From Chlorobiaceae bacterium (GTDB lineage Bacteria > Bacteroidota > Ignavibacteria > Ignavibacteriales > Ignavibacteriaceae), in contig PNNF01000013.1 in assembly GCA_013824085.1 (NCBI GenBank), forward strand, positions 1 through 64,000: 64,000 bases of DNA, written 5' to 3'. Positions within the stretch are counted from its first letter, which is position 1. The number at the start of each line of letters is the position of its first letter. The position numbers and the translations under genes are program-made. Below the pieces are notes generated by a model, which saw only the letters and a program-made list of their open reading frames with translations, was not told the origin of the DNA and searched no databases. Shown piece by piece: positions 1-64,000 of this stretch.

Positions 1-46
1 CGCGGTCACCGGTCCTGATTGTTTTTTGGTTCTTCTTTCAATTTCT

Positions 47-233
47 TTATGCAGCTTTAACTGTTCTTATATTTATTCTGTAATCTTCTTCTTTTTGTAT
101 CGCTGCAAATATCTTTGTCATCAACTTACGGGCTGATGCCACTATTGCTTTCTGTTTACTTCCGCTTTTCTTATATACTCTATCAACTTTATCCAAAAGC
201 AAGGCTTTGGTCAGAAATTTTTACCTTGTATCA
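47..233 (-). pseudogene. IS110-family transposase, C-terminal remnant
   Basis: On the minus strand about 60 codons are open, ending at a TAA at 47-49 and bounded upstream by a TGA at 231-233. The peptide contains KQKAIVASARKLMTKIFAAI followed by a short charged tail. That pattern (small-residue and RKL motif near the end, after the transposase domain) is what the C-terminus of IS110/IS1111-type transposases looks like. No start codon or catalytic N-terminal DEDD domain is present, so this is a dead fragment. It lies beside another transposase scrap, marking the left end of the window as an old insertion area. The family call rests on motif memory only. Confidence 0.55.
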
Positions 234-376
234 AATTTTAACTCCTTTAAACATAATTCAAAAACAAAATAAAGTCAACTATTTTTTTTAGTTAAATTCG
301 CTCACTGTAATAACTCCTTAGAAATGTCAGTAAAAAATCCTAGAAATTATGGTTCTCAAAAAAGGAGAATCTTCAG

Positions 377-559
377 ATGAAAGGAATACTGACAATGAGC
401 CAAAAAGAAGTCAACAGACTATTGATTCTAAAACAAGTCGATGATAAGAAACTTAAAGTAGAAGAAGCATCAGGGAAAATCGGCTTATCAGAGCGCCAGA
501 CATACAGAGTATTAAATAGGATACGAGAGGAAGAATCAAAAGGAATAAATTATCAATGA
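377..559 (+). pseudogene. ISNCY-type transposase, N-terminal HTH fragment
   Basis: A 60-residue reading frame with a good ribosome site (AAAGGAG about 10 nt before the ATG); an internal ATG at 395 begins MSQKEVNRLLILKQV. It matches the opening helix-turn-helix of ISNCY-group transposases (MSQKE-R start, a GLSERQTYRVLNR recognition helix, then R-REE-KG). The frame stops just where the catalytic DDE domain should begin, so only the DNA-binding start survives. It could in principle act as a small DNA-binding peptide, but decay is simpler. A sequence such as tgtcagtaaaaaatcc near 325 may be the old element end; this is not proven. Confidence 0.55.
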
Positions 560-609
560 AATTTATTTAATTAAAAATAGAACATTTTTAATTTTGTTAT
601 GATACTTTA

Positions 610-743
610 TTATAAATCATGACTAAATAAATTCTTAGATTGGAGATGTCTGCCTATAAATGAAATATCATAGTCTAGCTCGGGATAGTTTGGAGAATTT
701 TTTTTTGCTTCATTAAAATATTTTATTGAATTATTTGCAACTC
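610..743 (-). pseudogene. possible decayed coding fragment, unknown
   Basis: On the minus strand about 44 codons stay open to a TAA at 610-612 and read with protein-like composition (for example ELDYDISFIGRHLQ). No start codon, no ribosome site and no recognisable family. It sits between transposase debris and the metal exporter gene. It may be the tail of a gene destroyed by insertion. This is weak evidence and chance is a real alternative. Confidence 0.2.
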
Positions 744-799
744 CAAAAAAACAGAGGAATCTCAAGTATTTTATTATTCATTCAGATATTCTCTCTCTA

Positions 800-1696
800 T
801 TAATATATATCAGGTTCAATATGAATTATTACATCAAAAACTTTGGGTTCGGTTTTCATAATTTCATCTTTTACGAGATGAGAAATGTAATGACCTTCCT
901 TAACTGAAATGTTTCCGTCAACAACTACATGAAGATCTACAAAATAAAAAAGTCCAGTTTTTCTTATCTTACATTTATCAAGTTCAACCACGCCTTCAAC
1001 ATTTATTGCTGTATCTCTAATTAATTTTTCAATTTCAGATGAAGGAGCAATATCCATCACTTCATTAACAGCAGAAAGCAAGAGTTTAACCGCATTAAAA
1101 ACAATTACAACAGAGGCGCAAAGTGCTGCGTAATCATCAGCCATTTCATAACCATCACCACCAATTAACGCAATCGAAATTCCTACAAAAGCAAACGCAG
1201 ATGTAATTGCATCACTGCGATGATGCCATGCATCATTCTTAACAGCCGTACTATCTACGTCTTTTGCAACTTTTAAAACCGTCCGAAATAAAACTTCTTT
1301 CACAATAATAACCACAACCAACACTATCAACGTAAATGATGCTGGTGCGTGGTGCGGTGTAAGTATCTCTTGAATACTTTGATATGCAATTCCAAATGCT
1401 GCACCAAGAAGAGCTATCGCAACAACAATTGCAGCTATTGGCTCAGCTTTGCCATGTCCATAAGGATGATCCTCGTCGGGTGGAATTGTAGAAATTCTTA
1501 ATCCAATCCAAACTATGATTGAACTAAAAACATCAAAGAGTGATTCAATCGCATCAGCAATAAGCGCGTATGAATTTCCAACTACTCCTGTCACTCCTTT
1601 GATGATTGCCAACAAAGCATTAACAATAATTCCCAGAATGCTAATATTCATTCCACGTTTTGCCATCTGCTTAATTTCGAGTGGTTTATTATTCAT
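800..1696 (-). CDS. CDF-family divalent metal cation exporter
   Basis: Cation diffusion facilitator: a metal/proton antiporter of the inner membrane that exports divalent metals. The first ~200 residues hold the transmembrane helices. The loop motif DEDHPYGHGKAE follows helix 2, and the helix-5 metal motif is HHRSD. The helix-2 site reads E-S-L-F-D, so glutamate (about residue 52) replaces the first aspartate of the usual DxxxD. The cytoplasmic C-terminal domain ends in VFDVIIHIEP, the typical dimer-forming ferredoxin-like fold. I place the start at the ATG at 1696, not the GTG at 1699. It overlaps the stop of the upstream methyltransferase gene by 8 nt, so the two are probably translationally coupled. 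A 22-codon relic of a close paralogue lies at 52.6 kb. Which metal is carried cannot be read here. Confidence 0.88.
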   Translation of the reverse strand: MNNKPLEIKQMAKRGMNISILGIIVNALLAIIKGVTGVVGNSYALIADAIESLFDVFSSIIVWIGLRISTIPPDEDHPYGHGKAEPIAAIVVAIALLGAAFGIAYQSIQEILTPHHAPASFTLIVLVVVIIVKEVLFRTVLKVAKDVDSTAVKNDAWHHRSDAITSAFAFVGISIALIGGDGYEMADDYAALCASVVIVFNAVKLLLSAVNEVMDIAPSSEIEKLIRDTAINVEGVVELDKCKIRKTGLFYFVDLHVVVDGNISVKEGHYISHLVKDEIMKTEPKVFDVIIHIEPDIY

Positions 1697-2150
1697 CACT
1701 CTTACTCTTTGTGAAGCGGTCGTACATAACGATGCTTCCAGCTACTGCAACATTCAAAGATAATTCGCCGGGCAATGAAATAATTTCGTGGCACTTAGAT
1801 TGGACATCAGAAGTTAATCCGTTTGTTTCGTTGCCGAGTAAATAGATAGCCCGTTTGGGATGAACGAAATCTTGAATTGGAATTGCATCTTTACTAATTT
1901 CAACTCCGACTAACCTACAAGAGTAAGGAATATTTTCTATTAGTTGATCAAAATTTTCGTAAGTATAAAGTGGAATTTTTGCCCATGTATTATGGACATC
2001 AGAAGATTGGCGTTTAAATTTTTTCCCAATTGTGAAAATAAAATTCGCATTAAAAATTAAAGCAGTTCTCCAGAGTGTTCCAAAATTTGATTCTGTTTTT
2101 GGACCATAGATTCCAATTCCAAAAAATCCATTATTCGGAGATTGCTTCAT
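1689..2150 (-). CDS. SpoU/TrmH-family RNA 2'-O-methyltransferase
   Basis: A small SPOUT-class methyltransferase that uses S-adenosylmethionine to methylate a ribose 2'-hydroxyl in tRNA or rRNA. The three family motifs are visible in order: NFGTLWRTA (motif 1, with the conserved Asn and Arg), YLLGNETNGL (motif 2) and ISLPGELSLNVAVAG (motif 3, the knot that holds SAM). At 153 residues it is the bare catalytic domain, about the length of TrmL, but the N-terminus (GIYGPKTESNFG) differs from classical TrmL, so the RNA target is open. It precedes and overlaps the metal exporter gene on the same strand. Confidence 0.85.
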   Translation of the reverse strand: MKQSPNNGFFGIGIYGPKTESNFGTLWRTALIFNANFIFTIGKKFKRQSSDVHNTWAKIPLYTYENFDQLIENIPYSCRLVGVEISKDAIPIQDFVHPKRAIYLLGNETNGLTSDVQSKCHEIISLPGELSLNVAVAGSIVMYDRFTKSKSDE

Positions 2151-2190
2151 TTAAATTAATTACAAAAAATATTTACAATTTTTTTCTTTC

Positions 2191-3615
2191 TTACCAATTT
2201 GAATCTTTTAGATATTGGTCGATTGCATTGGCTGCTGTTCTGCCTGCACCCATCGCTAATATTACAGTTGCTCCACCTGTTACAATATCGCCGCCAGCAA
2301 ATACACCTTTTTTTGATGTCTTCATATTCGCATCATTAACAACAATATTTCCTTTTCTATTAAAAGATAAATCTGGAGTTGTCTGTTGAATGATTGGATT
2401 TGATCCGTTTCCAATTGCAATTACTGCCATATCTATTTGCCTTACATATTCTGAACCAACTATCGGAATCGGCTTCCTTCTGCCCGAAGAATCTGGTTCA
2501 CCGAGTTCCATTTTTTGAAGCTCTACTCCATCTAACCAACCGTTTCCATCATCAACAAATTTTAATGGATTAGTCAACATCAAAAATTCAATACCTTCTT
2601 CTTTGGCATGATGCACTTCTTCTTTTCTTGCAGGCATCTCAACTTCGGAGCGTCGATAAACGATGTAAGCGTTCTTAGCTCCCAATCGTTTAGATGTTCT
2701 AACTGCATCCATAGCAGTGTTGCCTCCACCGAATACAGCAATATCTTTTCCTTTTACATCAAAGACTGGAGTATCAAAATCAGGGAAGCGATATGCTTTC
2801 ATTAAATTTACACGTGTCAAAAATTCGTTTGCTGAATAAACTCCATTTAAGTTTTCGCCATCAATTCCTAAGAAGTAAGGCAAGCCCGCACCAACAGCAA
2901 TAAAGATAGCATCGAATTCGGTTTCGAGTAACTCATCAATCGTATCAGTAAAACCAATTACAGCATTAGTTTTAAATTCAACACCCAGATCTTTTAGCGC
3001 ATCGACTTCAGCTTTTACAATTTCTTTTGGTAAACGAAATTCAGGAATGCCATAAATTAAAACGCCACCAATTTCATGAAGCGCTTCAAATACTGTTACA
3101 TCGTGTCCCTTTTGAATTAGATCACCGGCGCAACTTAATCCTGCTGGACCGCTTCCAACAATTGCAACTTTCTTTCCAGTTTTGGGATTTAATTTTGGAG
3201 TTCGGATTCCTACATTTTGTCTTTCAAAATCAGCAACAAACCTTTCTAATCTTCCAATAGCAACAGGTTCACCTTTTTTTCCGACGACGCATTTTATTTC
3301 GCACTGTTCTTCTTGAGGACAGACGCGTCCGCAAACAGCAGGCAGGACGTTATCTTCTTTTATTTTTGCTGCAGCTCCAAGAAAATCGCCTTGTGCAACA
3401 AGCTCAATAAAATCTCGAATCTTTACTCCAACTGGACAACCTTCAACACAAACGGGCTTTGGGCACTGGATGCAACGAAGCGCTTCTAACTTTGCGAGTT
3501 CTTCTGTGTAGCCAAGATTCACTTCAAGAAAATTATTTTTTCTTTCGAGTGGATTTTGTTCAGGCATAGCTTGGCGAGGAATTTTCATCCGGTCTTTTTT
3601 ACTGATCTCGGTCAT
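2191..3615 (-). CDS. nfnB: NADPH-binding large subunit NfnB (glutamate synthase small-chain-like)
   Basis: Large subunit of an electron-bifurcating NADH-dependent ferredoxin:NADP+ oxidoreductase. Numbered from the ATG at 3630 minus 3 (3627), two four-cysteine sets near residues 52-64 and 99-113 (CIQCPKPVCVEGCP and CGRVCPQEEQCEIKC) would bind [4Fe-4S] clusters. They are followed by a GSGPAGL FAD site and a second Rossmann motif, GGGNTAMDA, for NADPH. I prefer the ATG at 3615 (MTEISKK) because GGAG lies 6 nt before it; the ATG at 3627 or GTG at 3630 are alternatives. The same fold occurs in the small chain of glutamate synthase, but no large chain lies nearby. The adjacent FNR-like subunit makes Nfn (also called SudAB) the better reading. 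Confidence 0.85.
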   Translation of the reverse strand: MTEISKKDRMKIPRQAMPEQNPLERKNNFLEVNLGYTEELAKLEALRCIQCPKPVCVEGCPVGVKIRDFIELVAQGDFLGAAAKIKEDNVLPAVCGRVCPQEEQCEIKCVVGKKGEPVAIGRLERFVADFERQNVGIRTPKLNPKTGKKVAIVGSGPAGLSCAGDLIQKGHDVTVFEALHEIGGVLIYGIPEFRLPKEIVKAEVDALKDLGVEFKTNAVIGFTDTIDELLETEFDAIFIAVGAGLPYFLGIDGENLNGVYSANEFLTRVNLMKAYRFPDFDTPVFDVKGKDIAVFGGGNTAMDAVRTSKRLGAKNAYIVYRRSEVEMPARKEEVHHAKEEGIEFLMLTNPLKFVDDGNGWLDGVELQKMELGEPDSSGRRKPIPIVGSEYVRQIDMAVIAIGNGSNPIIQQTTPDLSFNRKGNIVVNDANMKTSKKGVFAGGDIVTGGATVILAMGAGRTAANAIDQYLKDSNW

Positions 3616-3626
3616 CTTTTTCTCCA

Positions 3627-4493
3627 TCACTGGTAAATTTCTGATTTTGCTTTTTCATATGCAATGTCGTAATTACATTCAAAATGATTTAAAGCAATTT
3701 TTTCTTTATCATTATACATTTTATTTCGAGTCATAAGTTGATTGAAGTCAACTTTATGTGCATCAAACTCTGGTCCATCAACACATACAAATACAGTTTT
3801 GTTATCGACTGTTGCTCTGCAGCCACCACACATTCCTGTCCCATCAACCATCACTGGATTTAAGCTCACAACTGTAGCGATACCAAATGGTCTCGTAACT
3901 TCAGCAACTGCTTTCATCATAGGGATTGGTCCAATTGCGAGGACAAAATTTATTTTTTCACCGCAATCAATAATCTCTTTTAGTTTTTGTGTAACAAATC
4001 CATGAAATCCATAACTTCCATCATCAGTAGTTACAAAAACTTCATCTGAAATTTCTTTCAACTCTTTTTCAAGAATTACTAAATCTTTTGTTCGTGCACC
4101 AATTATAGAAATAGTTTTGTTGCCTGCTTCCTTCAATGCTACAGCGGTTGGAAAAGCAATTGCAGTTCCAACACCACCGCCAATACAGACTGCAGTTCCG
4201 AAGTTTTCTATGTGTGATGCTTTCCCGAGTGGACCAACCACATCAAGAAAAAAATCTCCCGTCTGCATTGCATTCAATTCTTTTGTAGTTTTTCCAATGC
4301 CTTGAATGATGATTGTGATTGTGCCATCTTCAATGCTGGAATCAGCAATAGTAAGTGGAATTCGTTCGCCTTTATCATTTGCTCGAACAATAACAAATTG
4401 GCCGGCTTTTCTTTTCTTAGCAATCTTCGGTGCTTCGATAACAAATTTCTTTATATCAAGAGCAAGAAACTCTGCGTGTTTAATTTTGTACAT
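3627..4493 (-). CDS. nfnA: NfnA: FNR-type flavoprotein subunit with [2Fe-2S] centre
   Basis: Small subunit partner of the NfnB-type protein just downstream. It has a ferredoxin-reductase FAD domain (RIPLTIADS), an NAD-binding part with CIGGGVGTA, and a C-terminal cluster motif with cysteines at 222, 225 and 237 (MCGGC and VFVCVDGPEFDAHKVDF) plus Asp217 just before. Three cysteines and an aspartate is the ligand set known for NfnA; dihydroorotate dehydrogenase PyrK is the closest alternative family. In Nfn the pair couples NADH and reduced ferredoxin to NADP+ reduction, which points to ferredoxin-based and at least partly anaerobic metabolism. Gene order nfnA then nfnB with a gap of about ten bases suggests one transcript. 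Confidence 0.85.
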   Translation of the reverse strand: MYKIKHAEFLALDIKKFVIEAPKIAKKRKAGQFVIVRANDKGERIPLTIADSSIEDGTITIIIQGIGKTTKELNAMQTGDFFLDVVGPLGKASHIENFGTAVCIGGGVGTAIAFPTAVALKEAGNKTISIIGARTKDLVILEKELKEISDEVFVTTDDGSYGFHGFVTQKLKEIIDCGEKINFVLAIGPIPMMKAVAEVTRPFGIATVVSLNPVMVDGTGMCGGCRATVDNKTVFVCVDGPEFDAHKVDFNQLMTRNKMYNDKEKIALNHFECNYDIAYEKAKSEIYQ

Positions 4494-4619
4494 AAATAAT
4501 CTATTTTTTTTTATCGTTTAAAATACACATTTTTTTTAGCTTAACGTAAGGTCTTTAATTTTTTTTGATTCGTTTCACTTAGTTATTTTGAAACAATAAT
4601 TTTTAAATTTTAGGGACAA

Positions 4620-5336
4620 TTGTTACCATCAAATCAAATAATACCACTCTTCTTTGGAGTGTTCTTATTTCTCTTCAACGATTTTATTTCACCTCAACAA
4701 TTAGCATTATCGAAAATTGAAAATGATTCTTTATCTATTGGTGAAGCCAATTCGGAATTATCTTTTTATCAAAAATTTGATAATTCAGAAAAGATAATAA
4801 TTGATGCTGACTTAGATGGGACAGATGAAATTTTTGTTATTGATGTAACAATAAAAAATGAAATAAATTTTTATACTCTTTTTCTTTTTTCATCCGACGA
4901 AAAAAATATTTTGCTCGACACTCTTTATTCAAGCATAGTTGAGCCGACTTTTAGCTATTCGGAAGATTCATCTTTTGTAATAATCAGAACGGGATTTTAT
5001 GATGTTGATTCGCTGATAGAAATTAGTGATAGTGAATTTCTTTTCTCACCAATAAATTTTTGGAAATTTGAAAATGATAAATTGATAAACATCAATGAAG
5101 ATTGTTATGAACTGTTCTTAGCAGAGAATGAATTTATTTCTGATATTGTTGAAGAATATTTTTTAAGAGAAATAAAAAATTGTAACTCAACAAAAAGAGT
5201 TTTGAGTTTGATTGCCTCTCTCTATATTAATTATATGAATGCAGAGGAAAAGATATTGGCGAAGGAAATTATTAATCGCTATTATTTCTGTGATGATTTA
5301 GATAATTTTCTTCTGCTATTAAACAAAATTTTATGA
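4620..5336 (+). CDS. secreted hypothetical protein
   Basis: I do not recognise a family. The frame begins with TTG and an N-terminal hydrophobic stretch (IIPLFFGVFLFLF) that could be a signal peptide. Residues near 60-75 read DADLDGTDEIFVIDV, an Asp-rich loop before a beta strand like the calcium loops of FG-GAP/VCBS-type repeats, but only one copy is present. The C-terminal half is helical with no clear motif. No strong ribosome site is visible, so the start is uncertain. It lies just upstream of the T9SS plug gene on the same strand with a 46-nt gap, so co-transcription is possible. Confidence 0.6.
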   Translation: MLPSNQIIPLFFGVFLFLFNDFISPQQLALSKIENDSLSIGEANSELSFYQKFDNSEKIIIDADLDGTDEIFVIDVTIKNEINFYTLFLFSSDEKNILLDTLYSSIVEPTFSYSEDSSFVIIRTGFYDVDSLIEISDSEFLFSPINFWKFENDKLININEDCYELFLAENEFISDIVEEYFLREIKNCNSTKRVLSLIASLYINYMNAEEKILAKEIINRYYFCDDLDNFLLLLNKIL

Positions 5337-5382
5337 GTGTGAAAAACGATATTAAATTTGAATCGATATTATTCATTTCAAT

Positions 5383-6627
5383 GTGCGAATTTATTTATTA
5401 ATAGGATTTCTCTTGAGATTAATTCTTTTTGTTATTTTTTTTATTTCGACTTTATCAGCACAAGATTTAGAAATTAAATCTCTAAAATACTTTGCCAACA
5501 CTGAACAAAGCTCGTTTCCATTAATAGAAATTAACTCCAAGTCCGAATCATTTCTCACAATTGAATTTGATGTTCAAGCAGATCAATATCCAAACTTGAG
5601 TATAATATTTAGATTTTGTAACAAAGACTGGACGCCAACCACAAATTCATTCCTCGCAAATTTGGGAAATAATACAGCACACAATATTGATTTAGAAAGA
5701 ATTCCATTTATTAATAGAGGTGCTCGATATCATTTCAGCGGAAGATTTCCTAACGAAAAAGATCCGGTCACTTTTCCTTTCTCAGGTAAGTGGATGTTCT
5801 TCATAACAAAAGGAGATGACACTTCAGTAATTTTTGAAAGTGGAAAATTTTATGTGGTTGAAAATCTTATTACATTAAAATCGAAAATTGATTTGAATAT
5901 ATTGAGTGATAAAAATTATCATTTGGCTGATTTATCAAAGCGATTAGCAATCACATCTCGATTTTTTCTTGATGAAGAATTTTCATCTTTTAATTTAGAA
6001 GGCGTTGAGTTTGTTCAGAATCAAAAATTAACGAATTCAATTTTTGTAAAAAAAACTATTATGAGTGAGGAAGGATATTTTACTTGGGATGCTGATCGTA
6101 GCTTCGCATTTACTGCAAAAAATATTTTTCCCGGCAAGTCTTATCGTCAAACAGATTTGAGAGATCACAATTTTTTTAATAGAGCGGATGTTTCTGCACA
6201 GCGCGAATTTCTTGAACAATCTCGATTCTTCGTGAATGGTGAAAATGATTTATTCGGCGGCTCGATAGTGATGAATTATAGAAACTTAAACGCAGATTAT
6301 TTGAACGTAACTTTTTCAATTAGACCCAGCGAAAATTTTAATGAAGAAATTTATTTAGTAGGTGCATTTACTGATTGGGAAATAAGGGCTGAAAATAGAT
6401 TGAGTGAATCAAGAGGAATATTTTCTCTAACAAAAGAATTAAAACGCGGCATCTATGATTATCAATACGTTGTTAAAGATGAGTTTGGAAATTTTGATTG
6501 GTTGAAACTTGAAGGAAATGTTTTTGAAACGAAGAGGGAGTATCACGTATTTGTTTTTTATCGTGATCCGAAATTTGGGGGATATGATAGAATAATTGGT
6601 TTTACAAAAATAAAGAGTAAAAAATGA
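5383..6627 (+). CDS. type IX secretion system plug protein (DUF5103)
   Basis: The sequence after an N-terminal signal (LILFVIFFISTLSAQ) follows the DUF5103 pattern: an opening IKSLKYFANTEQSSFPLIEI strand pair, then IIFRFCNKDWTPT, the equivalent of the family's 'HCDADWQPS' box, then GRFPNEKD and FPFSGKWMFFI. In Flavobacterium a DUF5103 protein is the periplasmic plug that closes the SprA translocon when PorV is absent. At 414 residues the length fits. The start is GTG at 5383. The next gene overlaps it by 4 nt (ATGA). T9SS-type cargo with C-terminal sorting domains is encoded nine kilobases downstream, in keeping with this role. Confidence 0.78.
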   Translation: MRIYLLIGFLLRLILFVIFFISTLSAQDLEIKSLKYFANTEQSSFPLIEINSKSESFLTIEFDVQADQYPNLSIIFRFCNKDWTPTTNSFLANLGNNTAHNIDLERIPFINRGARYHFSGRFPNEKDPVTFPFSGKWMFFITKGDDTSVIFESGKFYVVENLITLKSKIDLNILSDKNYHLADLSKRLAITSRFFLDEEFSSFNLEGVEFVQNQKLTNSIFVKKTIMSEEGYFTWDADRSFAFTAKNIFPGKSYRQTDLRDHNFFNRADVSAQREFLEQSRFFVNGENDLFGGSIVMNYRNLNADYLNVTFSIRPSENFNEEIYLVGAFTDWEIRAENRLSESRGIFSLTKELKRGIYDYQYVVKDEFGNFDWLKLEGNVFETKREYHVFVFYRDPKFGGYDRIIGFTKIKSKK

Positions 6628-7619
6628 AAAAAGTAAAAGTTGGAGTAATTGGTGTTGGTCATTTAGGAAAACTACATTCAAAAATGTTTAAGCAATTAGA
6701 TAATTGTGAATTTGTTGGAGTCTATGACATTGATAATACAAGGGCTAAAGAAGTAGCAGAAGAATTTTCAGTGAAAGCATTTGAATCGATTAACGAATTA
6801 ATAAGTAATAGTGATGCGTTGTCAATCGCTTCAATAACAAGCTCGCATTATGAAATAGCCAAAAAATGTCTCGAAACTAATAAACATATTTTTATTGAAA
6901 AGCCGATAACAGTTCTTATTTCTGATGCTGAAGAATTGGTGATGCTCTCGAATGAAAGAAAATTAAATTTACAAGTTGGACATATAGAACGCTTTAATCC
7001 AGCACTTCTTGCACTTGAAAAATATTCACTTCGTCCAATGTTTATACAGACGGATCGCTTGTCGCAATTTAACCCACGCGGAACTGATGTTGCTGTAGTT
7101 CTTGATTTAATGATTCACGATATCGACATAATTTTATCGCTCGTAAAAAGTGAAGTGAAAAAAGTTGAAGCCAGCGGAGTGAATGTGGTTTCTGATTCAA
7201 TAGATATTGCGAATGCAAGAATTGAGTTTGAGAATGGTGCAGTTGCTAATGTAACCGCAAGCAGAATCTCTCAAAAGAAGATGAGGAAGATGAGATTATT
7301 TCAGAAGGACACTTACATAGCTCTCGATTTTATTACGGGTGTGTCTGAAGTTTATCGTCTCCTTTCTGAAGGTGAAAAATTTGAAGCGCCGCACATTCAA
7401 TTTGGTGAAATAGGAACTGGCGATAGGAAAAAAAGAGTAGTCTATGAACAACCAGAAATTGTTGAAGTAAATGCACTAAAGTATGAACTCCAACTTTTTG
7501 TAAATTCTATCTTGAACAATGAGAAGCCCGTCATTACTGGGCAAGATGGCTTGCGTGCATTAAAAGTTGCCGATTTAATTATTCAAAGAATTGAAGAATC
7601 TATAAAACAATTAAAGTGA
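6624..7619 (+). CDS. Gfo/Idh/MocA-family oxidoreductase (GnnA-like)
   Basis: NAD(P)-dependent sugar dehydrogenase. The N-terminal Rossmann motif is VGVIGVGHLGKLH, followed by the family's lysine motif IFIEKPIT and the substrate-domain box LMIHDIDI. The pattern GHIERFNPAL and the ASRISQKKMRKMRLFQ strand resemble the GnnA subgroup, UDP-GlcNAc 3-dehydrogenases that prepare the diamino sugar of some lipid A. No GnnB aminotransferase or lpx gene lies next to it, so that substrate is only a suggestion. It overlaps the plug gene by 4 nt and is followed after 10 nt by a lipoprotein gene, which points to an operon. Confidence 0.75.
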   Translation: MKKVKVGVIGVGHLGKLHSKMFKQLDNCEFVGVYDIDNTRAKEVAEEFSVKAFESINELISNSDALSIASITSSHYEIAKKCLETNKHIFIEKPITVLISDAEELVMLSNERKLNLQVGHIERFNPALLALEKYSLRPMFIQTDRLSQFNPRGTDVAVVLDLMIHDIDIILSLVKSEVKKVEASGVNVVSDSIDIANARIEFENGAVANVTASRISQKKMRKMRLFQKDTYIALDFITGVSEVYRLLSEGEKFEAPHIQFGEIGTGDRKKRVVYEQPEIVEVNALKYELQLFVNSILNNEKPVITGQDGLRALKVADLIIQRIEESIKQLK

Positions 7620-7629
7620 AAATAATTGA

Positions 7630-8238
7630 ATGAAAAAAATAATTTTCTTAGCGATATTCGTTTCGCTTCTCTTTTCGTCTTGTAGTGTATTTCAAACATT
7701 CGTAAATATTTCTCGCCTTCAATTTAAGATTGATGGTGCAAATAATATTTCTGTGGCTGGAGTTAGTGTTCAGAACAAAATATCTATTTCTGATTTCAAT
7801 GCAATGGATATTTTAAAATTTACTACTTCAATTACTCGTGGAACTCTGCCAATCACATTCATATTAAATGTTGAAGCAAGAAATCCAAATGATGGAACTG
7901 GTGGTTTCGCAAGAACTGATGCTACTTTAAAAGCTTTTCCATATCGTTTAGTAGTCGATAATGTTGAAGTTTTTTCAGGTGATATTACTTCCGCTGTTGT
8001 TATTCCTGCTGCGGGGCAATCTTCTATTATTCCAATTCAAATTAGTTTTGATCTTGTTGAGAGCTTTAGAAATAGAGGGCTTGATGGATTAATAAATTTA
8101 GCGATTAACATTGCAGGACTTGGTGGAGGGAATTCAACAAATATTTCTCTCTATGCAAAGCCCGTTGTTGGAACACCAATTGGAAATATTTCTTATCCCA
8201 AAGAGATTAAAGTTGTTGACATGAGTTTTAGTGAGTAA
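7630..8238 (+). CDS. LEA type 2-like lipoprotein
   Basis: Begins with a lipoprotein signal (LFVSLLFSSC at the N-terminus, with Cys as the likely lipidated residue). The middle holds the LEA14/WHy signature, a beta sandwich with NVEARNPND where N-P-N follows the strand; it then has repeated beta-strand pairs ending in PISYPKEI-like turns. LEA-2 lipoproteins are periplasm-facing beta domains of unknown duty; several are in outer-membrane gene clusters. It follows the oxidoreductase gene closely on the same strand. No enzyme motif is seen. Confidence 0.65.
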   Translation: MKKIIFLAIFVSLLFSSCSVFQTFVNISRLQFKIDGANNISVAGVSVQNKISISDFNAMDILKFTTSITRGTLPITFILNVEARNPNDGTGGFARTDATLKAFPYRLVVDNVEVFSGDITSAVVIPAAGQSSIIPIQISFDLVESFRNRGLDGLINLAINIAGLGGGNSTNISLYAKPVVGTPIGNISYPKEIKVVDMSFSE

Positions 8239-8373
8239 TCGATAAGAAAATTTTTTTTTGAACTTTGTATTATCGTTCAAAGAGTAGTTGCCAATTGAAA
8301 ATCAATTTACCTAAAATAATTTCCTATTTTTAGAGAGTGTTTTATTTTAAATTTTAAAAAAACTTTAAGGTAA

Positions 8374-9339
8374 ATGATGAGAAAAAATGAAAAGTGTGCA
8401 ATCGGTATAGACCTTGGTGGAACATTTGTTAAGTTTGGAATTGTTAATCAGAGTGGAAAGATATTAAAGAAAATTATTTTAGAATCGAAAGCAGACAAAG
8501 GAACTACTTCAGTTGTCAAACAGATAAAGAAGGGGATTAATGAATTATTATCTGATGAAGGTTTTAAAATACAAGGAATTGGAATTGGTGCTCCGGGAAT
8601 TGTTTCATTAAAGAAAGGAACTGTCGAGCATCCTCCTAATTTTCCGGGTTGGGGAATTATTCACTTGGGAAATATTATTAAAAAAGAATTTGGGATTAAA
8701 ACATTTGTAGAGAACGACGCAAACGCAGCCGCTATTGGTGAGCTTATGTTTGGGATGGGAAAATACTTAAAATCTTTTGTGATGATAACTCTTGGAACTG
8801 GCGTCGGTGGTGGAATAATTTTGAATAAGAAAATATATCGCGGCGAGTTTGGAGCTGCAGGAGAAATTGGTCACATCTCCATTGATGTTAATGGCGCTAA
8901 ATGTAATTGCGGTTCATACGGTTGTATAGAAGCATATGCGGGAAATAATTATTTGATTAATCGAGTAAAAAATAAATTGAATGATAATCCTGAGTCAAAA
9001 TTGTTTGAATTATTTGCAAAAAATAGTGAGCCATTAACACCAAAAATTATTTCAGAAGCTGCAGAGAAAGGTGATAAATTTGCAATCTCAATTATTGAAG
9101 AGCTTGGAACAAACGTTGGATATGCAATGGCATCAGTATCAAATTTACTTGATGTGAGTACAATAATTGTTGGTGGTGGTGTTTCAGCTTTTGGAAAAAC
9201 TCTGCTTGATAATATTCACGCCGCAATGAAAGAGAGAGTTTTGTTATCGATGAAAGGTAGAGTTAAAATTTTGCCTGCTAAATTAAAAAATGAAGCTGGA
9301 ATAAAAGGAGCTTCTTCACTTGTATTTTATAGTCATTAA
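8374..9339 (+). CDS. ROK-family sugar kinase
   Basis: ATP-dependent kinase of the ROK family (glucokinase or N-acetylglucosamine/mannosamine kinase type). Motifs: GIDLGGT phosphate loop at residues 11-17, catalytic region ENDANAA (113-119), GEIGH (163-167) and the zinc site CNCGSYGCIE with cysteines 177, 179 and 184 plus His167. The GEIGH-plus-zinc arrangement fixes the family but not the sugar. An ATG at 8377 is an alternative start; AAGG precedes both. The two following genes (membrane protein and LptD) are packed tightly behind it. Two secreted GlcNAc-type glycosidases lie 6 kb away, which makes a GlcNAc substrate reasonable but unproven. Confidence 0.85.
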   Translation: MMRKNEKCAIGIDLGGTFVKFGIVNQSGKILKKIILESKADKGTTSVVKQIKKGINELLSDEGFKIQGIGIGAPGIVSLKKGTVEHPPNFPGWGIIHLGNIIKKEFGIKTFVENDANAAAIGELMFGMGKYLKSFVMITLGTGVGGGIILNKKIYRGEFGAAGEIGHISIDVNGAKCNCGSYGCIEAYAGNNYLINRVKNKLNDNPESKLFELFAKNSEPLTPKIISEAAEKGDKFAISIIEELGTNVGYAMASVSNLLDVSTIIVGGGVSAFGKTLLDNIHAAMKERVLLSMKGRVKILPAKLKNEAGIKGASSLVFYSH

Positions 9340-9341
9340 CT

Positions 9342-9842
9342 ATGTTTAAAGAAAAATTAATTTTTGGTCTTAATATTTTATTATTAGTTTTTGCAATCAT
9401 GCAGGGATACCATTATTCAGGAATCCTCGCAGAAAAAATTGCAATAAATTTTAGTATGTCGGGTGAACCACAAAATTGGATAGACAAAGATCATCTTATC
9501 ACATTTAATATTTTTTTGACATTCTTTGTTTTTTCTCTCTTTACAAGTTTTATAATCTTAGCTATAAAGAAAAAATTTTGGCTCTTCAATTTGCCCAATA
9601 AAGAATATTGGAACAGATCAGAAAATCAAGAAGAGACTACATGGAAATTAATTTCTTTCTCGAATTATATTCTTTGTATAACTTTAATTTTTTTGTTGTT
9701 TGTTTTTAATACGGTCTATACAAAAAATACAAATTTAGAATATTCACAATGGGATTTATTTATTATGATCGGCATCTACTTCGCCCTTATTTTATTGGGT
9801 GTTTTGAAGTTTAACAAAAATTTTAAAATCCCAACAGACTAA
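9342..9842 (+). CDS. DUF1648-type membrane protein
   Basis: A small inner-membrane protein with four hydrophobic helices. Between helices 1 and 2 it carries KIAINFSMSGEPQNWIDKD, which is the DUF1648 pattern (pro-x-h-[FWY]-...-G-E-P-[DN]-x-W), found in SdpI immunity proteins and related membrane proteins of unknown activity. Only the DUF1648 part is present; the SdpI C-terminal half is not. The gene sits 2 nt after the ROK kinase gene and directly abuts lptD (its TAA is followed at once by the lptD ATG), so all three are probably one transcript. Confidence 0.72.
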   Translation: MFKEKLIFGLNILLLVFAIMQGYHYSGILAEKIAINFSMSGEPQNWIDKDHLITFNIFLTFFVFSLFTSFIILAIKKKFWLFNLPNKEYWNRSENQEETTWKLISFSNYILCITLIFLLFVFNTVYTKNTNLEYSQWDLFIMIGIYFALILLGVLKFNKNFKIPTD

Positions 9843-12425
9843 ATGCGATTAATAATCATAATAGTGTTCTTATTTTTATTTTGTGTTGATGTAGTTGCAA
9901 CTTCACAACAAAATCCTTTCTTGAATACCTCGCAAGATACATTACCAAGAACCGCTAAGGATCAAGTCTTAATTGAAAGTATTGATACATTATTAACTCA
10001 AGATACAATCGTAACTCGCAGCGAAATTGATTCAGTGATTTACGCAAATGCTAAAGACTCGTTAATCTTTTTTGTTCAAGAAAAAAAAATGTCTCTCTTT
10101 GGCTCGGGTATGTTGAGATATAAAGATACTCAATTGAGAAGTGGAAAAGTTTTTGTTGATTTCAATACAAAAGATGTAGAAGCTTTTGGAATTCCGAAAG
10201 ATACTTTAGGAGAAAAATTTGAAGAGACTCCTGTGCTCGTTGATGGAGGCGATGAATACAAAGGTTCGCGTATGCGTTACAACTTTGAAACGTTAAAGGG
10301 TTTCATCACTTATGCAAAAACTAAAGAAGCCGAAGCATCATACTCTGGTGCAAGAATAAAAAAAATTGATGATGATATTTTCTTTGTAGAGAAAGGAATT
10401 TATTCTACTTGTGAATTGGAACATCCGCATTTTTATTTCTTTGGAAGTGAAATGAAAGTTATACAAAAAGAGCAATTAATTGGAAGATGGATTTGGTTGA
10501 CATTCGGCGATGTTCCTTTCCCAATACCGATTCCTTTTGTTGTCTTTCCAATTCAGTCAGGTAGAAGGAGTGGAATTTTGCCGCCCGCTTACGGAGACCG
10601 TCCCGGATATGGAAAATATTTTTCTCGGTTCGGATATTTTTGGGCAATAAATGATTTTATGGATTGGAATGTTACTGGTGATTATTATACGAAAGGGAGC
10701 TTTGCATTAGGAAGTAGATTTCGTTATGCGCTTAGATACAACTTCACTGGAAATTTTGAAGCAGGTTATTCTGATATGCAACGAGGAGAAGTTACTGATG
10801 CTGATCGGACTCAACGAATTGATTGGCGATTGCGTTGGTTGCACAATCAAACAATTACACCAACTTCTCGACTTGATATTAATTTAGATTTTCTTACAGG
10901 AAATTATTTTGAACGAAATAGTATTAATTTTAATCAACTTCTAAAAAGAGAAATAATTTCTAATGCTACTTATTTTAAGAGTTGGGAAGAATTGGGAAGT
11001 AGTTTGTCATTGAGTTATTCTCGCAGGCAAAATCTTGATAGCGTTGACATTACGGAAACTGCTCCGAATCTATCTTTTAGTAAATCTCAGTTTTATCCAT
11101 TTAAGAATAAGTATAATCTTGGCGAGCCTGCTTGGTACGAATTGATTGGAATTAATTACAATGGTCAGTTGCAAAACCTTCGGAATAAAAATGCGCTTGC
11201 ACTGAATGAGAGAAGCGGAATTCAACATAATATTAATTTCGGATTTTCTCCCAAGATCGGGTACATAAATATTTCGCCATCAATAAATTATACTGAACTT
11301 TGGTATAACAAAAGAATTGAGAGATTTGTAGTTCCTGTTCAAATTGATTCAGTAACATCGCGAGATTCAGTTGTAACAAACGACGTAAGAGATCTCTCGT
11401 CAGTTCGTTATTTAGGTGTTGGAGTTTCAGCATCAACAAAATTTTTCGGTATCTTCCAACCTCAAACATTAGGCGTAGAAGCGATTCGACATATTGTTCA
11501 ACCTTCTATTTCTTATAACTATCGTCCAGATTTTTCAGAAGATAAATGGGGATATTTTTCTTCTTATACAGATTCGAAAGGAAATGTTGTTCGATACAAT
11601 AAATTTGAAAGAGAAATTTTTGGTGGAGCACCAATGGGTGAACAGCAATCAGTAAATTTTTCTGTAGGAAATATTTTTGAAATGAAAACAAGTGTTGATC
11701 CAAATGACACTTCAGCCAAAGCACAAAAATTTCAACTGCTTAATTTAAGTTTATCAACTGGATATAATTTTGCCGCAGATAGTTTACATCTCTCTGATTT
11801 AAATTTAAGTTACAGAACTCAAATCTCCGACATACTAAGTGTTTCTGGTTCATCCAATTATACGTTTTATGATTATGAAGGGAATGTTTCGCGAGTAAAT
11901 AGATTTTTATCTTCTGCTAACAAAGGATTTTTGCGTTTGACAAATCAAAGTTTTTCTATTTCTCTTACTCTAAGTGGTGAAAGATTTAAAACTGAAGAAA
12001 AATCAGAAGATACGACAGAGGCAATAGAATCAGTATTCCCAAAAGAAAATCAAATTTATACGAGCATCTATGACACAAGAGAAGCTGATTTTTCAATTCC
12101 TTGGAACATTTCATTAAACTACAATTACAGCGAGAGCAAGCCAACACCCGCACAAGCTTTTAAGTATTCAACAATAAGTGGCAACTTAGGATTTAATCTT
12201 ACAAAAAATTGGAAATTTAGTTTTACAGGTTCTTATGATTTAACTGCAAAACAATTCTCAGCTCCGCAGGTTATGGTTAGTCGCGATCTTCATTGTTGGA
12301 TAATGAACTTCACTTGGAATCCTATTGGTCTTTACACAGGCTATAGATTTGAGATAAAAGTTAAAGCGTCTCAGCTTCAAGATTTGAAGCTCACAAAGTC
12401 AGATCAATTTTATAGTGGAAGATAA
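9843..12425 (+). CDS. lptD: LPS assembly outer-membrane protein LptD-like
   Basis: Outer-membrane beta-barrel that inserts lipopolysaccharide into the outer leaflet. After a signal peptide the N-terminal part has the repeated OstA/beta-jellyroll strands (SGKVFVDFNTKDVEAFG, YKGSRMRYNFETLKGF) with the YSTCELEHPHFYF box typical of Bacteroidetes-type LptD. The remaining ~600 residues are barrel strands rich in alternate Y, N and aromatic residues (FGDVPFPIPIPFVVFPIQSG begins the barrel). Length, 860 residues, fits. The ATG follows immediately after the stop of the preceding gene. An LptD implies that the cell makes LPS or a lipid-A-like lipid, which matters next to the sphingolipid genes at the right end. 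Confidence 0.82.
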   Translation: MRLIIIIVFLFLFCVDVVATSQQNPFLNTSQDTLPRTAKDQVLIESIDTLLTQDTIVTRSEIDSVIYANAKDSLIFFVQEKKMSLFGSGMLRYKDTQLRSGKVFVDFNTKDVEAFGIPKDTLGEKFEETPVLVDGGDEYKGSRMRYNFETLKGFITYAKTKEAEASYSGARIKKIDDDIFFVEKGIYSTCELEHPHFYFFGSEMKVIQKEQLIGRWIWLTFGDVPFPIPIPFVVFPIQSGRRSGILPPAYGDRPGYGKYFSRFGYFWAINDFMDWNVTGDYYTKGSFALGSRFRYALRYNFTGNFEAGYSDMQRGEVTDADRTQRIDWRLRWLHNQTITPTSRLDINLDFLTGNYFERNSINFNQLLKREIISNATYFKSWEELGSSLSLSYSRRQNLDSVDITETAPNLSFSKSQFYPFKNKYNLGEPAWYELIGINYNGQLQNLRNKNALALNERSGIQHNINFGFSPKIGYINISPSINYTELWYNKRIERFVVPVQIDSVTSRDSVVTNDVRDLSSVRYLGVGVSASTKFFGIFQPQTLGVEAIRHIVQPSISYNYRPDFSEDKWGYFSSYTDSKGNVVRYNKFEREIFGGAPMGEQQSVNFSVGNIFEMKTSVDPNDTSAKAQKFQLLNLSLSTGYNFAADSLHLSDLNLSYRTQISDILSVSGSSNYTFYDYEGNVSRVNRFLSSANKGFLRLTNQSFSISLTLSGERFKTEEKSEDTTEAIESVFPKENQIYTSIYDTREADFSIPWNISLNYNYSESKPTPAQAFKYSTISGNLGFNLTKNWKFSFTGSYDLTAKQFSAPQVMVSRDLHCWIMNFTWNPIGLYTGYRFEIKVKASQLQDLKLTKSDQFYSGR

Positions 12426-12456
12426 ATTAAAGCCATCGTACATCTTCCATAAATTA

Positions 12457-12750
12457 TTATTTCATAACTTTCACTGTTCGCGGATAAACTGTTACAATAC
12501 CCGTAAACATTCCAATCACTATATCCAATGCAGTCTGCGAAGTCACTATTGTGTAATTCTGTGCTCCAGCAGAGAGTGAATTTGTATCAACATTATTCAG
12601 TGGTACGAGTCCAAAAAGAATATACCATTGGCGTTCTTCAATAACTTGATTTGTTTTTGCACCTGAGCCAACGATATGCGTATTAGTGTAACACCCTGTA
12701 AAATAAAAAACAAAGACAACTAAAAGAATTGTAGCAAATATTTTTCTCAT
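12457..12750 (-). CDS. Bor/Iss-like small lipoprotein
   Basis: A 97-residue lipoprotein with a signal ending in FVFYFTGC. The rest reads QWYILFGLVPLN, then NYTIVTSQTALDIVIGMFTG and TVYPRTVKV. The order of a W/F-GL strand, a Thr-rich middle and a closing beta hairpin, together with the 97-residue size, resembles the Bor lipoprotein family (phage lambda Bor, plasmid Iss). In E. coli those give serum resistance. Such proteins are also common in non-pathogens as small surface lipoproteins, so I do not infer virulence. It is convergent with lptD, with 31 bases between stops. Confidence 0.6.
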   Translation of the reverse strand: MRKIFATILLVVFVFYFTGCYTNTHIVGSGAKTNQVIEERQWYILFGLVPLNNVDTNSLSAGAQNYTIVTSQTALDIVIGMFTGIVTVYPRTVKVMK

Positions 12751-12764
12751 TGTTCACTCCTATT

Positions 12765-13376
12765 TTACTTTTTATTAATTAATTTAATTGAACCTATTGA
12801 AGATTCGATGGCTTTAATTTCGTTCGGATAATTTTCTTTTCGCGAGATGTAGTCAAACTGTAATAAATCATAATTGCTTGTCAAAAATGTCAGCTTAAAT
12901 GATATTATATCATTATGCTGAGTTAAGTATTGATAAATTTTTATTCCATCTTTTGTGAAGGTCGCAGTCTTGGTTTTATTCGTATCGATTGAGCTGATCA
13001 AAAAATCATTAAACACTTTTTGGCGATCATATTTCGGGATGAGAGAATCTAACAACGTAACATTTATTACACTAAAAAGTGAACGAGTAGAATCATTAAA
13101 AAAAATATATTGCAGTGAATATTTCACTCCACTCGCGGGATCAATTTCATTATTAATTTGAGAATGGAATGCTTCAAGATTTTTTCCTTCAAGTCTTTCC
13201 ACGTTTTTGGGAATAGAAAAAATAATTCCGAGTGTTGAATCGGAAATTTCTTCGGATAATAAATTTTTGTTTACATTAAATTCAATATCACTAGTAGAGA
13301 TTTTTTCTTTATTTTCAGCACAGCCAACTAAAAAAGAAAGCACCATTATGCTTAGAGTAATTATATATTTTTGCAT
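12765..13376 (-). CDS. hypothetical lipoprotein
   Basis: A 203-residue protein with lipoprotein signal (MVLSFLVGC). The mature part alternates strands and helices with a phrase STLGIIFSIPKNVERLEG that resembles the stress-response 'PsbP/MOG1-like' or unknown-domain lipoproteins, but no family can be claimed. It lies 14 bases upstream of the Bor-like gene on the same strand, so both lipoproteins are probably co-transcribed. Codon use and base composition match its surroundings. Confidence 0.6.
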   Translation of the reverse strand: MQKYIITLSIMVLSFLVGCAENKEKISTSDIEFNVNKNLLSEEISDSTLGIIFSIPKNVERLEGKNLEAFHSQINNEIDPASGVKYSLQYIFFNDSTRSLFSVINVTLLDSLIPKYDRQKVFNDFLISSIDTNKTKTATFTKDGIKIYQYLTQHNDIISFKLTFLTSNYDLLQFDYISRKENYPNEIKAIESSIGSIKLINKK

Positions 13377-13490
13377 TTGCTATTATTCAAAATGAGTTGG
13401 TTATAAAATAAAGTTAATTAGCGAAATTACAATAGCGCAAATAGGTTATTTTTGTATTAGTTGTTTTTATATAACATTGAAAAAAGATTT

Positions 13491-13937
13491 ATGGTTAGAA
13501 AAATACTTATAGATGGAAATAATCTTATTCCTAAAATTTCTTCAGCAAGAAGTAAAGGAAAGAATTTATCTAGAGCTGATTTAATAGTCTTATTAGAGAG
13601 AATATTTTTTTCATCAAAAGATTCCGTTGTTATATTTTTTGATGGATTTAAGAATGAAGAGATAAAATCAAATCGAATTAAAATTATTTATAGTGATAAA
13701 AAAAAAGCAGATGAACTTATCCGACGCGAAATCGAAAATAATTATAAGTCTCAAAAAATAGTTGTCATCTCATCAGATCATGAAATAATTAATTTAGCAA
13801 AAGTTTGTGGATGTGAAATTGTTAGAAGCGAAGATTTTGAAAAAAGGTTTAAGATTAAAAATCAAAACAAGACTGAGGAGAGCGAAAAACCAATAATCAG
13901 TAATGAAGAATCAAAAAAAATGTTTGGTCTAAAATGA
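13491..13937 (+). CDS. NYN-domain RNase (YacP/Rae1-like)
   Basis: A 148-residue protein from the ATG at 13491; the upstream TTG at 13461 gives ten extra residues and is less likely. It has the NYN nuclease signature: RKILIDGNNL with the first metal-binding Asp, VVIFFDG with the second, KADELIRREIEN with the acidic helix, and IVVISSDHEI. PIN-like NYN proteins of this small size (YacP, Rae1) are ribonucleases that cut mRNA or process rRNA. The C-terminal tail is charged and probably disordered. Its stop overlaps the start of the next gene by 4 nt (ATGA). Confidence 0.75.
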   Translation: MVRKILIDGNNLIPKISSARSKGKNLSRADLIVLLERIFFSSKDSVVIFFDGFKNEEIKSNRIKIIYSDKKKADELIRREIENNYKSQKIVVISSDHEIINLAKVCGCEIVRSEDFEKRFKIKNQNKTEESEKPIISNEESKKMFGLK

Positions 13938-14722
13938 GTTCACATTTCCCCGAAAGAATAATTTGCTTAACTGAAGAAACAACTGAAATTATTTACTTGT
14001 TGAATGCTTCAGAAAAAATTGTTGGCATAAGTGGCTTCACAGTTCGTCCACCAATCGCAAGAAAGACAAAGCCAAAAGTTTGTACTTTCATTGATGCTGA
14101 TTATCAAAAGATAGAAATGCTTAAGCCCGATCTTATTCTTGCATTCTCTGACATACAAGCAGAAATTGCAAAGGAATTAATTAAGCGTGGATTTAATGTT
14201 TATACTTCAAATATTAGATCAGTTGAAGATATTTTGCAAAATATTTTAATTGTTGGATCTCTTATCGGCAAACAAAAATCTACCGAAAGACTTGTAAAAA
14301 CTTTTGAAAAAAAATTAACACACACTAAAAAATTATCAGCAAAAATAAAAATTAAACCAAAAGTATTTTTTGAAGAATGGGATCAGCCTTTAATTTCCTG
14401 CATCAGATGGGTTAGCGAATTGATTGAAATTGCTGGAGGCGAAGAGATATTTACAGAATTACGAGAAAAAAAATTAGCGAAAGACAGAATTGTTCATCCA
14501 AATGAAGTGATAATTAGAAATCCAGATATTATTATTGGGTCTTGGTGCGGAAAAGGTTTTAAGAAAGAAATTGTAAAGGGAAGAGAAGGATGGAGTGAAA
14601 TTAACGCAGTGAAAAATAATCTTCTTTTTGAAATTAAATCTTCGATAATACTTCAGCCCGGTCCTGCTGCATTGAGTGAAGGACTCGATAATTTGATAAA
14701 AATCCTAAAAAATTTTAATTAA
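13934..14722 (+). CDS. cytosolic BtuF-like periplasmic-binding-fold protein
   Basis: The sequence has a BtuF/FecB-type binding-protein fold: RIICLTEETTEIIYLL at the first strand, then DYQKIEMLKPDLILAF, and in the second lobe VFFEEWDQPLISCIRWVSELIEIAGG with HPNEVIIRNPDIIIGSW. It has no signal peptide or lipobox, so it is likely cytosolic; uncharacterised proteins of this type are usually annotated 'cobalamin-binding protein'. It could bind cobalamin or another chelate inside the cell. It overlaps the upstream NYN gene by 4 nt. No transporter genes accompany it. Confidence 0.65.
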   Translation: MSSHFPERIICLTEETTEIIYLLNASEKIVGISGFTVRPPIARKTKPKVCTFIDADYQKIEMLKPDLILAFSDIQAEIAKELIKRGFNVYTSNIRSVEDILQNILIVGSLIGKQKSTERLVKTFEKKLTHTKKLSAKIKIKPKVFFEEWDQPLISCIRWVSELIEIAGGEEIFTELREKKLAKDRIVHPNEVIIRNPDIIIGSWCGKGFKKEIVKGREGWSEINAVKNNLLFEIKSSIILQPGPAALSEGLDNLIKILKNFN

Positions 14723-14740
14723 CTTTTATAAAAACATTTT

Positions 14741-16219
14741 TTGAATTTGAAAAAAAATATATTAATAATTCTTTTGCTCTTATCTGCGGCTGTCAATATA
14801 GTTCCTCAGAATTTCTCAACTCATTATTTACATAAAAAACAATTTGGATTTGTAGATGAGCATGAAGCAAAAAAAATTTCGGAAGAAAATTCTAAAATAA
14901 AAATTATCTCATCGTTAGATAAAAAATCTAATTTAAATAAAATTGTCTTTGGCTATTTACCATATTGGGAATATCTGAATTCAAGACAATTCATTCGTTA
15001 TAATCTCTTGTCACATATCGCATTATTTGATTTTTATGTCTCCGCAAATGGAGCGATTACTAATCCGCCATACTGGCCTTGGACTGACGTAATAAATTTA
15101 GCGAAACAAAATGGTGTAAAGACAATTTTATGTGCAACGAATTTTAATGATTCATTAATAAATATAATAATTCGCACTCCTACAGTTTATCAAAATTTTT
15201 TCAACAATTTAAAAAATATTATTACTCAACATCAACTTGATGGCGTAAACATTGATTTTGAAGGACTAAAGACAATTGATCGCGGTGCTGTTTTTAATTC
15301 CTTCATGGCGGAATTAAAAAATTATTTTACTTTGCATTTACCCGGCAAAGAAATTTCATTCGCAGGTCCGGCAGTCAATTGGGGCGGGCATTGGAATTTT
15401 GGTGAGCTGAAAAATCATCTCGATTTTATTTTCGTTATGGGTTATGATTTTTATGGAAGCTGGAGCACAAACGCTGGTCCATCCGCTCCATTATTGGGTG
15501 ATAGTTATAATGTTACAAATTCAATCAATGTTCAATATGCCGCAGTTGTAAATTCAAATCCCGAAAAATTAGTGCTTGGCGTTCCTTATTACGGAAATAG
15601 ATGGATCACTCGAACAGACGCACAAGGTCAACGCTCACTTCGTTTTGTAAGCTCGACGCGATTTCGAAATGATGATACTGCATCTCTACGAATTGGTTAC
15701 AGATGGTCGAACACTTATAAAACGCCTTGGTACGCTTGGCGAAACAATGACACAAGTTGGTTTCAAGTTTGGTTTGATGATGATTCAAGTTTAGCATTAA
15801 AGTACGATTTAGCTCGAGCAAAAAATCTGGGCGGAATCGGAATGTGGGCTTTAGGTTATGATGGTGATAAGCCAGATTTGTGGAACAAAATTCATCAATA
15901 CTTAAACGCTTCAACAAATATTAATGATGATGATAACTTAGAATATGATTTTATCTTGAGTCAAAACTTTCCAAATCCATTTAATGCAACAACTGTAATT
16001 CGATATCAATTGCCTGCGAGTGGTTTTATCTCACTTAAAATATTTGATCTGCTCGGCAATGAAATAGAAACGATTATTAATCAAGAGCAACAAGCTGGAT
16101 TTTATCAGATTGATTTTAACTCACAAAATTTATCAAGTGGAATTTATTTTTATAGATTAACACTTCACGGAAAAAATTTATTTCACTCTTCAACTCACAA
16201 AATGGTTCTAACAAAATAA
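14741..16219 (+). CDS. secreted GH18 glycosidase with T9SS sorting domain
   Basis: Glycoside hydrolase family 18 (chitinase/cortex-lytic SleL-YaaH type) acting on GlcNAc polymers. After a signal peptide the barrel shows LDGVNIDFEG with the catalytic Glu at residue 174 and Asp172; Asn170 replaces one Asp of the DGxDxDxE box, as in YaaH/SleL relatives. FVMGYDFYGSW and GIGMWALGYD follow at beta-6 and beta-8. The last ~85 residues are a type A T9SS sorting tail (NFPNPFNATTVIRYQLP, SGIYFYRLT). The start is TTG (14741 or 14747). The next gene begins five bases after the stop. The product is predicted to be secreted or surface-bound through T9SS. Confidence 0.85.
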   Translation: MNLKKNILIILLLLSAAVNIVPQNFSTHYLHKKQFGFVDEHEAKKISEENSKIKIISSLDKKSNLNKIVFGYLPYWEYLNSRQFIRYNLLSHIALFDFYVSANGAITNPPYWPWTDVINLAKQNGVKTILCATNFNDSLINIIIRTPTVYQNFFNNLKNIITQHQLDGVNIDFEGLKTIDRGAVFNSFMAELKNYFTLHLPGKEISFAGPAVNWGGHWNFGELKNHLDFIFVMGYDFYGSWSTNAGPSAPLLGDSYNVTNSINVQYAAVVNSNPEKLVLGVPYYGNRWITRTDAQGQRSLRFVSSTRFRNDDTASLRIGYRWSNTYKTPWYAWRNNDTSWFQVWFDDDSSLALKYDLARAKNLGGIGMWALGYDGDKPDLWNKIHQYLNASTNINDDDNLEYDFILSQNFPNPFNATTVIRYQLPASGFISLKIFDLLGNEIETIINQEQQAGFYQIDFNSQNLSSGIYFYRLTLHGKNLFHSSTHKMVLTK

Positions 16220-16224
16220 ATTCT

Positions 16225-17664
16225 ATGAAAATATTATTGCTCTACTTTTTACTATTCACTTCTATTCTATCTGCACAAACTACAAGAGAAAAAATTGGAC
16301 AGATGGTGATGGTTGGATTTATCGGAAACTCACTTCAATTCAATCATCAAACAATTGATACGCTTAAGGTTGATCTTAGACAACGAAATCTTGGCGGCGT
16401 TATTTTGATGGGCGTTAATCAGAATTTACAAAACATTTCGCAAATGAAAGCGTTGACCGATACACTTCAAAAATATTCTTCAACTCCACTTTTTATTTCA
16501 ACTGATCAAGAAGGTGGAAATGTTGCACGACTAAATTCTTCTAATGGATTTCTAAATACATCAACCGCTTTTAGATTGGGTACAACTTTAAATCGAGAAG
16601 ATAGCACACGAAGACAAGCGAGTATTATGGCGGGTTGGTTGAAGCAAGTTGGGATTAATACAAATTTTGCTCCCGTTGTTGATGTGAATGTTAATCCTCA
16701 AAGTCCCGCTATTGGCAGACTCGAAAGAAGTTTTTCAAGCGATACAATAATTGTTTACAATCATGCAAAATGGTTTGTAGACGAATTTAAGAGAAGAGAT
16801 ATTATCACAACGATGAAACATTTTCCCGGACACGGAAGCGCTACTGTCGATAGTCATCTCGGCTTCACCGACATTACTTCAACTTGGAGATCATTGGAAC
16901 TTTATCCTTACAAAAGATTAGTAAATGAAAATTATGTTGATATGATTATGACGGGACACTTATTCAATCGAAATTTTGATTCAACTTATCCTGCTACTTT
17001 GTCATTCAATACAATCACAAATGTATTGCGAAATCAAATTGGGTATAATGGTGTTGTAATTTCCGATGCAATGTTTATGGGAGCGATTGTAAATAATTAT
17101 TCTTTTGAAGATGCAATCGTATTGACAATAAACGCTGGAGTTGATATTTTACTCTATACAACAAATTTAACTCAAGGAACTGAGAAGCATTCTATTACTC
17201 GTAGAATTATTGAAATTGTTGAGAGAAAAATTTCTGAAGGTGTAATTTCACCGAACAGAATAAATGAAAGTTACAATCGTATTATGCAATTGAAATCTAA
17301 ATATCTTCAGACAAGTATTGCTTCTGATGATTTCAATCAACCAAATTCTTTTGAGATGAAAAACTATCCGAACCCATTTAATCCAAACACAAAAATTCGA
17401 TTTACCATTCCAAGCAGTGTTATCAATGCCAACAGCAATTCATCACAAAAAAATAATAATGGAATTTCTCAGGAAAGTTTTTTTGTAATGTTAAAAATCT
17501 ATGATATTCTTGGAAACGAAGTTGCGACTTTATTGAATGAAGAAAAATTTTCAGGAGTGTATGAAATTGATTTTAATGGAGCAAATCTTTCATCAGGAAT
17601 TTATTTCTCCGTATTAAGAGTTAATGATAAAATTCTTACAAATAAAATGTTGTTACTGAGATAA
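16225..17664 (+). CDS. secreted GH3 beta-N-acetylhexosaminidase with T9SS sorting domain
   Basis: Glycoside hydrolase family 3 of NagZ type, which removes GlcNAc from chitin or peptidoglycan fragments. Motifs: STDQEGGNVARL, IGRLERSFS, KHFPGHGSATVDSH with the Asp209-His211 acid/base dyad specific to NagZ-type enzymes, and the nucleophile Asp281 in VVISDAMFMGAI. A signal peptide (LLLYFLLFTSILSAQ) and a C-terminal T9SS sorting tail (NYPNPFNPNTKIRFTIP, SGIYFSVLRV) show that it is exported; ordinary NagZ is cytosolic. With the GH18 gene immediately upstream it forms a secreted two-step degradation pair. Confidence 0.88.
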   Translation: MKILLLYFLLFTSILSAQTTREKIGQMVMVGFIGNSLQFNHQTIDTLKVDLRQRNLGGVILMGVNQNLQNISQMKALTDTLQKYSSTPLFISTDQEGGNVARLNSSNGFLNTSTAFRLGTTLNREDSTRRQASIMAGWLKQVGINTNFAPVVDVNVNPQSPAIGRLERSFSSDTIIVYNHAKWFVDEFKRRDIITTMKHFPGHGSATVDSHLGFTDITSTWRSLELYPYKRLVNENYVDMIMTGHLFNRNFDSTYPATLSFNTITNVLRNQIGYNGVVISDAMFMGAIVNNYSFEDAIVLTINAGVDILLYTTNLTQGTEKHSITRRIIEIVERKISEGVISPNRINESYNRIMQLKSKYLQTSIASDDFNQPNSFEMKNYPNPFNPNTKIRFTIPSSVINANSNSSQKNNNGISQESFFVMLKIYDILGNEVATLLNEEKFSGVYEIDFNGANLSSGIYFSVLRVNDKILTNKMLLLR

Positions 17665-17747
17665 TAATTTTTTGGCATAATTATTTTGTCAACAATTTTT
17701 GAAAAAAAATTTAACTTAATAGTTTAATTATTTAGTATTTAGGGAAA

Positions 17748-19385
17748 ATGAAAATAGCAGTAGCCCAAATAAATCCAATTATTGGTGATATAAAAGGGAA
17801 CAAGAAAAAAATTCTTGATTCCTATTTTGATGGCGTAAAACAAGGCGCTGATTTAGTTGTTTGTCCTGAACTTTCGTTGCTTGGATATCCTCCTTTAGAT
17901 ATGGTTGAGAAAAAAGAATTTAGAAAAGCAGTTCAAATTGCTGCTGAAGAAATTGCATCTGAAACAAAAGATGCGGGATTAATTTTCGGCTCTATTCATG
18001 AAACTGATGATGACATTGGGACAAATCTTTATAACTCTGCTTTTCTTTGTTACTCAGGAAAAATAAAATTCATTCAACACAAAACATTAATTCCAAATTA
18101 TGATGTCTTTGATGAGATGCGTTATTTTGAATGTTCAAAGGATGCTGAGATTCATAAGTTCAAAGATCAGATACTTGGAATTTCTATTTGTGAAGATATT
18201 TGGAATGACAAAGACTATTGGAAGAAAAGACTTTATCAGAACGATCCAGTTGAACTTCAAGTAAAAAAAGGTGCAACACTTTTAATCAATATTTCCGCTT
18301 CGCCTTATTCTTACGGAAAGAGACTTGCACGCAAAGAGATGTTATCAACACTTGCTCGACAAGATAAAGTTAAATTGATTTACGCTTGTAATGTAGGTGC
18401 TCAATCGGAATTAATTTTTGATGGCGCAAGTATGTGTTTTGATGAGTATGGAAATTTGTTGATGCTCGGAAAATTGTATGAAAACGATCTCTTTATTTAT
18501 GACACAGAAAAAATTTATTCTCCAATTATTAAGCTCGAAAATTCTTTTGAAGAAGAAATTATTGATGCGTTAACACTTGGTATAAAAGACTATTGCAATA
18601 AACTCGGTTTTAAAAAAGCGTTGATAGGATTGAGTGGCGGCATTGATTCTGCTTTAGTAACTTATATTGCAGTCAGAGCTTTGGGAAAAGAAAATGTTCA
18701 CGTCCTACTGTTGCCATCTAAATATTCGAGTGAAGGAAGTGTTAAAGATTCTTTGAAACTAATTGCGAATCTTGGAATCTCACATGAAGAAATTTCGATT
18801 CAATCTGTTGTTGATGCAACTCTCGAAAGTTTGAGTAAATTTTTCAATGGAAAACCTGAAGATAGAACAGAAGAGAATATTCAGTCTCGTGTTCGGGGTC
18901 AAATATTAATGGCTATTTCAAATAAGTTTGGATACTTAGTTTTAACAACGGGTAATAAATCAGAGCTTGCAACTGGTTACGCAACTCTTTACGGCGATAT
19001 GTGTGGCGGGCTTGCAGTCATTGCAGATGTTTATAAAACAGATGTTTATCGATTATCGAATTATATTAATCGAAAGAAGGAAATTATTCCTCGCGAGATA
19101 ATTCAAAAAGCTCCGAGTGCAGAGTTGAAGCCGAATCAAACAGATCAAGATACGCTGCCGCCTTATGAAGTGCTCGATAAAATATTAAGAATGTATCTGG
19201 AAGAAAATAAAGAAGAGCAAGAAATTTCGGACATTGTAAAGGCAAATGAAACGATCAGTAAAGTATTGTTAATGGTGGATCAAAGTGAGTATAAAAGAAA
19301 GCAGGCAGCACCTGCATTAAGAGTTTCCAACAAAGCTTTTGGGTACGGAAGAAGATACCCAATAGTTCAAGGATGGAGAAAGTAA
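17748..19385 (+). CDS. nadE: glutamine-dependent NAD+ synthetase
   Basis: Makes NAD+ from nicotinic acid adenine dinucleotide, ATP and glutamine. The N-terminal nitrilase-type glutaminase has the triad Glu41 (CPELSLLGYPP), Lys112 (HKTLIPNY) and Cys148 (ISICEDIW). The C-terminal ATP-pyrophosphatase domain has the SGGIDS loop at 296-301, followed by TTGNKSELATGYATLYGD. The domains are in the usual order; 545 residues is normal for the short glutaminase-fused form. AGGG lies 5 nt before the ATG. The DsbD gene overlaps or nearly abuts its end. Confidence 0.95.
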   Translation: MKIAVAQINPIIGDIKGNKKKILDSYFDGVKQGADLVVCPELSLLGYPPLDMVEKKEFRKAVQIAAEEIASETKDAGLIFGSIHETDDDIGTNLYNSAFLCYSGKIKFIQHKTLIPNYDVFDEMRYFECSKDAEIHKFKDQILGISICEDIWNDKDYWKKRLYQNDPVELQVKKGATLLINISASPYSYGKRLARKEMLSTLARQDKVKLIYACNVGAQSELIFDGASMCFDEYGNLLMLGKLYENDLFIYDTEKIYSPIIKLENSFEEEIIDALTLGIKDYCNKLGFKKALIGLSGGIDSALVTYIAVRALGKENVHVLLLPSKYSSEGSVKDSLKLIANLGISHEEISIQSVVDATLESLSKFFNGKPEDRTEENIQSRVRGQILMAISNKFGYLVLTTGNKSELATGYATLYGDMCGGLAVIADVYKTDVYRLSNYINRKKEIIPREIIQKAPSAELKPNQTDQDTLPPYEVLDKILRMYLEENKEEQEISDIVKANETISKVLLMVDQSEYKRKQAAPALRVSNKAFGYGRRYPIVQGWRK

Positions 19386-19402
19386 TATCAATTGGAGTTT
19401 TA

Positions 19403-21181
19403 ATGTTATCTAAAATAAAATTTTTCATTTATCTTTTTTTATTTTTTGTTTCAGCACAAAATATTTTTCCTCAATTCGGAAATCAAAAAGAGCTTTTAAC
19501 AATTAGCCCTTTTCTTTCATTTGAAAAAGTTCACGCGGGAATAAAAATAAAATTTGCTTTGAAAGTTAATCTCGACACTACTTGGCATATAAATTCAAAT
19601 AAACCAAATGAAGATTTTTTAATACCAACAGAAATAATTCTCGACTCCGCAGCAGGAATGAAATTAACTGATCTCGTTTATCCAATTGCGAAAGAATTGA
19701 AATTTGATTTTTCGGAAATTCCTCTTTCTGTTTATGAAGGTGAATTTTTTATTACTGGTTTTATTCATGTTCCAAAAGATATTTCTGTCGGTGAATATTA
19801 CATCCCTTTCACCTTTCATTATCAAGCTTGCAACAATGTAACGTGCTTAGCTCCTGAAGAAATTATTGATACTCTAAAAATTTCTGTCGTCGATTTTGAT
19901 ACTCCAATTTCTGAAATTAATCAGGATCTTTTTGCAAAGATTGAATTTGAAAAAATGAATGAAGCCAAAGAAAAAACTGGAGACGATTCAGTTACTTCAC
20001 TTCTTGATGAAAGTGGTTTCTTCTTAGTTTTACTTTTAGTTTTTCTAGGTGGACTCGCCTTAAACTTAACGCCTTGTGTCTATCCATTAATTCCAATTAC
20101 TGTAGGCTATTTTGGTGGACAGAGTGAAGGTAGCACTAAGCGATTAGCGTTGATGGGTGGGCTTTATGTTTTAGGACTTGCAGTAACTTATTCAATCATT
20201 GGTGTTATAACATCATTGAGTGGTGCAATCTTCGGAGCATTACTTCAAAATACTTACGTCATAATTTCTATTGCAATAATTTTTCTACTTCTTTCGTTTA
20301 GTATGTTCGGACTTTATGAATTTAAATTACCGGATTCATTCGTAAATAAAGTTGGTGCTGCAAAATCAGGATTGTTCGGAGCTTTATTTATGGGCATCAC
20401 AATGGGTGTTGTCGCTGCTCCTTGCATTGGACCCTTTGTAATTGGGCTTGTAACTTACGTCGCTGCTAAAGGTGATCCATTTTATGGTTTTATTCTTTTC
20501 TTCGTTCTCGCTCTTGGCTTAGGACTTCCATATTTTGTGCTTGCTCTCTTTTCTGGAAAAATAAAAAAACTTCCGAAAGCAGGCGAGTGGATGGTTGCAG
20601 TAAAACATATCTTCGGAATAATTTTAATCGGAATGGCAGTCTATTTTGTTGCTCCACTTTTGCCTAAACCATATTCAACTTATGCACTTCCCGTTTATGT
20701 TTTACTTGGTGCACTCTATCTTTTATTCTTTGAGAAAAATGGAAATAACGTTAGAGGATTTAAAATATTTAGATATGTTTTTTCAGTAATTGTTTTAGCC
20801 ATTGGAATTTATTCGATTGTCCCAACGCAGAAAAATTCTATCGATTGGAAACCATTTGATAACGCACAATTTTTGGAGGCAAAAAATTCAGGTTTACCGA
20901 TCATTATCGATTTCTATGCTGATTGGTGCATTCCTTGTAAAGAACTGGATGCGCTTACTTTTTCAGATGCAACTGTTATTGAAGAATCAAAAAGATTTAT
21001 TGGATTCAAAGCAGATATGACTAAAACTTTGTCTGAAGAAGTAGAAACTTTAAGAAAAGAATTTAAAGTGATTGGTGTTCCGACCGTTCTGATTATTGAC
21101 TCAAATGGAATTGAACGCGAAAGAATTACTGGATTTGTTAACGCTGAAACTTTTCTTGCTAAATTAAAATCAGTGAAATAA
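19403..21181 (+). CDS. dsbD: thiol:disulfide interchange protein DsbD
   Basis: Carries electrons from cytosolic thioredoxin to the periplasm. Three domains are in order: an N-terminal periplasmic domain with a cysteine pair (YQACNNVTCLAPEE), a central CcdA/DsbD membrane domain whose helices 1 and 4 hold NLTPCVYPLIPITVGYF and VVAAPCIGPFVIG, and a C-terminal thioredoxin domain with DFYADWCIPCKEL. All six redox cysteines are present. I start at the ATG at 19403 because GGAG lies 6 nt before it; an earlier ATG at 19373 lies inside nadE. It may support thiol chemistry of exported proteins encoded nearby. Confidence 0.93.
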   Translation: MLSKIKFFIYLFLFFVSAQNIFPQFGNQKELLTISPFLSFEKVHAGIKIKFALKVNLDTTWHINSNKPNEDFLIPTEIILDSAAGMKLTDLVYPIAKELKFDFSEIPLSVYEGEFFITGFIHVPKDISVGEYYIPFTFHYQACNNVTCLAPEEIIDTLKISVVDFDTPISEINQDLFAKIEFEKMNEAKEKTGDDSVTSLLDESGFFLVLLLVFLGGLALNLTPCVYPLIPITVGYFGGQSEGSTKRLALMGGLYVLGLAVTYSIIGVITSLSGAIFGALLQNTYVIISIAIIFLLLSFSMFGLYEFKLPDSFVNKVGAAKSGLFGALFMGITMGVVAAPCIGPFVIGLVTYVAAKGDPFYGFILFFVLALGLGLPYFVLALFSGKIKKLPKAGEWMVAVKHIFGIILIGMAVYFVAPLLPKPYSTYALPVYVLLGALYLLFFEKNGNNVRGFKIFRYVFSVIVLAIGIYSIVPTQKNSIDWKPFDNAQFLEAKNSGLPIIIDFYADWCIPCKELDALTFSDATVIEESKRFIGFKADMTKTLSEEVETLRKEFKVIGVPTVLIIDSNGIERERITGFVNAETFLAKLKSVK

Positions 21182-21316
21182 AAATAATTTTGTTTTGATA
21201 AAATTAATTGATTCGAGTAAATGCTTTTGTTACAATAAATATTTGGCTATTAATAATTTACCTTGATTCCATGTTTTATCAACTTTAAGTTTGAATCAAT
21301 AAAATAGAAATTCAAT

Positions 21317-24300
21317 TTGAAGCAGTTTTTTTTAGTATTTTTTTTTTTAGTCTCAACCAATTTTCTCTTTGGACAAATTAATCCGAACTACAAAATAGTT
21401 ACTGATACAATTAAAATTAATTTTCAGAATTACTATCGGATTAGCTCCTTATCTATTCTTCCAAATTCTGAAATCATTCAACTTCGTGGAAGCTATTTAT
21501 CAGCAGATCAATATCATTTTAATTATTCCGATTTAAGTTTTAGTATTTCTGAATCGGTGAGCTACTCAATATTTGATACATTGTTCGTTACTTACCAAAC
21601 TGTAAAGTTATCATTACAAAAAATTTATAAACGCCGAGAATTAGTTCAGCTTTTTCAAGAGTCAACTGGCGATACGGTCAAAGTTTTGCGAACCGAAAGT
21701 CGAGCATTGACTTCTGAAAATATATTTGGAAGCGAGATAGAAAAAAGTGGAACAATCATTCGGGGCTTTACTTTAGGCACGAACAAAGACCTTACTTTAC
21801 AGAGTGGATTGAAGCTGCAATTTTCGGGAAGACTTTCTGATGAGATTGAAGTTGTAGCAGCTTTAACTGATGAGAATACTCCAATTCAACCTGAAGGAAA
21901 CACTGAACGGCTCGATGAGTTCGATAAAGTTTTTATTCAACTAAAACATAAAAATGCTTCAGCAACTTTTGGCGATTATTCAATCTCTAAAAGATTCGGT
22001 GAGTTTGGAGTTATAAATAGAAAACTTCAAGGGTTAATTGGAGAAGTTAATTTTGAAAATCAGAATGCTTTCATCAGCATTGCAAGTTCCAAAGGAAAGT
22101 TTAATACAAATAATTTTGTTGGGCAAGATGGTGTGCAAGGACCATTTAGACTTTTTGGAAGTAACAACGAGAGAGACATAATTATTATTGCAGGCTCAGA
22201 GAAAATTTTCGTTGACGGTGAAGAGATGAGAAGAGGAGAGAGGAATGATTACATAATCGATTACTCTGATGCTACAATTACTTTTACACCTAATCGATTG
22301 ATTACTTCAGTAAGTAGAATAAACGTTGACTTTGAATATGCAGACAGAAAATTTGTTCGCAATTTATTTGCTGTCGGTGGTGAATCATCTTTCTTTGATA
22401 AAAAACTAAACTTGAAATTTTCTTATTTCAGAGATGGAGATAATCAAGATTCACCAATTGATATTTCACTTTCTGATTCGGACAAAGTAATTTTAAAAAA
22501 TGCGGGGAACGATAGAGATAAAGCGGTGAAAAGCGGAATTGTTTTAGCAACTCCAGATTCGCTTGGAGTGATGCGTGGTATTTATGAAAAAGTTGATACG
22601 TTAATTAATAGTGAATCAATTTCTTTTTATCGTTATAACCCTGGCTCAGCTTCAGCGATTTATTTTGTCTCCTTTTCATTCATCGGTTCTTCTAAAGGAA
22701 ATTATATTCGCGAAAGTCTTGGACATTATCGTTTCGTTGGAATAAATCGGGGAAGTTTTGAGCCGATAATTTTTTTGCCGATGCCTGAATTAAAACAAGT
22801 TTCAAATATCGTATTAAGTTATTCTCCAAATAAAAATTTTATTTTTAATTTTGAGTTAGCGGGAAGTTCTTGGGATAGAAATAGATTCTCATCAATTGAC
22901 GAAAATAAAAATCTTGCGTATGCAAGAAATTTATCGCTGCAAATATTACCTCAAGAAATTTCAATCTCTAATTTAAGTATGGGTAAAATTGGATTAACAC
23001 TCCGTGAAAGATTTATTCAAGCACAATTTACAACCTCAGATAGATTTAATTCAGTTGAGTTCAATAGAGATTTTAATATTGACGCAGACGCTTTAAGAGC
23101 CGATGAACAACTTCGAGAAATATCTGTTCGATACTTACCAAATAATTCAGGAGAGTTTAATTCAACTTACAGTTCATTGAACAAAATAAACTACTTTAAT
23201 TCTAATTTTAGTTCTAATCGATTTAACAATACGTTAAGTTTTGGGAAGAATAAAAATTATAACATCTTTTATAACTTCGATTATCTGACAACAACAAATC
23301 AATTAATTAAAAGTTATTGGTTGCGACAAAGAGGAACTTTCTCTTATGCTTTCAACAAATTTATTCCGGGAATCGAATTTATTGCTGAAGATAAAAATGA
23401 TAAAATCAATGAGAGAGACTCGTTGCTTCTCAGTAGTCTTAGGTTTATTCAGTTAGATCCTTTCTTTGAAATTAAAGATTTATTTGGAGTTAGTCTTTCA
23501 TATAAATACACTTTTAGAAGTGATGACATTCCTATGAATGGATTTATGATAAATGAATCTAAATCGTTTGGACAAACTTTAGAGCTGAATTATAGCGGTG
23601 TTCGTGAGGTTCAATCTTCTTTTAGAATTACAATACGTGATAAAAAATTTTCGCAAGAGTTGAAGAAGCAAGGTTTACTCGACAACCAAACTGTTTTGAT
23701 ACGAACACAAAATCGATTTAATTTTTTTCAGCGTGCTATTGAAGGAGATCTTTTTTATGAAGTATCTACTCAGAAAACTGCAAAGCTCCAAAAAATATTT
23801 GTTAAAGTTCCGATTGGACAAGGAAATTATATTTACTTAGGTGATATAAATAACAATGGAGTAGCTGATGAAAATGAATTTCAACTTACTCTGTTTGATG
23901 GCGAATTTATTATTATCAATCTTCCAACTGATGAATTGTTTCCCGTAATCGATCTTAAAACATCAACTCGCTGGAAAGTAAATTATGATTCTTTTTTTGA
24001 TTCACCCGGATTACTAAAAACAATTTTTTCGTCACTCTCCACCGAGACATATTTTCGTATTGAAGAAAATTCACAACAATCAGAATTGAGGAAAATTTAT
24101 CTGCTCCATCTTTCATCTTTCTTGAATGATAGTTTAACAATTCGTGGATCAAATTTATTTCAACAAGATATTTTCATTTTTGAAAATTCACAAGACTTAT
24201 CATTTCGGTTAAGATTTTTAGAGAGACGAAGTATGAACCAATTTGCTTCTGGAAATGAAAGAGGTTTATTGAATGAAAAAAGTTTACGAATTAGATTTAG

Positions 24301-24790
24301 AATGATTGAAGAAATAAGTAATCAGACAGAAATAATTTTCCAAACAGATAATTTACATGCACCAATAAATTCAAATCGGAATAGAAAAATTGCAGGTGAA
24401 AATATAATTACAGAATTTTCTTATCGTCCTCTTAGGAATATTGAAGTCGGATTTAAAATTAAAGTAGGAAGAAACCGAGATAACTTTCCGAGTAAACCAA
24501 CAGAAATAAATTCAAATGGACAAGGACTTCGATTTAATTTTTCATTTGCAGGAGCGGGAAGATTGCGAATTGAAGTTGATCGAAATGAACTAAATACGAA
24601 TACGATGGATAATTATATTCCTTATGAATTGTCTGAAGGGAATGCTATTGGAAAAAATTATTCGTGGCGCACAAATTTTGATTATCGAATTTCAACAAAT
24701 CTACAATCAACTGTAAGTTATGATGGCAGACAACAAGGAATTGGAAAAGTAATTCATACAGCGCGAGCAGAAGTGAGAGCATTTTTTTGA
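21317..24790 (+). CDS. large outer-membrane beta-barrel-like protein, unknown function
   Basis: A 1157-residue protein with a signal peptide (FFLVFFFLVSTNFLFGQ). I do not recognise a named family. A conserved-looking block near residues 130-210 reads IIRGFTLGTNKDLTLQSGL, VVAALTDENTPIQPEGN, DEFDKVFIQLKHKNASATFGD; a second block near 270-340 has GQDGVQGPFRLFG and EKIFVDGEEMRRGERNDYIIDYS. The last ~600 residues are alternating polar/aromatic strands and the protein ends in Phe, the usual end of outer-membrane barrels. I recall similar large proteins in Ignavibacteria and relatives, annotated only as hypothetical. It begins with TTG. It does not match SprA by visible motifs. The 136 bases before it contain no gene. 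Confidence 0.75.
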   Translation: MKQFFLVFFFLVSTNFLFGQINPNYKIVTDTIKINFQNYYRISSLSILPNSEIIQLRGSYLSADQYHFNYSDLSFSISESVSYSIFDTLFVTYQTVKLSLQKIYKRRELVQLFQESTGDTVKVLRTESRALTSENIFGSEIEKSGTIIRGFTLGTNKDLTLQSGLKLQFSGRLSDEIEVVAALTDENTPIQPEGNTERLDEFDKVFIQLKHKNASATFGDYSISKRFGEFGVINRKLQGLIGEVNFENQNAFISIASSKGKFNTNNFVGQDGVQGPFRLFGSNNERDIIIIAGSEKIFVDGEEMRRGERNDYIIDYSDATITFTPNRLITSVSRINVDFEYADRKFVRNLFAVGGESSFFDKKLNLKFSYFRDGDNQDSPIDISLSDSDKVILKNAGNDRDKAVKSGIVLATPDSLGVMRGIYEKVDTLINSESISFYRYNPGSASAIYFVSFSFIGSSKGNYIRESLGHYRFVGINRGSFEPIIFLPMPELKQVSNIVLSYSPNKNFIFNFELAGSSWDRNRFSSIDENKNLAYARNLSLQILPQEISISNLSMGKIGLTLRERFIQAQFTTSDRFNSVEFNRDFNIDADALRADEQLREISVRYLPNNSGEFNSTYSSLNKINYFNSNFSSNRFNNTLSFGKNKNYNIFYNFDYLTTTNQLIKSYWLRQRGTFSYAFNKFIPGIEFIAEDKNDKINERDSLLLSSLRFIQLDPFFEIKDLFGVSLSYKYTFRSDDIPMNGFMINESKSFGQTLELNYSGVREVQSSFRITIRDKKFSQELKKQGLLDNQTVLIRTQNRFNFFQRAIEGDLFYEVSTQKTAKLQKIFVKVPIGQGNYIYLGDINNNGVADENEFQLTLFDGEFIIINLPTDELFPVIDLKTSTRWKVNYDSFFDSPGLLKTIFSSLSTETYFRIEENSQQSELRKIYLLHLSSFLNDSLTIRGSNLFQQDIFIFENSQDLSFRLRFLERRSMNQFASGNERGLLNEKSLRIRFRMIEEISNQTEIIFQTDNLHAPINSNRNRKIAGENIITEFSYRPLRNIEVGFKIKVGRNRDNFPSKPTEINSNGQGLRFNFSFAGAGRLRIEVDRNELNTNTMDNYIPYELSEGNAIGKNYSWRTNFDYRISTNLQSTVSYDGRQQGIGKVIHTARAEVRAFF

Positions 24791-24889
24791 GTTTTTTTCA
24801 ACAAATGATTGGTAGAGGAAAATCTTAATAATAGCTCAGAACGGCATACCCAATTAGCTAAAAGTTACTCAAAGTTTTTGTTACAATAA

Positions 24890-25345
24890 TTAAACCTCTT
24901 CGAGGTTTTGATTGAAAAAAATAATAAAACTCAAAATTTATTCCTCGTAGAGGATAAACTATTGTAGAAAAATTAGTAACCAACATTTCCAATCCTCGTA
25001 GAGGATTTATAAAATAATTCGCTTTAAAAATTTTCAAATCAATTATTAATGAAAAACGATAATTGCAGTTTAGCTCTGAATGGCAAAATATTTGTAGAAA
25101 AAAAAACAAAAACCACAAAAAGTTCCAACCGAGATAAAATATTTTAAAAAAAATTACAACAATAGAAATTCTTCGCAAAAAAAAATCTTAGATTCTTCAT
25201 TCGCTGCGCTCATTCAGAATGACAAACGCACAAAACGTAATTCTAACTCCGAAACCATTTGAATGTCCCATTTAAGGAAAATAAATGCGTTGTTACTTGC
25301 TCCGTAGGAGCGAACTATTTGTAGAAAAAAAAATAAAAACAAAAA
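24890..25345. repeat. dispersed palindromic repeat cluster
   Basis: Five related units. Palindromes: AAACCTC-TTC-GAGGTTT at 24893, TCCTC-GTA-GAGGA at 24942 and 24993, and GCTCC-GTA-GGAGC at 25299. A second motif, aTTTGTAGAAAAAAAA, follows at 25090 and 25317 and, as attGTAGAAAAATT, at 24961; at 25071 it follows a tagctctgaatggcaaaat variant. The first three palindromes lie 49-51 bases apart. Such 'cctcgtagagg ... tttgtagaaaa' units are familiar as dispersed intergenic repeats of Bacteroidetes-type genomes. No transposase is inside. Function unknown: they could be mobile miniature elements or RNA-level structures. Confidence 0.6.
25193..25225. repeat. common dispersed repeat unit (cgctgcgctcattcagaatgac type)
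   Basis: A single copy of a sequence type seen scattered between genes in many bacteria: 'cattcgctgcgctcattcagaatgacaaa'. Only one copy is in the window. Its role is not known. Recognition is from general experience, not a search. Confidence 0.4.
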
Positions 25346-25457
25346 CCGCCCAAACTCACAATGCGTTTAATAATTTCATCAATCAATAAAAAATATTTTT
25401 TTGCGAATAATTTAAGGCGTTTTTTAATTCAGTTATTGTTAATATTTTAAATGAACG

Positions 25458-25491
25458 TTGAGAATCTTCTCGAATGAAAATCTTATATTTG
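25458..25491 (+). promoter_or_regulatory. possible Bacteroidetes-type promoter of glyS
   Basis: TATATTTG at 25484-25491 fits the TAnnTTTG -7 box of Bacteroidetes sigma factors, with TTG at 25458-25460 about 23 bases upstream, at the long end of the allowed spacing for the -33 box. The gene starts at 25520 with AAGG nearby. A GAGAATCTTCTC palindrome lies between the boxes at 25460-25471. The call depends on whether this organism uses that consensus. Confidence 0.35.
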
Positions 25492-25519
25492 CTTTTCAAA
25501 ATAAAGGAAAAATTTAGTA

Positions 25520-26971
25520 ATGGCTCAAAATGATTTAATGGATAAAATTGTTTCTCTTTCTAAAAGAAGAGGTTTTGTTTTTCAGTCAAGTGAAATTTAT
25601 GGCGGACTAAATGGCTGTTGGGATTACGGTCCTCTTGGCGTTGAACTTCTTAAAAACTTGAAAGAAGAATGGTGGAAATGGATGACATACAGAGATAATA
25701 TTGAAGGACTCGATGCTTCAATTCTTATGCATCCAAGAGTTTGGGAAGCATCTGGACACGTTGAAAATTTTTCTGATCCAATGGTTGACTGTAAACAATG
25801 CAAAGCAAGATTTAGATTTGATCATCTAAACGATCAAATTCAATTTAAGAAAAAGAAAAAAATACTTGAAGAGTATGCTACACTTTTCCCAATTCAACTT
25901 TCTTCTGATGAAGAAGAGATTTCTCAACTTTTCAATTCAATCTTAGAAGACAATGAAAAATCTTTAAAATTATTAGAATTACTAAACTGTCCCCAATGCG
26001 GGAATAAAGGAACTTTTACTGCTGCTCGTCAATTTAATTTAATGTTTAAAACTTTTCTTGGTTCAGTTGAAGACCAGAGTGCTGTAGTTTATTTACGTCC
26101 TGAAACTGCTCAAGGAATTTTTGTAAACTTTTTGAATGTTCAAGGTTCAGCAAGACAAAAGCTACCATTTGGAATTGCACAAATTGGTAAAGCATTTAGA
26201 AACGAAATCAATACAAAAAATTTTCTTTTCAGAACAAGAGAGTTTGAACAAATGGAAATGCAGTTTTTTGTAAAACCTGTTGATGATAAAAAATGGTATG
26301 ACTATTGGAAAGCAGAAAGATTAGAATGGTTCAAGTCACTTGGAATGAATCCAAATAAATTAAGATATCATGATCATCCAAAAGATAAATTGGCACATTA
26401 CGCAAAAGAAGCAACTGATATTGAATATGAATTTCCATTTGGATGGGGAGAAATTGAAGGAATACATAATAGAACTGATTTTGATTTAGCACGACACGAA
26501 GAATATTCAGGAAAATCATTAAAATATTTTGATGAAGAATCGAAAGAAAAATTTATTCCTTATATTATTGAGACTTCCGCAGGAGCAAGTAGATCTTTTA
26601 TGGCATTTCTCATTGATGCTTTTCATGAAGAAATGGTTAATGATGAACTCAGAAGTGTTTTAAGATTCAACTCAAAATTAGCACCAATAAAAGCAGCAAT
26701 ATTTCCGCTAGTGAACAAAGATGGAATGCCTGATGTTGCAAGAAATATTGAAAAAGATCTAAGAAAATATTTTAAGGTTTTTTATGATGATAAAGGCGCC
26801 GTTGGTAGAAGATATCGCAGACAGGATGAAACAGGAACTCCATATTGTATTACGATTGATACACAAACTCTGCAAGATAATACTGTTACTGTTCGCGAAA
26901 GAGATTCGATGATTCAAGAAAGAATTAGTTCCGATCAATTAAAAAATTACTTGATAAATAAATTATGGTAA
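25520..26971 (+). CDS. glyS: glycyl-tRNA synthetase, dimeric type
   Basis: Class II glycyl-tRNA synthetase of the single-chain (alpha2) type. It opens with LSKRRGFVFQSSEIYGGLNG and GCWDYGPLGVELLKNLK. An inserted zinc-like region has CKQCKARF and CPQCGNKGTF. Motif 2 is FRNEINTKNFLFRTREFEQMEM-like (key residues Arg, Glu, Phe) and motif 3 begins PYIIETSAGASR. The C-terminal anticodon-binding domain ends near the stop. At 483 residues it is normal for this type. The TPR gene overlaps its last 7 nt. Confidence 0.95.
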   Translation: MAQNDLMDKIVSLSKRRGFVFQSSEIYGGLNGCWDYGPLGVELLKNLKEEWWKWMTYRDNIEGLDASILMHPRVWEASGHVENFSDPMVDCKQCKARFRFDHLNDQIQFKKKKKILEEYATLFPIQLSSDEEEISQLFNSILEDNEKSLKLLELLNCPQCGNKGTFTAARQFNLMFKTFLGSVEDQSAVVYLRPETAQGIFVNFLNVQGSARQKLPFGIAQIGKAFRNEINTKNFLFRTREFEQMEMQFFVKPVDDKKWYDYWKAERLEWFKSLGMNPNKLRYHDHPKDKLAHYAKEATDIEYEFPFGWGEIEGIHNRTDFDLARHEEYSGKSLKYFDEESKEKFIPYIIETSAGASRSFMAFLIDAFHEEMVNDELRSVLRFNSKLAPIKAAIFPLVNKDGMPDVARNIEKDLRKYFKVFYDDKGAVGRRYRRQDETGTPYCITIDTQTLQDNTVTVRERDSMIQERISSDQLKNYLINKLW

Positions 26972-28107
26972 AAAAATTATTGCTTTCTCTTCTTCTCTTC
27001 ACGTCACTAACTTTTGGAGAATCAAAAGAGAGTCAATTTGATTCTCTTGTTACAAAAGGAGTGAAAGAGATTTACAATATTCAATTTGAAGAAGCTGAAA
27101 ATAGTTTTCGAGTTCTAATGGCAAACTATCCCGAGCATCCTGCAGGTCGATTTTTTTTAGCGATGATTGATTGGTGGAGAATTTTGCTCGATCCTGATGT
27201 CGAAATTTATGATGACTTATTTTTTCAAAAATTGGAAGATGTGATTTATCACTGCGATAATATTTTAGAAAAAGATGAAAATAATATTGATGCACTTTTT
27301 TTTAAAGGAGGTGCAATTGGATTTAGAGGCAGATTAAGATCACTAAGAGAGAGTTGGTTGAAAGCCGCTGATGACGGAAGGGAAGCACTTCCAATTATTC
27401 AACGAGCTGCCAGACTTGATCCGACTAATATTGATGTTCAACTTGGTTTTGGGCTTTACAATTATTTCATAGAAGTTATTCCCGAACGATATCCTCTGAT
27501 GAAGCCACTTATGGTTTTCTTTCCAGATGGTGATCGACAAAAAGGAATTGAGCAACTAACACTTACAGCAACGGAAGGTCGTTATGCAAAGTTTGAAGCA
27601 CAAAATTTTTTGATGCAACTTTATGATCAGTTTGAAAATAATCCCTACAAAGCTGAAGAATATGCAAAAATGTTAAATGAAAAATTTCCCAATAACCCAA
27701 ACTTTGAAAGATATCGAGGAAGAATAGCAATCAGAAGGGGAGACTCATATTTTGCATTTAATGTTTTTCAAAATATTTATTCAAAAGTAGAGAATGAAGT
27801 TTTTGGATATACGGATAAAGTTGAGCGTGAAGCAACTTATTACATCGGCTTACACTACAGAAACATCGGCAATTTTGATTCAGCAAAAGTTTATTTTGAG
27901 CTCTCCGAAAATCTCTCGCTTAAGTTAGATAAGAAAAGAGAATCAGGATTTTTAATTAACACTGTTCTCTATCTCGGAATGATTTACGACGTATTCGGTG
28001 AAAGATCAAAAGCGAGAAAATATTATGAAAGAGTTCTCGATATGCGAGAGTTTGGACAATCACATGTTATGGCAAAACAATATTTAGAAACTCCTTTTCG
28101 TCAATAA
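26965..28107 (+). CDS. TPR-repeat protein, secreted
   Basis: A 380-residue protein with signal peptide (LLLSLLLFTSLTFG). The sequence consists of helix pairs of TPR type: EIYNIQFEEAENSFRVLMANYPEHPAGRF near the start and DKKRESGFLINTVLYLGMIYDVFGERSKARKYYERVLD-like units near the end (helix A/B with Tyr/Gly/Ala at the usual places). Between them, a run around ERYPLMKPLMVFF is less regular. It probably acts as a protein-binding scaffold in the periplasm. No enzyme motif. It overlaps the glycyl-tRNA synthetase gene. Confidence 0.7.
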   Translation: MVKKLLLSLLLFTSLTFGESKESQFDSLVTKGVKEIYNIQFEEAENSFRVLMANYPEHPAGRFFLAMIDWWRILLDPDVEIYDDLFFQKLEDVIYHCDNILEKDENNIDALFFKGGAIGFRGRLRSLRESWLKAADDGREALPIIQRAARLDPTNIDVQLGFGLYNYFIEVIPERYPLMKPLMVFFPDGDRQKGIEQLTLTATEGRYAKFEAQNFLMQLYDQFENNPYKAEEYAKMLNEKFPNNPNFERYRGRIAIRRGDSYFAFNVFQNIYSKVENEVFGYTDKVEREATYYIGLHYRNIGNFDSAKVYFELSENLSLKLDKKRESGFLINTVLYLGMIYDVFGERSKARKYYERVLDMREFGQSHVMAKQYLETPFRQ

Positions 28108-28108
28108 T

Positions 28109-29047
28109 TTACTGAAACGTTGTTGTTAGTCCCAAGCGATGAATTGCACCAACTTGTCCAAATGATGAATAAGCATAGTTAAATAAATAATCTTTTATAG
28201 TAATTCCAAGCCCAATATTCAAGCCAGCAAGTCCAGAGAATCCACCAATTTTTAGTTCTCTCCGTTTTTCATTATCATAACCAACTCTAAGTTTTAGTGC
28301 TTTGCTTAAAGTAAATTCACCACCAATTGTAAACTGCTGAAATCTTTCGGTGAAAGCAATCTCCTCATTATTTAAGCGATGAAAATCGAGATAGAGACGA
28401 AGTGGCAAGTGTTCAAACTTATTTGAAAAACCGAGTGTGATATCGAATGGAAGATTTTCTTTTGTGTCACTAAATTTTGATAATTGTCCACCAATATTTT
28501 GAATTGCTAATCCGATACTTATATCTTCATCAGGAATAAAGTAATGAAGTCCAAAATCAAAAGCGAAAGCAGTTGAAGAATAATTTGCAATTCCTGAATA
28601 AATAAATTTGGCTGCAGTTCCATAATAAAAATTTTCATCTAAACTATTTGAATATCCTAACACGAATGCAACTTCGCCTGCACCAAACTCAGATAATTTA
28701 TTCCCAAATTGATCCGCTTCAGTAAAATTTCCGTAATTGATATATTTTATTCCCGCGCCAAATCTTCCAACACCTTCAATAAATTTAGAAGTTGAAATGC
28801 TTGTGAGATTAATATCTAAAAGATAGTTAGCGAAATTCAAAGACGTTGGCATATCTGTTAACGAATAAATTCCCGCTGGATTTTTGAATATTACATCGGG
28901 GTCATCAGAGTTTGCTGTAAAGCTTCCACCTAAGGCAGAGACTTTAGAGCTTACATCTATTCTTAAAAATTCATAAGTATTTTGTGCAGACAAAAAATTA
29001 TGAGAAATTATTATCATTAAGAAGAGATACCATTTTGAAAATTTCAT
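28109..29047 (-). CDS. porQ: T9SS protein PorQ
   Basis: A 312-residue FadL/PorV-like outer-membrane barrel. The opening motif TYEFLRIDVSSKVSALGGSF, then DDPDVIFKNPAGIYS, LNFANYLLDINLTSIS, GAGIKYINYGNFTEAD and GLAIQNIGGQL follow the PorQ pattern closely (in PorQ: FL.LP.SAR.AALGG...NPALL...NYLSDI.YG...YINYG.F.EAD). In Porphyromonas PorQ helps attach the A-LPS modification and process T9SS cargo. The signal peptide is at the N-terminus. It is convergent with the TPR gene, one base apart. This matches other T9SS genes in the window. Confidence 0.85.
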   Translation of the reverse strand: MKFSKWYLFLMIIISHNFLSAQNTYEFLRIDVSSKVSALGGSFTANSDDPDVIFKNPAGIYSLTDMPTSLNFANYLLDINLTSISTSKFIEGVGRFGAGIKYINYGNFTEADQFGNKLSEFGAGEVAFVLGYSNSLDENFYYGTAAKFIYSGIANYSSTAFAFDFGLHYFIPDEDISIGLAIQNIGGQLSKFSDTKENLPFDITLGFSNKFEHLPLRLYLDFHRLNNEEIAFTERFQQFTIGGEFTLSKALKLRVGYDNEKRRELKIGGFSGLAGLNIGLGITIKDYLFNYAYSSFGQVGAIHRLGLTTTFQ

Positions 29048-29167
29048 TTAATAATTCCTATATTTCATAAACTGAATTTTAGTTATTCGCAGACTATTAG
29101 ACAAGACAAATTTAAGAGACTAAAATAAATATATTCATACACATAAAGTAATTTTGTTCGAGGAATT

Positions 29168-29788
29168 ATGCAAAAATATGTAATCGAGTTCATCGGATCT
29201 TTTTTTCTTCTTTTCGTTTTTTCTTTAACGCAAGCAAACCCTTTTGCCATTGGATTCACGCTGATGATTCTCTTCTACTTAGGGAATCAAATTTCTGGTG
29301 GACATTATAACTCTGCCGTTTCACTCGCATTTTTTATGAGAGGAAAAATTAATGCGAAAGATTTCTTGCTTTACACTGTTTCACAAATATCTGGTGTACT
29401 TTTTGCTTGCCTCGTATTTAATTTTTTTACGAATGGCTCCATTACTCCACAACCTGAAATGAAATTTGACTTTTTAGTGATTGTTTCAGGTGAAGCTTTA
29501 TTTACTTTCTTCATCGTTTTAACTTACTTAGTTATGAGTATCTCGGATAGATTCAAAGATAATCCAATAAATGGCTTAGTAGTTGGAATGTCTTTATTTG
29601 TTGGGGTTTACGTAATGGGCGGAGTTACGGGAGCAGTGTTTAATCCTTCCGTAGCGCTTGGAACATCAATTCAGAATATAATTATTGGTGGCAACCCGTT
29701 TGAGTTTTTACCCATTTATTTAGTTGGTCCATTTTTAGGTGCGATGTTGGCAGCGATATTATTTAATTATTTAAAACTTGAAAAATAA
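29168..29788 (+). CDS. MIP-family (aquaporin-like) channel with altered NPA boxes
   Basis: Major intrinsic protein with six helices (206 residues). The two half-helix loops are altered: GGHYNSAVSLA in place of the usual NPAV, and GAVFNPSVALG in place of NPAR. The ar/R selectivity arginine that normally follows the second NPA is therefore absent. The rest of the fold (FIGSFFLLFVF, VYVMGGVTGAVFNPS) is conserved. The substrate may be a larger or non-water solute; that is inference. The start ATG has GAGG upstream. The thioesterase gene begins five bases after its stop. Confidence 0.82.
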   Translation: MQKYVIEFIGSFFLLFVFSLTQANPFAIGFTLMILFYLGNQISGGHYNSAVSLAFFMRGKINAKDFLLYTVSQISGVLFACLVFNFFTNGSITPQPEMKFDFLVIVSGEALFTFFIVLTYLVMSISDRFKDNPINGLVVGMSLFVGVYVMGGVTGAVFNPSVALGTSIQNIIIGGNPFEFLPIYLVGPFLGAMLAAILFNYLKLEK

Positions 29789-29793
29789 ATTAT

Positions 29794-30201
29794 ATGAGTA
29801 AAAAATTTTCGTATGAAAGAACAATTCATTTTTTTGATTGCGATCCTGCGGGAATAATTTTTTATTCCCGCATTTTTGATTTTTCACACGAAGCTTATGA
29901 AAGTTTTTTTAAAAATCTTTTCCCTGAAAAAAATTATTTTGATGATGATCTGTTAGTATTCCCCATTGTTCATGCAGAATCAAATTATCTAAATGCCTTA
30001 AAGCATAACGACAAAATATTAATTGAATTGAACGTTGAAAATATCTCTGCATCCTCTTTCACTTTAATATATAAAATTTTTAAAGCTGAAATTGAATGCG
30101 CCAATGCCAAGACCGTCCATGTTTGTGTGGATAAAACAGTATGGAAGAAAAAAAGTTTACCACAAAACATTAAAGAACTTTTAAAAGAATATTTACACTA
30201 A
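29794..30201 (+). CDS. 4-hydroxybenzoyl-CoA-type acyl-CoA thioesterase
   Basis: A 135-residue hot-dog-fold thioesterase. The catalytic signature is FFDCDPAGIIFYSRIFDFSH, with the Asp of D-P-A-G-I as in 4-hydroxybenzoyl-CoA thioesterase; EAYESFF and the mid-strand FPIVHAESNYLNALKHNDK complete the fold. The motif also fits the cyanobacterial DHNA-CoA hydrolase of menaquinone/phylloquinone synthesis, but no men gene is near, so the substrate is open. Its stop faces the stop of the yajQ gene with one base between. Confidence 0.82.
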   Translation: MSKKFSYERTIHFFDCDPAGIIFYSRIFDFSHEAYESFFKNLFPEKNYFDDDLLVFPIVHAESNYLNALKHNDKILIELNVENISASSFTLIYKIFKAEIECANAKTVHVCVDKTVWKKKSLPQNIKELLKEYLH

Positions 30202-30202
30202 T

Positions 30203-30700
30203 TTATTTATAGTTTATAAACTGTGTAGGAAATTTTAAGTTTGCATCTTTTATTAATTTAATGACTTCTTGAAGGTCATCTATTTTTGATGCTGTTACCC
30301 TAACTTGCTCATCTTGAATTTGGGCAGTTACTTTCAACTTAGATTCTTTAATTAACTTGGTTACAACTTTTGCATTTTCTTTGTCTATTCCTGTTACAAG
30401 TTGAATTTTCTGTTTCAGTCTTCCATTTGCTGCGGGTTCTGGTTCAGAAAATTTTAGAGCTAAAATTGAAATTCCTCTTTTAATCAACTTTGTTTCCAAA
30501 ATATCAATACTCGATTTTCTCGAATAATCATCTTTAGTGTTGATTGATAGCTCTTTATCTTTTTTATTCAAGTCAATTGTTGTGTGCGAATCCTTAAGAT
30601 CATATCGTTGACCAATCTCTTTAAGCGCCTGATTTAATGCGTTATCGACTTCTTGTATATCAACTTGCGATACGATATCGAATGAATGATTTGATGCCAT
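30203..30700 (-). CDS. yajQ: YajQ-family nucleotide-binding protein
   Basis: A 165-residue protein with the full YajQ pattern: SFDIVSQVDIQEVDNALNQA at the start, RYDLKDSH, ILETKLIKRGI, and the second ferredoxin-like repeat VTGIDKENAKVVTKLIKESK ending in DAN-KFPTQFINYK. Members bind cyclic di-GMP in Xanthomonas and other nucleic acids in other species. The ATG is preceded by GGAG in tatttggagaaaaaat. It is single-copy, with a 260-base gene-free gap upstream in which no other feature was seen. Confidence 0.95.
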   Translation of the reverse strand: MASNHSFDIVSQVDIQEVDNALNQALKEIGQRYDLKDSHTTIDLNKKDKELSINTKDDYSRKSSIDILETKLIKRGISILALKFSEPEPAANGRLKQKIQLVTGIDKENAKVVTKLIKESKLKVTAQIQDEQVRVTASKIDDLQEVIKLIKDANLKFPTQFINYK

Positions 30701-30961
30701 ATTTTTTCTCCAAATAATTTTTTCACGAATGAGAATTCTAACTATAACTTTTTCATCTCGAACTTCTCAATAAATATTGAAGAGTTTTTAGTTGAGAAAA
30801 AAGTATCTTTTATTTAATAAACTAAGTTACTAAATGAAACCAATTTTTATTTTCAAAAATAAAGAAATTTCATAGAGCGAAAAATTCAATAAATAGAATA
30901 AAAAAATATTAACGCTTTAATCACAAAAAAAATTTTTATTAAAAAATCTTTCCTTCAACAA

Positions 30962-32248
30962 TTAATGTTTTGAATTCGGTGCTAAAAATTTATTGTAAAG
31001 TAATAATCCAATTATTGTGGCAACACCAATCAAACTAAAGATTAACCAGAGTGTACTTGGCTGATTCAAGTTATCGACATAATGAACATACAGAGTTGCG
31101 CCAAGAATTCCGCCAATTCCACTTCCTAAAACTCCATACAAAAATGCATATCCGAGATACAAAGCTTTTTTATCTTCCGGTGCAATCAATCCGACATAAC
31201 TAATAAATTTTGGATGCGCCGTCATTTCACCAATTGAAAAAATAACTATACCAATCATAAAAACCCAGATGTCCGTTGAGATTGCTAATATTGCCATTCC
31301 AATTGTGCCCATCGAAATTCCAACAATCATAGTCGGAAGTGCTTTTGTATTTTTCACAATACTTGAAACAACTAATTGTAAAAATATTATTGTCCCCGCG
31401 TTCACAACAGTTACATGCTCAATATCAAATTGCCAATTTATATTAATTCCGAAAATTGCTAGGGCACTATTAATTGCAACGTTTAAAGAGCCAGCATCAA
31501 CATATTTCTGAACATACCACAAAACAGAATCAAACATTTGGAAATACAAAATCCAAAAGCCGGAGTAAATTACAATCAACATTATGAAACGAAAATCTGA
31601 GAGGACTAATATCATTCCTTTTAATACTTCGACTAAACTTTTTGTTGTCTCAGGTTTTTTCGGTTCTTTGTAAAAAAATATTGTTGGGATTAGCATCAAC
31701 GTTGTGCCTATTGCTGAAGCCACCATAACATATTCCCAGCCAAAAGCATTCTTGATGTAAGGAACAAGGAAAAGAGGAAATAGAAAAGCACCTAAGTTTA
31801 TTGCCCAATAAAAAATACCAAAACCAATTGTGCTGTTACTTTCATCTGTTTCACGTGCGATGGTGCCTGATATCATTGGCTTGAATGCACCTGCACCAAT
31901 TCCCATAATTACGAGACTCGCAAAGACCATTGAATACTCTGTTGATTGGCTCGTTAAAAAATATCCAATCCCTAAAAAGATGAAAGCAAAAATTAAAGTT
32001 TTTCTATAACCAAATCTATCTCCAATTGCCCCTGCAAGAATCGGGAGAATATAGAGCAACGGTTGAATTGTACTTTTAATCAATCCAACACCTTCTTTTG
32101 AAAAATTCAATTGGTCTGTCATATAGACTGAGAGGATACTCATCATTCCATAATAAGAACCTCTTTCAAAAAATTCCATTACTATTACAATCCAGAAATT
32201 TCTTGAAAAAGAAGCAATACGATTTTTCAAAGAAATATTTTCCGACAT
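30962..32248 (-). CDS. POT/PTR2-family peptide:proton symporter
   Basis: Major facilitator superfamily protein of about 428 residues with twelve predicted helices. Near the start is VMEFFERGSYYGMMSILSVYM with the ExxER motif of proton-coupled oligopeptide transporters, and GDRFGYRKTLIFA is the MFS loop 2-3 motif. It takes up di- and tripeptides using the proton gradient. I start at the ATG at 32248, which has GAGG seven bases upstream; the GTG at 32260 would remove that spacing. The SDR gene upstream on the same strand ends at 32268, 20 bases from this start. Confidence 0.85.
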   Translation of the reverse strand: MSENISLKNRIASFSRNFWIVIVMEFFERGSYYGMMSILSVYMTDQLNFSKEGVGLIKSTIQPLLYILPILAGAIGDRFGYRKTLIFAFIFLGIGYFLTSQSTEYSMVFASLVIMGIGAGAFKPMISGTIARETDESNSTIGFGIFYWAINLGAFLFPLFLVPYIKNAFGWEYVMVASAIGTTLMLIPTIFFYKEPKKPETTKSLVEVLKGMILVLSDFRFIMLIVIYSGFWILYFQMFDSVLWYVQKYVDAGSLNVAINSALAIFGININWQFDIEHVTVVNAGTIIFLQLVVSSIVKNTKALPTMIVGISMGTIGMAILAISTDIWVFMIGIVIFSIGEMTAHPKFISYVGLIAPEDKKALYLGYAFLYGVLGSGIGGILGATLYVHYVDNLNQPSTLWLIFSLIGVATIIGLLLYNKFLAPNSKH

Positions 32249-32267
32249 CTTGTTCCTCACTAATTAA

Positions 32268-33059
32268 TTAAAAAGATTTTTTAGTATTCTCTTGCATTAA
32301 TCTGACAACTTTTGTAACTAATTTTCTTGGGAAAAATCGAATAGAAAAAGTTGCAAAAGAATTTCTAAAACCTGTAACATTTGTAACTACGCCTGACATA
32401 AGTCCATCATAACCAATCTCAGCAACATCCTTTGCAGTCATAGGTTTAACAATTTTGAATAAGCGTGCCGCATCTAACTTTGCTCTATTTTGAAATTCAG
32501 TTATGGTTGGGCCTGGGCACAAACAAGAGACTGTTACACCTGTATTATTTAGCTCGTTCGCAATCGCTTCTGAAAAACTTAGTACATATGCCTTAGTTGC
32601 ATAATATATTGCCATTAAAGGACCGGGCTGAAATGCTGCTACTGATGCAACATTTAAAATCTTTCCGCTTTTATTTTCAATCATTTTTGGTAAAAATAAT
32701 TTTGTTAATACTGTAAGCGAAGTAATGTTCACTTGTATCATGTCGAGTTCTTTTTGTAGTTCATTAGATTTGAATTCTCCATAAAGCCCGAATCCAGCAT
32801 TGTTGATCAAGACATCTACAAAAATATTTTTGCGTTTTATTTCCTCATAAATTTCGGTAGGAGCGGTGGGAGATGCTAAATCTTTTGGAATAAGTTCAAC
32901 TTCAATATTATATTTTTCTTTCAGTTCTTTTGCAATCACTTCAAGATTATCTTTAGAGCGAGCAGTGAGAATCAAATTATTTTTTTTAGAAGCAAAAATT
33001 TTTGCGAGTTCTAATCCAATACCAAAAGAGGCACCGGTGATGAGTGTAAATTTTTTCAT
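32268..33059 (-). CDS. short-chain dehydrogenase/reductase
   Basis: Classical SDR with a TGASFGIG cofactor motif at residues 8-15, NNAGFGLYG, the catalytic Ser in NVASVAAFQPG and YYATKAYVLSF with Tyr and Lys of YxxxK. TARSKDN after the first strand suggests NADPH preference. The family (DltE/YbbO type) reduces a wide range of ketones or aldehydes, so the substrate cannot be read. Size, 263 residues, is normal. It is close to the peptide transporter gene on the same strand. Confidence 0.88.
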   Translation of the reverse strand: MKKFTLITGASFGIGLELAKIFASKKNNLILTARSKDNLEVIAKELKEKYNIEVELIPKDLASPTAPTEIYEEIKRKNIFVDVLINNAGFGLYGEFKSNELQKELDMIQVNITSLTVLTKLFLPKMIENKSGKILNVASVAAFQPGPLMAIYYATKAYVLSFSEAIANELNNTGVTVSCLCPGPTITEFQNRAKLDAARLFKIVKPMTAKDVAEIGYDGLMSGVVTNVTGFRNSFATFSIRFFPRKLVTKVVRLMQENTKKSF

Positions 33060-33611
33060 TTATAAAATTCCATTATTCATATTCTTCTAAATAAATTTTT
33101 AGAGTACATCTCTAAATTCAAAAATAAAAAATAAGTACGAGCGGTAGGATAAACAACAATAGAAATACGCAGAGCTTGAATGAGGGATTGAAGATTGAAG
33201 GATTGAAGGATTGAAGGATGAAGATTGAAGTGTGAGATTAAAATTAGAGAAATTTTTCTTTAGGTGCTATTCCCGATATAAAAATATTCTCAAAAAAAGT
33301 AGTAACGCATTAAATTAATTTTTGATAATTTTATCTCAGTAATTATTCAATTTATTATTTTACGTTATTGTGTAAATTATTTCTTGATTGAAAAATATTA
33401 TTTATAAAAAAAATTGTTTTGAATTATTATACAAAAATGAAAATTCTTTCAACTTCAAATATTCTCTTCGAAATTATTTCTGCGATAAGCTCATTTCAAA
33501 GACGAAAAAAACTTAAAAAAAAATTCGTTTAACTTGAAGCGATAATAAACCCAAAAAAATAACGAATAAACAATTATCAAATAAAAGTGTTTTAAATTAT
33601 TAGGAAAAATT
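33060..33611. other. 552-bp gene-free gap upstream of tyrosine phenol-lyase
   Basis: No gene was found. The left part has a gattgaag repeat tract (33185-33230). The right part is highly AT-rich. AGGAAA lies before the phenol-lyase ATG. No riboswitch-like fold or operator was recognised; the gene downstream may nevertheless be controlled here. Confidence 0.6.
33185..33230. repeat. gattgaag tandem tract
   Basis: About six tandem units of GATTGAAG and close variants (GATTGAAG, GATTGAAG, GATTGAAGG, GATTGAAGG, GATGAAG, GATTGAAG). It resembles replication-slippage tracts that occur between genes in this group of bacteria. No protein is encoded in it. Confidence 0.6.
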
Positions 33612-35006
33612 ATGGCAAAAAAAATTATTAAAAAAAGCTGGGCTGAACCTTACAAAATTAAAATGGTTGAGCCAATAAAAATGACTACGAGAGAGTATAG
33701 AGAAAAATGTGCAAAGGAAGCGGGTTACAATACGTTCCTTATAAAAAGTGAAGATGTCTATATCGATCTCTTAACGGATAGCGGAACCAACGCAATGAGT
33801 GATTATCAATGGGCGGGCTTAATGATGGGCGATGAAGCTTATGCAGGTAGCCGCAATTTTTATACATTGTGGGACAACGTAAAAAAATATTATGGAATGC
33901 CTTACTTCGTTCCTACTCATCAAGGTCGTGCTGCTGAACATATGATTTCTAAAATTATGATTAAGCCCGGTGACTACATTCCTGGAAATATGTATTTCAC
34001 AACTACACGTGTTCATCAAGAACTCGCTGGCGGAACTTTCGTTGATGTTATCATTGATGAAGCACACGATTCACAAAGCGAACATCCATTCAAAGGAAAT
34101 ATCGATCCACAAAAACTCGAAGACTTGATTAAAAAAGTTGGTGCAAAAAAAATTCCTTATGTCTGTGTTGCTGGTCCAGTTAATATGGCGGGCGGTCAAC
34201 CGTTCTCTATGGAAAATCTAAAAACAATTTATGCTTTAACTCAAAAGTATAAAATTAAATTATGGTTCGATGCAACTCGTGCTACTGAAAATGCTTACTT
34301 CATTCAACAAAAAGAAAAAGGTTATGCAAATAAAAGTGTTGCTCAAATCCTAAAAGAAATCTGTACTTATTTTGATGGAATTTGGGTTAGCGCTAAGAAA
34401 GATTTACTTGTAAATATTGGTGGATTTTTAGCTACAAGAAATAAACGAGTATTTGATGAAGCCAAAAATATGGTTGTGATTTATGAAGGACTGCATAGCT
34501 ACGGAGGTTTGGCGGGAAGAGATATGGAAGCGATGGCGCGTGGAATTGAAGAAATGGTAAGACCTGAAAATATTAGCATGCGCGTTAAACAAGTTGAGTA
34601 TTGCGGAATTGAATTAGAAAAATATGGAATTCCAATTGTTAAACCGAGTGGTGGGCACGCAATATTCTTGGATGCAAAAAGATTTTTACCTCACTTAAAA
34701 CAAGATTTGTTTCCAGCTCAATCTCTTGCAGCAGAAATTTATATCGATAGCGGAGTTAGAGGAATGGAACGCGGATTGGTTTCTTCGGGACGAGATCCAG
34801 TTACAGGCGAACATCGCTATCCGAAACTCGAATTAGTTCGCTTAACTTTTCCACGACGCGTTTATACTCAGTCGCACATTGATGTTATGGTTGAATCTAT
34901 TGCTGATGTTTACGATAAGAGAAAAAATGTAAAAGGACTTGAAATGGTTTATGAACCAAAATATTTAAGATTCTTCCAAGCTAAATTTAAAAAAGTTGGT
35001 AAGTAA
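33612..35006 (+). CDS. tpl: tyrosine phenol-lyase
   Basis: PLP enzyme of the beta-eliminating lyase family that splits tyrosine into phenol, pyruvate and ammonia, using a K+ ion. Residues can be mapped to Citrobacter freundii TPL with a constant offset of 6: PLP Lys263 (SAKKDLLVNIGG; TPL Lys257), Thr130 (TPL Thr124), Arg387 in MERG (TPL Arg381) and Phe454 in LRFF (TPL Phe448). Tryptophanase has VEIG and LRHF at the last two. The choice of TPL over tryptophanase therefore rests on Arg387 and Phe454. At 464 residues the length fits. AGG lies 6-8 nt before the ATG. A strong terminator follows. It suggests amino-acid catabolism under anaerobic conditions or phenol release. Confidence 0.9.
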   Translation: MAKKIIKKSWAEPYKIKMVEPIKMTTREYREKCAKEAGYNTFLIKSEDVYIDLLTDSGTNAMSDYQWAGLMMGDEAYAGSRNFYTLWDNVKKYYGMPYFVPTHQGRAAEHMISKIMIKPGDYIPGNMYFTTTRVHQELAGGTFVDVIIDEAHDSQSEHPFKGNIDPQKLEDLIKKVGAKKIPYVCVAGPVNMAGGQPFSMENLKTIYALTQKYKIKLWFDATRATENAYFIQQKEKGYANKSVAQILKEICTYFDGIWVSAKKDLLVNIGGFLATRNKRVFDEAKNMVVIYEGLHSYGGLAGRDMEAMARGIEEMVRPENISMRVKQVEYCGIELEKYGIPIVKPSGGHAIFLDAKRFLPHLKQDLFPAQSLAAEIYIDSGVRGMERGLVSSGRDPVTGEHRYPKLELVRLTFPRRVYTQSHIDVMVESIADVYDKRKNVKGLEMVYEPKYLRFFQAKFKKVGK

Positions 35007-35029
35007 ATAATTATTAAAAAAAATAATTG

Positions 35030-35073
35030 CGGAGTAATCTCTAAATGTTTTTAAAGATTGCTCCGTTTTTTTT
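35030..35073 (+). terminator. rho-independent terminator after tpl
   Basis: An 11-bp stem (CGGAGTAATCT paired to AGATTGCTCCG with one wobble pair) with a short loop, followed by eight T residues. It lies 24 bases after the tpl stop and would end that transcript before the convergent LolA-like gene. Confidence 0.85.
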
Positions 35074-35101
35074 GCAATTTTTCTGCTTTCTTTCTTCTCA
35101 A

Positions 35102-35797
35102 TTATTTTTTCTTTTCATCAAATAATTTATCATCGAGCCCAACATTTACTTCATAGTTAGAATAAGTAATAGTAACAATCCCTTGCGTCATTCTATTCTC
35201 ATTTCTTCTTCTTCTTGGCCTCTCTTCACTGGCGTCTCCGCTCATTCCTCTTGGTATGTTAATCCGAGAAGCATCAAATTTGAAAATCATTTTTGTTGGA
35301 AGCGGATACTTAAATTTATCATCATAAGAGAGTTCGAGCGTGAAAGTGCCATTCAATTTTGTCGTTGATTCAACTTTATGAATTAAATATTTCCCTTGTT
35401 CAATCCAAAGAGTTGATAATATTATATCGCTACTTACTCCAAGTGGAATTATTTTTATCACATCAAATTTTTTTCCATCAATAATTTCTTCCTTTTCATA
35501 AATGCTTGTAAAATTTTGTGAGAGTAAAAAGCTAGGAGAAAAATTTAATCCTTCTTTTGGAAGTAGCGCAAATCCTTCTGAATTTATTTTAACTTTATCT
35601 GGTTGCTTAAATAAAATTTCAGCTTTAGCTTCAGGCACTTTTAGAAAGTCAACATCAACTTTAATATTGACATCAACTCTATAATCTTTAACTAAATCAA
35701 ATTTAGATTTTACTCTATCTAAAATTTCATCGGGATTATTTGCTTCTACTTGTGTGAAAGAAAATAAAAAAAGAAATAACAAAAAATATTTTTTCAT
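35102..35797 (-). CDS. LolA-like outer-membrane lipoprotein-sorting protein
   Basis: A 231-residue exported protein (signal YFLLFLFLFSFTQVEA). The pattern KSKFDLVKDYRVDVNIKVD, then AEILFKQPDKVKINSEG, and TLWIEQGKYLIHKVES with LELSYD is that of the LolA/LolB-like open barrel (the family annotated 'outer membrane lipoprotein-sorting protein', DUF2092-like), which binds lipid anchors in the periplasm. An unusual insert near residue 195 is rich in Arg (EERPRRRRNENR). It sits ten bases downstream of an ABC exporter permease gene on the same strand, which suggests an operon. True LolA function is not shown. Confidence 0.65.
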   Translation of the reverse strand: MKKYFLLFLFLFSFTQVEANNPDEILDRVKSKFDLVKDYRVDVNIKVDVDFLKVPEAKAEILFKQPDKVKINSEGFALLPKEGLNFSPSFLLSQNFTSIYEKEEIIDGKKFDVIKIIPLGVSSDIILSTLWIEQGKYLIHKVESTTKLNGTFTLELSYDDKFKYPLPTKMIFKFDASRINIPRGMSGDASEERPRRRRNENRMTQGIVTITYSNYEVNVGLDDKLFDEKKK

Positions 35798-35807
35798 AAA
35801 TGCCTCA

Positions 35808-36647
35808 TCAACTTAGAATATCTTTTCGATTGAATATTATTAAAGTAGCTGAAAAAAAAACTACAATATGTCCGATTAAAATTCCCCACGACTTAAATAC
35901 TAAATAGTAATCAACGGGCTGTTCGAAAAAATATCTCCAGACTTGCATATAATTTGTGAACAAATATGGTTTTAGCATTTTAAAAAACTCAACTTGAGTT
36001 AATGCAGAAATAATTGTGAAGATAATGATGACCGCCATAGTTGATATTATTGGTCCAATTGAGTTTTCAACGAGTGAAGAAAATAAAAATGCAAGTGATG
36101 CAACTAATGACATTGCAAGTGCACCGCTTCCATAAGCAAGAGCAAAACGCCACAAAATGTCATCTTGCGCAAAAACATAAATTGTACTTTGAACTACAAT
36201 CAATTCGCCAGTGCCAAAAATTATTATACCAATCCCGAGACTAGTAAACACAAGCCATAACACGAGTAAGTTAGAATAAATAATTCCTGCAATAAATTTT
36301 GCAGTAACCAATTTTGTTCTTGAAACCGGACGAGTGATGAGCATTCTGTAAGTTCCCGCAGATGCTTCGCCAGCAAGTAAATCACCAGCGACAAGTGCAA
36401 TTAAAAATGGAATTTGCACAATCAAACTGATGAGTATCAGATAAGCGATTAAATATCCGTTAAGTAAATTTCCAACAAATACAAAATTCTGTTTTAGGTT
36501 TTCTGTAAGATGACTAAGTGTATGTTGACCTTCAAAAAACATTGCAATGTGAACGATGGGAACTAAAATTCCGATTGCGATAAAACCAATGTATGAACGC
36601 CACTTCTTAAATATTTTGTAAAGCTCAATGTTAATTAGACTTATCAT
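35808..36647 (-). CDS. ABC-2-type transporter permease
   Basis: A 279-residue membrane protein with about six helices; the segment IALVAGDLLAGEASAGTYRMLITRPVSRTKLVTAKF is the ABC-2 permease signature (key residues E-A-S/T-G-T-R-M-L and P-x-S-R). It is the permease partner of the ATPase gene that overlaps it by 17 nt. Such exporters move drugs, polysaccharide, lipids or copper-related substrates; the substrate is not visible. The LolA-like gene follows immediately, so lipid or lipoprotein handling is a possible theme. Confidence 0.8.
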   Translation of the reverse strand: MISLINIELYKIFKKWRSYIGFIAIGILVPIVHIAMFFEGQHTLSHLTENLKQNFVFVGNLLNGYLIAYLILISLIVQIPFLIALVAGDLLAGEASAGTYRMLITRPVSRTKLVTAKFIAGIIYSNLLVLWLVFTSLGIGIIIFGTGELIVVQSTIYVFAQDDILWRFALAYGSGALAMSLVASLAFLFSSLVENSIGPIISTMAVIIIFTIISALTQVEFFKMLKPYLFTNYMQVWRYFFEQPVDYYLVFKSWGILIGHIVVFFSATLIIFNRKDILS

Positions 36648-37560
36648 TTACAGCCTTTTCAGTAATAGTTAGAAAATATTGTTCAAGTGAACGAGTTGGA
36701 ATTATCGCTCCAACTTTTATTTCGTTCTCAACTAAAAATTTATTCACACTTGCTATTTCATTTTTTTCCAGAGTAAAAATAATATTCTGTAAAGAAAAAG
36801 ATTCTGCTTTTGAAATCCACACTGTTGTGGATAAAAGTGTTTTTGCTTTTTCGACATCATCAACTTCAAAATTTACTTTTAAGTTTGAGGCATTCAATAA
36901 CTCGCTTACATTGCCTTCAACTTGAGTTGTGCCTTTATTTATAATGCTCATTCTGTTTGCGACTAACTCAACTTCATATAAATTATGTGAAGAAAGAAAA
37001 ACTGTTTTCTTTTTATCTCTGCTCAAGTAGGTAATTAAATCTCTAATATCCTTCATTCCTTGTGGGTCAAGTCCAGTAGTTGGTTCATCGAGAATAATTA
37101 ATTCAGGATCGTGAAGAAGAGCTTGTGCAATTCCGAGTCTTTGTTTCATTCCGTGTGAAAAAGTTTTTACTTTACTTTTGTATCGTTTATCCAATCCAAC
37201 AAGTTCGAGTATTTCCATTATTTTTTTCTTGTTAATTTCGACGCCAGAAATTTTTCCTAAAATTTCTAAATTCTTATAAGCAGATAAGTAACCATAAAAA
37301 TCGGGTTTCTCCACAATTGCACCAACACGCTGTAAAATATGGTTGCGATCTTGATTCAATGGCTTCCCAAAAATTTGGATTGATCCTTCTGTTGGAGCGA
37401 TTAATGTCAGCAACATTCTGATTGTCGTGCTTTTTCCTGCTCCATTCGGGCCAAGAAATCCAAACACATCACCTTCATAAACATTTAGATTAAGATTGCT
37501 AACAGCAGTTAGATCTTTAAATCTTTTAGTGAGATTATTTATCTCAATTATTTTTTTCAA
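36631..37560 (-). CDS. ABC transporter ATP-binding protein
   Basis: ABC-2 exporter ATPase (309 residues). Walker A GPNGAGKST at 37-45, signature FSHGMKQRLGIAQAL in place of LSGGQ (normal for this subfamily), Walker B LIILDEPTTGLDP and switch His in SSHNLYEVE. The C-terminal domain is the extra domain of CcmA/NodI-type ATPases. It overlaps the permease gene and so is translated with it. Substrate unknown. Confidence 0.9.
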   Translation of the reverse strand: MKKIIEINNLTKRFKDLTAVSNLNLNVYEGDVFGFLGPNGAGKSTTIRMLLTLIAPTEGSIQIFGKPLNQDRNHILQRVGAIVEKPDFYGYLSAYKNLEILGKISGVEINKKKIMEILELVGLDKRYKSKVKTFSHGMKQRLGIAQALLHDPELIILDEPTTGLDPQGMKDIRDLITYLSRDKKKTVFLSSHNLYEVELVANRMSIINKGTTQVEGNVSELLNASNLKVNFEVDDVEKAKTLLSTTVWISKAESFSLQNIIFTLEKNEIASVNKFLVENEIKVGAIIPTRSLEQYFLTITEKAVNDKSN

Positions 37561-37611
37561 CTAATACCTTTGAGACTTAAAACTATAAAAATTTATTTTC
37601 AAACAAATAGC

Positions 37612-38493
37612 TTATGGAAAATCAACTCTGAATCCGATTCCAAATTGATTGACTCTTTCGTTGTAATATTCACTAATCATATTGTTCCCAGAAAAATAAG
37701 AAGTATAAAAAGCTACTCCCTTAGTTTGCCATTCACCAAATTTAATTCCTAATTGAATTTGATTAGTTCCAGTATATTTAGGATAACCGGCGACGTTCAA
37801 GTGATAAGCAAAAAAAATGTTAGTTGGTTTTGAGAGTAATTTTGGTAACAATTTTTCTGAATGAATTTCTAAACCCGTTAAAGCAGAAAATCTTTTGATC
37901 TCTTTCGGACGCACCAACACAGCGTAAGCACCACCTAAATAATATCGAAAGTTAGAATTTAAAAACTCTTGATTGTTCGCAAAAATTAGTTCACCGAAAT
38001 CACGAGTGAAAGGAATTGGTCCACCGGGCTTTCTCCAAGTGCGAGGATGTTCAGTTGCCCACCAATTGCCATCGACAAGATGAGCACTGTTGTGAATGAT
38101 GCGGAATCTAATTTGAAATAAATTATCATTCATTAATTTTGAATAAGCTGCGCTTCCTCCGAAGAATCCATCGATCGCATCTATTTGTAAACGCAGTTGC
38201 TGATAGCCAATCACAGATGCGTAAGCCATGAATTCAACACCGAATGTCAATTTACTTTTATCATCGGGAAAATGGATTGCGAAAAGATCCATCGAATTTC
38301 CGATATCGACTTTTAAATTTGCATTGCCCGGATAGTAAAGAATTCCAAGTTTTGCTTCTTGCATATTTGCACGAAGTGGTAAAAAATTTATTCCATCGGG
38401 AAGAAATTCAAATTTATTTTTTTGAGAAAAAATATTTTCTGAAAAAAGAGAGAGAATCGAAATTATTGCAAAGCTCAAAAATATTTTCTTCAT
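37612..38493 (-). CDS. DUF1207-like outer-membrane protein
   Basis: A 293-residue exported protein (signal LSFAIISILSLFSENIFS). It reads FEFLPDGINFLPLRANMQEAKLGI, then DAIDGFFGGSAAYSKLMNDNL and RFRIIHNSAHLVDG, and closes with GIGFRVDFP. This order resembles DUF1207 proteins, secreted beta-barrel proteins of unknown function with the H-x-S-A/S-H-L motif. The C-terminal Phe-Pro end is typical of barrels. It overlaps the rmuC stop by 4 nt, so the two share an operon, although they seem unrelated in function. Confidence 0.6.
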   Translation of the reverse strand: MKKIFLSFAIISILSLFSENIFSQKNKFEFLPDGINFLPLRANMQEAKLGILYYPGNANLKVDIGNSMDLFAIHFPDDKSKLTFGVEFMAYASVIGYQQLRLQIDAIDGFFGGSAAYSKLMNDNLFQIRFRIIHNSAHLVDGNWWATEHPRTWRKPGGPIPFTRDFGELIFANNQEFLNSNFRYYLGGAYAVLVRPKEIKRFSALTGLEIHSEKLLPKLLSKPTNIFFAYHLNVAGYPKYTGTNQIQLGIKFGEWQTKGVAFYTSYFSGNNMISEYYNERVNQFGIGFRVDFP

Positions 38494-39818
38494 AATTCTT
38501 CCTGATCATTGTCAGGCGTTAGAAGTAATTTATTTTCTGCAGCGGGAAGCTCTTGGACATTCTTCAATTTTCTCTCAATAGCTCTTGAACGCTTTGCCGC
38601 ATCATCAATTGTATTGCTTGCTTCTAAAAGTTTTTTCTGAGTTTTATCAAGTATGTCGCCAAATTTTGTAAATTCTGTTTTTACTTCACCCAATAAATTC
38701 CATACTTCAGAAGATCTTTTTTGAATAGCAAGACTCTTAAAGCCCATTTGCAAGCCGTTTAATATGGCTGTAATTGTTGTTGGACTTGTGATAATAACTT
38801 TGTAATCATTTTGAATTTTTTCAAAAAAGCCGGGTCGCCGCAAAACTTCAGCGTATAAACTTTCTACTGGTAAGAACATTAATGCAACTTCTGTTGTGTT
38901 CGGTGGGTCAAGGTATTTTTCTGCAATACTTTTAGCTTCAGTTTTAATTCTGTTCTCCAATGCTTTGTATGCTTCATCAATCGCTATTTGATTCAATTCT
39001 TCTTGTGCTATCATTAGTCTTTGATAATCTTCAATCGGAAATTTTGCATCAATTGGAATCCAGCAAAAATCACTCTTCAAATCACCTTTGCCCGGAAGTT
39101 TTACTGCAAACTCAACTCTCTCTGAACTTCCTTTTTTAGTTGCGACCTGTTTCCCATATTGATCTGGCGTAAGAATTTGTTCAATTAAATTTTCAAGTTG
39201 AATTTCTCCCCAAGTTCCACGCGACTTTACGTTTGATAATATTTTTTTCAAGTCACCAACTCCGCTAGCGAGACTTTGCATCTCACCAAGACCACGCTGC
39301 ACTTGTTCTAATCGCTCACTGACTAATTTAAATGATTCACCCAATCTCAGCTCTAATGTTGAATGAAGTTTTTCATCTACTGTGGCTCGCATCTCCTCTA
39401 ATTTTTTTTCATTCTTCGATTCGATTGATAATAATCTCTCTTCAACTTTATCTCTTAGTAGATCAAATTTTTTATCGACTGAACCGGTGAGATTATTTAT
39501 TTGTTCCGCGAAGTGTGATAGCTGATCTTTCTGAACTTTTGATACATCAATTATACTTTGTGAAAGATGCGAACTCAATCGAAGCACTGATTTACCAAGC
39601 TCTTCTCTTGTCTCTTGTGAATGTTTATTAAACTCTCCGCGATTCGTTGAAAATTCATCTTTCAATCTTTTTTCAGTTTGATTTAAGCCATCAGAAATAT
39701 TTTTTGAAATTGTTTCTTCAGTTTTAGAGCTTGAGTCACTGCTATTTTTTATTTTGAGAAATAAAAAAATTGAGAGTAAAAGATTTAACAAAACAAAAAT
39801 TAGAACAAAAATCTCCAT
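38490..39818 (-). CDS. rmuC: DNA recombination protein RmuC
   Basis: A 442-residue protein with an N-terminal membrane helix (LIFVLLNLLLSIFLFLKI), a long coiled coil (residues ~30-180) and a C-terminal nuclease-like RmuC domain: GTWGEIQLENLIEQILTPDQYG, WIPIDAKFPIEDYQRL, FLPVESLYAEVLRRPGFFE, ITSPTTITAILNGLQMG. RmuC limits recombination at short inverted repeats. All main domain motifs, including the D-x-K-like DAKFP core, are intact. Confidence 0.92.
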   Translation of the reverse strand: MEIFVLIFVLLNLLLSIFLFLKIKNSSDSSSKTEETISKNISDGLNQTEKRLKDEFSTNRGEFNKHSQETREELGKSVLRLSSHLSQSIIDVSKVQKDQLSHFAEQINNLTGSVDKKFDLLRDKVEERLLSIESKNEKKLEEMRATVDEKLHSTLELRLGESFKLVSERLEQVQRGLGEMQSLASGVGDLKKILSNVKSRGTWGEIQLENLIEQILTPDQYGKQVATKKGSSERVEFAVKLPGKGDLKSDFCWIPIDAKFPIEDYQRLMIAQEELNQIAIDEAYKALENRIKTEAKSIAEKYLDPPNTTEVALMFLPVESLYAEVLRRPGFFEKIQNDYKVIITSPTTITAILNGLQMGFKSLAIQKRSSEVWNLLGEVKTEFTKFGDILDKTQKKLLEASNTIDDAAKRSRAIERKLKNVQELPAAENKLLLTPDNDQEEL

Positions 39819-39956
39819 AAAAGCGTCCGTATTTATTTTTATATTTGTATAGTGCGAATAGAAAACAATTGAGAAATATTTCGCAATCTAACTAAAAAAA
39901 TTAGAGAATGCTTTCTTAAAAGTTTTACATAATCAATTAAAAATTACGGAATAGAA

Positions 39957-41999
39957 TTGAACAAAGAAAAAATAATAGTAACTGCTGCGCTCCCTTATGC
40001 CAACGGCCCAATTCATCTTGGACATCTTGCAGGTGCGTATTTACCCGCTGATATTTATGTTCGTTACAAAAGATTAAACGGAGATGATGTATTATTTGTA
40101 TGTGGTTCAGATGAGCACGGAGTTCCAATTACAATTACTGCAGATAAAGAAAAAGTAAAACCACAAACGATAATAGATAGATTCCATAATATCAATAAAG
40201 ATTCATTTGAAAAATTTGGGATGAGTTTTGATATCTACTCGCGAACTTCTTTACCGATTCATCATGAAACAGCGAAAGAATTTTTTCTTGAATTTCATAA
40301 AAAAGATTTGTTAAAAGAAAAAAAGTCGATGCAATTTTATGATGCTAAAGCAAATATGTTTTTACCCGATAGATATGTTGAAGGAACTTGTCCGAATTGT
40401 GGAAGTGATAATGCAAGAAGTGATGAGTGTGAAAATTGCGGGGCGCTTTATGAATCGAATCAATTAAAAAATCCAAAAAGTAAAATTAGTGGTGAGACGC
40501 CAATACTTAAGGAAACTTCACATTATTATTTTCCGCTCGGTGATTTCCAAAAAAGATTAGAAAATTATATTCAAGAGATGGATGAAAAATACGAATGGAA
40601 AGAGAATGTTCTTCAGTATTGTAGAGGTTGGTTTAAGGAAGGTTTGCAAGACAGAGCAATAACTCGTGACCTCGATTGGGGAGTTTCTGTTCCGCTTGAT
40701 GGAGCAAAAGGAAAAGTGCTTTACGTTTGGTTTGAAGCAGTGTTGGGCTACATCTCTGCTTTAAAAGATTATTCGATAAAAATGGATAAACCAGATTTAT
40801 GGAAAAAATATTGGCAAGATCCTGATACAAAGTATGTCGCATTTATCGGAAAAGATAATGTCGTTTTTCATACAATTGTTTTCCCCGCAATTTTAATGGC
40901 TTGGAACGATGGTAAGAAAGATAAATTTTGTTTGCCTCAAAACGTTCCTGCGAATGAGTTCCTAAATTTTGAAGGAAAAAAATTTTCAAAAAGTCGTGGA
41001 TGGGGAATTGATGTGATCGATTTTGTAACGCAATTTCCAGCGGACTCACTCAGATATTCTTTGACGTGCAATTTGCCAGAGATGCGCGATTCAGATTTTC
41101 AGTGGAAAGAATTTCAAGCGCGACATAACAATGAACTTGCTGATATTCTTGGCAATCTTGTAAACAGAACTTTTACTTTTGCATTCAAAAATTTTGAAGG
41201 AAAAGTTCCTGCGATTTATACATTAAATTCTTTAGACTCACAAATGTTAAAGTTCAGTGAGGACTCAACTCAAAAAGTTGGTGAGCTTATAGAAAAATAT
41301 AAATTCAAAGATAGTCTTCTTGAAATCATGAATTTGGCACGTTCTGCAAATAAATATTTTAATGATTCCGAACCTTGGAAAACTTTTAAGTCAGATAAGG
41401 AACAATGCTCAACCACAATAAATATCTGCCTCCAAACGATCTACACACTTGCGGAATTAATTCAACCATTTCTACCAAACTCATCGCAAAAAATATTTTC
41501 AATGCTAAATGAAAAAGAAACTGTTTGGTCAGATGCGGGAAAAATTAATTTAACTGAAGGAAAAGAATTAAATAAACCTCAAATTCTTTTTCAGAAAATT
41601 GAAGATGAGACAATTGAAAGAATGGTAAAAATGTTGGGACATGTTGAAACGGATGAGAAGAAAGAAGAGAAGCAATTAATTTCGATAGAAGATTTTCAAA
41701 AAGTTGAGATAAAAACTGCTTTGATAATTGAAGCAGAAAAAATTCCGAAGTCTGAAAGATTATTAAAACTTAAAGTTGATCTTGGAGATCATAAGCGTCA
41801 GATAATTGCTGGAATTGCAAAACATTATCAACCCGATGATCTGATAAATAAGAAAGTACTTATTGTAGCGAATCTAAAGCCCGCAAAGCTCATGGGGATG
41901 GAATCGGAAGGTATGGTGCTTGCTGTTGAAAATCAAAATGGAAAGCTATCAGTAATTGAGATTGACCCTGAAATAAATTTGGGAGTTAGAGCAAAATAG
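39957..41999 (+). CDS. metG: methionyl-tRNA synthetase with C-terminal tRNA-binding domain
   Basis: Class I aminoacyl-tRNA synthetase for methionine, 680 residues. HLGH is at 20-23 (HIGH box), KFSKS in EGKKFSKSRGWG (KMSKS box), and zinc-type knuckles CPNCGSDNARSDECENCG are in the CP region. The last ~110 residues are an EMAP/OB-fold tRNA-binding domain (FQKVEIKTALIIEAEKIP, LKPAKLMGMESEGMVLA). The start is TTG at 39957, directly before NKEKIIVTAALPYANGP. It is divergent from rmuC. Confidence 0.95.
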   Translation: MNKEKIIVTAALPYANGPIHLGHLAGAYLPADIYVRYKRLNGDDVLFVCGSDEHGVPITITADKEKVKPQTIIDRFHNINKDSFEKFGMSFDIYSRTSLPIHHETAKEFFLEFHKKDLLKEKKSMQFYDAKANMFLPDRYVEGTCPNCGSDNARSDECENCGALYESNQLKNPKSKISGETPILKETSHYYFPLGDFQKRLENYIQEMDEKYEWKENVLQYCRGWFKEGLQDRAITRDLDWGVSVPLDGAKGKVLYVWFEAVLGYISALKDYSIKMDKPDLWKKYWQDPDTKYVAFIGKDNVVFHTIVFPAILMAWNDGKKDKFCLPQNVPANEFLNFEGKKFSKSRGWGIDVIDFVTQFPADSLRYSLTCNLPEMRDSDFQWKEFQARHNNELADILGNLVNRTFTFAFKNFEGKVPAIYTLNSLDSQMLKFSEDSTQKVGELIEKYKFKDSLLEIMNLARSANKYFNDSEPWKTFKSDKEQCSTTINICLQTIYTLAELIQPFLPNSSQKIFSMLNEKETVWSDAGKINLTEGKELNKPQILFQKIEDETIERMVKMLGHVETDEKKEEKQLISIEDFQKVEIKTALIIEAEKIPKSERLLKLKVDLGDHKRQIIAGIAKHYQPDDLINKKVLIVANLKPAKLMGMESEGMVLAVENQNGKLSVIEIDPEINLGVRAK

Positions 42000-42130
42000 A
42001 TTTTTTTAAGGGCGTAACTAAATACAATATCTCAATTTTTCACTCTCTTTTACCTTGTATTGTTGGCGCCAATTCAGTTAAATTAACACGATAATTTTTA
42101 ATCAATAAAACTATAATGGAGTTCGTAAAA

Positions 42131-44113
42131 ATGCTAATGCGATATTCTTTGTTTATTCTAGTTGCGTTTACTTTTATTTTTTCTGCCTGTGCTCCTAAAC
42201 ATGCTGACTTTGTTGTCGCTAAAATTGGAGATGAAAAAATTACAATGAATGATTTCGAAACTGCTTACCTTAGAACTGCAGGTGGAGTTGATAGGGCTTT
42301 GCAAGACAGTATTGAGCAATACAAAAATTTCTTACATCTTTATGTTAATTATAGAATGAAGCTAAAAGATGCTATCGAAAAAGGTTTCGATAACAAAAAA
42401 GAATTGCAAGAGGAACTGATCAATTATAAAAATAAAATAGGTAGAACTTATCTTCTTGAAAAAGAAATTTATCTGCCCGGAATGCAGAAACTTTATGACC
42501 AAAGAAAGTATGAATTACGAGTAAGTCATATTATGATTCGTCCTGATTCTTTAGGCGAAGAACCTGCAAGATTAAGAGCTGAAGGTTTATTGAAAAGAAT
42601 TAAAGCTGGCGAAAGTTTTGAAGAAATTGCAAAACAATATTCTGATGATACTTTTTCAAAACCTGATGGTGGCGATATCTATTGGATTACTGCGGGAATA
42701 ATTGTTCCAGTATTTGAAAATGCAGCTTACTCAACACCAATAAATACAGTGCATCCCGAAGTTGTAAAAACTCCTTACGGGTTTCATCTGATTAAGGTTA
42801 CTGATAGAAGAAATAGAATTACTGAAATTAAAGCAGCGCATATCTTAGTTGATTTTGTTGATGTTAACGCTCAGCCAGATACTGCAGGCGCATTCGCTAC
42901 TATGGATACAATTGTTGCAAAGTTGAAAGCAGGAGAAGATTTCGCTGAACTTGCAAAACAATATTCTGATGATACATATTCAAAACCAAATGGTGGAGAT
43001 CTTGGATTTTTCTCACGACGAATGATGGTTAAAGAATTTGATGAAGCAGCATTTAACTTAAAAAATGTCGGTGATGTTTCCGCTGTTACTCAAACTATGT
43101 TTGGATTGCATTTAATAAAATTATTGGAAGTAAAACCATTCCCAACTTTTGATGAAGAAAGAGAAAATCTAAGAAAATTATTTCAACAAACAAGATATGA
43201 CGAAGCATTAATAAATTATGTTGCTAAGTTGAAAAATGAATTTGGGTTTGAAGTGAATAAAGAATTCTTTAATACTTATTCCAATCTCGATTCTGCCATG
43301 GCGAATGAAACTTATTTCAAATCTGAAACACACAAGAAATTTGGTTCAATGCCTGTCTTTACAATTGATAACAAGAGCGTAATTTTCGATACAGTTGCAG
43401 CACGAATTTCTGCTGACCTAAGTTTAGCTCACGGCGATCTCAACTTAGAATTTGTTTCAAATGCGTTAAATAAAATCAAACAAGATTTTGCAATTGAAAC
43501 CAAAGTTGCTGTTATGGAGAAGAGCTTTCCAGAATTTGCAGCGCTGATGGAAGAATATAGAAATGGAATTTACATTTTCAAATTACAAGAAGATGAAGTT
43601 TGGGGAAAAGTTGTTGTTGATAGTTTAACCCTTTACAATTATTGGAGCGAAAGAAAAAATAATTATGGATGGGAAGATAGAGTTGGTATTCAAGAAATAT
43701 ATTCAACGAGCGACTCACTCATAAAAGTATATCACGCAATGGTAGTTGCTGGTGAATCATTTGATTCAGTTGCAGTAAGATATTCTGAAAGATCTGAATA
43801 TAAATTTCAAGGTGGAAGATATCCATTGATCCCAAAAAATTCTTCAGAACTTCATATGCTTGCTTGGGATGCACCAAAAATTGGATACTTATCGGAACCA
43901 ATTCAAAATGATGGCGGTTGGGTATTTATTAAAGTTCTTGAAAAAGATCCTGCTCGACTAAAAACTTTTGAAGAAGCACGTGCTGAAGTTTCCGGTGCTT
44001 ATCAAGAAGAGTTAACCAAGCGACTTGAAGAAGAATATATTACTCGTTTAGTTAATCGATTTAAGCCAGAATTTTTTTACGATAAATTAGAAAAAGCATT
44101 TAGAAGTGAATAA
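42131..44113 (+). CDS. multi-parvulin PpiC-type peptidyl-prolyl isomerase, lipoprotein
   Basis: A 660-residue protein anchored by a lipobox (FIFSAC). It has two good parvulin domains (SHIMIRP with YSDDTFSKPDGGDIYW, then AAHILVDF with YSDDTYSKPNGGDLGFFS) and a weak third (RYSERSEYKFQGGRYPLIPKN). It is a periplasmic folding helper of the SurA/PrsA type. I start at the ATG at 42131, because GGAG nine bases before it sits inside the earlier possible ATG at 42116. The 8-nt overlap with the next gene gives a three-gene chaperone operon. Confidence 0.88.
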   Translation: MLMRYSLFILVAFTFIFSACAPKHADFVVAKIGDEKITMNDFETAYLRTAGGVDRALQDSIEQYKNFLHLYVNYRMKLKDAIEKGFDNKKELQEELINYKNKIGRTYLLEKEIYLPGMQKLYDQRKYELRVSHIMIRPDSLGEEPARLRAEGLLKRIKAGESFEEIAKQYSDDTFSKPDGGDIYWITAGIIVPVFENAAYSTPINTVHPEVVKTPYGFHLIKVTDRRNRITEIKAAHILVDFVDVNAQPDTAGAFATMDTIVAKLKAGEDFAELAKQYSDDTYSKPNGGDLGFFSRRMMVKEFDEAAFNLKNVGDVSAVTQTMFGLHLIKLLEVKPFPTFDEERENLRKLFQQTRYDEALINYVAKLKNEFGFEVNKEFFNTYSNLDSAMANETYFKSETHKKFGSMPVFTIDNKSVIFDTVAARISADLSLAHGDLNLEFVSNALNKIKQDFAIETKVAVMEKSFPEFAALMEEYRNGIYIFKLQEDEVWGKVVVDSLTLYNYWSERKNNYGWEDRVGIQEIYSTSDSLIKVYHAMVVAGESFDSVAVRYSERSEYKFQGGRYPLIPKNSSELHMLAWDAPKIGYLSEPIQNDGGWVFIKVLEKDPARLKTFEEARAEVSGAYQEELTKRLEEEYITRLVNRFKPEFFYDKLEKAFRSE

Positions 44114-44900
44114 TCATTTAATCTATTTTATTTTTATAACAGCCGCTCTTTTGAGCGGCTGTAAAAAAGAAGAGATAAAAAAAGATTACGTCGCAAGAGT
44201 TAATGACTCGTATTTGATGAAAGATGATTTGATTAACGGTAATGATTCTTTGATGAGATATGACCAAGTAAAAAAATGGATTGATAATGAATTGCTCTAT
44301 CAGCAAGCTTTGAATGATGGAGTAATTAAAGATGATGAGTTTGTTAAGATACTTGATAAAACAAAGCGTGAGTTAGCAATTTCTTTTTGGATAAAAAATT
44401 ATTTAGAAGAGAATCAAATCTCACCTTCAAATGAAGAACTAAATTTATTTTATGAATCAAACTTAAATACTTTCAAATTATTGCATCCTGCTTTCATCAT
44501 CAACAATGTAATTTTTAATAATGAAAATAGAGCAATAGCATTTCGCAACACAGTAATGGAAAGTAATTGGAATAGATCATTGAACTCATTTATTAATGAC
44601 ACAACATTAATTAGTCAATATGGTTCAAATCTTGTTTACAAATATGAATTAGGTTCAGGAAAAATTTTAAGAATTGTTGAGAGCTTGCAACCCGGAGAAA
44701 TTAGTCTTGTGATTAATCTTGAGAATGGTAATTTCTCAGTGATTAATTTAATTCAAAAATATCAAGAGAATGAGATTCCAAAATTTGAAGAAGTGACATC
44801 GTTAGTCGAGAGAAGAATGAAGGCAGACGCAATGAATAAAATTTTGAAAACAAAGTTAGAAGAATTATATACAAATAACGAAATAGAGATTAAAAAATGA
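44106..44900 (+). CDS. SurA-N-like lipoprotein
   Basis: A 264-residue lipoprotein (signal ending LLSGC). It resembles the N-terminal chaperone and linker part of SurA/PpiD-type foldases: VNDSYLMKDDLINGNDS, a helix KWIDNELLYQQALNDGVIKD, and a C-terminal FEEVTSLVERRMKADAMNKIL. The central parvulin domain is degenerate with no catalytic signature, so it is more a chaperone than an isomerase. GTG start. It overlaps both neighbours (8 nt upstream, 4 nt downstream). Confidence 0.75.
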   Translation: MNNHLIYFIFITAALLSGCKKEEIKKDYVARVNDSYLMKDDLINGNDSLMRYDQVKKWIDNELLYQQALNDGVIKDDEFVKILDKTKRELAISFWIKNYLEENQISPSNEELNLFYESNLNTFKLLHPAFIINNVIFNNENRAIAFRNTVMESNWNRSLNSFINDTTLISQYGSNLVYKYELGSGKILRIVESLQPGEISLVINLENGNFSVINLIQKYQENEIPKFEEVTSLVERRMKADAMNKILKTKLEELYTNNEIEIKK

Positions 44901-46174
44901 GAAACCTTTTTGTAGCATTACTTTTATTAACATTAACTTCAACCGCAATAAAAGCACAGGAGGTTTTGGATAGAATTATTGCGATAGTTGATAATGAAAT
45001 TATTTTAAATAGTGAATTAAATTTTCAGACCGCGATTTTTGCCCAACAAAGACAACGCAATCCCAATGATCCTAAATTGAGAGAAGAAGTTTTGAAAATG
45101 TTGATGGATGAAAAATTTATTTATGCTCAAGCTCATGTTGATTCAATTGTTGTTTCTGAAGATGAAATCCGCCGACAGCTTGATTATCAAGTCTCAATGC
45201 TAATTCAACAATATGGTTCTCAAGAGAGAGTTCAAGAAGTTTACGGAATGAACTTAGACAAAATTAGAAGAGAATTAAGAGACAATGTTAGAAAAAATAT
45301 TATGGTTCAAAAACTTCAAGAAAAAGAATTTGGACTTGTAGAAGCTTCACGCAAAGAAGTAGAACAATTTTTTTCTGTTTATAGAGATAGCATTGGGTTG
45401 ATTCCAGAGCGAGTTAGAGTTTCTCACATCTTCTTAAAGCCAGAATTAACTTCGACAATCAAAGAGCAATATTTTTTGATTGCAAAAAATTTATTAGACT
45501 CCATAAAAAATGGTGGCGACTTTGCAGCACTCGCTAAGCAATATTCAGAAGATCCTGGAAGTGCGAAAGATGGCGGCGATTTAGGATTTATTAAAAGGGG
45601 AGTGCTTGTTCCGGAATTTGAATCTGTTGCTTACGGCTTGAATGAAGGAGAATTATCTTCTGTTGTTGAAACACAATTTGGTTTTCATATTATTCAACTG
45701 CTTGAAAGAAGAGGCGAATCGATTCGTGCGCGACACATCTTGATAAAAATAAAAGCTGATGACCAAGCTGATCTTCACGCAATAGAAAAACTCGGAGAGC
45801 TTAGAGATAGCGTTGTTCGATTCGGAAAAGATTTTGCGCTTCTCGCAACGAGATATAGTCACGATAAGGAAACCTCTTCACTCGGTGGAAAGTTGGGAAC
45901 ATTTTTCCTAAATCAATTAGATAAAAATCTTCTTGACATTGTGCAAACATTGAAGGAAGGTGAGATTAGTTTTCCGCGAAGATTAAACTTGCCAACTGGT
46001 ACTTACGGTTATCATATTGTCTATCTTGAAAAACGAACTCCTGAGCATTTGCCAAATCTCGATATTGATTATTCCGAAATAAAAAAATTAGCTGATGAGT
46101 ATAAAAAACAAAAATTATATTCTACGTGGATTGAAGAATTGAAAACTAAAATATTTTGGGAAATAAAATTATAA
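44897..46174 (+). CDS. surA: periplasmic chaperone SurA
   Basis: A 425-residue periplasmic isomerase/chaperone (signal VALLLLTLTSTAIKAQ). It begins with the SurA N-domain VLDRIIAIVDNEIILNSEL, then a first parvulin domain VSHIFLKPE with YSEDPGSAKDGGDLGF, and a second with RARHILIKIK and YSHDKETSSLGGKLG. SurA escorts outer-membrane proteins such as LptD to the BAM complex. Gene order: three chaperones in a row on the plus strand, followed by moxR. The ATGA overlap with the preceding gene shows coupling. Confidence 0.92.
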   Translation: MRNLFVALLLLTLTSTAIKAQEVLDRIIAIVDNEIILNSELNFQTAIFAQQRQRNPNDPKLREEVLKMLMDEKFIYAQAHVDSIVVSEDEIRRQLDYQVSMLIQQYGSQERVQEVYGMNLDKIRRELRDNVRKNIMVQKLQEKEFGLVEASRKEVEQFFSVYRDSIGLIPERVRVSHIFLKPELTSTIKEQYFLIAKNLLDSIKNGGDFAALAKQYSEDPGSAKDGGDLGFIKRGVLVPEFESVAYGLNEGELSSVVETQFGFHIIQLLERRGESIRARHILIKIKADDQADLHAIEKLGELRDSVVRFGKDFALLATRYSHDKETSSLGGKLGTFFLNQLDKNLLDIVQTLKEGEISFPRRLNLPTGTYGYHIVYLEKRTPEHLPNLDIDYSEIKKLADEYKKQKLYSTWIEELKTKIFWEIKL

Positions 46175-46194
46175 TTTCAAGATTGGATTGCTGA

Positions 46195-47175
46195 ATGGAT
46201 GATGTTCAATTAGTTGAAAAATTAAAAGACTCTTTTGATAGAATAAAAAAAGAAGTTGCAAAAGTTATTATTGGACAAGATAAAATTGTCGATCAACTTT
46301 TGATTTCTCTTTTCTCAAAAGGGCACTGTATGCTTGTTGGTGTTCCAGGTTTAGCAAAAACTTTGTTAGTAAAAACTATTGCAAGCACTGTCGATTTAAA
46401 TTTCAATCGAATTCAATTTACACCTGACTTGATGCCGAGTGATATTACGGGAACTGAATTGATTGAAGAAGATTCAGTCACCAAAAGAAGAGAGTTCAGA
46501 TTTATAAAAGGTCCGATATTTTCTAATGTTATTTTAGCTGATGAAATAAATCGAACTCCACCGAAAACTCAATCTGCTCTACTCGAAGCAATGCAGGAGT
46601 ATCGCGTAACAATCGCAGGAAATACATATCCATTAGACCAACCATTTTTTGTTCTCGCTACGCAAAATCCAATTGAGCAAGAAGGCACTTATCCATTGCC
46701 CGAAGCACAACTTGACCGTTTTATGTTTAATCTTTGGCTTGACTATCCATCATTCACAGAAGAGGTTGAAATTGTTAAGACTACAACAAGTGATTATAAA
46801 GCTCAAATTGAAAAAGTTATTTCTGCAAAAGAGATAATTCAATTTCAAGAATTGATAAGAAGAGTTCCTGTTGCTGAGAATGTGATACACTATGCAGTGA
46901 AATCAGTAATGAAGACAAGGCCAAATGATGCTACCGCTCCAAAGTTTATTAAAGATTTAGTAAGATGGGGAGCTGGTCCAAGAGCGTCACAAAATTTAAT
47001 TTTAGCAGCAAAATCAAAAGCTGCGTTAGAAGGAAGATTTACTCCAAATATTGATGACGTAAAAACCGCATTAATTCCTGTTCTAAGACATAGAATAATT
47101 ACAAACTTTAACGCCGAAGCTGAAGGAATTACCACAGTTGATATTGTTGAGAGGATTTTGAGAGCGGAGGAGTAA
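46195..47175 (+). CDS. MoxR-family AAA+ ATPase
   Basis: AAA+ ATPase, 326 residues, Walker A GVPGLAKT at 49-56 (full P-loop with a Leu in place of G, as in MoxR), Walker B VILADEINRTPPKTQ and sensor 1 FFVLATQNPIEQEGTYPLPEAQ. MoxR proteins work with von Willebrand A-domain proteins to mature or activate other proteins. No vWA gene follows; the next gene is on the other strand, so the partner may be elsewhere. Confidence 0.9.
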   Translation: MDDVQLVEKLKDSFDRIKKEVAKVIIGQDKIVDQLLISLFSKGHCMLVGVPGLAKTLLVKTIASTVDLNFNRIQFTPDLMPSDITGTELIEEDSVTKRREFRFIKGPIFSNVILADEINRTPPKTQSALLEAMQEYRVTIAGNTYPLDQPFFVLATQNPIEQEGTYPLPEAQLDRFMFNLWLDYPSFTEEVEIVKTTTSDYKAQIEKVISAKEIIQFQELIRRVPVAENVIHYAVKSVMKTRPNDATAPKFIKDLVRWGAGPRASQNLILAAKSKAALEGRFTPNIDDVKTALIPVLRHRIITNFNAEAEGITTVDIVERILRAEE

Positions 47176-47183
47176 GGAGTAAG

Positions 47184-48230
47184 TTATTGGAGTTTGGCGA
47201 TTTTGTAATTCTTGAAAGCTCTATAAGTTTCTTGAGTTGCAGTTTTTAGAACTGTTGCAAGTGGCACGGCTAACAACATCCCAATTACTCCATAAATTTG
47301 ACTTCCCATCACAATCAATAAAATTATTAGCAACGGATGTAAATCAACACACTTTGAAAAAACATACGGCTGAACAATTCCATTATCAAGTGAGTAAACA
47401 ATAGTTAGTAACAAAACTAAAAATGGAAGCGCTGAAAGATCTCCATATTGAATTATAGAAATTATTAATGCTGGAACTCCACCTATTACAGGTCCCAAAT
47501 ATGGAACCAAAGCACCGAAGCCCGCAATAACACCAAGCGCAAATGCATTATCAATTCCAATAAGATGAAATCCGATTCCGCATGCAATACCGACAAATAA
47601 GGCTGCAAGTAACCAACCCCTCACATAACTTCCCAAAGAATCAGTTACTTTTCTAATAACTGAATAAGACATCTCAAAATATTTGTTTGGTAATAAATTG
47701 ATCATTCCCTTTTTTATTCTATCGGCATCTTTTGAGATAAAAAAAGTAGTAAATGGGATTAAGACAAGCAACGCAAAAATTGAAAAAATATTTCCAAGTA
47801 GTGCAGTAATTTTTAGGAGAGTATTCTCAAAAAATAAAGTTACAAACAATTCAAGTTTTTCCGCGACAATTCCAGGAGCTAAGAAAGGGAAGTATTTCAT
47901 TATCTCAAGCTCTAAAGTTGATATCTGTTGTTGAAGAGAAAAATCTTGAAGATAAACTATCAACGAACTTGTTTGCACGAGCACGCTTGGAATAATGTAT
48001 GACAGTCCGAGATAGATTAAAAATCCAAATACTGCGTAAACAATAACAGTGGAAGTAAGTCGATTTAATTTTTGTTTTTCAAGAAATGAAATTAATGGTT
48101 CGAACATTAAACTAATCAGAATTGAAATCGCAAGAATAATAATTAAATCTACGAAAAAATAAAAAATTGATAGAGTTACTAAAATTATTGGGAGTCCAAT
48201 TAATATTTTTTTTGTAGATGTTGTCATCAA
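47184..48230 (-). CDS. AI-2E-family (PerM) transporter
   Basis: A 348-residue membrane protein with eight predicted helices. The hallmark run is FGALVPYLGPVIGGVPALIISII, with LGVIAGFG before it and VGSQIYGVIGMLLAVPLATVLKTA near the end. Family members export AI-2 in some species and Na+/H+ in others; no direct evidence here for either. It overlaps the NfuA-type gene by 4 nt, so they share a transcript. Confidence 0.88.
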   Translation of the reverse strand: MMTTSTKKILIGLPIILVTLSIFYFFVDLIIILAISILISLMFEPLISFLEKQKLNRLTSTVIVYAVFGFLIYLGLSYIIPSVLVQTSSLIVYLQDFSLQQQISTLELEIMKYFPFLAPGIVAEKLELFVTLFFENTLLKITALLGNIFSIFALLVLIPFTTFFISKDADRIKKGMINLLPNKYFEMSYSVIRKVTDSLGSYVRGWLLAALFVGIACGIGFHLIGIDNAFALGVIAGFGALVPYLGPVIGGVPALIISIIQYGDLSALPFLVLLLTIVYSLDNGIVQPYVFSKCVDLHPLLIILLIVMGSQIYGVIGMLLAVPLATVLKTATQETYRAFKNYKIAKLQ

Positions 48231-48454
48231 TTTACTGCTTCAACTCTTCTTATACCTGGAACTTCACGAATCAAAGCACGCTCTACGCCAGCTCTCAAAG
48301 TCATTTGCGACATAGGGCAAGAGCTGCAAGCGCCAATTAATTTTACTTTTACAATTCCATCTTTGGTCACTTCAATTAGTTCGACATCGCCGCCGTCAGC
48401 CTTCAAGTAAGGGCGAACATTTTCAAGTGCTTTTCTAACTCTTTCTTCCATCAA
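48227..48454 (-). CDS. NifU C-terminal-domain Fe-S scaffold protein
   Basis: A 75-residue NfuA/NifU C-terminal domain. The CxxC cluster motif is GACSSCPMSQMTLRAGVE with cysteines 43 and 46, and RPYLKADGGDVELIEV precedes it; the protein would assemble a [4Fe-4S] at a dimer interface and pass it on. It has no other domain. It is 55 bases downstream of the Mrp gene on the same strand, which is the expected partner. Confidence 0.92.
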   Translation of the reverse strand: MMEERVRKALENVRPYLKADGGDVELIEVTKDGIVKVKLIGACSSCPMSQMTLRAGVERALIREVPGIRRVEAVN

Positions 48455-48509
48455 TCAAAAACCTTTTTACTAAAAATAATAAAGAATAATTTAATAATCA
48501 GAATCTAAA

Positions 48510-49379
48510 TTAATCACCATCTCCTAAAATAATTTCTATTTTCGGATTAGATGAAGAATTAATATTTCGAATATTGACTTGTTCTGCCAAATTTTTTGCT
48601 ATCTGAGAAATTATTTTTGCTTCGTTAGAATCGGGCAAATCAAAAACAATTGGAATTCCTTTGTCGCCACCAACTCTAATACGTGGATCGATTGGAATTT
48701 TTCCAAGAAATGGAGTTGAAGTTTCCGATGCTAATTTTTCACCACCACCAGTTCCAAAAATATCATAAACATTTCCTGTATCGGGGGCGATGAAGTAACT
48801 CATATTTTCTACTACTCCAAGCAATGGAACATTAACACGAGTGAACATATTCAATGCTTTCCTTGCATCAGACAAAGAAACTTTTTGTGGCGTTGTAACT
48901 ATAACCGCACCAGTCAAGGGAATTGTTTGACAAAGCGTTAATTGAATATCACCAGTTCCGGGAGGCATATCAAAAATTAAATAATCGAGTTCATCCCAAT
49001 CAACATCTGTTACAAATTGTTTTAAAGCACCGCTCGCCATTGGTCCCCGCCAAATTACTGGAGCAGTATTGTCAACCAAAAATCCGATTGACATAATTTT
49101 TATTCCAAAATTTTCGAGTGGAAGCATCTTCATTGTTTCCGCCGATTTATAAATTTTTGGACGTTCATTTATTCCAAGCATAAGTGGAATGCTCGGACCA
49201 TAAATATCTGCGTCAAGAAGTCCGACTGATGCACCTGCTTTTGCGAGAGCAACAGCAAGGTTTACAGCAACTGTACTTTTCCCGACACCACCTTTACCGC
49301 TTGCAATTGCGATCGTATTTTTTACTTTTGGTAGAAGTTCATTTTTTGTAGAGTTTGAACCAATAGTATTTGAGTTCAT
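48510..49379 (-). CDS. Mrp/ApbC-type P-loop ATPase, iron-sulfur carrier
   Basis: P-loop ATPase of the Mrp/NBP35 family, 289 residues. Deviant Walker A GKGGVGKST at 28-36, ADIYGPSIPLMLG, and FDMPPGTGDIQLTL. The family carries a [4Fe-4S] between subunits through a CxxC; I see no CxxC here (the region after VVENMSYF reads IAPDTGNVYDIFG). The N-terminal DUF59 domain found in many bacterial Mrp is also missing. It neighbours the NfuA-type scaffold, so a role in cluster delivery remains likely. Confidence 0.85.
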   Translation of the reverse strand: MNSNTIGSNSTKNELLPKVKNTIAIASGKGGVGKSTVAVNLAVALAKAGASVGLLDADIYGPSIPLMLGINERPKIYKSAETMKMLPLENFGIKIMSIGFLVDNTAPVIWRGPMASGALKQFVTDVDWDELDYLIFDMPPGTGDIQLTLCQTIPLTGAVIVTTPQKVSLSDARKALNMFTRVNVPLLGVVENMSYFIAPDTGNVYDIFGTGGGEKLASETSTPFLGKIPIDPRIRVGGDKGIPIVFDLPDSNEAKIISQIAKNLAEQVNIRNINSSSNPKIEIILGDGD

Positions 49380-49658
49380 ATTTATTTTAATCTTTCCAAT
49401 ATTTGAATTTTCAATTTTAATTGCTTCATTGCAATCGTATTAAATTTTTCTCGAACGGAATTTCAAGAGTTTAAAAGCGATTCCTAAATTATTGTTAGAG
49501 TCGTTCTACTCAATGTTTTCAACCATTCCAATAGGTACAATATTTTTTCGTTTAGAATTAACTAATTTTCTTGAAGTGTTTAAAATACTATCTCTCCTTA
49601 TCACTTACAATTTTTTTTTGAATACAAATAGTGAGAGAAGAGTCTTTAGAAACACAAC

Positions 49659-51788
49659 TTATTTTTTTAGATATTTTGTTCCATTTTTTTGTGTATGTGT
49701 CATGAACCAACTTTGTGAATTAAATGCTTTCTCTTTTCCATTCGGTTTCAAGCATTCATACATTCCATCAGATTTTAACACTCTTGATTTAACATTATCT
49801 TTTAAGTAAGTCTTCAATGTTGAATTGATTATATAATTTTTCAATTCAGGATTTTCAATAGGGAAAGCAATTTCAACTCTGCGGTCTAAATTTCTTTGCA
49901 TCCAATCTGCGCTACTTAAATAGACATCTTCTAATCCATCATTATAAAAATAAAAAATTCTACTGTGCTCTAAATATCTACCGACGACACTTTTTACTTT
50001 TATATTTTCGCTCAATTTTTTTACGCCCGGTACAAGACAACAAACGCCGCGCACAAGTAAATCAATAGTAACACCTGCGTTCGATGCTTCATACAAAGCT
50101 GCAATTAAAAGCGGATCTGTTAATGAATTAGTTTTAATAATTATTCTTGCTTCTTTTCCGAGTTTAATATTTTCAATTTCTCTAAAAATAAATTCAACTA
50201 ATTTACTCCTCAAATTAATTGGAGCAACAATCAATTTATTAAATTCTGTTTGCTTAGAATAACCTGTTAAGTAATTAAAAATATCAGTCACGTCTGAACA
50301 AATTTCCTCATCAGTTGTGAAGAATCCAAAGTCAGTATAAACTTTTGCGGTGGTAGCGTTATAATTTCCTGTCGCAAGGTGAACATATTTTTTTATTCGA
50401 TTCGATTCTCTTCTTACGACAAGCGTCATTTTAGCGTGTGTCTTCAAGCCCACAAGTCCATAGACAACGTGAGCGCCAACTTTTTCAAGTTCTCTTGCCC
50501 AAAAAATATTATTCTCCTCATCGAATCTTGCCTTCAATTCAACAAGAACTGCAACTTGTTTTCCTCTTTCAGCCGCTTCAATCAAGGCACGAATAATTGG
50601 GGACTTTGAGCCCACTCTATAAAGTGTTTGCTTAATAGCCATCACTTCAGGATCAGCAGCAGCTTTCTTGATGAATTCAACTACTGGATTGAATGAGTGA
50701 AATGGATGATGAAGTAAAATATCTTTCTTTTTAAGTGTGGTAAAAATATCTTCATCTTCTTCAAATATTTTTGGAGTTACGGGATGATAAGGTTTTTCTT
50801 TAAGATTATGTAGAGGCAAATCGTACAACATCATCACGTCTGATAATCCTAAAGGACCATCGATGATATGAATATCGTGCATTGTGATTTCAAGATTTTC
50901 AATCAACGTTTGAAGAATATATGTCGGCATAGATTTTTCAACTTCCAATCGCACAACATTTCCGAAACGTCTTTGTCGAATATTCTCTTCAATTGACAAG
51001 AGCAGATCATCGGCTTCATCTTCTTGAAGTTCAATATCAGTATCTCTGGTAATTCTAAATCGATGCGCTTCGACAACTTCCATTTTTGGAAAAAGTTGTT
51101 GTAGATTAGCTCTGATTAAATCTCCCAACCAAACGAATTTAGTTGTGCTCCCATTTTCTCCCGAACTTTGGTTCTTTGTTTTAGGAATAATTTTATCTAT
51201 CTGAACTAATCTTGGAAGAATATTTGGGACTTTGACGCGTGCAAAATGTTCTTCTCCATTTGGACTTCGTACAACTACAGCAAGACTCAAACTAAGATTA
51301 GAGATATATGGGAATGGTCTGCCCGGATCAAAAGCGAGTGGAGTTAGTATTGGATAAATTTCTTTTTTGAAATAGATATTTAGCGCATCTTTTTCTTCGT
51401 CTGAAAGTAGATCGATAGAGTCATAAATTTGAACTCCATTCTCTAACAATTGTGGAACAATTTGATTTTTCCAAAGCGCGACTAATTCTTTTATCATTGG
51501 CTTTAGAGCTTTTTCTAATTTTTGGAGTTGCTCTGCAGGAGTTAAGCCATCTATTGAAGGTTCAGAAATATTTACTGAGATTTGTTCTTTAATTCCAGAA
51601 ACTCGAATCATATAAAACTCATCGAGATTAGAAGAAAAAATCGAAACAAATTTTATTTTTTCGAGCAAAGGTAGATCTGCGTTTAATGCTTCTTCAAGGA
51701 CTCGTTTATTAAACTCAACCCAGCTTAAATCCCGACTAATAAAATTGTCAGGGTTGTCATATTTAGCTAATAGTTCTTTGTATTTCAT
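49659..51788 (-). CDS. ppk1: polyphosphate kinase 1
   Basis: Makes polyphosphate from ATP, 709 residues. N-terminal domain NFISRDLSWVEFNKRVLEEA, head domain, then two C-terminal phospholipase-D-like domains. Motifs: FHSFNPVVEFIKKAAADPEV, ARFDEENNIFWARELEKVGA, HLATGNYNATTAKVYTDFGFFT with the phosphorylated His near residue 440, and GRYLEHSRIFYFYN with the second His. All are intact. The 279 bases between it and the mrp gene hold no gene I can support. Confidence 0.95.
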   Translation of the reverse strand: MKYKELLAKYDNPDNFISRDLSWVEFNKRVLEEALNADLPLLEKIKFVSIFSSNLDEFYMIRVSGIKEQISVNISEPSIDGLTPAEQLQKLEKALKPMIKELVALWKNQIVPQLLENGVQIYDSIDLLSDEEKDALNIYFKKEIYPILTPLAFDPGRPFPYISNLSLSLAVVVRSPNGEEHFARVKVPNILPRLVQIDKIIPKTKNQSSGENGSTTKFVWLGDLIRANLQQLFPKMEVVEAHRFRITRDTDIELQEDEADDLLLSIEENIRQRRFGNVVRLEVEKSMPTYILQTLIENLEITMHDIHIIDGPLGLSDVMMLYDLPLHNLKEKPYHPVTPKIFEEDEDIFTTLKKKDILLHHPFHSFNPVVEFIKKAAADPEVMAIKQTLYRVGSKSPIIRALIEAAERGKQVAVLVELKARFDEENNIFWARELEKVGAHVVYGLVGLKTHAKMTLVVRRESNRIKKYVHLATGNYNATTAKVYTDFGFFTTDEEICSDVTDIFNYLTGYSKQTEFNKLIVAPINLRSKLVEFIFREIENIKLGKEARIIIKTNSLTDPLLIAALYEASNAGVTIDLLVRGVCCLVPGVKKLSENIKVKSVVGRYLEHSRIFYFYNDGLEDVYLSSADWMQRNLDRRVEIAFPIENPELKNYIINSTLKTYLKDNVKSRVLKSDGMYECLKPNGKEKAFNSQSWFMTHTQKNGTKYLKK

Positions 51789-52035
51789 TCTAAGTTTAAG
51801 AAAATATATTCACAAATATAAACGAAAATAAATGAGAAAAAGTAGCAATAAAAAGGGATTGTGCTTGGGGGAATTTGAAAAAAAAGTTTTAGAGAAGATA
51901 ATTGCGAGTAACAGAAAAATATTATCTCTGCCACTTTACATAATTAAATGAATTTTTTAGAAATCTTTTATAAATGTTGGCAGTTGAACTGGTTCATTAA
52001 ATTTTAGTTGTCGGTTTGTTTCTCATTTTTAAAAG

Positions 52036-52438
52036 TTTTTCGAGTTTACATTTTCTGTATAGAAACTCCTTTTAGTTTCGGTGTCAAGGTAGATAATGGC
52101 TCGCAGGTGTGTCCAGCTTAATTCTCTATCAGTGAGTAGAGAATTTCTTGATTGGGAAAAGTCTCCGCGATGCGGAGACAATGTCTCAGTTGTTGAACAC
52201 TCCAACCTTTTCCATATTCTTCAGTAAGTTCCCTTGCCAGCAAGTCCACTATTTGCTTACCAAATTCCGCTCTTTGCTCCTTTAATACTTATGTATAGAG
52301 CTTACGACCTATTGCCCAATACAATTGGGTTATTTGGGCATTGACGCTTACCGCAAACAGTTGCTTGCTTTGCTCAATGATCTGTTTGATTTCTACAACT
52401 AATTCCTTACCTGTTATCAAAAATTCTTTTTTACTCAT
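52036..52438 (-). pseudogene. DUF1016/YhcG-type nuclease, N-terminal domain, decayed
   Basis: Reading the minus strand from an ATG at 52438 gives MSKKEFLITGKELVVEIKQ-like residues followed by QLYWAIGRKLYT, then an in-frame TAA, then VLKEQRAEFGKQIVDLLARE and GWSVQQLRHCLRIAETFPN. After a frameshift the pattern resumes as LSWTHLRAIIYLDTETKRSFY. This is the DUF1016 N-terminal domain order (LYWxIG, LxxEF-GKGFS-x-LRxM, FP, LSW-H). At least one stop and one frameshift disable it and the PD-(D/E)XK nuclease domain is missing. Such genes travel with restriction or mobile elements. A perfect GTCTCCGC-GAT-GCGGAGAC palindrome lies at 52161-52179 within it. Confidence 0.7.
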
Positions 52439-52568
52439 TTACTTTTTCCATCAGCTTAGAGATTGTACGTCAAATATTTTTTTTATTCAATAGAAAACTT
52501 ATCTGAATTTTTTCTGATTTTCAAAATTTTTTTGTTTTGATTGGTTGGGAAAGTTGTTCAGGTCTTGA

Positions 52569-52634
52569 CTAATATCTATCAGTTTCGATATTAATTATTA
52601 CATCAAAAACTTTGGGTTCGGTTTTCATGATTTC
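52569..52634 (-). pseudogene. 3' fragment of a second CDF metal exporter gene
   Basis: The last 22 codons (with TAG) read EIMKTEPKVFDVIINIETDRY, nearly equal to the end of the intact exporter at 800 (EIMKTEPKVFDVIIHIEPDIY). The DNA matches exactly over 36 bases (824-859 against 52593-52628). No upstream part of the gene is present, so the gene is a stump left by a deletion or by recombination. Confidence 0.75.
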
Positions 52635-52688
52635 AAGTACTTAATTCAAAAGTAAATTTTCATTACCCACTTTATTTTATTCTTCTTT

Positions 52689-52716
52689 TTGATTAATAAA
52701 AAACATTGTAACTTTG
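52689..52716 (+). promoter_or_regulatory. possible promoter of abgT
   Basis: TAACTTTG at 52709-52716 fits the TAnnTTTG -7 box, and TTG at 52689-52691 lies 17 bases upstream. Just after it is a hairpin at 52725-52747. An imperfect palindrome attgtaac-tttg-gtaacaat covers the -7 box (52704-52723) and could be an operator. The box position gives a start near 52722. Confidence 0.4.
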
Positions 52717-52724
52717 GTAACAAT

Positions 52725-52756
52725 CTCAACATTTTTTTAATGTTGAGTTTTTTTTT
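52725..52756 (+). terminator. hairpin with T-run in the abgT leader
   Basis: CTCAACATT (52725-52733) pairs perfectly with AATGTTGAG (52739-52747) and is followed by nine T residues, a terminator by form. It points into the AbgT gene 24 bases later and has no gene upstream on this strand. It is either the terminator of lost upstream DNA or an attenuator in the abgT leader. Confidence 0.7.
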
Positions 52757-52780
52757 GTTTCTTTACTAAAGTGAGAATTT

Positions 52781-54310
52781 ATGACACAAATTGAAAAGAA
52801 AAAAGGTTTTATTAACAACTTTTTATACGGGGTTGAAAAGGTTGGAAATCTATTACCGCATCCAGTCGCACTCTTCGCATTAGCAGGATTTATTGTAATT
52901 ATTTTATCAGCAATAGTAAGTTTCACAGGCGTTTCTGTAAGCCATCCAACTACTGCAGAAAAAATTTATCCAATAAATTTACTTTCTATAGAAGGCTTAC
53001 ATAGAATATTAACAAATCTTGTTACTAATTTCACCAACTTCGCACCGCTTGGTACAGTGCTCGTAGCAATGCTCGGAATTGGCGTGCTTGAAGGTAGCGG
53101 GTTGATGAGCACTTCACTCAGATTAGTCGTATTGAAAACACCAAAAAAATTAGTAACATTTGTTGTTGTATTTGCAGGTGTTATGTCAAATATGGCGAGT
53201 GAAATTGGTTATGTTTTGTTAGTTCCTCTTGCAGCAATGATCTTTCAAGCTGCTGGTCGAAATCCAATTGCGGGCTTTGCTGCCGCATTTGCTGGAGTAT
53301 CAGGTGGCTACAGTGCAAATTTGTTATTAGGAACAATCGATCCGCTCCTTGCTGGACTTACTCAGGAAGCTGCACGAATTATTGATCCCGCTTACACTGT
53401 AAACGCCGCAGCGAATTGGTATTTTATGATTGCTTCAACTTTTTTAATAAGTGGAATTGGAACATTAGTCACTGAAAAAATAATTGTTCCAAGATTAGGT
53501 GAATACACTGGCGATGAGAAAGCCGGACCAATTCAAAATGTTTCACCTGATGAGCGGAAAGGTTTAATCTACGCAATCATAGCTGGTTCAGCTTTTACTC
53601 TTATTATTCTTGCTGGTATTATTCCAAGTCAAGGATTTTTAAGAAACCCAGTAACTTTTGAATTACTCTATTCACCCTTTATGTCCTCCATTGTTGCATT
53701 TATTTTTATTGGTGGAACGCTAACCGGAATTGCTTATGGATTTGGTGCAAAAACTTTTAAGAATGAGAGCGATATTATTAAGAGTATGTCAAAGTCGCTT
53801 GAAACTTTAGCAGGATATTTAGTCTTAGTTTTCTTTGCAGCACAATTCGTTGCTTATTTTAATTGGTCGAATATGGGACTTATCTTGGCTGTAAGTGGTG
53901 CAGATTTTCTAAAGTCACTCAGTCTTGGAAACATTCCATTATTCGTTTCATTCATACTGGTAGCAGCATTTATTAATTTAATTATTGCGTCCGCTTCTGC
54001 TAAGTGGGCGTTGATGGCGCCAATATTTGTTCCGATGTTTATGTTGCTTGGATATTCGCCTGAGTTGACTCAAGCAACCTATCGTATTGGTGATTCAATC
54101 ACAAATATTATTTCTCCTATGATGGCTTATTTCCCATTGTTGATTGTGCTCTTACAAAAGTATGATAAGAAAGCAGGAATTGGAACTCTCGTAGCTACAA
54201 TGTTACCTTATACAATTTCTTTCTTTATAGGTTGGACTATTTTATTAATAATATGGTTCTTACTTGGTATTCCAGTAGGTCCAGGGGCAGGTTTATTTTA
54301 TCAACCTTAA
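52781..54310 (+). CDS. AbgT-family transporter
   Basis: A 509-residue membrane protein with many helices. The opening [20 protein letters not shown], then [61 protein letters not shown], and [17 protein letters not shown] are the AbgT signature runs. Family members take up p-aminobenzoyl-glutamate (a folate breakdown product) or export sulfonamides. No AbgA/AbgB amidohydrolase gene is close, so the direction of transport and the substrate are open. A possible promoter and hairpin lie in the leader; a terminator follows. Confidence 0.9.
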
Positions 54311-54340
54311 GATGATAGAAATATTTTAGTGATTTGATTT

Positions 54341-54369
54341 AGGCGGTTGAAAGACCGCCTTTTTTTTTG
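54341..54369 (+). terminator. rho-independent terminator after abgT
   Basis: AGGCGGT paired with ACCGCCT around a short TGAAAG loop, followed by nine T. It lies 30 bases after the abgT stop. The next 238 bases, up to the convergent HhH gene, contain no gene. Confidence 0.85.
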
Positions 54370-54607
54370 TGATAAAAATATAAGCAGGAAAAAAAATTAT
54401 AGTGCCTTCCCAAAAATTACTTTAGCTTTCATTAATCAACAAGGGAAGCGTCTCAACTCCTTTAGAATCAGCATAATTCGATGCACGCACAAACTTTGAT
54501 TAAACAATTATTGAATTAGCATGGTTAAAATATTTTTGAAAAAAGTCTCTATCTATTTTTCATAACAAAAAAAATTTTTTAATGAAGATTTTGAAAGAAA
54601 AATAATA

Positions 54608-56611
54608 TTAAAATCTATAATCCAATTGTAAATTCAACCTATTGTCGAGGTTATTAAATATTTCGGAATTTCCCGAGCTTAGAGTTCTCTCATTCGGTTT
54701 GTAAGTTTCAGAATACTTTACTGAAAAATCGAGAACATTAAACAATTCATATTTGACCAATAAATACCAGCGCATTCCGCTTCCAAACATTGGTAAATTA
54801 GTCATTACGCCGGGTACATCGTTTTCAAATTCATAAATCGCGGCGTTGAATGAATCAGTCTTGAAAAAAATTATTCTGCTTTGAATCGAAAAATCTCTTG
54901 AAACGATTACTCTGAAATCTTGGAAAGTAAGAAAACCTTTTTCAGCTTCTTCAGCGCCGTCAATCTTAAAATTATTAATTTCAAATCTCGTTCGAGATCT
55001 TAGATTCTTGCTGATTGTGTAGGTGAAATCTAATCTTAAGTTTGTGCGATTTCTATTTGTAATTTCTCTAAAAATATTTTCCCCAAACAAGACTTCTTTA
55101 TTTTCAGTCTTGATTTGTAAATGTGTTTCCAATGCTTTAATCGGTTTCGATCTAATCGAAAATAAAAATTCATTTCCAGTTGAGGGAAGTCTCAAAGTTC
55201 CTTTTGGTGCTGGGAATCTAAAAAAATCGGCATAAAAATTTATCATACCAAAACTTGTTCGCCACTTAAAACCGGAATAAATTCCGAACTCATTGTTTGA
55301 TTGAGAACCACTTTCAACAAATGGATTTCCGTGCAGTGCGAAAAAATTTCGAGGATAACTTCGAATAGAATTTAAGATTGAAAAATTTCTATTCAGAACA
55401 ATTTCTACTGAATTTATTGATGCAACCGATGACCCATTAAAAGCAAACTCCCCATTGAAATTTATATTCATAATGTTGTAACTATATGTCGCAGAATAAT
55501 AAGTAAAATTATCTCCACTTGGTTCATATGGTGAGTCAGTTTTTTCGAGTGGAGCACTTAATCTTGAATTCATCACAAGAAAACCGAGAGTTAAACTATT
55601 TATATCAACAAATAAATTCGAGCCAATTAATTTTTCTCTTGCACTATTTTTATTTCTCAGCTCTGATTGAGTTCGATGAAATCCATCAAATGGAGTTGAT
55701 GTAATTTGGTTTGTGAGTGAATCGATATTTGCATCCATAAAATTATTCGAGTAGAAAAATGTCATTCGAGTTGTTTCATAATTTAGTGAGAATGCAATTC
55801 CTCTGAAAAAATTATTTTCGTCAGTGCTTCTGTATGGAAAAATATTTTTGCTGCGACGAATAATTGGTGACACTGCGTCAGATGATTTCGAGCTTGAAAA
55901 TGGCGACCACAACACTAACCCTTGTCCAAATTCAGTTTGAAAATCTCCGACAATAATTCTTTTTAAAAAATAAAAATCATCTGCAGAGACAAAGAAAGAA
56001 TTAAAATCTGTAAATGATTTTTCTCCTGCGTCTTTTTCTATCAAAGCTCCCGCACTGAAATCTTTCCAATCTGCTAAAACTCTTGAATAAGATTTTAATT
56101 TTGTGCCTTGAAATTTATCATCTAAAAATCCGCTTCTTGTTTGCAGATCAGTTTGTCCACGTTGTCGAAAATTTATTTTTAAGTCATCAAAGAATGAACG
56201 TCTTCTGACCACGGGGTCTTCAAAATTCATATCGAAACTAACTGCACCAGTCTTTACGAAGGGTAGTATTTTATTTACTAATTCGATATCAATTCCAACA
56301 ACCATAAAAAGTTCATTGATTGAAAAAAAATCACCGAATCTTTTTCTATGCTCAACAATTAATGTGGCGTTCAATAAATCCATCAAAGGAATTTTTTGAA
56401 GTTCATCAAGCGTAGCACTATTAACGTCTATCGGGTTTCTTCTTAATTCTTCGAGTGCACCGAAAATTTCATCACCTTCAGATTCAATTTCGGAATTATC
56501 GATTAGCTCTTCAATAGCTTCATTCTCATCAACGATAACCGTATCAACTTGTGAGAAGCTAAAATTAATTGCTCCTATCAGAAAAAATGAGATCAATATT
56601 TTTAATATCAT
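54608..56611 (-). CDS. helix-hairpin-helix plus outer-membrane protein
   Basis: A 667-residue exported protein (signal ISFFLIGAINFSFS). Residues about 50-115 form a ComEA-type helix-hairpin-helix (RRNPIDVNSATLDELQKIPL, then RKRFGDFFSINELFMVVGID). The remaining ~540 residues are beta strands typical of an outer-membrane barrel (VIIGDFQTEFGQGLVLWSPF, NFALHGNPFVESGSQSN, and the end LDNRLNLQLDYRF). Proteins with this pairing occur in Bacteroidetes without known function. The start directly follows the stop of the PorV-like gene, so they are probably co-expressed. Confidence 0.72.
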   Translation of the reverse strand: MILKILISFFLIGAINFSFSQVDTVIVDENEAIEELIDNSEIESEGDEIFGALEELRRNPIDVNSATLDELQKIPLMDLLNATLIVEHRKRFGDFFSINELFMVVGIDIELVNKILPFVKTGAVSFDMNFEDPVVRRRSFFDDLKINFRQRGQTDLQTRSGFLDDKFQGTKLKSYSRVLADWKDFSAGALIEKDAGEKSFTDFNSFFVSADDFYFLKRIIVGDFQTEFGQGLVLWSPFSSSKSSDAVSPIIRRSKNIFPYRSTDENNFFRGIAFSLNYETTRMTFFYSNNFMDANIDSLTNQITSTPFDGFHRTQSELRNKNSAREKLIGSNLFVDINSLTLGFLVMNSRLSAPLEKTDSPYEPSGDNFTYYSATYSYNIMNINFNGEFAFNGSSVASINSVEIVLNRNFSILNSIRSYPRNFFALHGNPFVESGSQSNNEFGIYSGFKWRTSFGMINFYADFFRFPAPKGTLRLPSTGNEFLFSIRSKPIKALETHLQIKTENKEVLFGENIFREITNRNRTNLRLDFTYTISKNLRSRTRFEINNFKIDGAEEAEKGFLTFQDFRVIVSRDFSIQSRIIFFKTDSFNAAIYEFENDVPGVMTNLPMFGSGMRWYLLVKYELFNVLDFSVKYSETYKPNERTLSSGNSEIFNNLDNRLNLQLDYRF

Positions 56612-57511
56612 TTATTCATTACCCAAATATTTTTTTATTCTGTCGGTTCTATTTCCTTCATTTTTCCCCAATGAAATCAGCAATCCAAATTGATGAGTAA
56701 ATCCAAGTACTTGATGATGATTCATTGCATAATCAAATTGAAAATTTTTGTAGTAGAAACCGACACCTGCTGAAAATCGTGAAGGAAATGTAGAGAAACC
56801 AGTTCGGATAGCTATGAAATCGAGTAAGTCATAATTTAAACCAAAATTTATATTTGGGTCAAAGAGAAGTTCTTTCTCGATATTTACGTTTAATGAGAAG
56901 GAGCGAATTAAATCATAACTGAAACCACTTTTGAATACGACTGGAATTGGTTCGCTATCATTTTGCCACGTTGCACGATTTAAGTTTTTTACGAAAACTC
57001 CCCAACGTAAATCATCAGTAAAATAAATTAGTGCACCTAAATCGAGTGAGTAAATAAAATCACTTCCATAATTTTTTATTGTCAATGAATGAAGATTGAC
57101 ATTCGTTCCGATAAAATATTTTTTATCTAAAGAGTTAGAATATGTTAATGTTAATTTATTTTCTCGATACAATTCAAACCCATAAGTCATCAAACCTAAT
57201 CCTAACGAACCAAAACTTGTTGGCTCGTGATAAGCAAGAAAGCCGCTTGATAATTGCTTCAATCCAAAAGGAGCGGGGGAGTAGAAGAAGCCGACTTCAC
57301 GCCAATTCATTTGTGAGAGTCCCGCGGGATTATTAAAAATTGTGAACACATCATTGCTCAATGCGATATCAGAATTTGACATTCCGAGCTGCTTGGCGCC
57401 GGGGTTTGTTTGTCCCATTAAATTGGGTGAAAATGATTGCAACAAAATTAATATTATTGTAATGCAAACTTTGTTCAGTTGTTTGATAGCTTTCAAATAC
57501 ATATTTTTCAT
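56612..57511 (-). CDS. PorV/FadL-like outer-membrane protein
   Basis: About 300 residues with N-terminal signal LNKVCITIILILLQSFSPNLMG. The sequence GAKQLGMSNSDIALSNDVFTIFNNPAGLSQM is the PorV/UPF0164 opening (A-L-x-N-P-A-G-L); later parts are barrel strands, closing QFGLLISLG. PorV proteins bind T9SS cargo tails in the outer membrane; this one is less standard than PorQ at 28 kb and carries an extra C-terminal KKYLGNE tail. I choose the ATG at 57511 (MKNMYLK) because the longer frame would overlap the divergent gene. Confidence 0.7.
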   Translation of the reverse strand: MKNMYLKAIKQLNKVCITIILILLQSFSPNLMGQTNPGAKQLGMSNSDIALSNDVFTIFNNPAGLSQMNWREVGFFYSPAPFGLKQLSSGFLAYHEPTSFGSLGLGLMTYGFELYRENKLTLTYSNSLDKKYFIGTNVNLHSLTIKNYGSDFIYSLDLGALIYFTDDLRWGVFVKNLNRATWQNDSEPIPVVFKSGFSYDLIRSFSLNVNIEKELLFDPNINFGLNYDLLDFIAIRTGFSTFPSRFSAGVGFYYKNFQFDYAMNHHQVLGFTHQFGLLISLGKNEGNRTDRIKKYLGNE

Positions 57512-57542
57512 AAAATAAAATTTAAGTGAATGTAAAATTATC

Positions 57543-58418
57543 ATGAAAAACATTATTATCATCTTTTTTCTCTTCTTTTCAAATTCTTTTTCACAAGAAT
57601 TGGATGCAACAGTTAATGTCAGATTGCAGAATATTCCTGAATCAAATAGAGATGCATTAATAAATTTTGAAAATAGTGTTAAAGATTATTTGAACAATAC
57701 AAAATTCACGGGTAGTCCCTGGAGCTATCAAAGAATTAAATGTAATTTCGTAATCAATATTTCAAGCGCCATTGATGAAGTAACTTACATAGCACAAGTT
57801 TTTATTGTAAGTCAAAGAAATCAAATCTATTCAGGCAAACCCTCGCAGCTATTGAACATAATGGATAACAACTGGAATTTTCTGTATGAAAAAAATCAAT
57901 CATTTTTTTTCTATCCGGATCAATTTAATTCTCTCACATCATTTCTTGATTACTACGCATTATTAATTATTGGAATGGATAACGATAGTTGGGAAAGTTT
58001 ATCTGGAACTCCGCAATTCAATAGAGCTTCTAACATTGTTAATCTTGGTATCAATACACGCTTTTCAAATGGCTGGCAAAGAACATCGGGAAATTTTAAT
58101 CGCAGAGATTTAATTGAAGATTTGTTGAATGAAAAATATCGGCCTGTGCGCGAAGGTTTTTTTGTGTATCATTTAGGATTAGATATTTTTCCGAAGAATA
58201 AACAAAAGGGACAAGAAAATATTTTAGCGTTTATTAAACGACTCGAAGAAGTAAGATCAAAAATTGATTTGCGAAGTATCTACATAAAAACTTTATTTGA
58301 TGCTAAGAGCCAAGAGATTGTAGAATATATGCGAGATTATCCAGATAAAAGTTTTGTGCGAACATTGAAGGCAATTGATCCACCCCACTCTGCTAAGTAC
58401 GACGAACTATTGAGATAA
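57543..58418 (+). CDS. DUF4835/PorD-type protein
   Basis: A 291-residue exported protein (signal IIIIFFLFFSNSFSQ). It follows the DUF4835 pattern: QELDATVNVRLQNIPESNRDAL, SVKDYLNNTKFTG, RIKCNFVINISS, QRNQIYSGK, FYPDQFNSLTSFLDYYALLIIG, EGFFVYHLGLDIF. In Bacteroidetes DUF4835 proteins are now associated with the T9SS as PorD. It is divergent from the PorV-like/HhH gene pair with about 30 bases between starts, so a shared control region is likely. Confidence 0.85.
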   Translation: MKNIIIIFFLFFSNSFSQELDATVNVRLQNIPESNRDALINFENSVKDYLNNTKFTGSPWSYQRIKCNFVINISSAIDEVTYIAQVFIVSQRNQIYSGKPSQLLNIMDNNWNFLYEKNQSFFFYPDQFNSLTSFLDYYALLIIGMDNDSWESLSGTPQFNRASNIVNLGINTRFSNGWQRTSGNFNRRDLIEDLLNEKYRPVREGFFVYHLGLDIFPKNKQKGQENILAFIKRLEEVRSKIDLRSIYIKTLFDAKSQEIVEYMRDYPDKSFVRTLKAIDPPHSAKYDELLR

Positions 58419-58419
58419 G

Positions 58420-60411
58420 TTATTTTATTTCGATGCGATTAATAATTGTGTTCTCTTGAACAAGGTTAACAACGTCAAAGCCCTCAATCACTCTTGCAAA
58501 GACTGTGTAACGTCCATTGAGATGCGGAAACGATGCGAGTGATACAAACCATTGCGAACCTTCAGTATCTTTACCTGAGCTTGCCATTCCAACAAAATTA
58601 GTAGAAAAATATAATGGTGAATATTCTGAAATAATTTGGTAGCCAGGTCCACCCCAACCAGTTTTTGAAGGGTCGCCCGCTTGAATTACAAAGCCGGGAA
58701 CAACTCTGTGAAAAATATTTCTTGCAAATAATCTTTGTTGAACTGACAAACAAAAACTACCTACTGATACTGGAGCATAATCAGGCATAAACTCAATCTT
58801 GAACTCACCAATTTCAGTTATGACTGTTGCAGTTTTAAATTTAAAAGCATTATTCCAAATAGTATTGAATTGTCCAAGCTCTTTAACCAAACCCTCTAAT
58901 GGTTCATTCAATTTTTGTAAAGCATATTTTTTTATTGAATAAATGCGCGAAGTTTTTAAGATAGACAAAATTTGTTTCTCAAATTCAAGTTCAATTTTAG
59001 CAGCAAATTCAGAGAGTGAAATTAATATCTCTGTATAATCGGAATTGTTAATATTTTTTGTTATCTGGGAATTAATAATTTCTCGAAGCGCAGATTCATT
59101 TTCTGCAATAAAATTTTGATTCAATCCCTCTGCAATAAGCCCAACAATTGCGGGCTGAGCCGTCCTTAACGATTGTAATAAAAATGAATTTAAAATTTCT
59201 GAATTGAAAGCTTTATCATTATGAATTTTCATCAATGCTTCTGTTATGTAAATTCTATTCTCATAATCTTCTATCCTAAAAAGGTTAGTCAGATTTGAAA
59301 TAGGATTGTGTACAAACTGCCGATAGTCTCCCATAAATCTATAAATAAATTCTTTACTCAGCATTCCTTCAAATCTAATTATGAAATAAGTATCATAAAC
59401 TTCTTTAGGTGGAAAGAGGGAATAATATGAAAGAAACAATTCTCCTTTAGTATGCGGATTGTAAACGTTATTGAGAAGTAGATTGTAAAGAGTATCTGTA
59501 ACTTCCTTTTTTAAATTTGCAGAAAAATTTAATTCCTTCAATGAAATTGCGGCTTGAGTAGAAACGTTTGGATTGCTGTCATCTAAAAGAGATTTATAAA
59601 GAAAGAGCAAATCTTTTTTATTGTAATTAAAATGAACGGCACTCTTTGCAGTTTCAACTCGTATTATCCAATTAGGGTGATAAATTAAAGTAGCCAACAG
59701 CGTTGAATCTTGAGGAAAATGTTTTACTCTTCTTAAGCTTGATAAAGAATACTGAATTAGTTTCTCATTTTGATCGTTGTTGAAAATATTTTCTTTAATT
59801 AATGTTACTAAAATTTCATTAGCTTTTTCAAATCCACCTAATCTTGAAAGTGCATACGCAGCATCAGATTTTCTAACAACTGATAAATTTTGATTTTGAA
59901 GTTCCGCAAGAAGAATTTCTTTCGTCAAATCATTATTAATATTTCTGAGCGAAAAATTTACGAAAGCATAGCCAATTCCATTTGGTATTGGTAAACTTGA
60001 ATTCAGATATGTGTTGATTAAAATTTCTAAGTCAGTTTTGCTACCAACTCTTCCAATTGCTTCTAAAATAAATTTTGAAATTTCATCATTCTGTGATTCA
60101 TTTAATTTATTGAAAAGAAACTGAGAACTTTTTTTTGATTCCCCTAAAAGTCCAATAGTGAAGCAGATGTATTCAGCGTGATCTAAAAAATTTAAGCTAA
60201 TCACATTATCGACAAACGAAGTGTCTTGCGAGTTTGCAATACTCAGCAGAGCCGCTCTAATTTTTTTTTCTGCTCCAGAATTTAAGTAACTACTAATTAT
60301 TTCTTTGTCGAATATTCTCTGATATGTTGTTTTTACAAGCTCAAAATCATCTTTACTAAATTGAGCGAATAAAGAATTACATAAAAAAAATATTAAGAAA
60401 ATAATTTTCAT
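58420..60411 (-). CDS. HEAT-repeat and cyclophilin-type peptidyl-prolyl isomerase
   Basis: A 663-residue exported protein (signal IIFLIFFLCNSLFAQ). The first ~480 residues are HEAT-like helical repeats (for example IRAALLSIANSQ, VRKSDAAYALSRLGG, SNPNVSTQAAISLKEL). The last ~150 form a cyclophilin domain: ITEIGEFKIEFMPDYAPVSVGSF, IFHRVVPGFVIQAGDP, GMASSGKDTEGSQWFVSL and HLNGRYTVFARVIEG. FHRVVPGFVIQ holds the catalytic Arg and the QxGD. Folding helper in the periplasm with a built-in binding surface. It runs minus, convergent with the DUF4835 gene, and its start lies ten bases from the acyltransferase stop on the same strand. Confidence 0.85.
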   Translation of the reverse strand: MKIIFLIFFLCNSLFAQFSKDDFELVKTTYQRIFDKEIISSYLNSGAEKKIRAALLSIANSQDTSFVDNVISLNFLDHAEYICFTIGLLGESKKSSQFLFNKLNESQNDEISKFILEAIGRVGSKTDLEILINTYLNSSLPIPNGIGYAFVNFSLRNINNDLTKEILLAELQNQNLSVVRKSDAAYALSRLGGFEKANEILVTLIKENIFNNDQNEKLIQYSLSSLRRVKHFPQDSTLLATLIYHPNWIIRVETAKSAVHFNYNKKDLLFLYKSLLDDSNPNVSTQAAISLKELNFSANLKKEVTDTLYNLLLNNVYNPHTKGELFLSYYSLFPPKEVYDTYFIIRFEGMLSKEFIYRFMGDYRQFVHNPISNLTNLFRIEDYENRIYITEALMKIHNDKAFNSEILNSFLLQSLRTAQPAIVGLIAEGLNQNFIAENESALREIINSQITKNINNSDYTEILISLSEFAAKIELEFEKQILSILKTSRIYSIKKYALQKLNEPLEGLVKELGQFNTIWNNAFKFKTATVITEIGEFKIEFMPDYAPVSVGSFCLSVQQRLFARNIFHRVVPGFVIQAGDPSKTGWGGPGYQIISEYSPLYFSTNFVGMASSGKDTEGSQWFVSLASFPHLNGRYTVFARVIEGFDVVNLVQENTIINRIEIK

Positions 60412-60420
60412 TTTAGCCTT

Positions 60421-61533
60421 TTAAATTTTCATCTCATAAATTCGATACTTTTTATAAATTTCTCCCTGCATCAATTCAGCACCGCGAGTCATCATTTCAT
60501 TATCTTCGAGCACCCAACTTGCTTCGCCAAGAGTAATTCCAATTTCACGAGCCTTCCTAACAATTTCGTAATAGAAGACTGCATCGAGTCCACGCTTTTG
60601 ATATTCAGGAATAATTCCAAGTGTAATAACACGAGCCCAAGGGATACTATTTTTTTGTGTAAAAAGTTTCCAAAGGAATGGAATCAATTTTCCGTTGCAA
60701 GTTTTAAGGAGAAAATTAAAATCTCTGATAGCCAAAGAAAATCCGACGAGCTTGCCATCAATTTCACCGAAGTAAACTCCAATCGGTTCAACCAAAGGTT
60801 TCAAGTCTGCAGCCATTGCTTCAATCTCTGCATCTGTCATTGGAACGAAGCCCCAATTTGGCGCCCAAGTTTTGTTATAGACATACTTTACTTTATCAAG
60901 CTCAGCTCTAAAATTTTTTTTATCTAATGGTTTAAGAACCATTTTAGATCTTTGTTGAGCAATCTCAGCAACGCGTCTAATTTTATCAACAGAAAGAACT
61001 TTGTCAGATTCTAATTTGTAAGCGTATAAATCTTTTATTTTTGATAAGCCAAAATTTTCGCAAAGATCCAGATAATATTTAGGATTGTAGGTCATTAATA
61101 TTTTTGGTGAGTCGTTGAAGCCTTCTAACAACATACCATACTCATCATTGCTTGAGGGATTAGCTGGTCCGCGCATTTCAGTTAAACCTTTTTCTTTCAA
61201 CCAATTTTTTGCGGCTTCAAAAAGTGTGTTAGCAACATTTTGATCATTGATTGATTCGAAGAAACCGAAGAACCCAACTTTATCTTTATGGACTTCATTG
61301 TGAAGATCATTTTTGATTGCAGCAATTCTTCCAACAAGTTCGCCATTGCTATAAGCTAAAAAATATTCAGCTTCTGCATGTTGAAAAAAAGGATTTTTTT
61401 GTTTGTTGAGAAGTTTTTTTCGATCCATTATTAGTGGCGGAACCCAGTATTGATCGCCTTTGTATATCTTCCAAGGAAGTTTGATAAAGTCCATTAGTTC
61501 TGATTTAGTTTGAACTATTTTTATTTCTATCAT
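60421..61533 (-). CDS. bcerS: GNAT-fold N-acyltransferase, bacterial ceramide synthase type
   Basis: A 370-residue protein of the GNAT superfamily. The family pattern is clear: FIKLPWKIYKGDQYWVPPL, then EAEYFLAYSNGELVGRIAAI, LTEMRGPANPSSNDEYGMLL, PKYYLDLCENFGLSKIKDLY and, in the C-half, GFSLAIRDFNFLLK and EYQKRGLDAVFYYEIV. Proteins of this type sit next to spt genes in many bacteria and include the ceramide synthase (bCerS) identified in Caulobacter, which acylates 3-ketosphinganine. RBS AAAGG lies 6 nt before the ATG. An intrinsic terminator stands between it and spt. Assignment to that function is by family and context. Confidence 0.75.
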   Translation of the reverse strand: MIEIKIVQTKSELMDFIKLPWKIYKGDQYWVPPLIMDRKKLLNKQKNPFFQHAEAEYFLAYSNGELVGRIAAIKNDLHNEVHKDKVGFFGFFESINDQNVANTLFEAAKNWLKEKGLTEMRGPANPSSNDEYGMLLEGFNDSPKILMTYNPKYYLDLCENFGLSKIKDLYAYKLESDKVLSVDKIRRVAEIAQQRSKMVLKPLDKKNFRAELDKVKYVYNKTWAPNWGFVPMTDAEIEAMAADLKPLVEPIGVYFGEIDGKLVGFSLAIRDFNFLLKTCNGKLIPFLWKLFTQKNSIPWARVITLGIIPEYQKRGLDAVFYYEIVRKAREIGITLGEASWVLEDNEMMTRGAELMQGEIYKKYRIYEMKI

Positions 61534-61544
61534 CTAAAACCTTT

Positions 61545-61583
61545 CAGAAAAAATAAAATTGCATACCCAGTGCGAGTATGCAA
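61545..61583 (-). terminator. intrinsic terminator/attenuator between spt and the acyltransferase gene
   Basis: Read on the minus strand, TTGCATAC pairs perfectly with GTATGCAA (61559-61566 and 61576-61583) around a nine-base loop and is followed by TTTTATTTTTTC. It lies 25 bases after the spt stop and only 26 bases before the acyltransferase start, so it would terminate most spt transcripts or tune the downstream gene. Confidence 0.75.
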
Positions 61584-61607
61584 AAAAAAAATACAAGATT
61601 ATTAAGA

Positions 61608-62798
61608 TTAAATTAAACCTAATTCTTTTCCAACTTTTTTGAAAGTATCTACAATATAATCCAAATGTTCATCTTCGTGAGTTGACATATAACTAGTTCT
61701 CATCATCTGTCTGCCTTGTGGAACTCCAGGCGAGATAAATGTATTAACGAAGACACCGTTGTCATACAATTTTCTCCACATCATAAAAGCTAATTCATCA
61801 CTACCAACAATCACAGGCACAATAGCAGTTCTGCCATCAACAACGTTGAAGCCAGCTTCAAGCAATTCTTTTCTAACTTTGGATGCATTGCGAATTAATT
61901 TTGTAACTCTTTCTGGTTCTTTTTCGAGAATATCTAAAGCTGCTAAAGCTGCAGCAGTTGAAGCAGGAGTAGGTGAAGCAGAAAATATTAATGCGGCAGC
62001 ATGATGCTTAATAAAATTTAATGCACGTTCCGAGCCAGCAACAAAGCCTCCGAGTGATGCAAATGTTTTGCTGAATGTTCCCATTGTTAAATCAATCTCT
62101 GACTCGAGATCAAATTCACTTGCGGTGCCTCTTCCACCTTTACCAATAACGCCAACTGAATGTGCATCATCAATTAAAGTTCTTGCACCAAATTTTTTTG
62201 CAATTGAATTTAATCTAACAAGATTTACAATCTCGCCACCTGTTGAAAATACACCATCACTAACAATTAGCTTTCCGGCACTTTCAGGTAATTTGGAAAT
62301 TACTCTTTCAAGATCATCCATATCATTATGTTTGTAGCGAACAAATTCTGCAGTAGCACCTTTTGCCATTAAATTTGCGGCAATAATACAAGCGTGATTA
62401 TCTTTATCAGAGATAACATAATCGCCTCTGTTTACAAGCGTAGGAATAATGCCTTGTGCAGTTTGAAATCCAGTACTAAACAATAGCACGGCTTCTGTTC
62501 CGAAAAAAATTGCTAACCTTCTTTCAAGTTCTATGTGAAGGTCTAAAGTTCCAGTTAGATATCTCGAGCCAGAGCAACCTGTCCCATATTTTTCAACTGC
62601 TTTAATAGTAGCTTCCTTAACTAAAGGATGCGAAGTTAAACCAAGATAATTATTAGAACCAGCCATCACTATTTTTTTACCTTCGATCTGAACTACAGGT
62701 CCTTCATTTTCTTCAATTGGTCTAAAGTATGGATACAGCCCTAATTTTTTTATTTCATCTGCTCGATTAAACTCGAAACATTTAGCGAATAAATCCAA
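61608..62798 (-). CDS. spt: serine palmitoyltransferase
   Basis: PLP enzyme of the alpha-oxoamine synthase family that joins serine and an acyl-thioester to make 3-ketosphinganine, the first step of sphingolipid synthesis. It matches Bacteroides-type SPT across its length: [58 protein letters not shown] and [20 protein letters not shown] Lys244 is in [13 protein letters not shown], with His135 and Asp210-Asp211-Ala-His213. The GTFSK motif (not GTLGK) separates it from BioF and Kbl. TTG start with a strong GGAGG four bases before. Length 396. Confidence 0.88.
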
Positions 62799-62911
62799 GA
62801 ATCCTCCGAATATATTTTTTTACGTAATAAATGACTAAAGAAAAAATTTATTTATTAAATTTAAACTCAAACTTATAATTATTGAGACTTAAAAACAAGT
62901 AAAGTATTAAA

Positions 62912-63907
62912 ATGGAAAACAAAACTATTGCAGTTGTTACGGGAGCTAATGGCTTCGTAGGAAGTCACTTAGTTGATTATTTAATTGAGAAAAATTTTAA
63001 AGTTAGATGTATTGTTAGAAAATCGAGCGACTTAAAATGGTTAACTAATAAGGAAGTTGAGATTTTTGATTGCGGACTACTTGATAAAGTTGGGTTGCGT
63101 AAAGCCTTTGCTGATGCTGAATATATTTTTCATGTGGCTGGTGTTGTTAAATCAAGGCATCCTATTGGTTACTTTGATGGGAACGTAAAAACTACTGAGA
63201 CACTTCTGGAAGTTGCCAAAGAATTTAAAACTAAGATCAAAAGATTTTTGATAGTTGGTAGTCAAACTGCTTCAGGTCCTTCTCGAGATGCTAATAGTCC
63301 AGTTGATGAAAATTCTGAATGTAAACCGATCACAACTTACGGAAGAAGTAAACGTGAGCAAGAGATTGTGGCGCAAAAATATTTTAATGAATTACCAATT
63401 ACAATTTGTCGTGCACCCGCAGTCTATGGCGAGCGTGATACAGAAATTTTTATTTTCTTTCAAACTTTTGCAAAAGGATTATTCACTACAATTGGTTTGA
63501 ATAAAAAAGTCATCAGCTTAATTCATGTCCGTGATTTAGTTGAAGGATTTTATCTTGCTGCTATGAGTGAAAAAGGGAAGAGTGAAACATTTTTTATTAG
63601 TTCAGAAAAATTTTATAGTTGGGAAGAAATTGGGGAAGTAACTTCAAGAGTGATGGGGAAGAAAACGTTTCATTTGGCTGTCCCACATTTTTTAGTTTTT
63701 TCAATCGCATCTATTTCACAATTGGTTGCTCTATTTTCTTCTAAAGCAGCAACGCTTAATATTGAAAAGGCTAAAGATATTACTCAAGTAGCTTGGATTT
63801 GTTCACCAAAAAAAGCAGTTGACTTAATTGGTTACAAACAAAAAATTTCTCTCGAGGAAGGAATGAAAAGAACAGTCGAGTGGTATAGACAAATGAAGTG
63901 GCTGTAA
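62912..63907 (+). CDS. cerR: NAD(P)-dependent epimerase/dehydratase-type reductase (CerR-like)
   Basis: An extended short-chain dehydrogenase, 331 residues: TGANGFVGSHLVDYL (GxxGxxG at 11-17), FHVAGVVKSRHP, the catalytic Tyr143 and Lys147 in TTYGRSKREQE and AVYGERD. In Caulobacter the related CerR reduces 3-ketoceramide to ceramide and is coded near spt. Divergent from spt with 113 bases between the two starts, a likely shared control region. Other epimerase-type substrates cannot be excluded by sequence alone. Confidence 0.78.
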   Translation: MENKTIAVVTGANGFVGSHLVDYLIEKNFKVRCIVRKSSDLKWLTNKEVEIFDCGLLDKVGLRKAFADAEYIFHVAGVVKSRHPIGYFDGNVKTTETLLEVAKEFKTKIKRFLIVGSQTASGPSRDANSPVDENSECKPITTYGRSKREQEIVAQKYFNELPITICRAPAVYGERDTEIFIFFQTFAKGLFTTIGLNKKVISLIHVRDLVEGFYLAAMSEKGKSETFFISSEKFYSWEEIGEVTSRVMGKKTFHLAVPHFLVFSIASISQLVALFSSKAATLNIEKAKDITQVAWICSPKKAVDLIGYKQKISLEEGMKRTVEWYRQMKWL

Positions 63908-63909
63908 TT

Positions 63910-63966
63910 GTGAGTTATGAGTTGTGAGTTATGAGTTATGAGTTATGAATTGTGAATTGATGATTG
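63910..63966. repeat. gagttatga tandem tract
   Basis: About five tandem units of GAGTTATGA and close variants (gagttatga, gttgtgagttatgag, ttatgagttatgaat, tgtgaattgatga), starting three bases after the cerR-like stop. Similar in kind to the gattgaag tract at 33.2 kb, but with a different unit. No gene. Confidence 0.6.
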
Positions 63967-64000
63967 ACTGAAATTAAAAAGGAGAGCAGAAAGAGAACGC

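Follow-up and report, generated by a model that had tools for sequence, protein, structure and literature searches.

To our knowledge, SprA, the translocon of the T9SS, is the largest single-chain barrel; the usher barrel has 24 strands. For SprA, 36 strands are given in two reports (PMC10994853; PMC9581022). Here we describe F, a widespread outer-membrane family without a family model in Pfam or NCBIfam, together with its partner gene, N. A literature search in open-access PMC returned no paper describing F or N.

Results

The window, i.e., the whole stretch of 64,000 nucleotides that was analyzed, contains gene F at positions 21317..24790 of the + strand, an open reading frame of 1157 aa with a TTG start (stop codon included in the coordinates) that is closed by an in-frame TAG just upstream of the start. 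The N-terminal sequence looks like a signal peptide, MKQFFLVFFFLVSTNFLFG-Q (residues about 1-20; 21317..21376, + strand), and residues 2-17 form a helix in the structural model. Of 395 genomes chosen to represent the phylum, 226 carry F according to a profile of 32 sequences. F was also found in 226 of 294 genomes of the class, and it is present in 55 of 59 relatives, with no internal stop in any of the matches listed. Relatives that have names bear the labels Ignavibacterium and Melioribacter, so that the window probably belongs to class Ignavibacteria. The gene is normally single-copy, one copy being found in most genomes, and a second copy was not found in the window genome (G000, 2.65 Mb, 98% complete). 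At 80 distant loci, the homologues measure 1,125-1,282 aa and can be aligned with the window protein over the full length; their last residue is Phe in 78 cases and Leu in two, and the consensus of the C-terminal strand is IHTxRAExRAxF. Across 106 homologues, conservation was 0.70 for residues 269-345, 0.61 for residues 141-268 and 0.39-0.47 for the later barrel, so that the two conserved blocks quoted in the initial annotation (residues 150-165 and 185-195, 277-281 and 301-317) fall within the most conserved part of the protein. Because 55 of the 59 relatives carry F, internal stops are absent from the matches listed and the quoted regions lie in the most conserved part, F is not a chance open reading frame; the frame originally called is exact, deeply conserved and real.

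No Pfam family covers the window protein in a scan to E 10, and no NCBIfam family matches it. The scan to E 10 gave no match to SprA_N (PF14349), to TonB plug and receptor domains or to the usher family, and LptD, porin and exporter families likewise had no sequence match to F (Pfam to E 10, NCBIfam). When 32 homologues were scanned against Pfam to E 1, PF14349 was absent from the nine families listed. A single-sequence search of the PDB with F found nothing useful, and PDB profile searches gave chance or short matches only, including a short loop match to SdrD (106 sequences, E 0.0012 for the whole sequence, profile positions 833-852). Relatives of F were not found on viral contigs, nor on plasmids, the plasmid query being one distant homologue instead of the window protein. 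We also considered a defence role for F and N and rejected it, as PADLOC gave 0 families for both. The family is thus undescribed, as first proposed: the Pfam, NCBIfam, PADLOC and PDB sequence searches name none.

With 32 close relatives, AlphaFold2 produced a poor model of F (pLDDT 63.5); a deeper alignment of 106 homologues fixed it (mean pLDDT 89.5, pTM 0.78). We read the model as a small N-domain followed by a barrel of 38 strands with two inserted domains of 77 and 111 aa on the extracellular side, the strands being counted from the secondary-structure string of the model, with some joined or extended by judgement, and the topology being one that sets both chain ends in the periplasm. Under this reading, the 19 extracellular loops have a mean length of 19.7 aa and the 18 periplasmic turns a mean of 4.1 aa, with 17 of the 18 turns being 2-6 aa long. 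The hydrophobicity alternation of the strands is 0.93, compared to 0.53 for shuffled strands (SD 0.07; maximum of 1,000 shuffles 0.73). The regularity of loops, turns and hydrophobicity in the model supports 38 strands, with a fair range of 36-40, and a barrel of 38 strands would be the largest predicted single-chain barrel known to us. The signal peptide and the model bear out the proposal of a large exported barrel. The suggestion that a soluble first half precedes a barrel in the second half survives only in part: the soluble portion is limited to residues about 25-126, and the barrel extends from about residue 141 to the C-terminus, with two inserts.

All parts of the protein are encoded on the + strand. 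The N-domain (residues 25-126; 21389..21694) is a small beta domain in the model, periplasmic by the topology that we chose, and bears a SprA-like stretch (hhalign, below). The predicted barrel strands S1-S7 (residues 141-268; 21737..22120) contain GFTLGTNKDLTLQSGL and DENTPIQPEGN. They lead into insert A (residues 269-345; 22121..22351), the most conserved part of F and a SprA-like mini-domain, which includes FRLFG and GEEMRRGERNDYIIDYS. Strands S8-S9 (residues 346-380; 22352..22456) and insert B (residues 381-491; 22457..22789; extracellular side by the chosen topology) were delimited from the model and conservation, and strands S10-S38 (residues 492-1156; 22790..24784), the last of which is the conserved C-terminal strand, from the model and the alignment. 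The extracellular loop between S25 and S26 (residues 831-863; 23807..23905; conservation 0.61), to which the SdrD profile match belongs, has the calcium-site-like pattern DxNxNGxxDxxEF and, judging from this pattern, may bind calcium.

When the F model was compared with the PDB by Foldseek, SprA ranked first (8gl6, E 3.7e-12; 8gl8, E 8.3e-12; 6h3i, E 9.7e-10), and it was also at the top with the poor model. The TM-scores are low (0.23-0.25 by query length), therefore the superposition of F and SprA is not close. VIA aligned F with 6h3i over 687 of 1157 residues (Z 16.2, rmsd 8.2) and with 8gl6 over 699 residues (Z 15.9, rmsd 8.4), covering the whole barrel of both proteins in each case, and this aligned length (687-699) exceeds that of any other entry listed by VIA. 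Generic large barrels score about equally: the three best usher rows have Z 16.8-17.6 over 337-370 residues, the highest value, 17.6, spanning 368 residues of a 24-strand barrel, and porins have about Z 16 over 250-290 residues. Since the Z values of ushers and porins are like those of SprA, Z does not discriminate between them, and aligned length does so weakly; with the low TM-scores added, fold alone does not single out SprA. The initial remark that the size of F approaches that of secretion channels was sound, and the closest known structure, by Foldseek rank and VIA aligned length, is the secretion channel SprA.

Profile comparisons point to a more restricted similarity. Using hhalign, F compared to 16 SprA proteins gave a probability of 93.9 (E 1.5e-7). 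Residues 25-130 gave 91 (E 1e-6), residues 130-375 gave 95.7 (E 9e-9) and residues 269-380 gave 97.6 (E 3.2e-12), with probabilities of <=9 for non-overlapping SprA segments in the last case; residues 135-268 alone gave about 10 with the expected SprA segment and 12.7 with another one. The SprA HMM retrieves six F proteins out of 52 (E 9e-9 to 6e-6); in the converse search, 1 of 16 SprA proteins is matched by the F profile, in two stretches at similar spacing. Run over 40 genomes, the F profile recovered true F in six genomes and gave seven marginal matches, six of which lie inside SprA open reading frames. The seventh is a 638-aa phage-tail-like protein with two copies of the mini-domain; therefore, the mini-domain alone is no proof of kinship between F and SprA. 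We conclude that F and SprA probably share ancestry, and that this holds for the mini-domain region of insert A more than for the whole barrel. F is not SprA, however, since it lacks PF14349, is about half as long, has another distribution and coexists in the window genome with a separate SprA frame of 2265 aa. The initial annotation had set a confident match to a known channel or a TonB receptor against its own reading: no TonB family matched, and the remote kinship that did emerge is to a channel, SprA.

The distribution of F was compared to that of SprA in the 395 genomes: 225 have both, one has F alone, 78 have SprA alone and 91 have neither. As to whether genomes with F always carry T9SS genes, 225 of the 226 F-positive genomes carry SprA and one has no detectable SprA. 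Conversely, 78 of the 303 SprA-positive genomes are without F; therefore, F is not needed for the T9SS, and we rejected T9SS membership of F on this distribution. F tracks T9SS-bearing lineages and is not a T9SS requirement. The only F-positive genome without a SprA_N match, G516, has a single match to the T9SS CTD, compared to 52, 60, 80 and 96 in four genomes of the same GTDB family, which suggests, on the thin evidence of one genome, loss of the T9SS with retention of F. Speaking against such a loss, the same genome has a diverged GldL-like frame (69.6 bits, cut-off 68.3; 136-178 bits in the four relatives). It should be noted that the GldL model has no match in the window's own genome and is therefore not sensitive in this class. 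The window also encodes PorQ and a CTD-bearing protein.

Gene order was read at 82 F loci. A DsbD-like disulfide reductase lies upstream of F in the window (19373..21181, + strand) and directly upstream in eight other loci, which come from a distant part of the phylum (9 loci in total). ExbB-ExbD-ExbD is found downstream in 13 loci, and an MGMT-like protein and a UvrD-type helicase are found downstream in 15-16 loci; four loci from a single GTDB family have a histidine kinase (about 1,240 aa) upstream. Each of the DsbD, ExbB-ExbD-ExbD, MGMT-like and UvrD-type neighbours recurs only in some sections of the phylum, and they have the appearance of housekeeping genes. Disulfide formation in F was rejected as the reason for the DsbD neighbour, given that the number of cysteines in F is 0. 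Among the loci read, no T9SS gene, no chaperone or pilin gene and no conserved operon naming a cargo recurs at F, and polysaccharide or transport genes do not recur beside F or N.

The neighbour of particular relevance is N, an exported NHL-repeat beta-propeller of 270-348 aa. It is located upstream of F on the same strand in 9 of the 82 loci, directly in eight of them and via one small gene in the other; the N-F order is identical in two more loci, both from family f34, for a total of seven GTDB families, and in three loci the two genes overlap by 4 nt. The 395 genomes were searched with a profile built from the nine N proteins. At a cut-off of E 1e-17, which was chosen after the values were seen, 149 genomes have N and F, 77 have F without N, none has N without F and 169 have neither; the F-negative genomes passing the cut-off number seven at 1e-14 and none at 1e-20 or 1e-25. 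In the window genome, N is on a different contig from F (G000:C2:85522-86280, E 1.7e-41). Families f33, f36, f37, f38, f41, f45-f49, f56, f59 and f66 were taken, as a guess, to be Bacteroidia-like. Outside these presumed Bacteroidia, N is present in 149 of 159 F-positive genomes and in 0 of 53 F-negative, SprA-positive genomes; within them, it is present in 0 of 67 F-positive genomes, thus N is not universal.

Family f43 contains genomes with and without F. All 25 F-positive genomes have N (E 1.2e-20 or better), whereas in all 20 F-negative genomes the best N match is no better than 4.6e-14. In the F-positive members that were read, F is followed by ExbB and usually preceded by DsbD, and N comes after purD. 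We read both sites in five of these 20 F-negative genomes. In each of the five, DsbD and ExbB adjoin without F (gaps of about 190-1,220 bp) and purD is retained without N; in three of the five, purD now directly precedes the gene formerly 3' of N. The sites are unlinked, being about 1.3 Mb apart on one contig in G360, and SprA is retained in these F-negative genomes. In a tree built from ExbB and ExbD at 18 loci, i.e., from two short proteins and with some deep nodes weak, F-negative G360 falls inside genus g190 (clade support 0.98), F-negative g206 beside an F-positive genome (0.99) and F-negative g197 with g261 (0.93). Under loss-only parsimony, this corresponds to three joint losses of F and N. 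The best evidence that F and N share a function is this joint loss at unlinked sites, and, because F and N are kept or lost together in many lineages, they probably work together in many lineages.

Discussion

The family, the predicted barrel, the remote kinship between the insert A region and SprA, and the linkage of N with F are computed results. Our preferred, although tentative, interpretation is that F is a SprA-type gated export channel of the outer membrane, largely independent of the T9SS and helped by N; the transport and the cargo are the parts that we infer. F would be a barrel of about 38 strands representing a separate, shorter branch of the SprA superfamily, with the two inserted domains filling or capping its wide pore from the outside. 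N would dock on the periplasmic mouth, perhaps on the N-domain, as a receptor or gate; cargo would enter from the periplasm, and F, as a capped, gated giant pore, would together with N move a protein, or some other large cargo, through the outer membrane. The docking site, the gating, the transport and the cargo are all conditional in this scheme, and a capped barrel might also be structural. We hold more doubtfully the broader proposition that F and N constitute an undescribed export system of Bacteroidota, a T9SS-independent translocon of the SprA class in which an NHL propeller replaces the periplasmic module of the T9SS.

A structural role would make F a scaffold for outer-membrane assembly or stability that transports nothing and organizes outer-membrane proteins, LPS or peptidoglycan contacts, with N docking on it. 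The housekeeping neighbours (DsbD, ExbB-ExbD, purD, glyS, UvrD-type helicase) and the presence of one copy in most genomes are consistent with this, as are the beta-propellers that accompany BAM in known systems (PMC12578637). However, clean losses of F have occurred several times in cells that persist and retain SprA, and F is therefore not essential; it can also be argued that a 38-strand barrel with cap-like inserts is a costly scaffold. We regard this role as unlikely, yet deserving of serious attention. We judge it improbable that F is an accessory T9SS component, e.g., an additional translocon that serves some of the CTD-bearing substrates. The co-occurrence with SprA in 225 of 226 genomes, the PorQ and CTD-bearing protein of the window and the remote SprA kinship speak for such a component, whereas the absence of F from 78 of 303 SprA-positive genomes, the lack of a recurrent T9SS gene beside it and the retention of F in G516, with no SprA_N match and one CTD match, speak against it, the weak point of the last argument being the GldL-like frame in that genome.

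NHL propellers can bind ligands, and N could accordingly be a binding propeller for a pore that carries a polysaccharide, a lipid or a large nutrient; F also resembles the solved structures of the alginate exporter AlgE, LptD and TonB receptors. Nevertheless, the predicted barrel is far larger than any of these, F has no sequence match in the LptD, TonB-plug, porin or exporter families, and no polysaccharide or transport genes recur beside F or N in the loci read, so that we give little credence to a non-protein cargo. Returning to the gated export channel, if that interpretation is true, SprA is not the only barrel of its kind: the phylum possesses another giant barrel, of half the length, that would be a compact model for the gating of giant barrels. 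More than half of the sampled genomes (226/395) carry F, repeated co-loss at unlinked sites is unusually clean evidence for the linkage of N with F, and the two genes form a concrete system that can be tested directly.

Comparison with known systems

Several described systems share features with F. The FimD/PapC usher likewise has a barrel with a domain inserted early in the chain; in F, however, the inserted domain comes after S7 and, by the chosen topology, is on the extracellular side, and there is no usher Pfam match. LptD, AlgE, TonB-dependent receptors and SusC, which Foldseek or VIA recovered, are outer-membrane barrels with plug or cap domains, although their barrels are smaller and their families have no sequence match to F. 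The BamB and BamI propellers serve the outer-membrane barrel machine BAM, as N may serve F, and BamI is extracellular (PMC12578637); the likeness is one of role, N being an NHL propeller tied to F by profile and gene order. The closest comparison is with SprA/Sov (PF14349; PDB 6h3i, 6h3j, 8gl6, 8gl8), whose barrel opens laterally and which binds a PorV-type carrier as well as CTD substrates. Like F, it is a giant single-chain outer-membrane barrel of the same phylum, aligns with it from the first barrel strand to the C-terminus and has related mini-domains in similar order and spacing. SprA is about 2,300-2,500 aa long, compared to 1157 aa for F, contains PF14349, which has no match in F, and has 36 strands, compared to the 38 predicted for F, which also differs in its distribution and in its NHL partner.

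Gene neighborhood of F

In 13 loci (L069, L070, L161-L165, L167-L169, L172, L173 and L178), genes for ExbB and ExbD lie immediately downstream of F, the gene for a predicted giant outer-membrane barrel; in L202-L204, an ExbB-ExbD-TonB-like cluster is instead found close to N, the exported NHL-repeat propeller. On the 5' side of F, a DsbD-like gene is present in the window (19373-21181, plus strand) and in eight loci from a distant part of the phylum. The best NCBIfam match of this DsbD-like protein of the window is the TsoB model, at 470 bits, which is under the model cut-off of 805. In four loci of a single GTDB family (L064, L065, L078 and L182), the gene immediately 5' of F encodes a histidine kinase. 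These kinases have about 1,240 residues, including a large region without assignment.

Downstream of F in the window, an AT-rich intergenic stretch (24870-25010) contains short repeated units that read like TCCTCGTAGAGGAT and are partly palindromic. The gene for the T9SS component PorQ (28109-29047, minus strand; NF033711, 264 bits, cut-off 220) is located 3.3 kb downstream of F; in the gene-order comparison of F loci, PorQ was not a recurrent neighbor. A chitinase-like protein (14741-16219, plus strand) scores 35.7 bits against TIGR04183 (cut-off 23), the model for the type A sorting domain of T9SS substrates, and the C-terminus encoded by the next ORF, for a beta-N-acetylhexosaminidase-like protein (16225-17664), resembles that of the chitinase-like protein, as judged by eye.

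Sequence elements shared with other proteins

The conserved extracellular loop of F (residues 831-863; 23807-23905) matches SdrD repeats, and its DxNxNGxxDxxEF pattern resembles a calcium site. A mini-domain (NGQLLxEGxDYTVNYN) common to F and the T9SS translocon SprA occurs twice in a phage-tail-like protein of 638 residues (locus L201). This mini-domain may represent a mobile beta unit.
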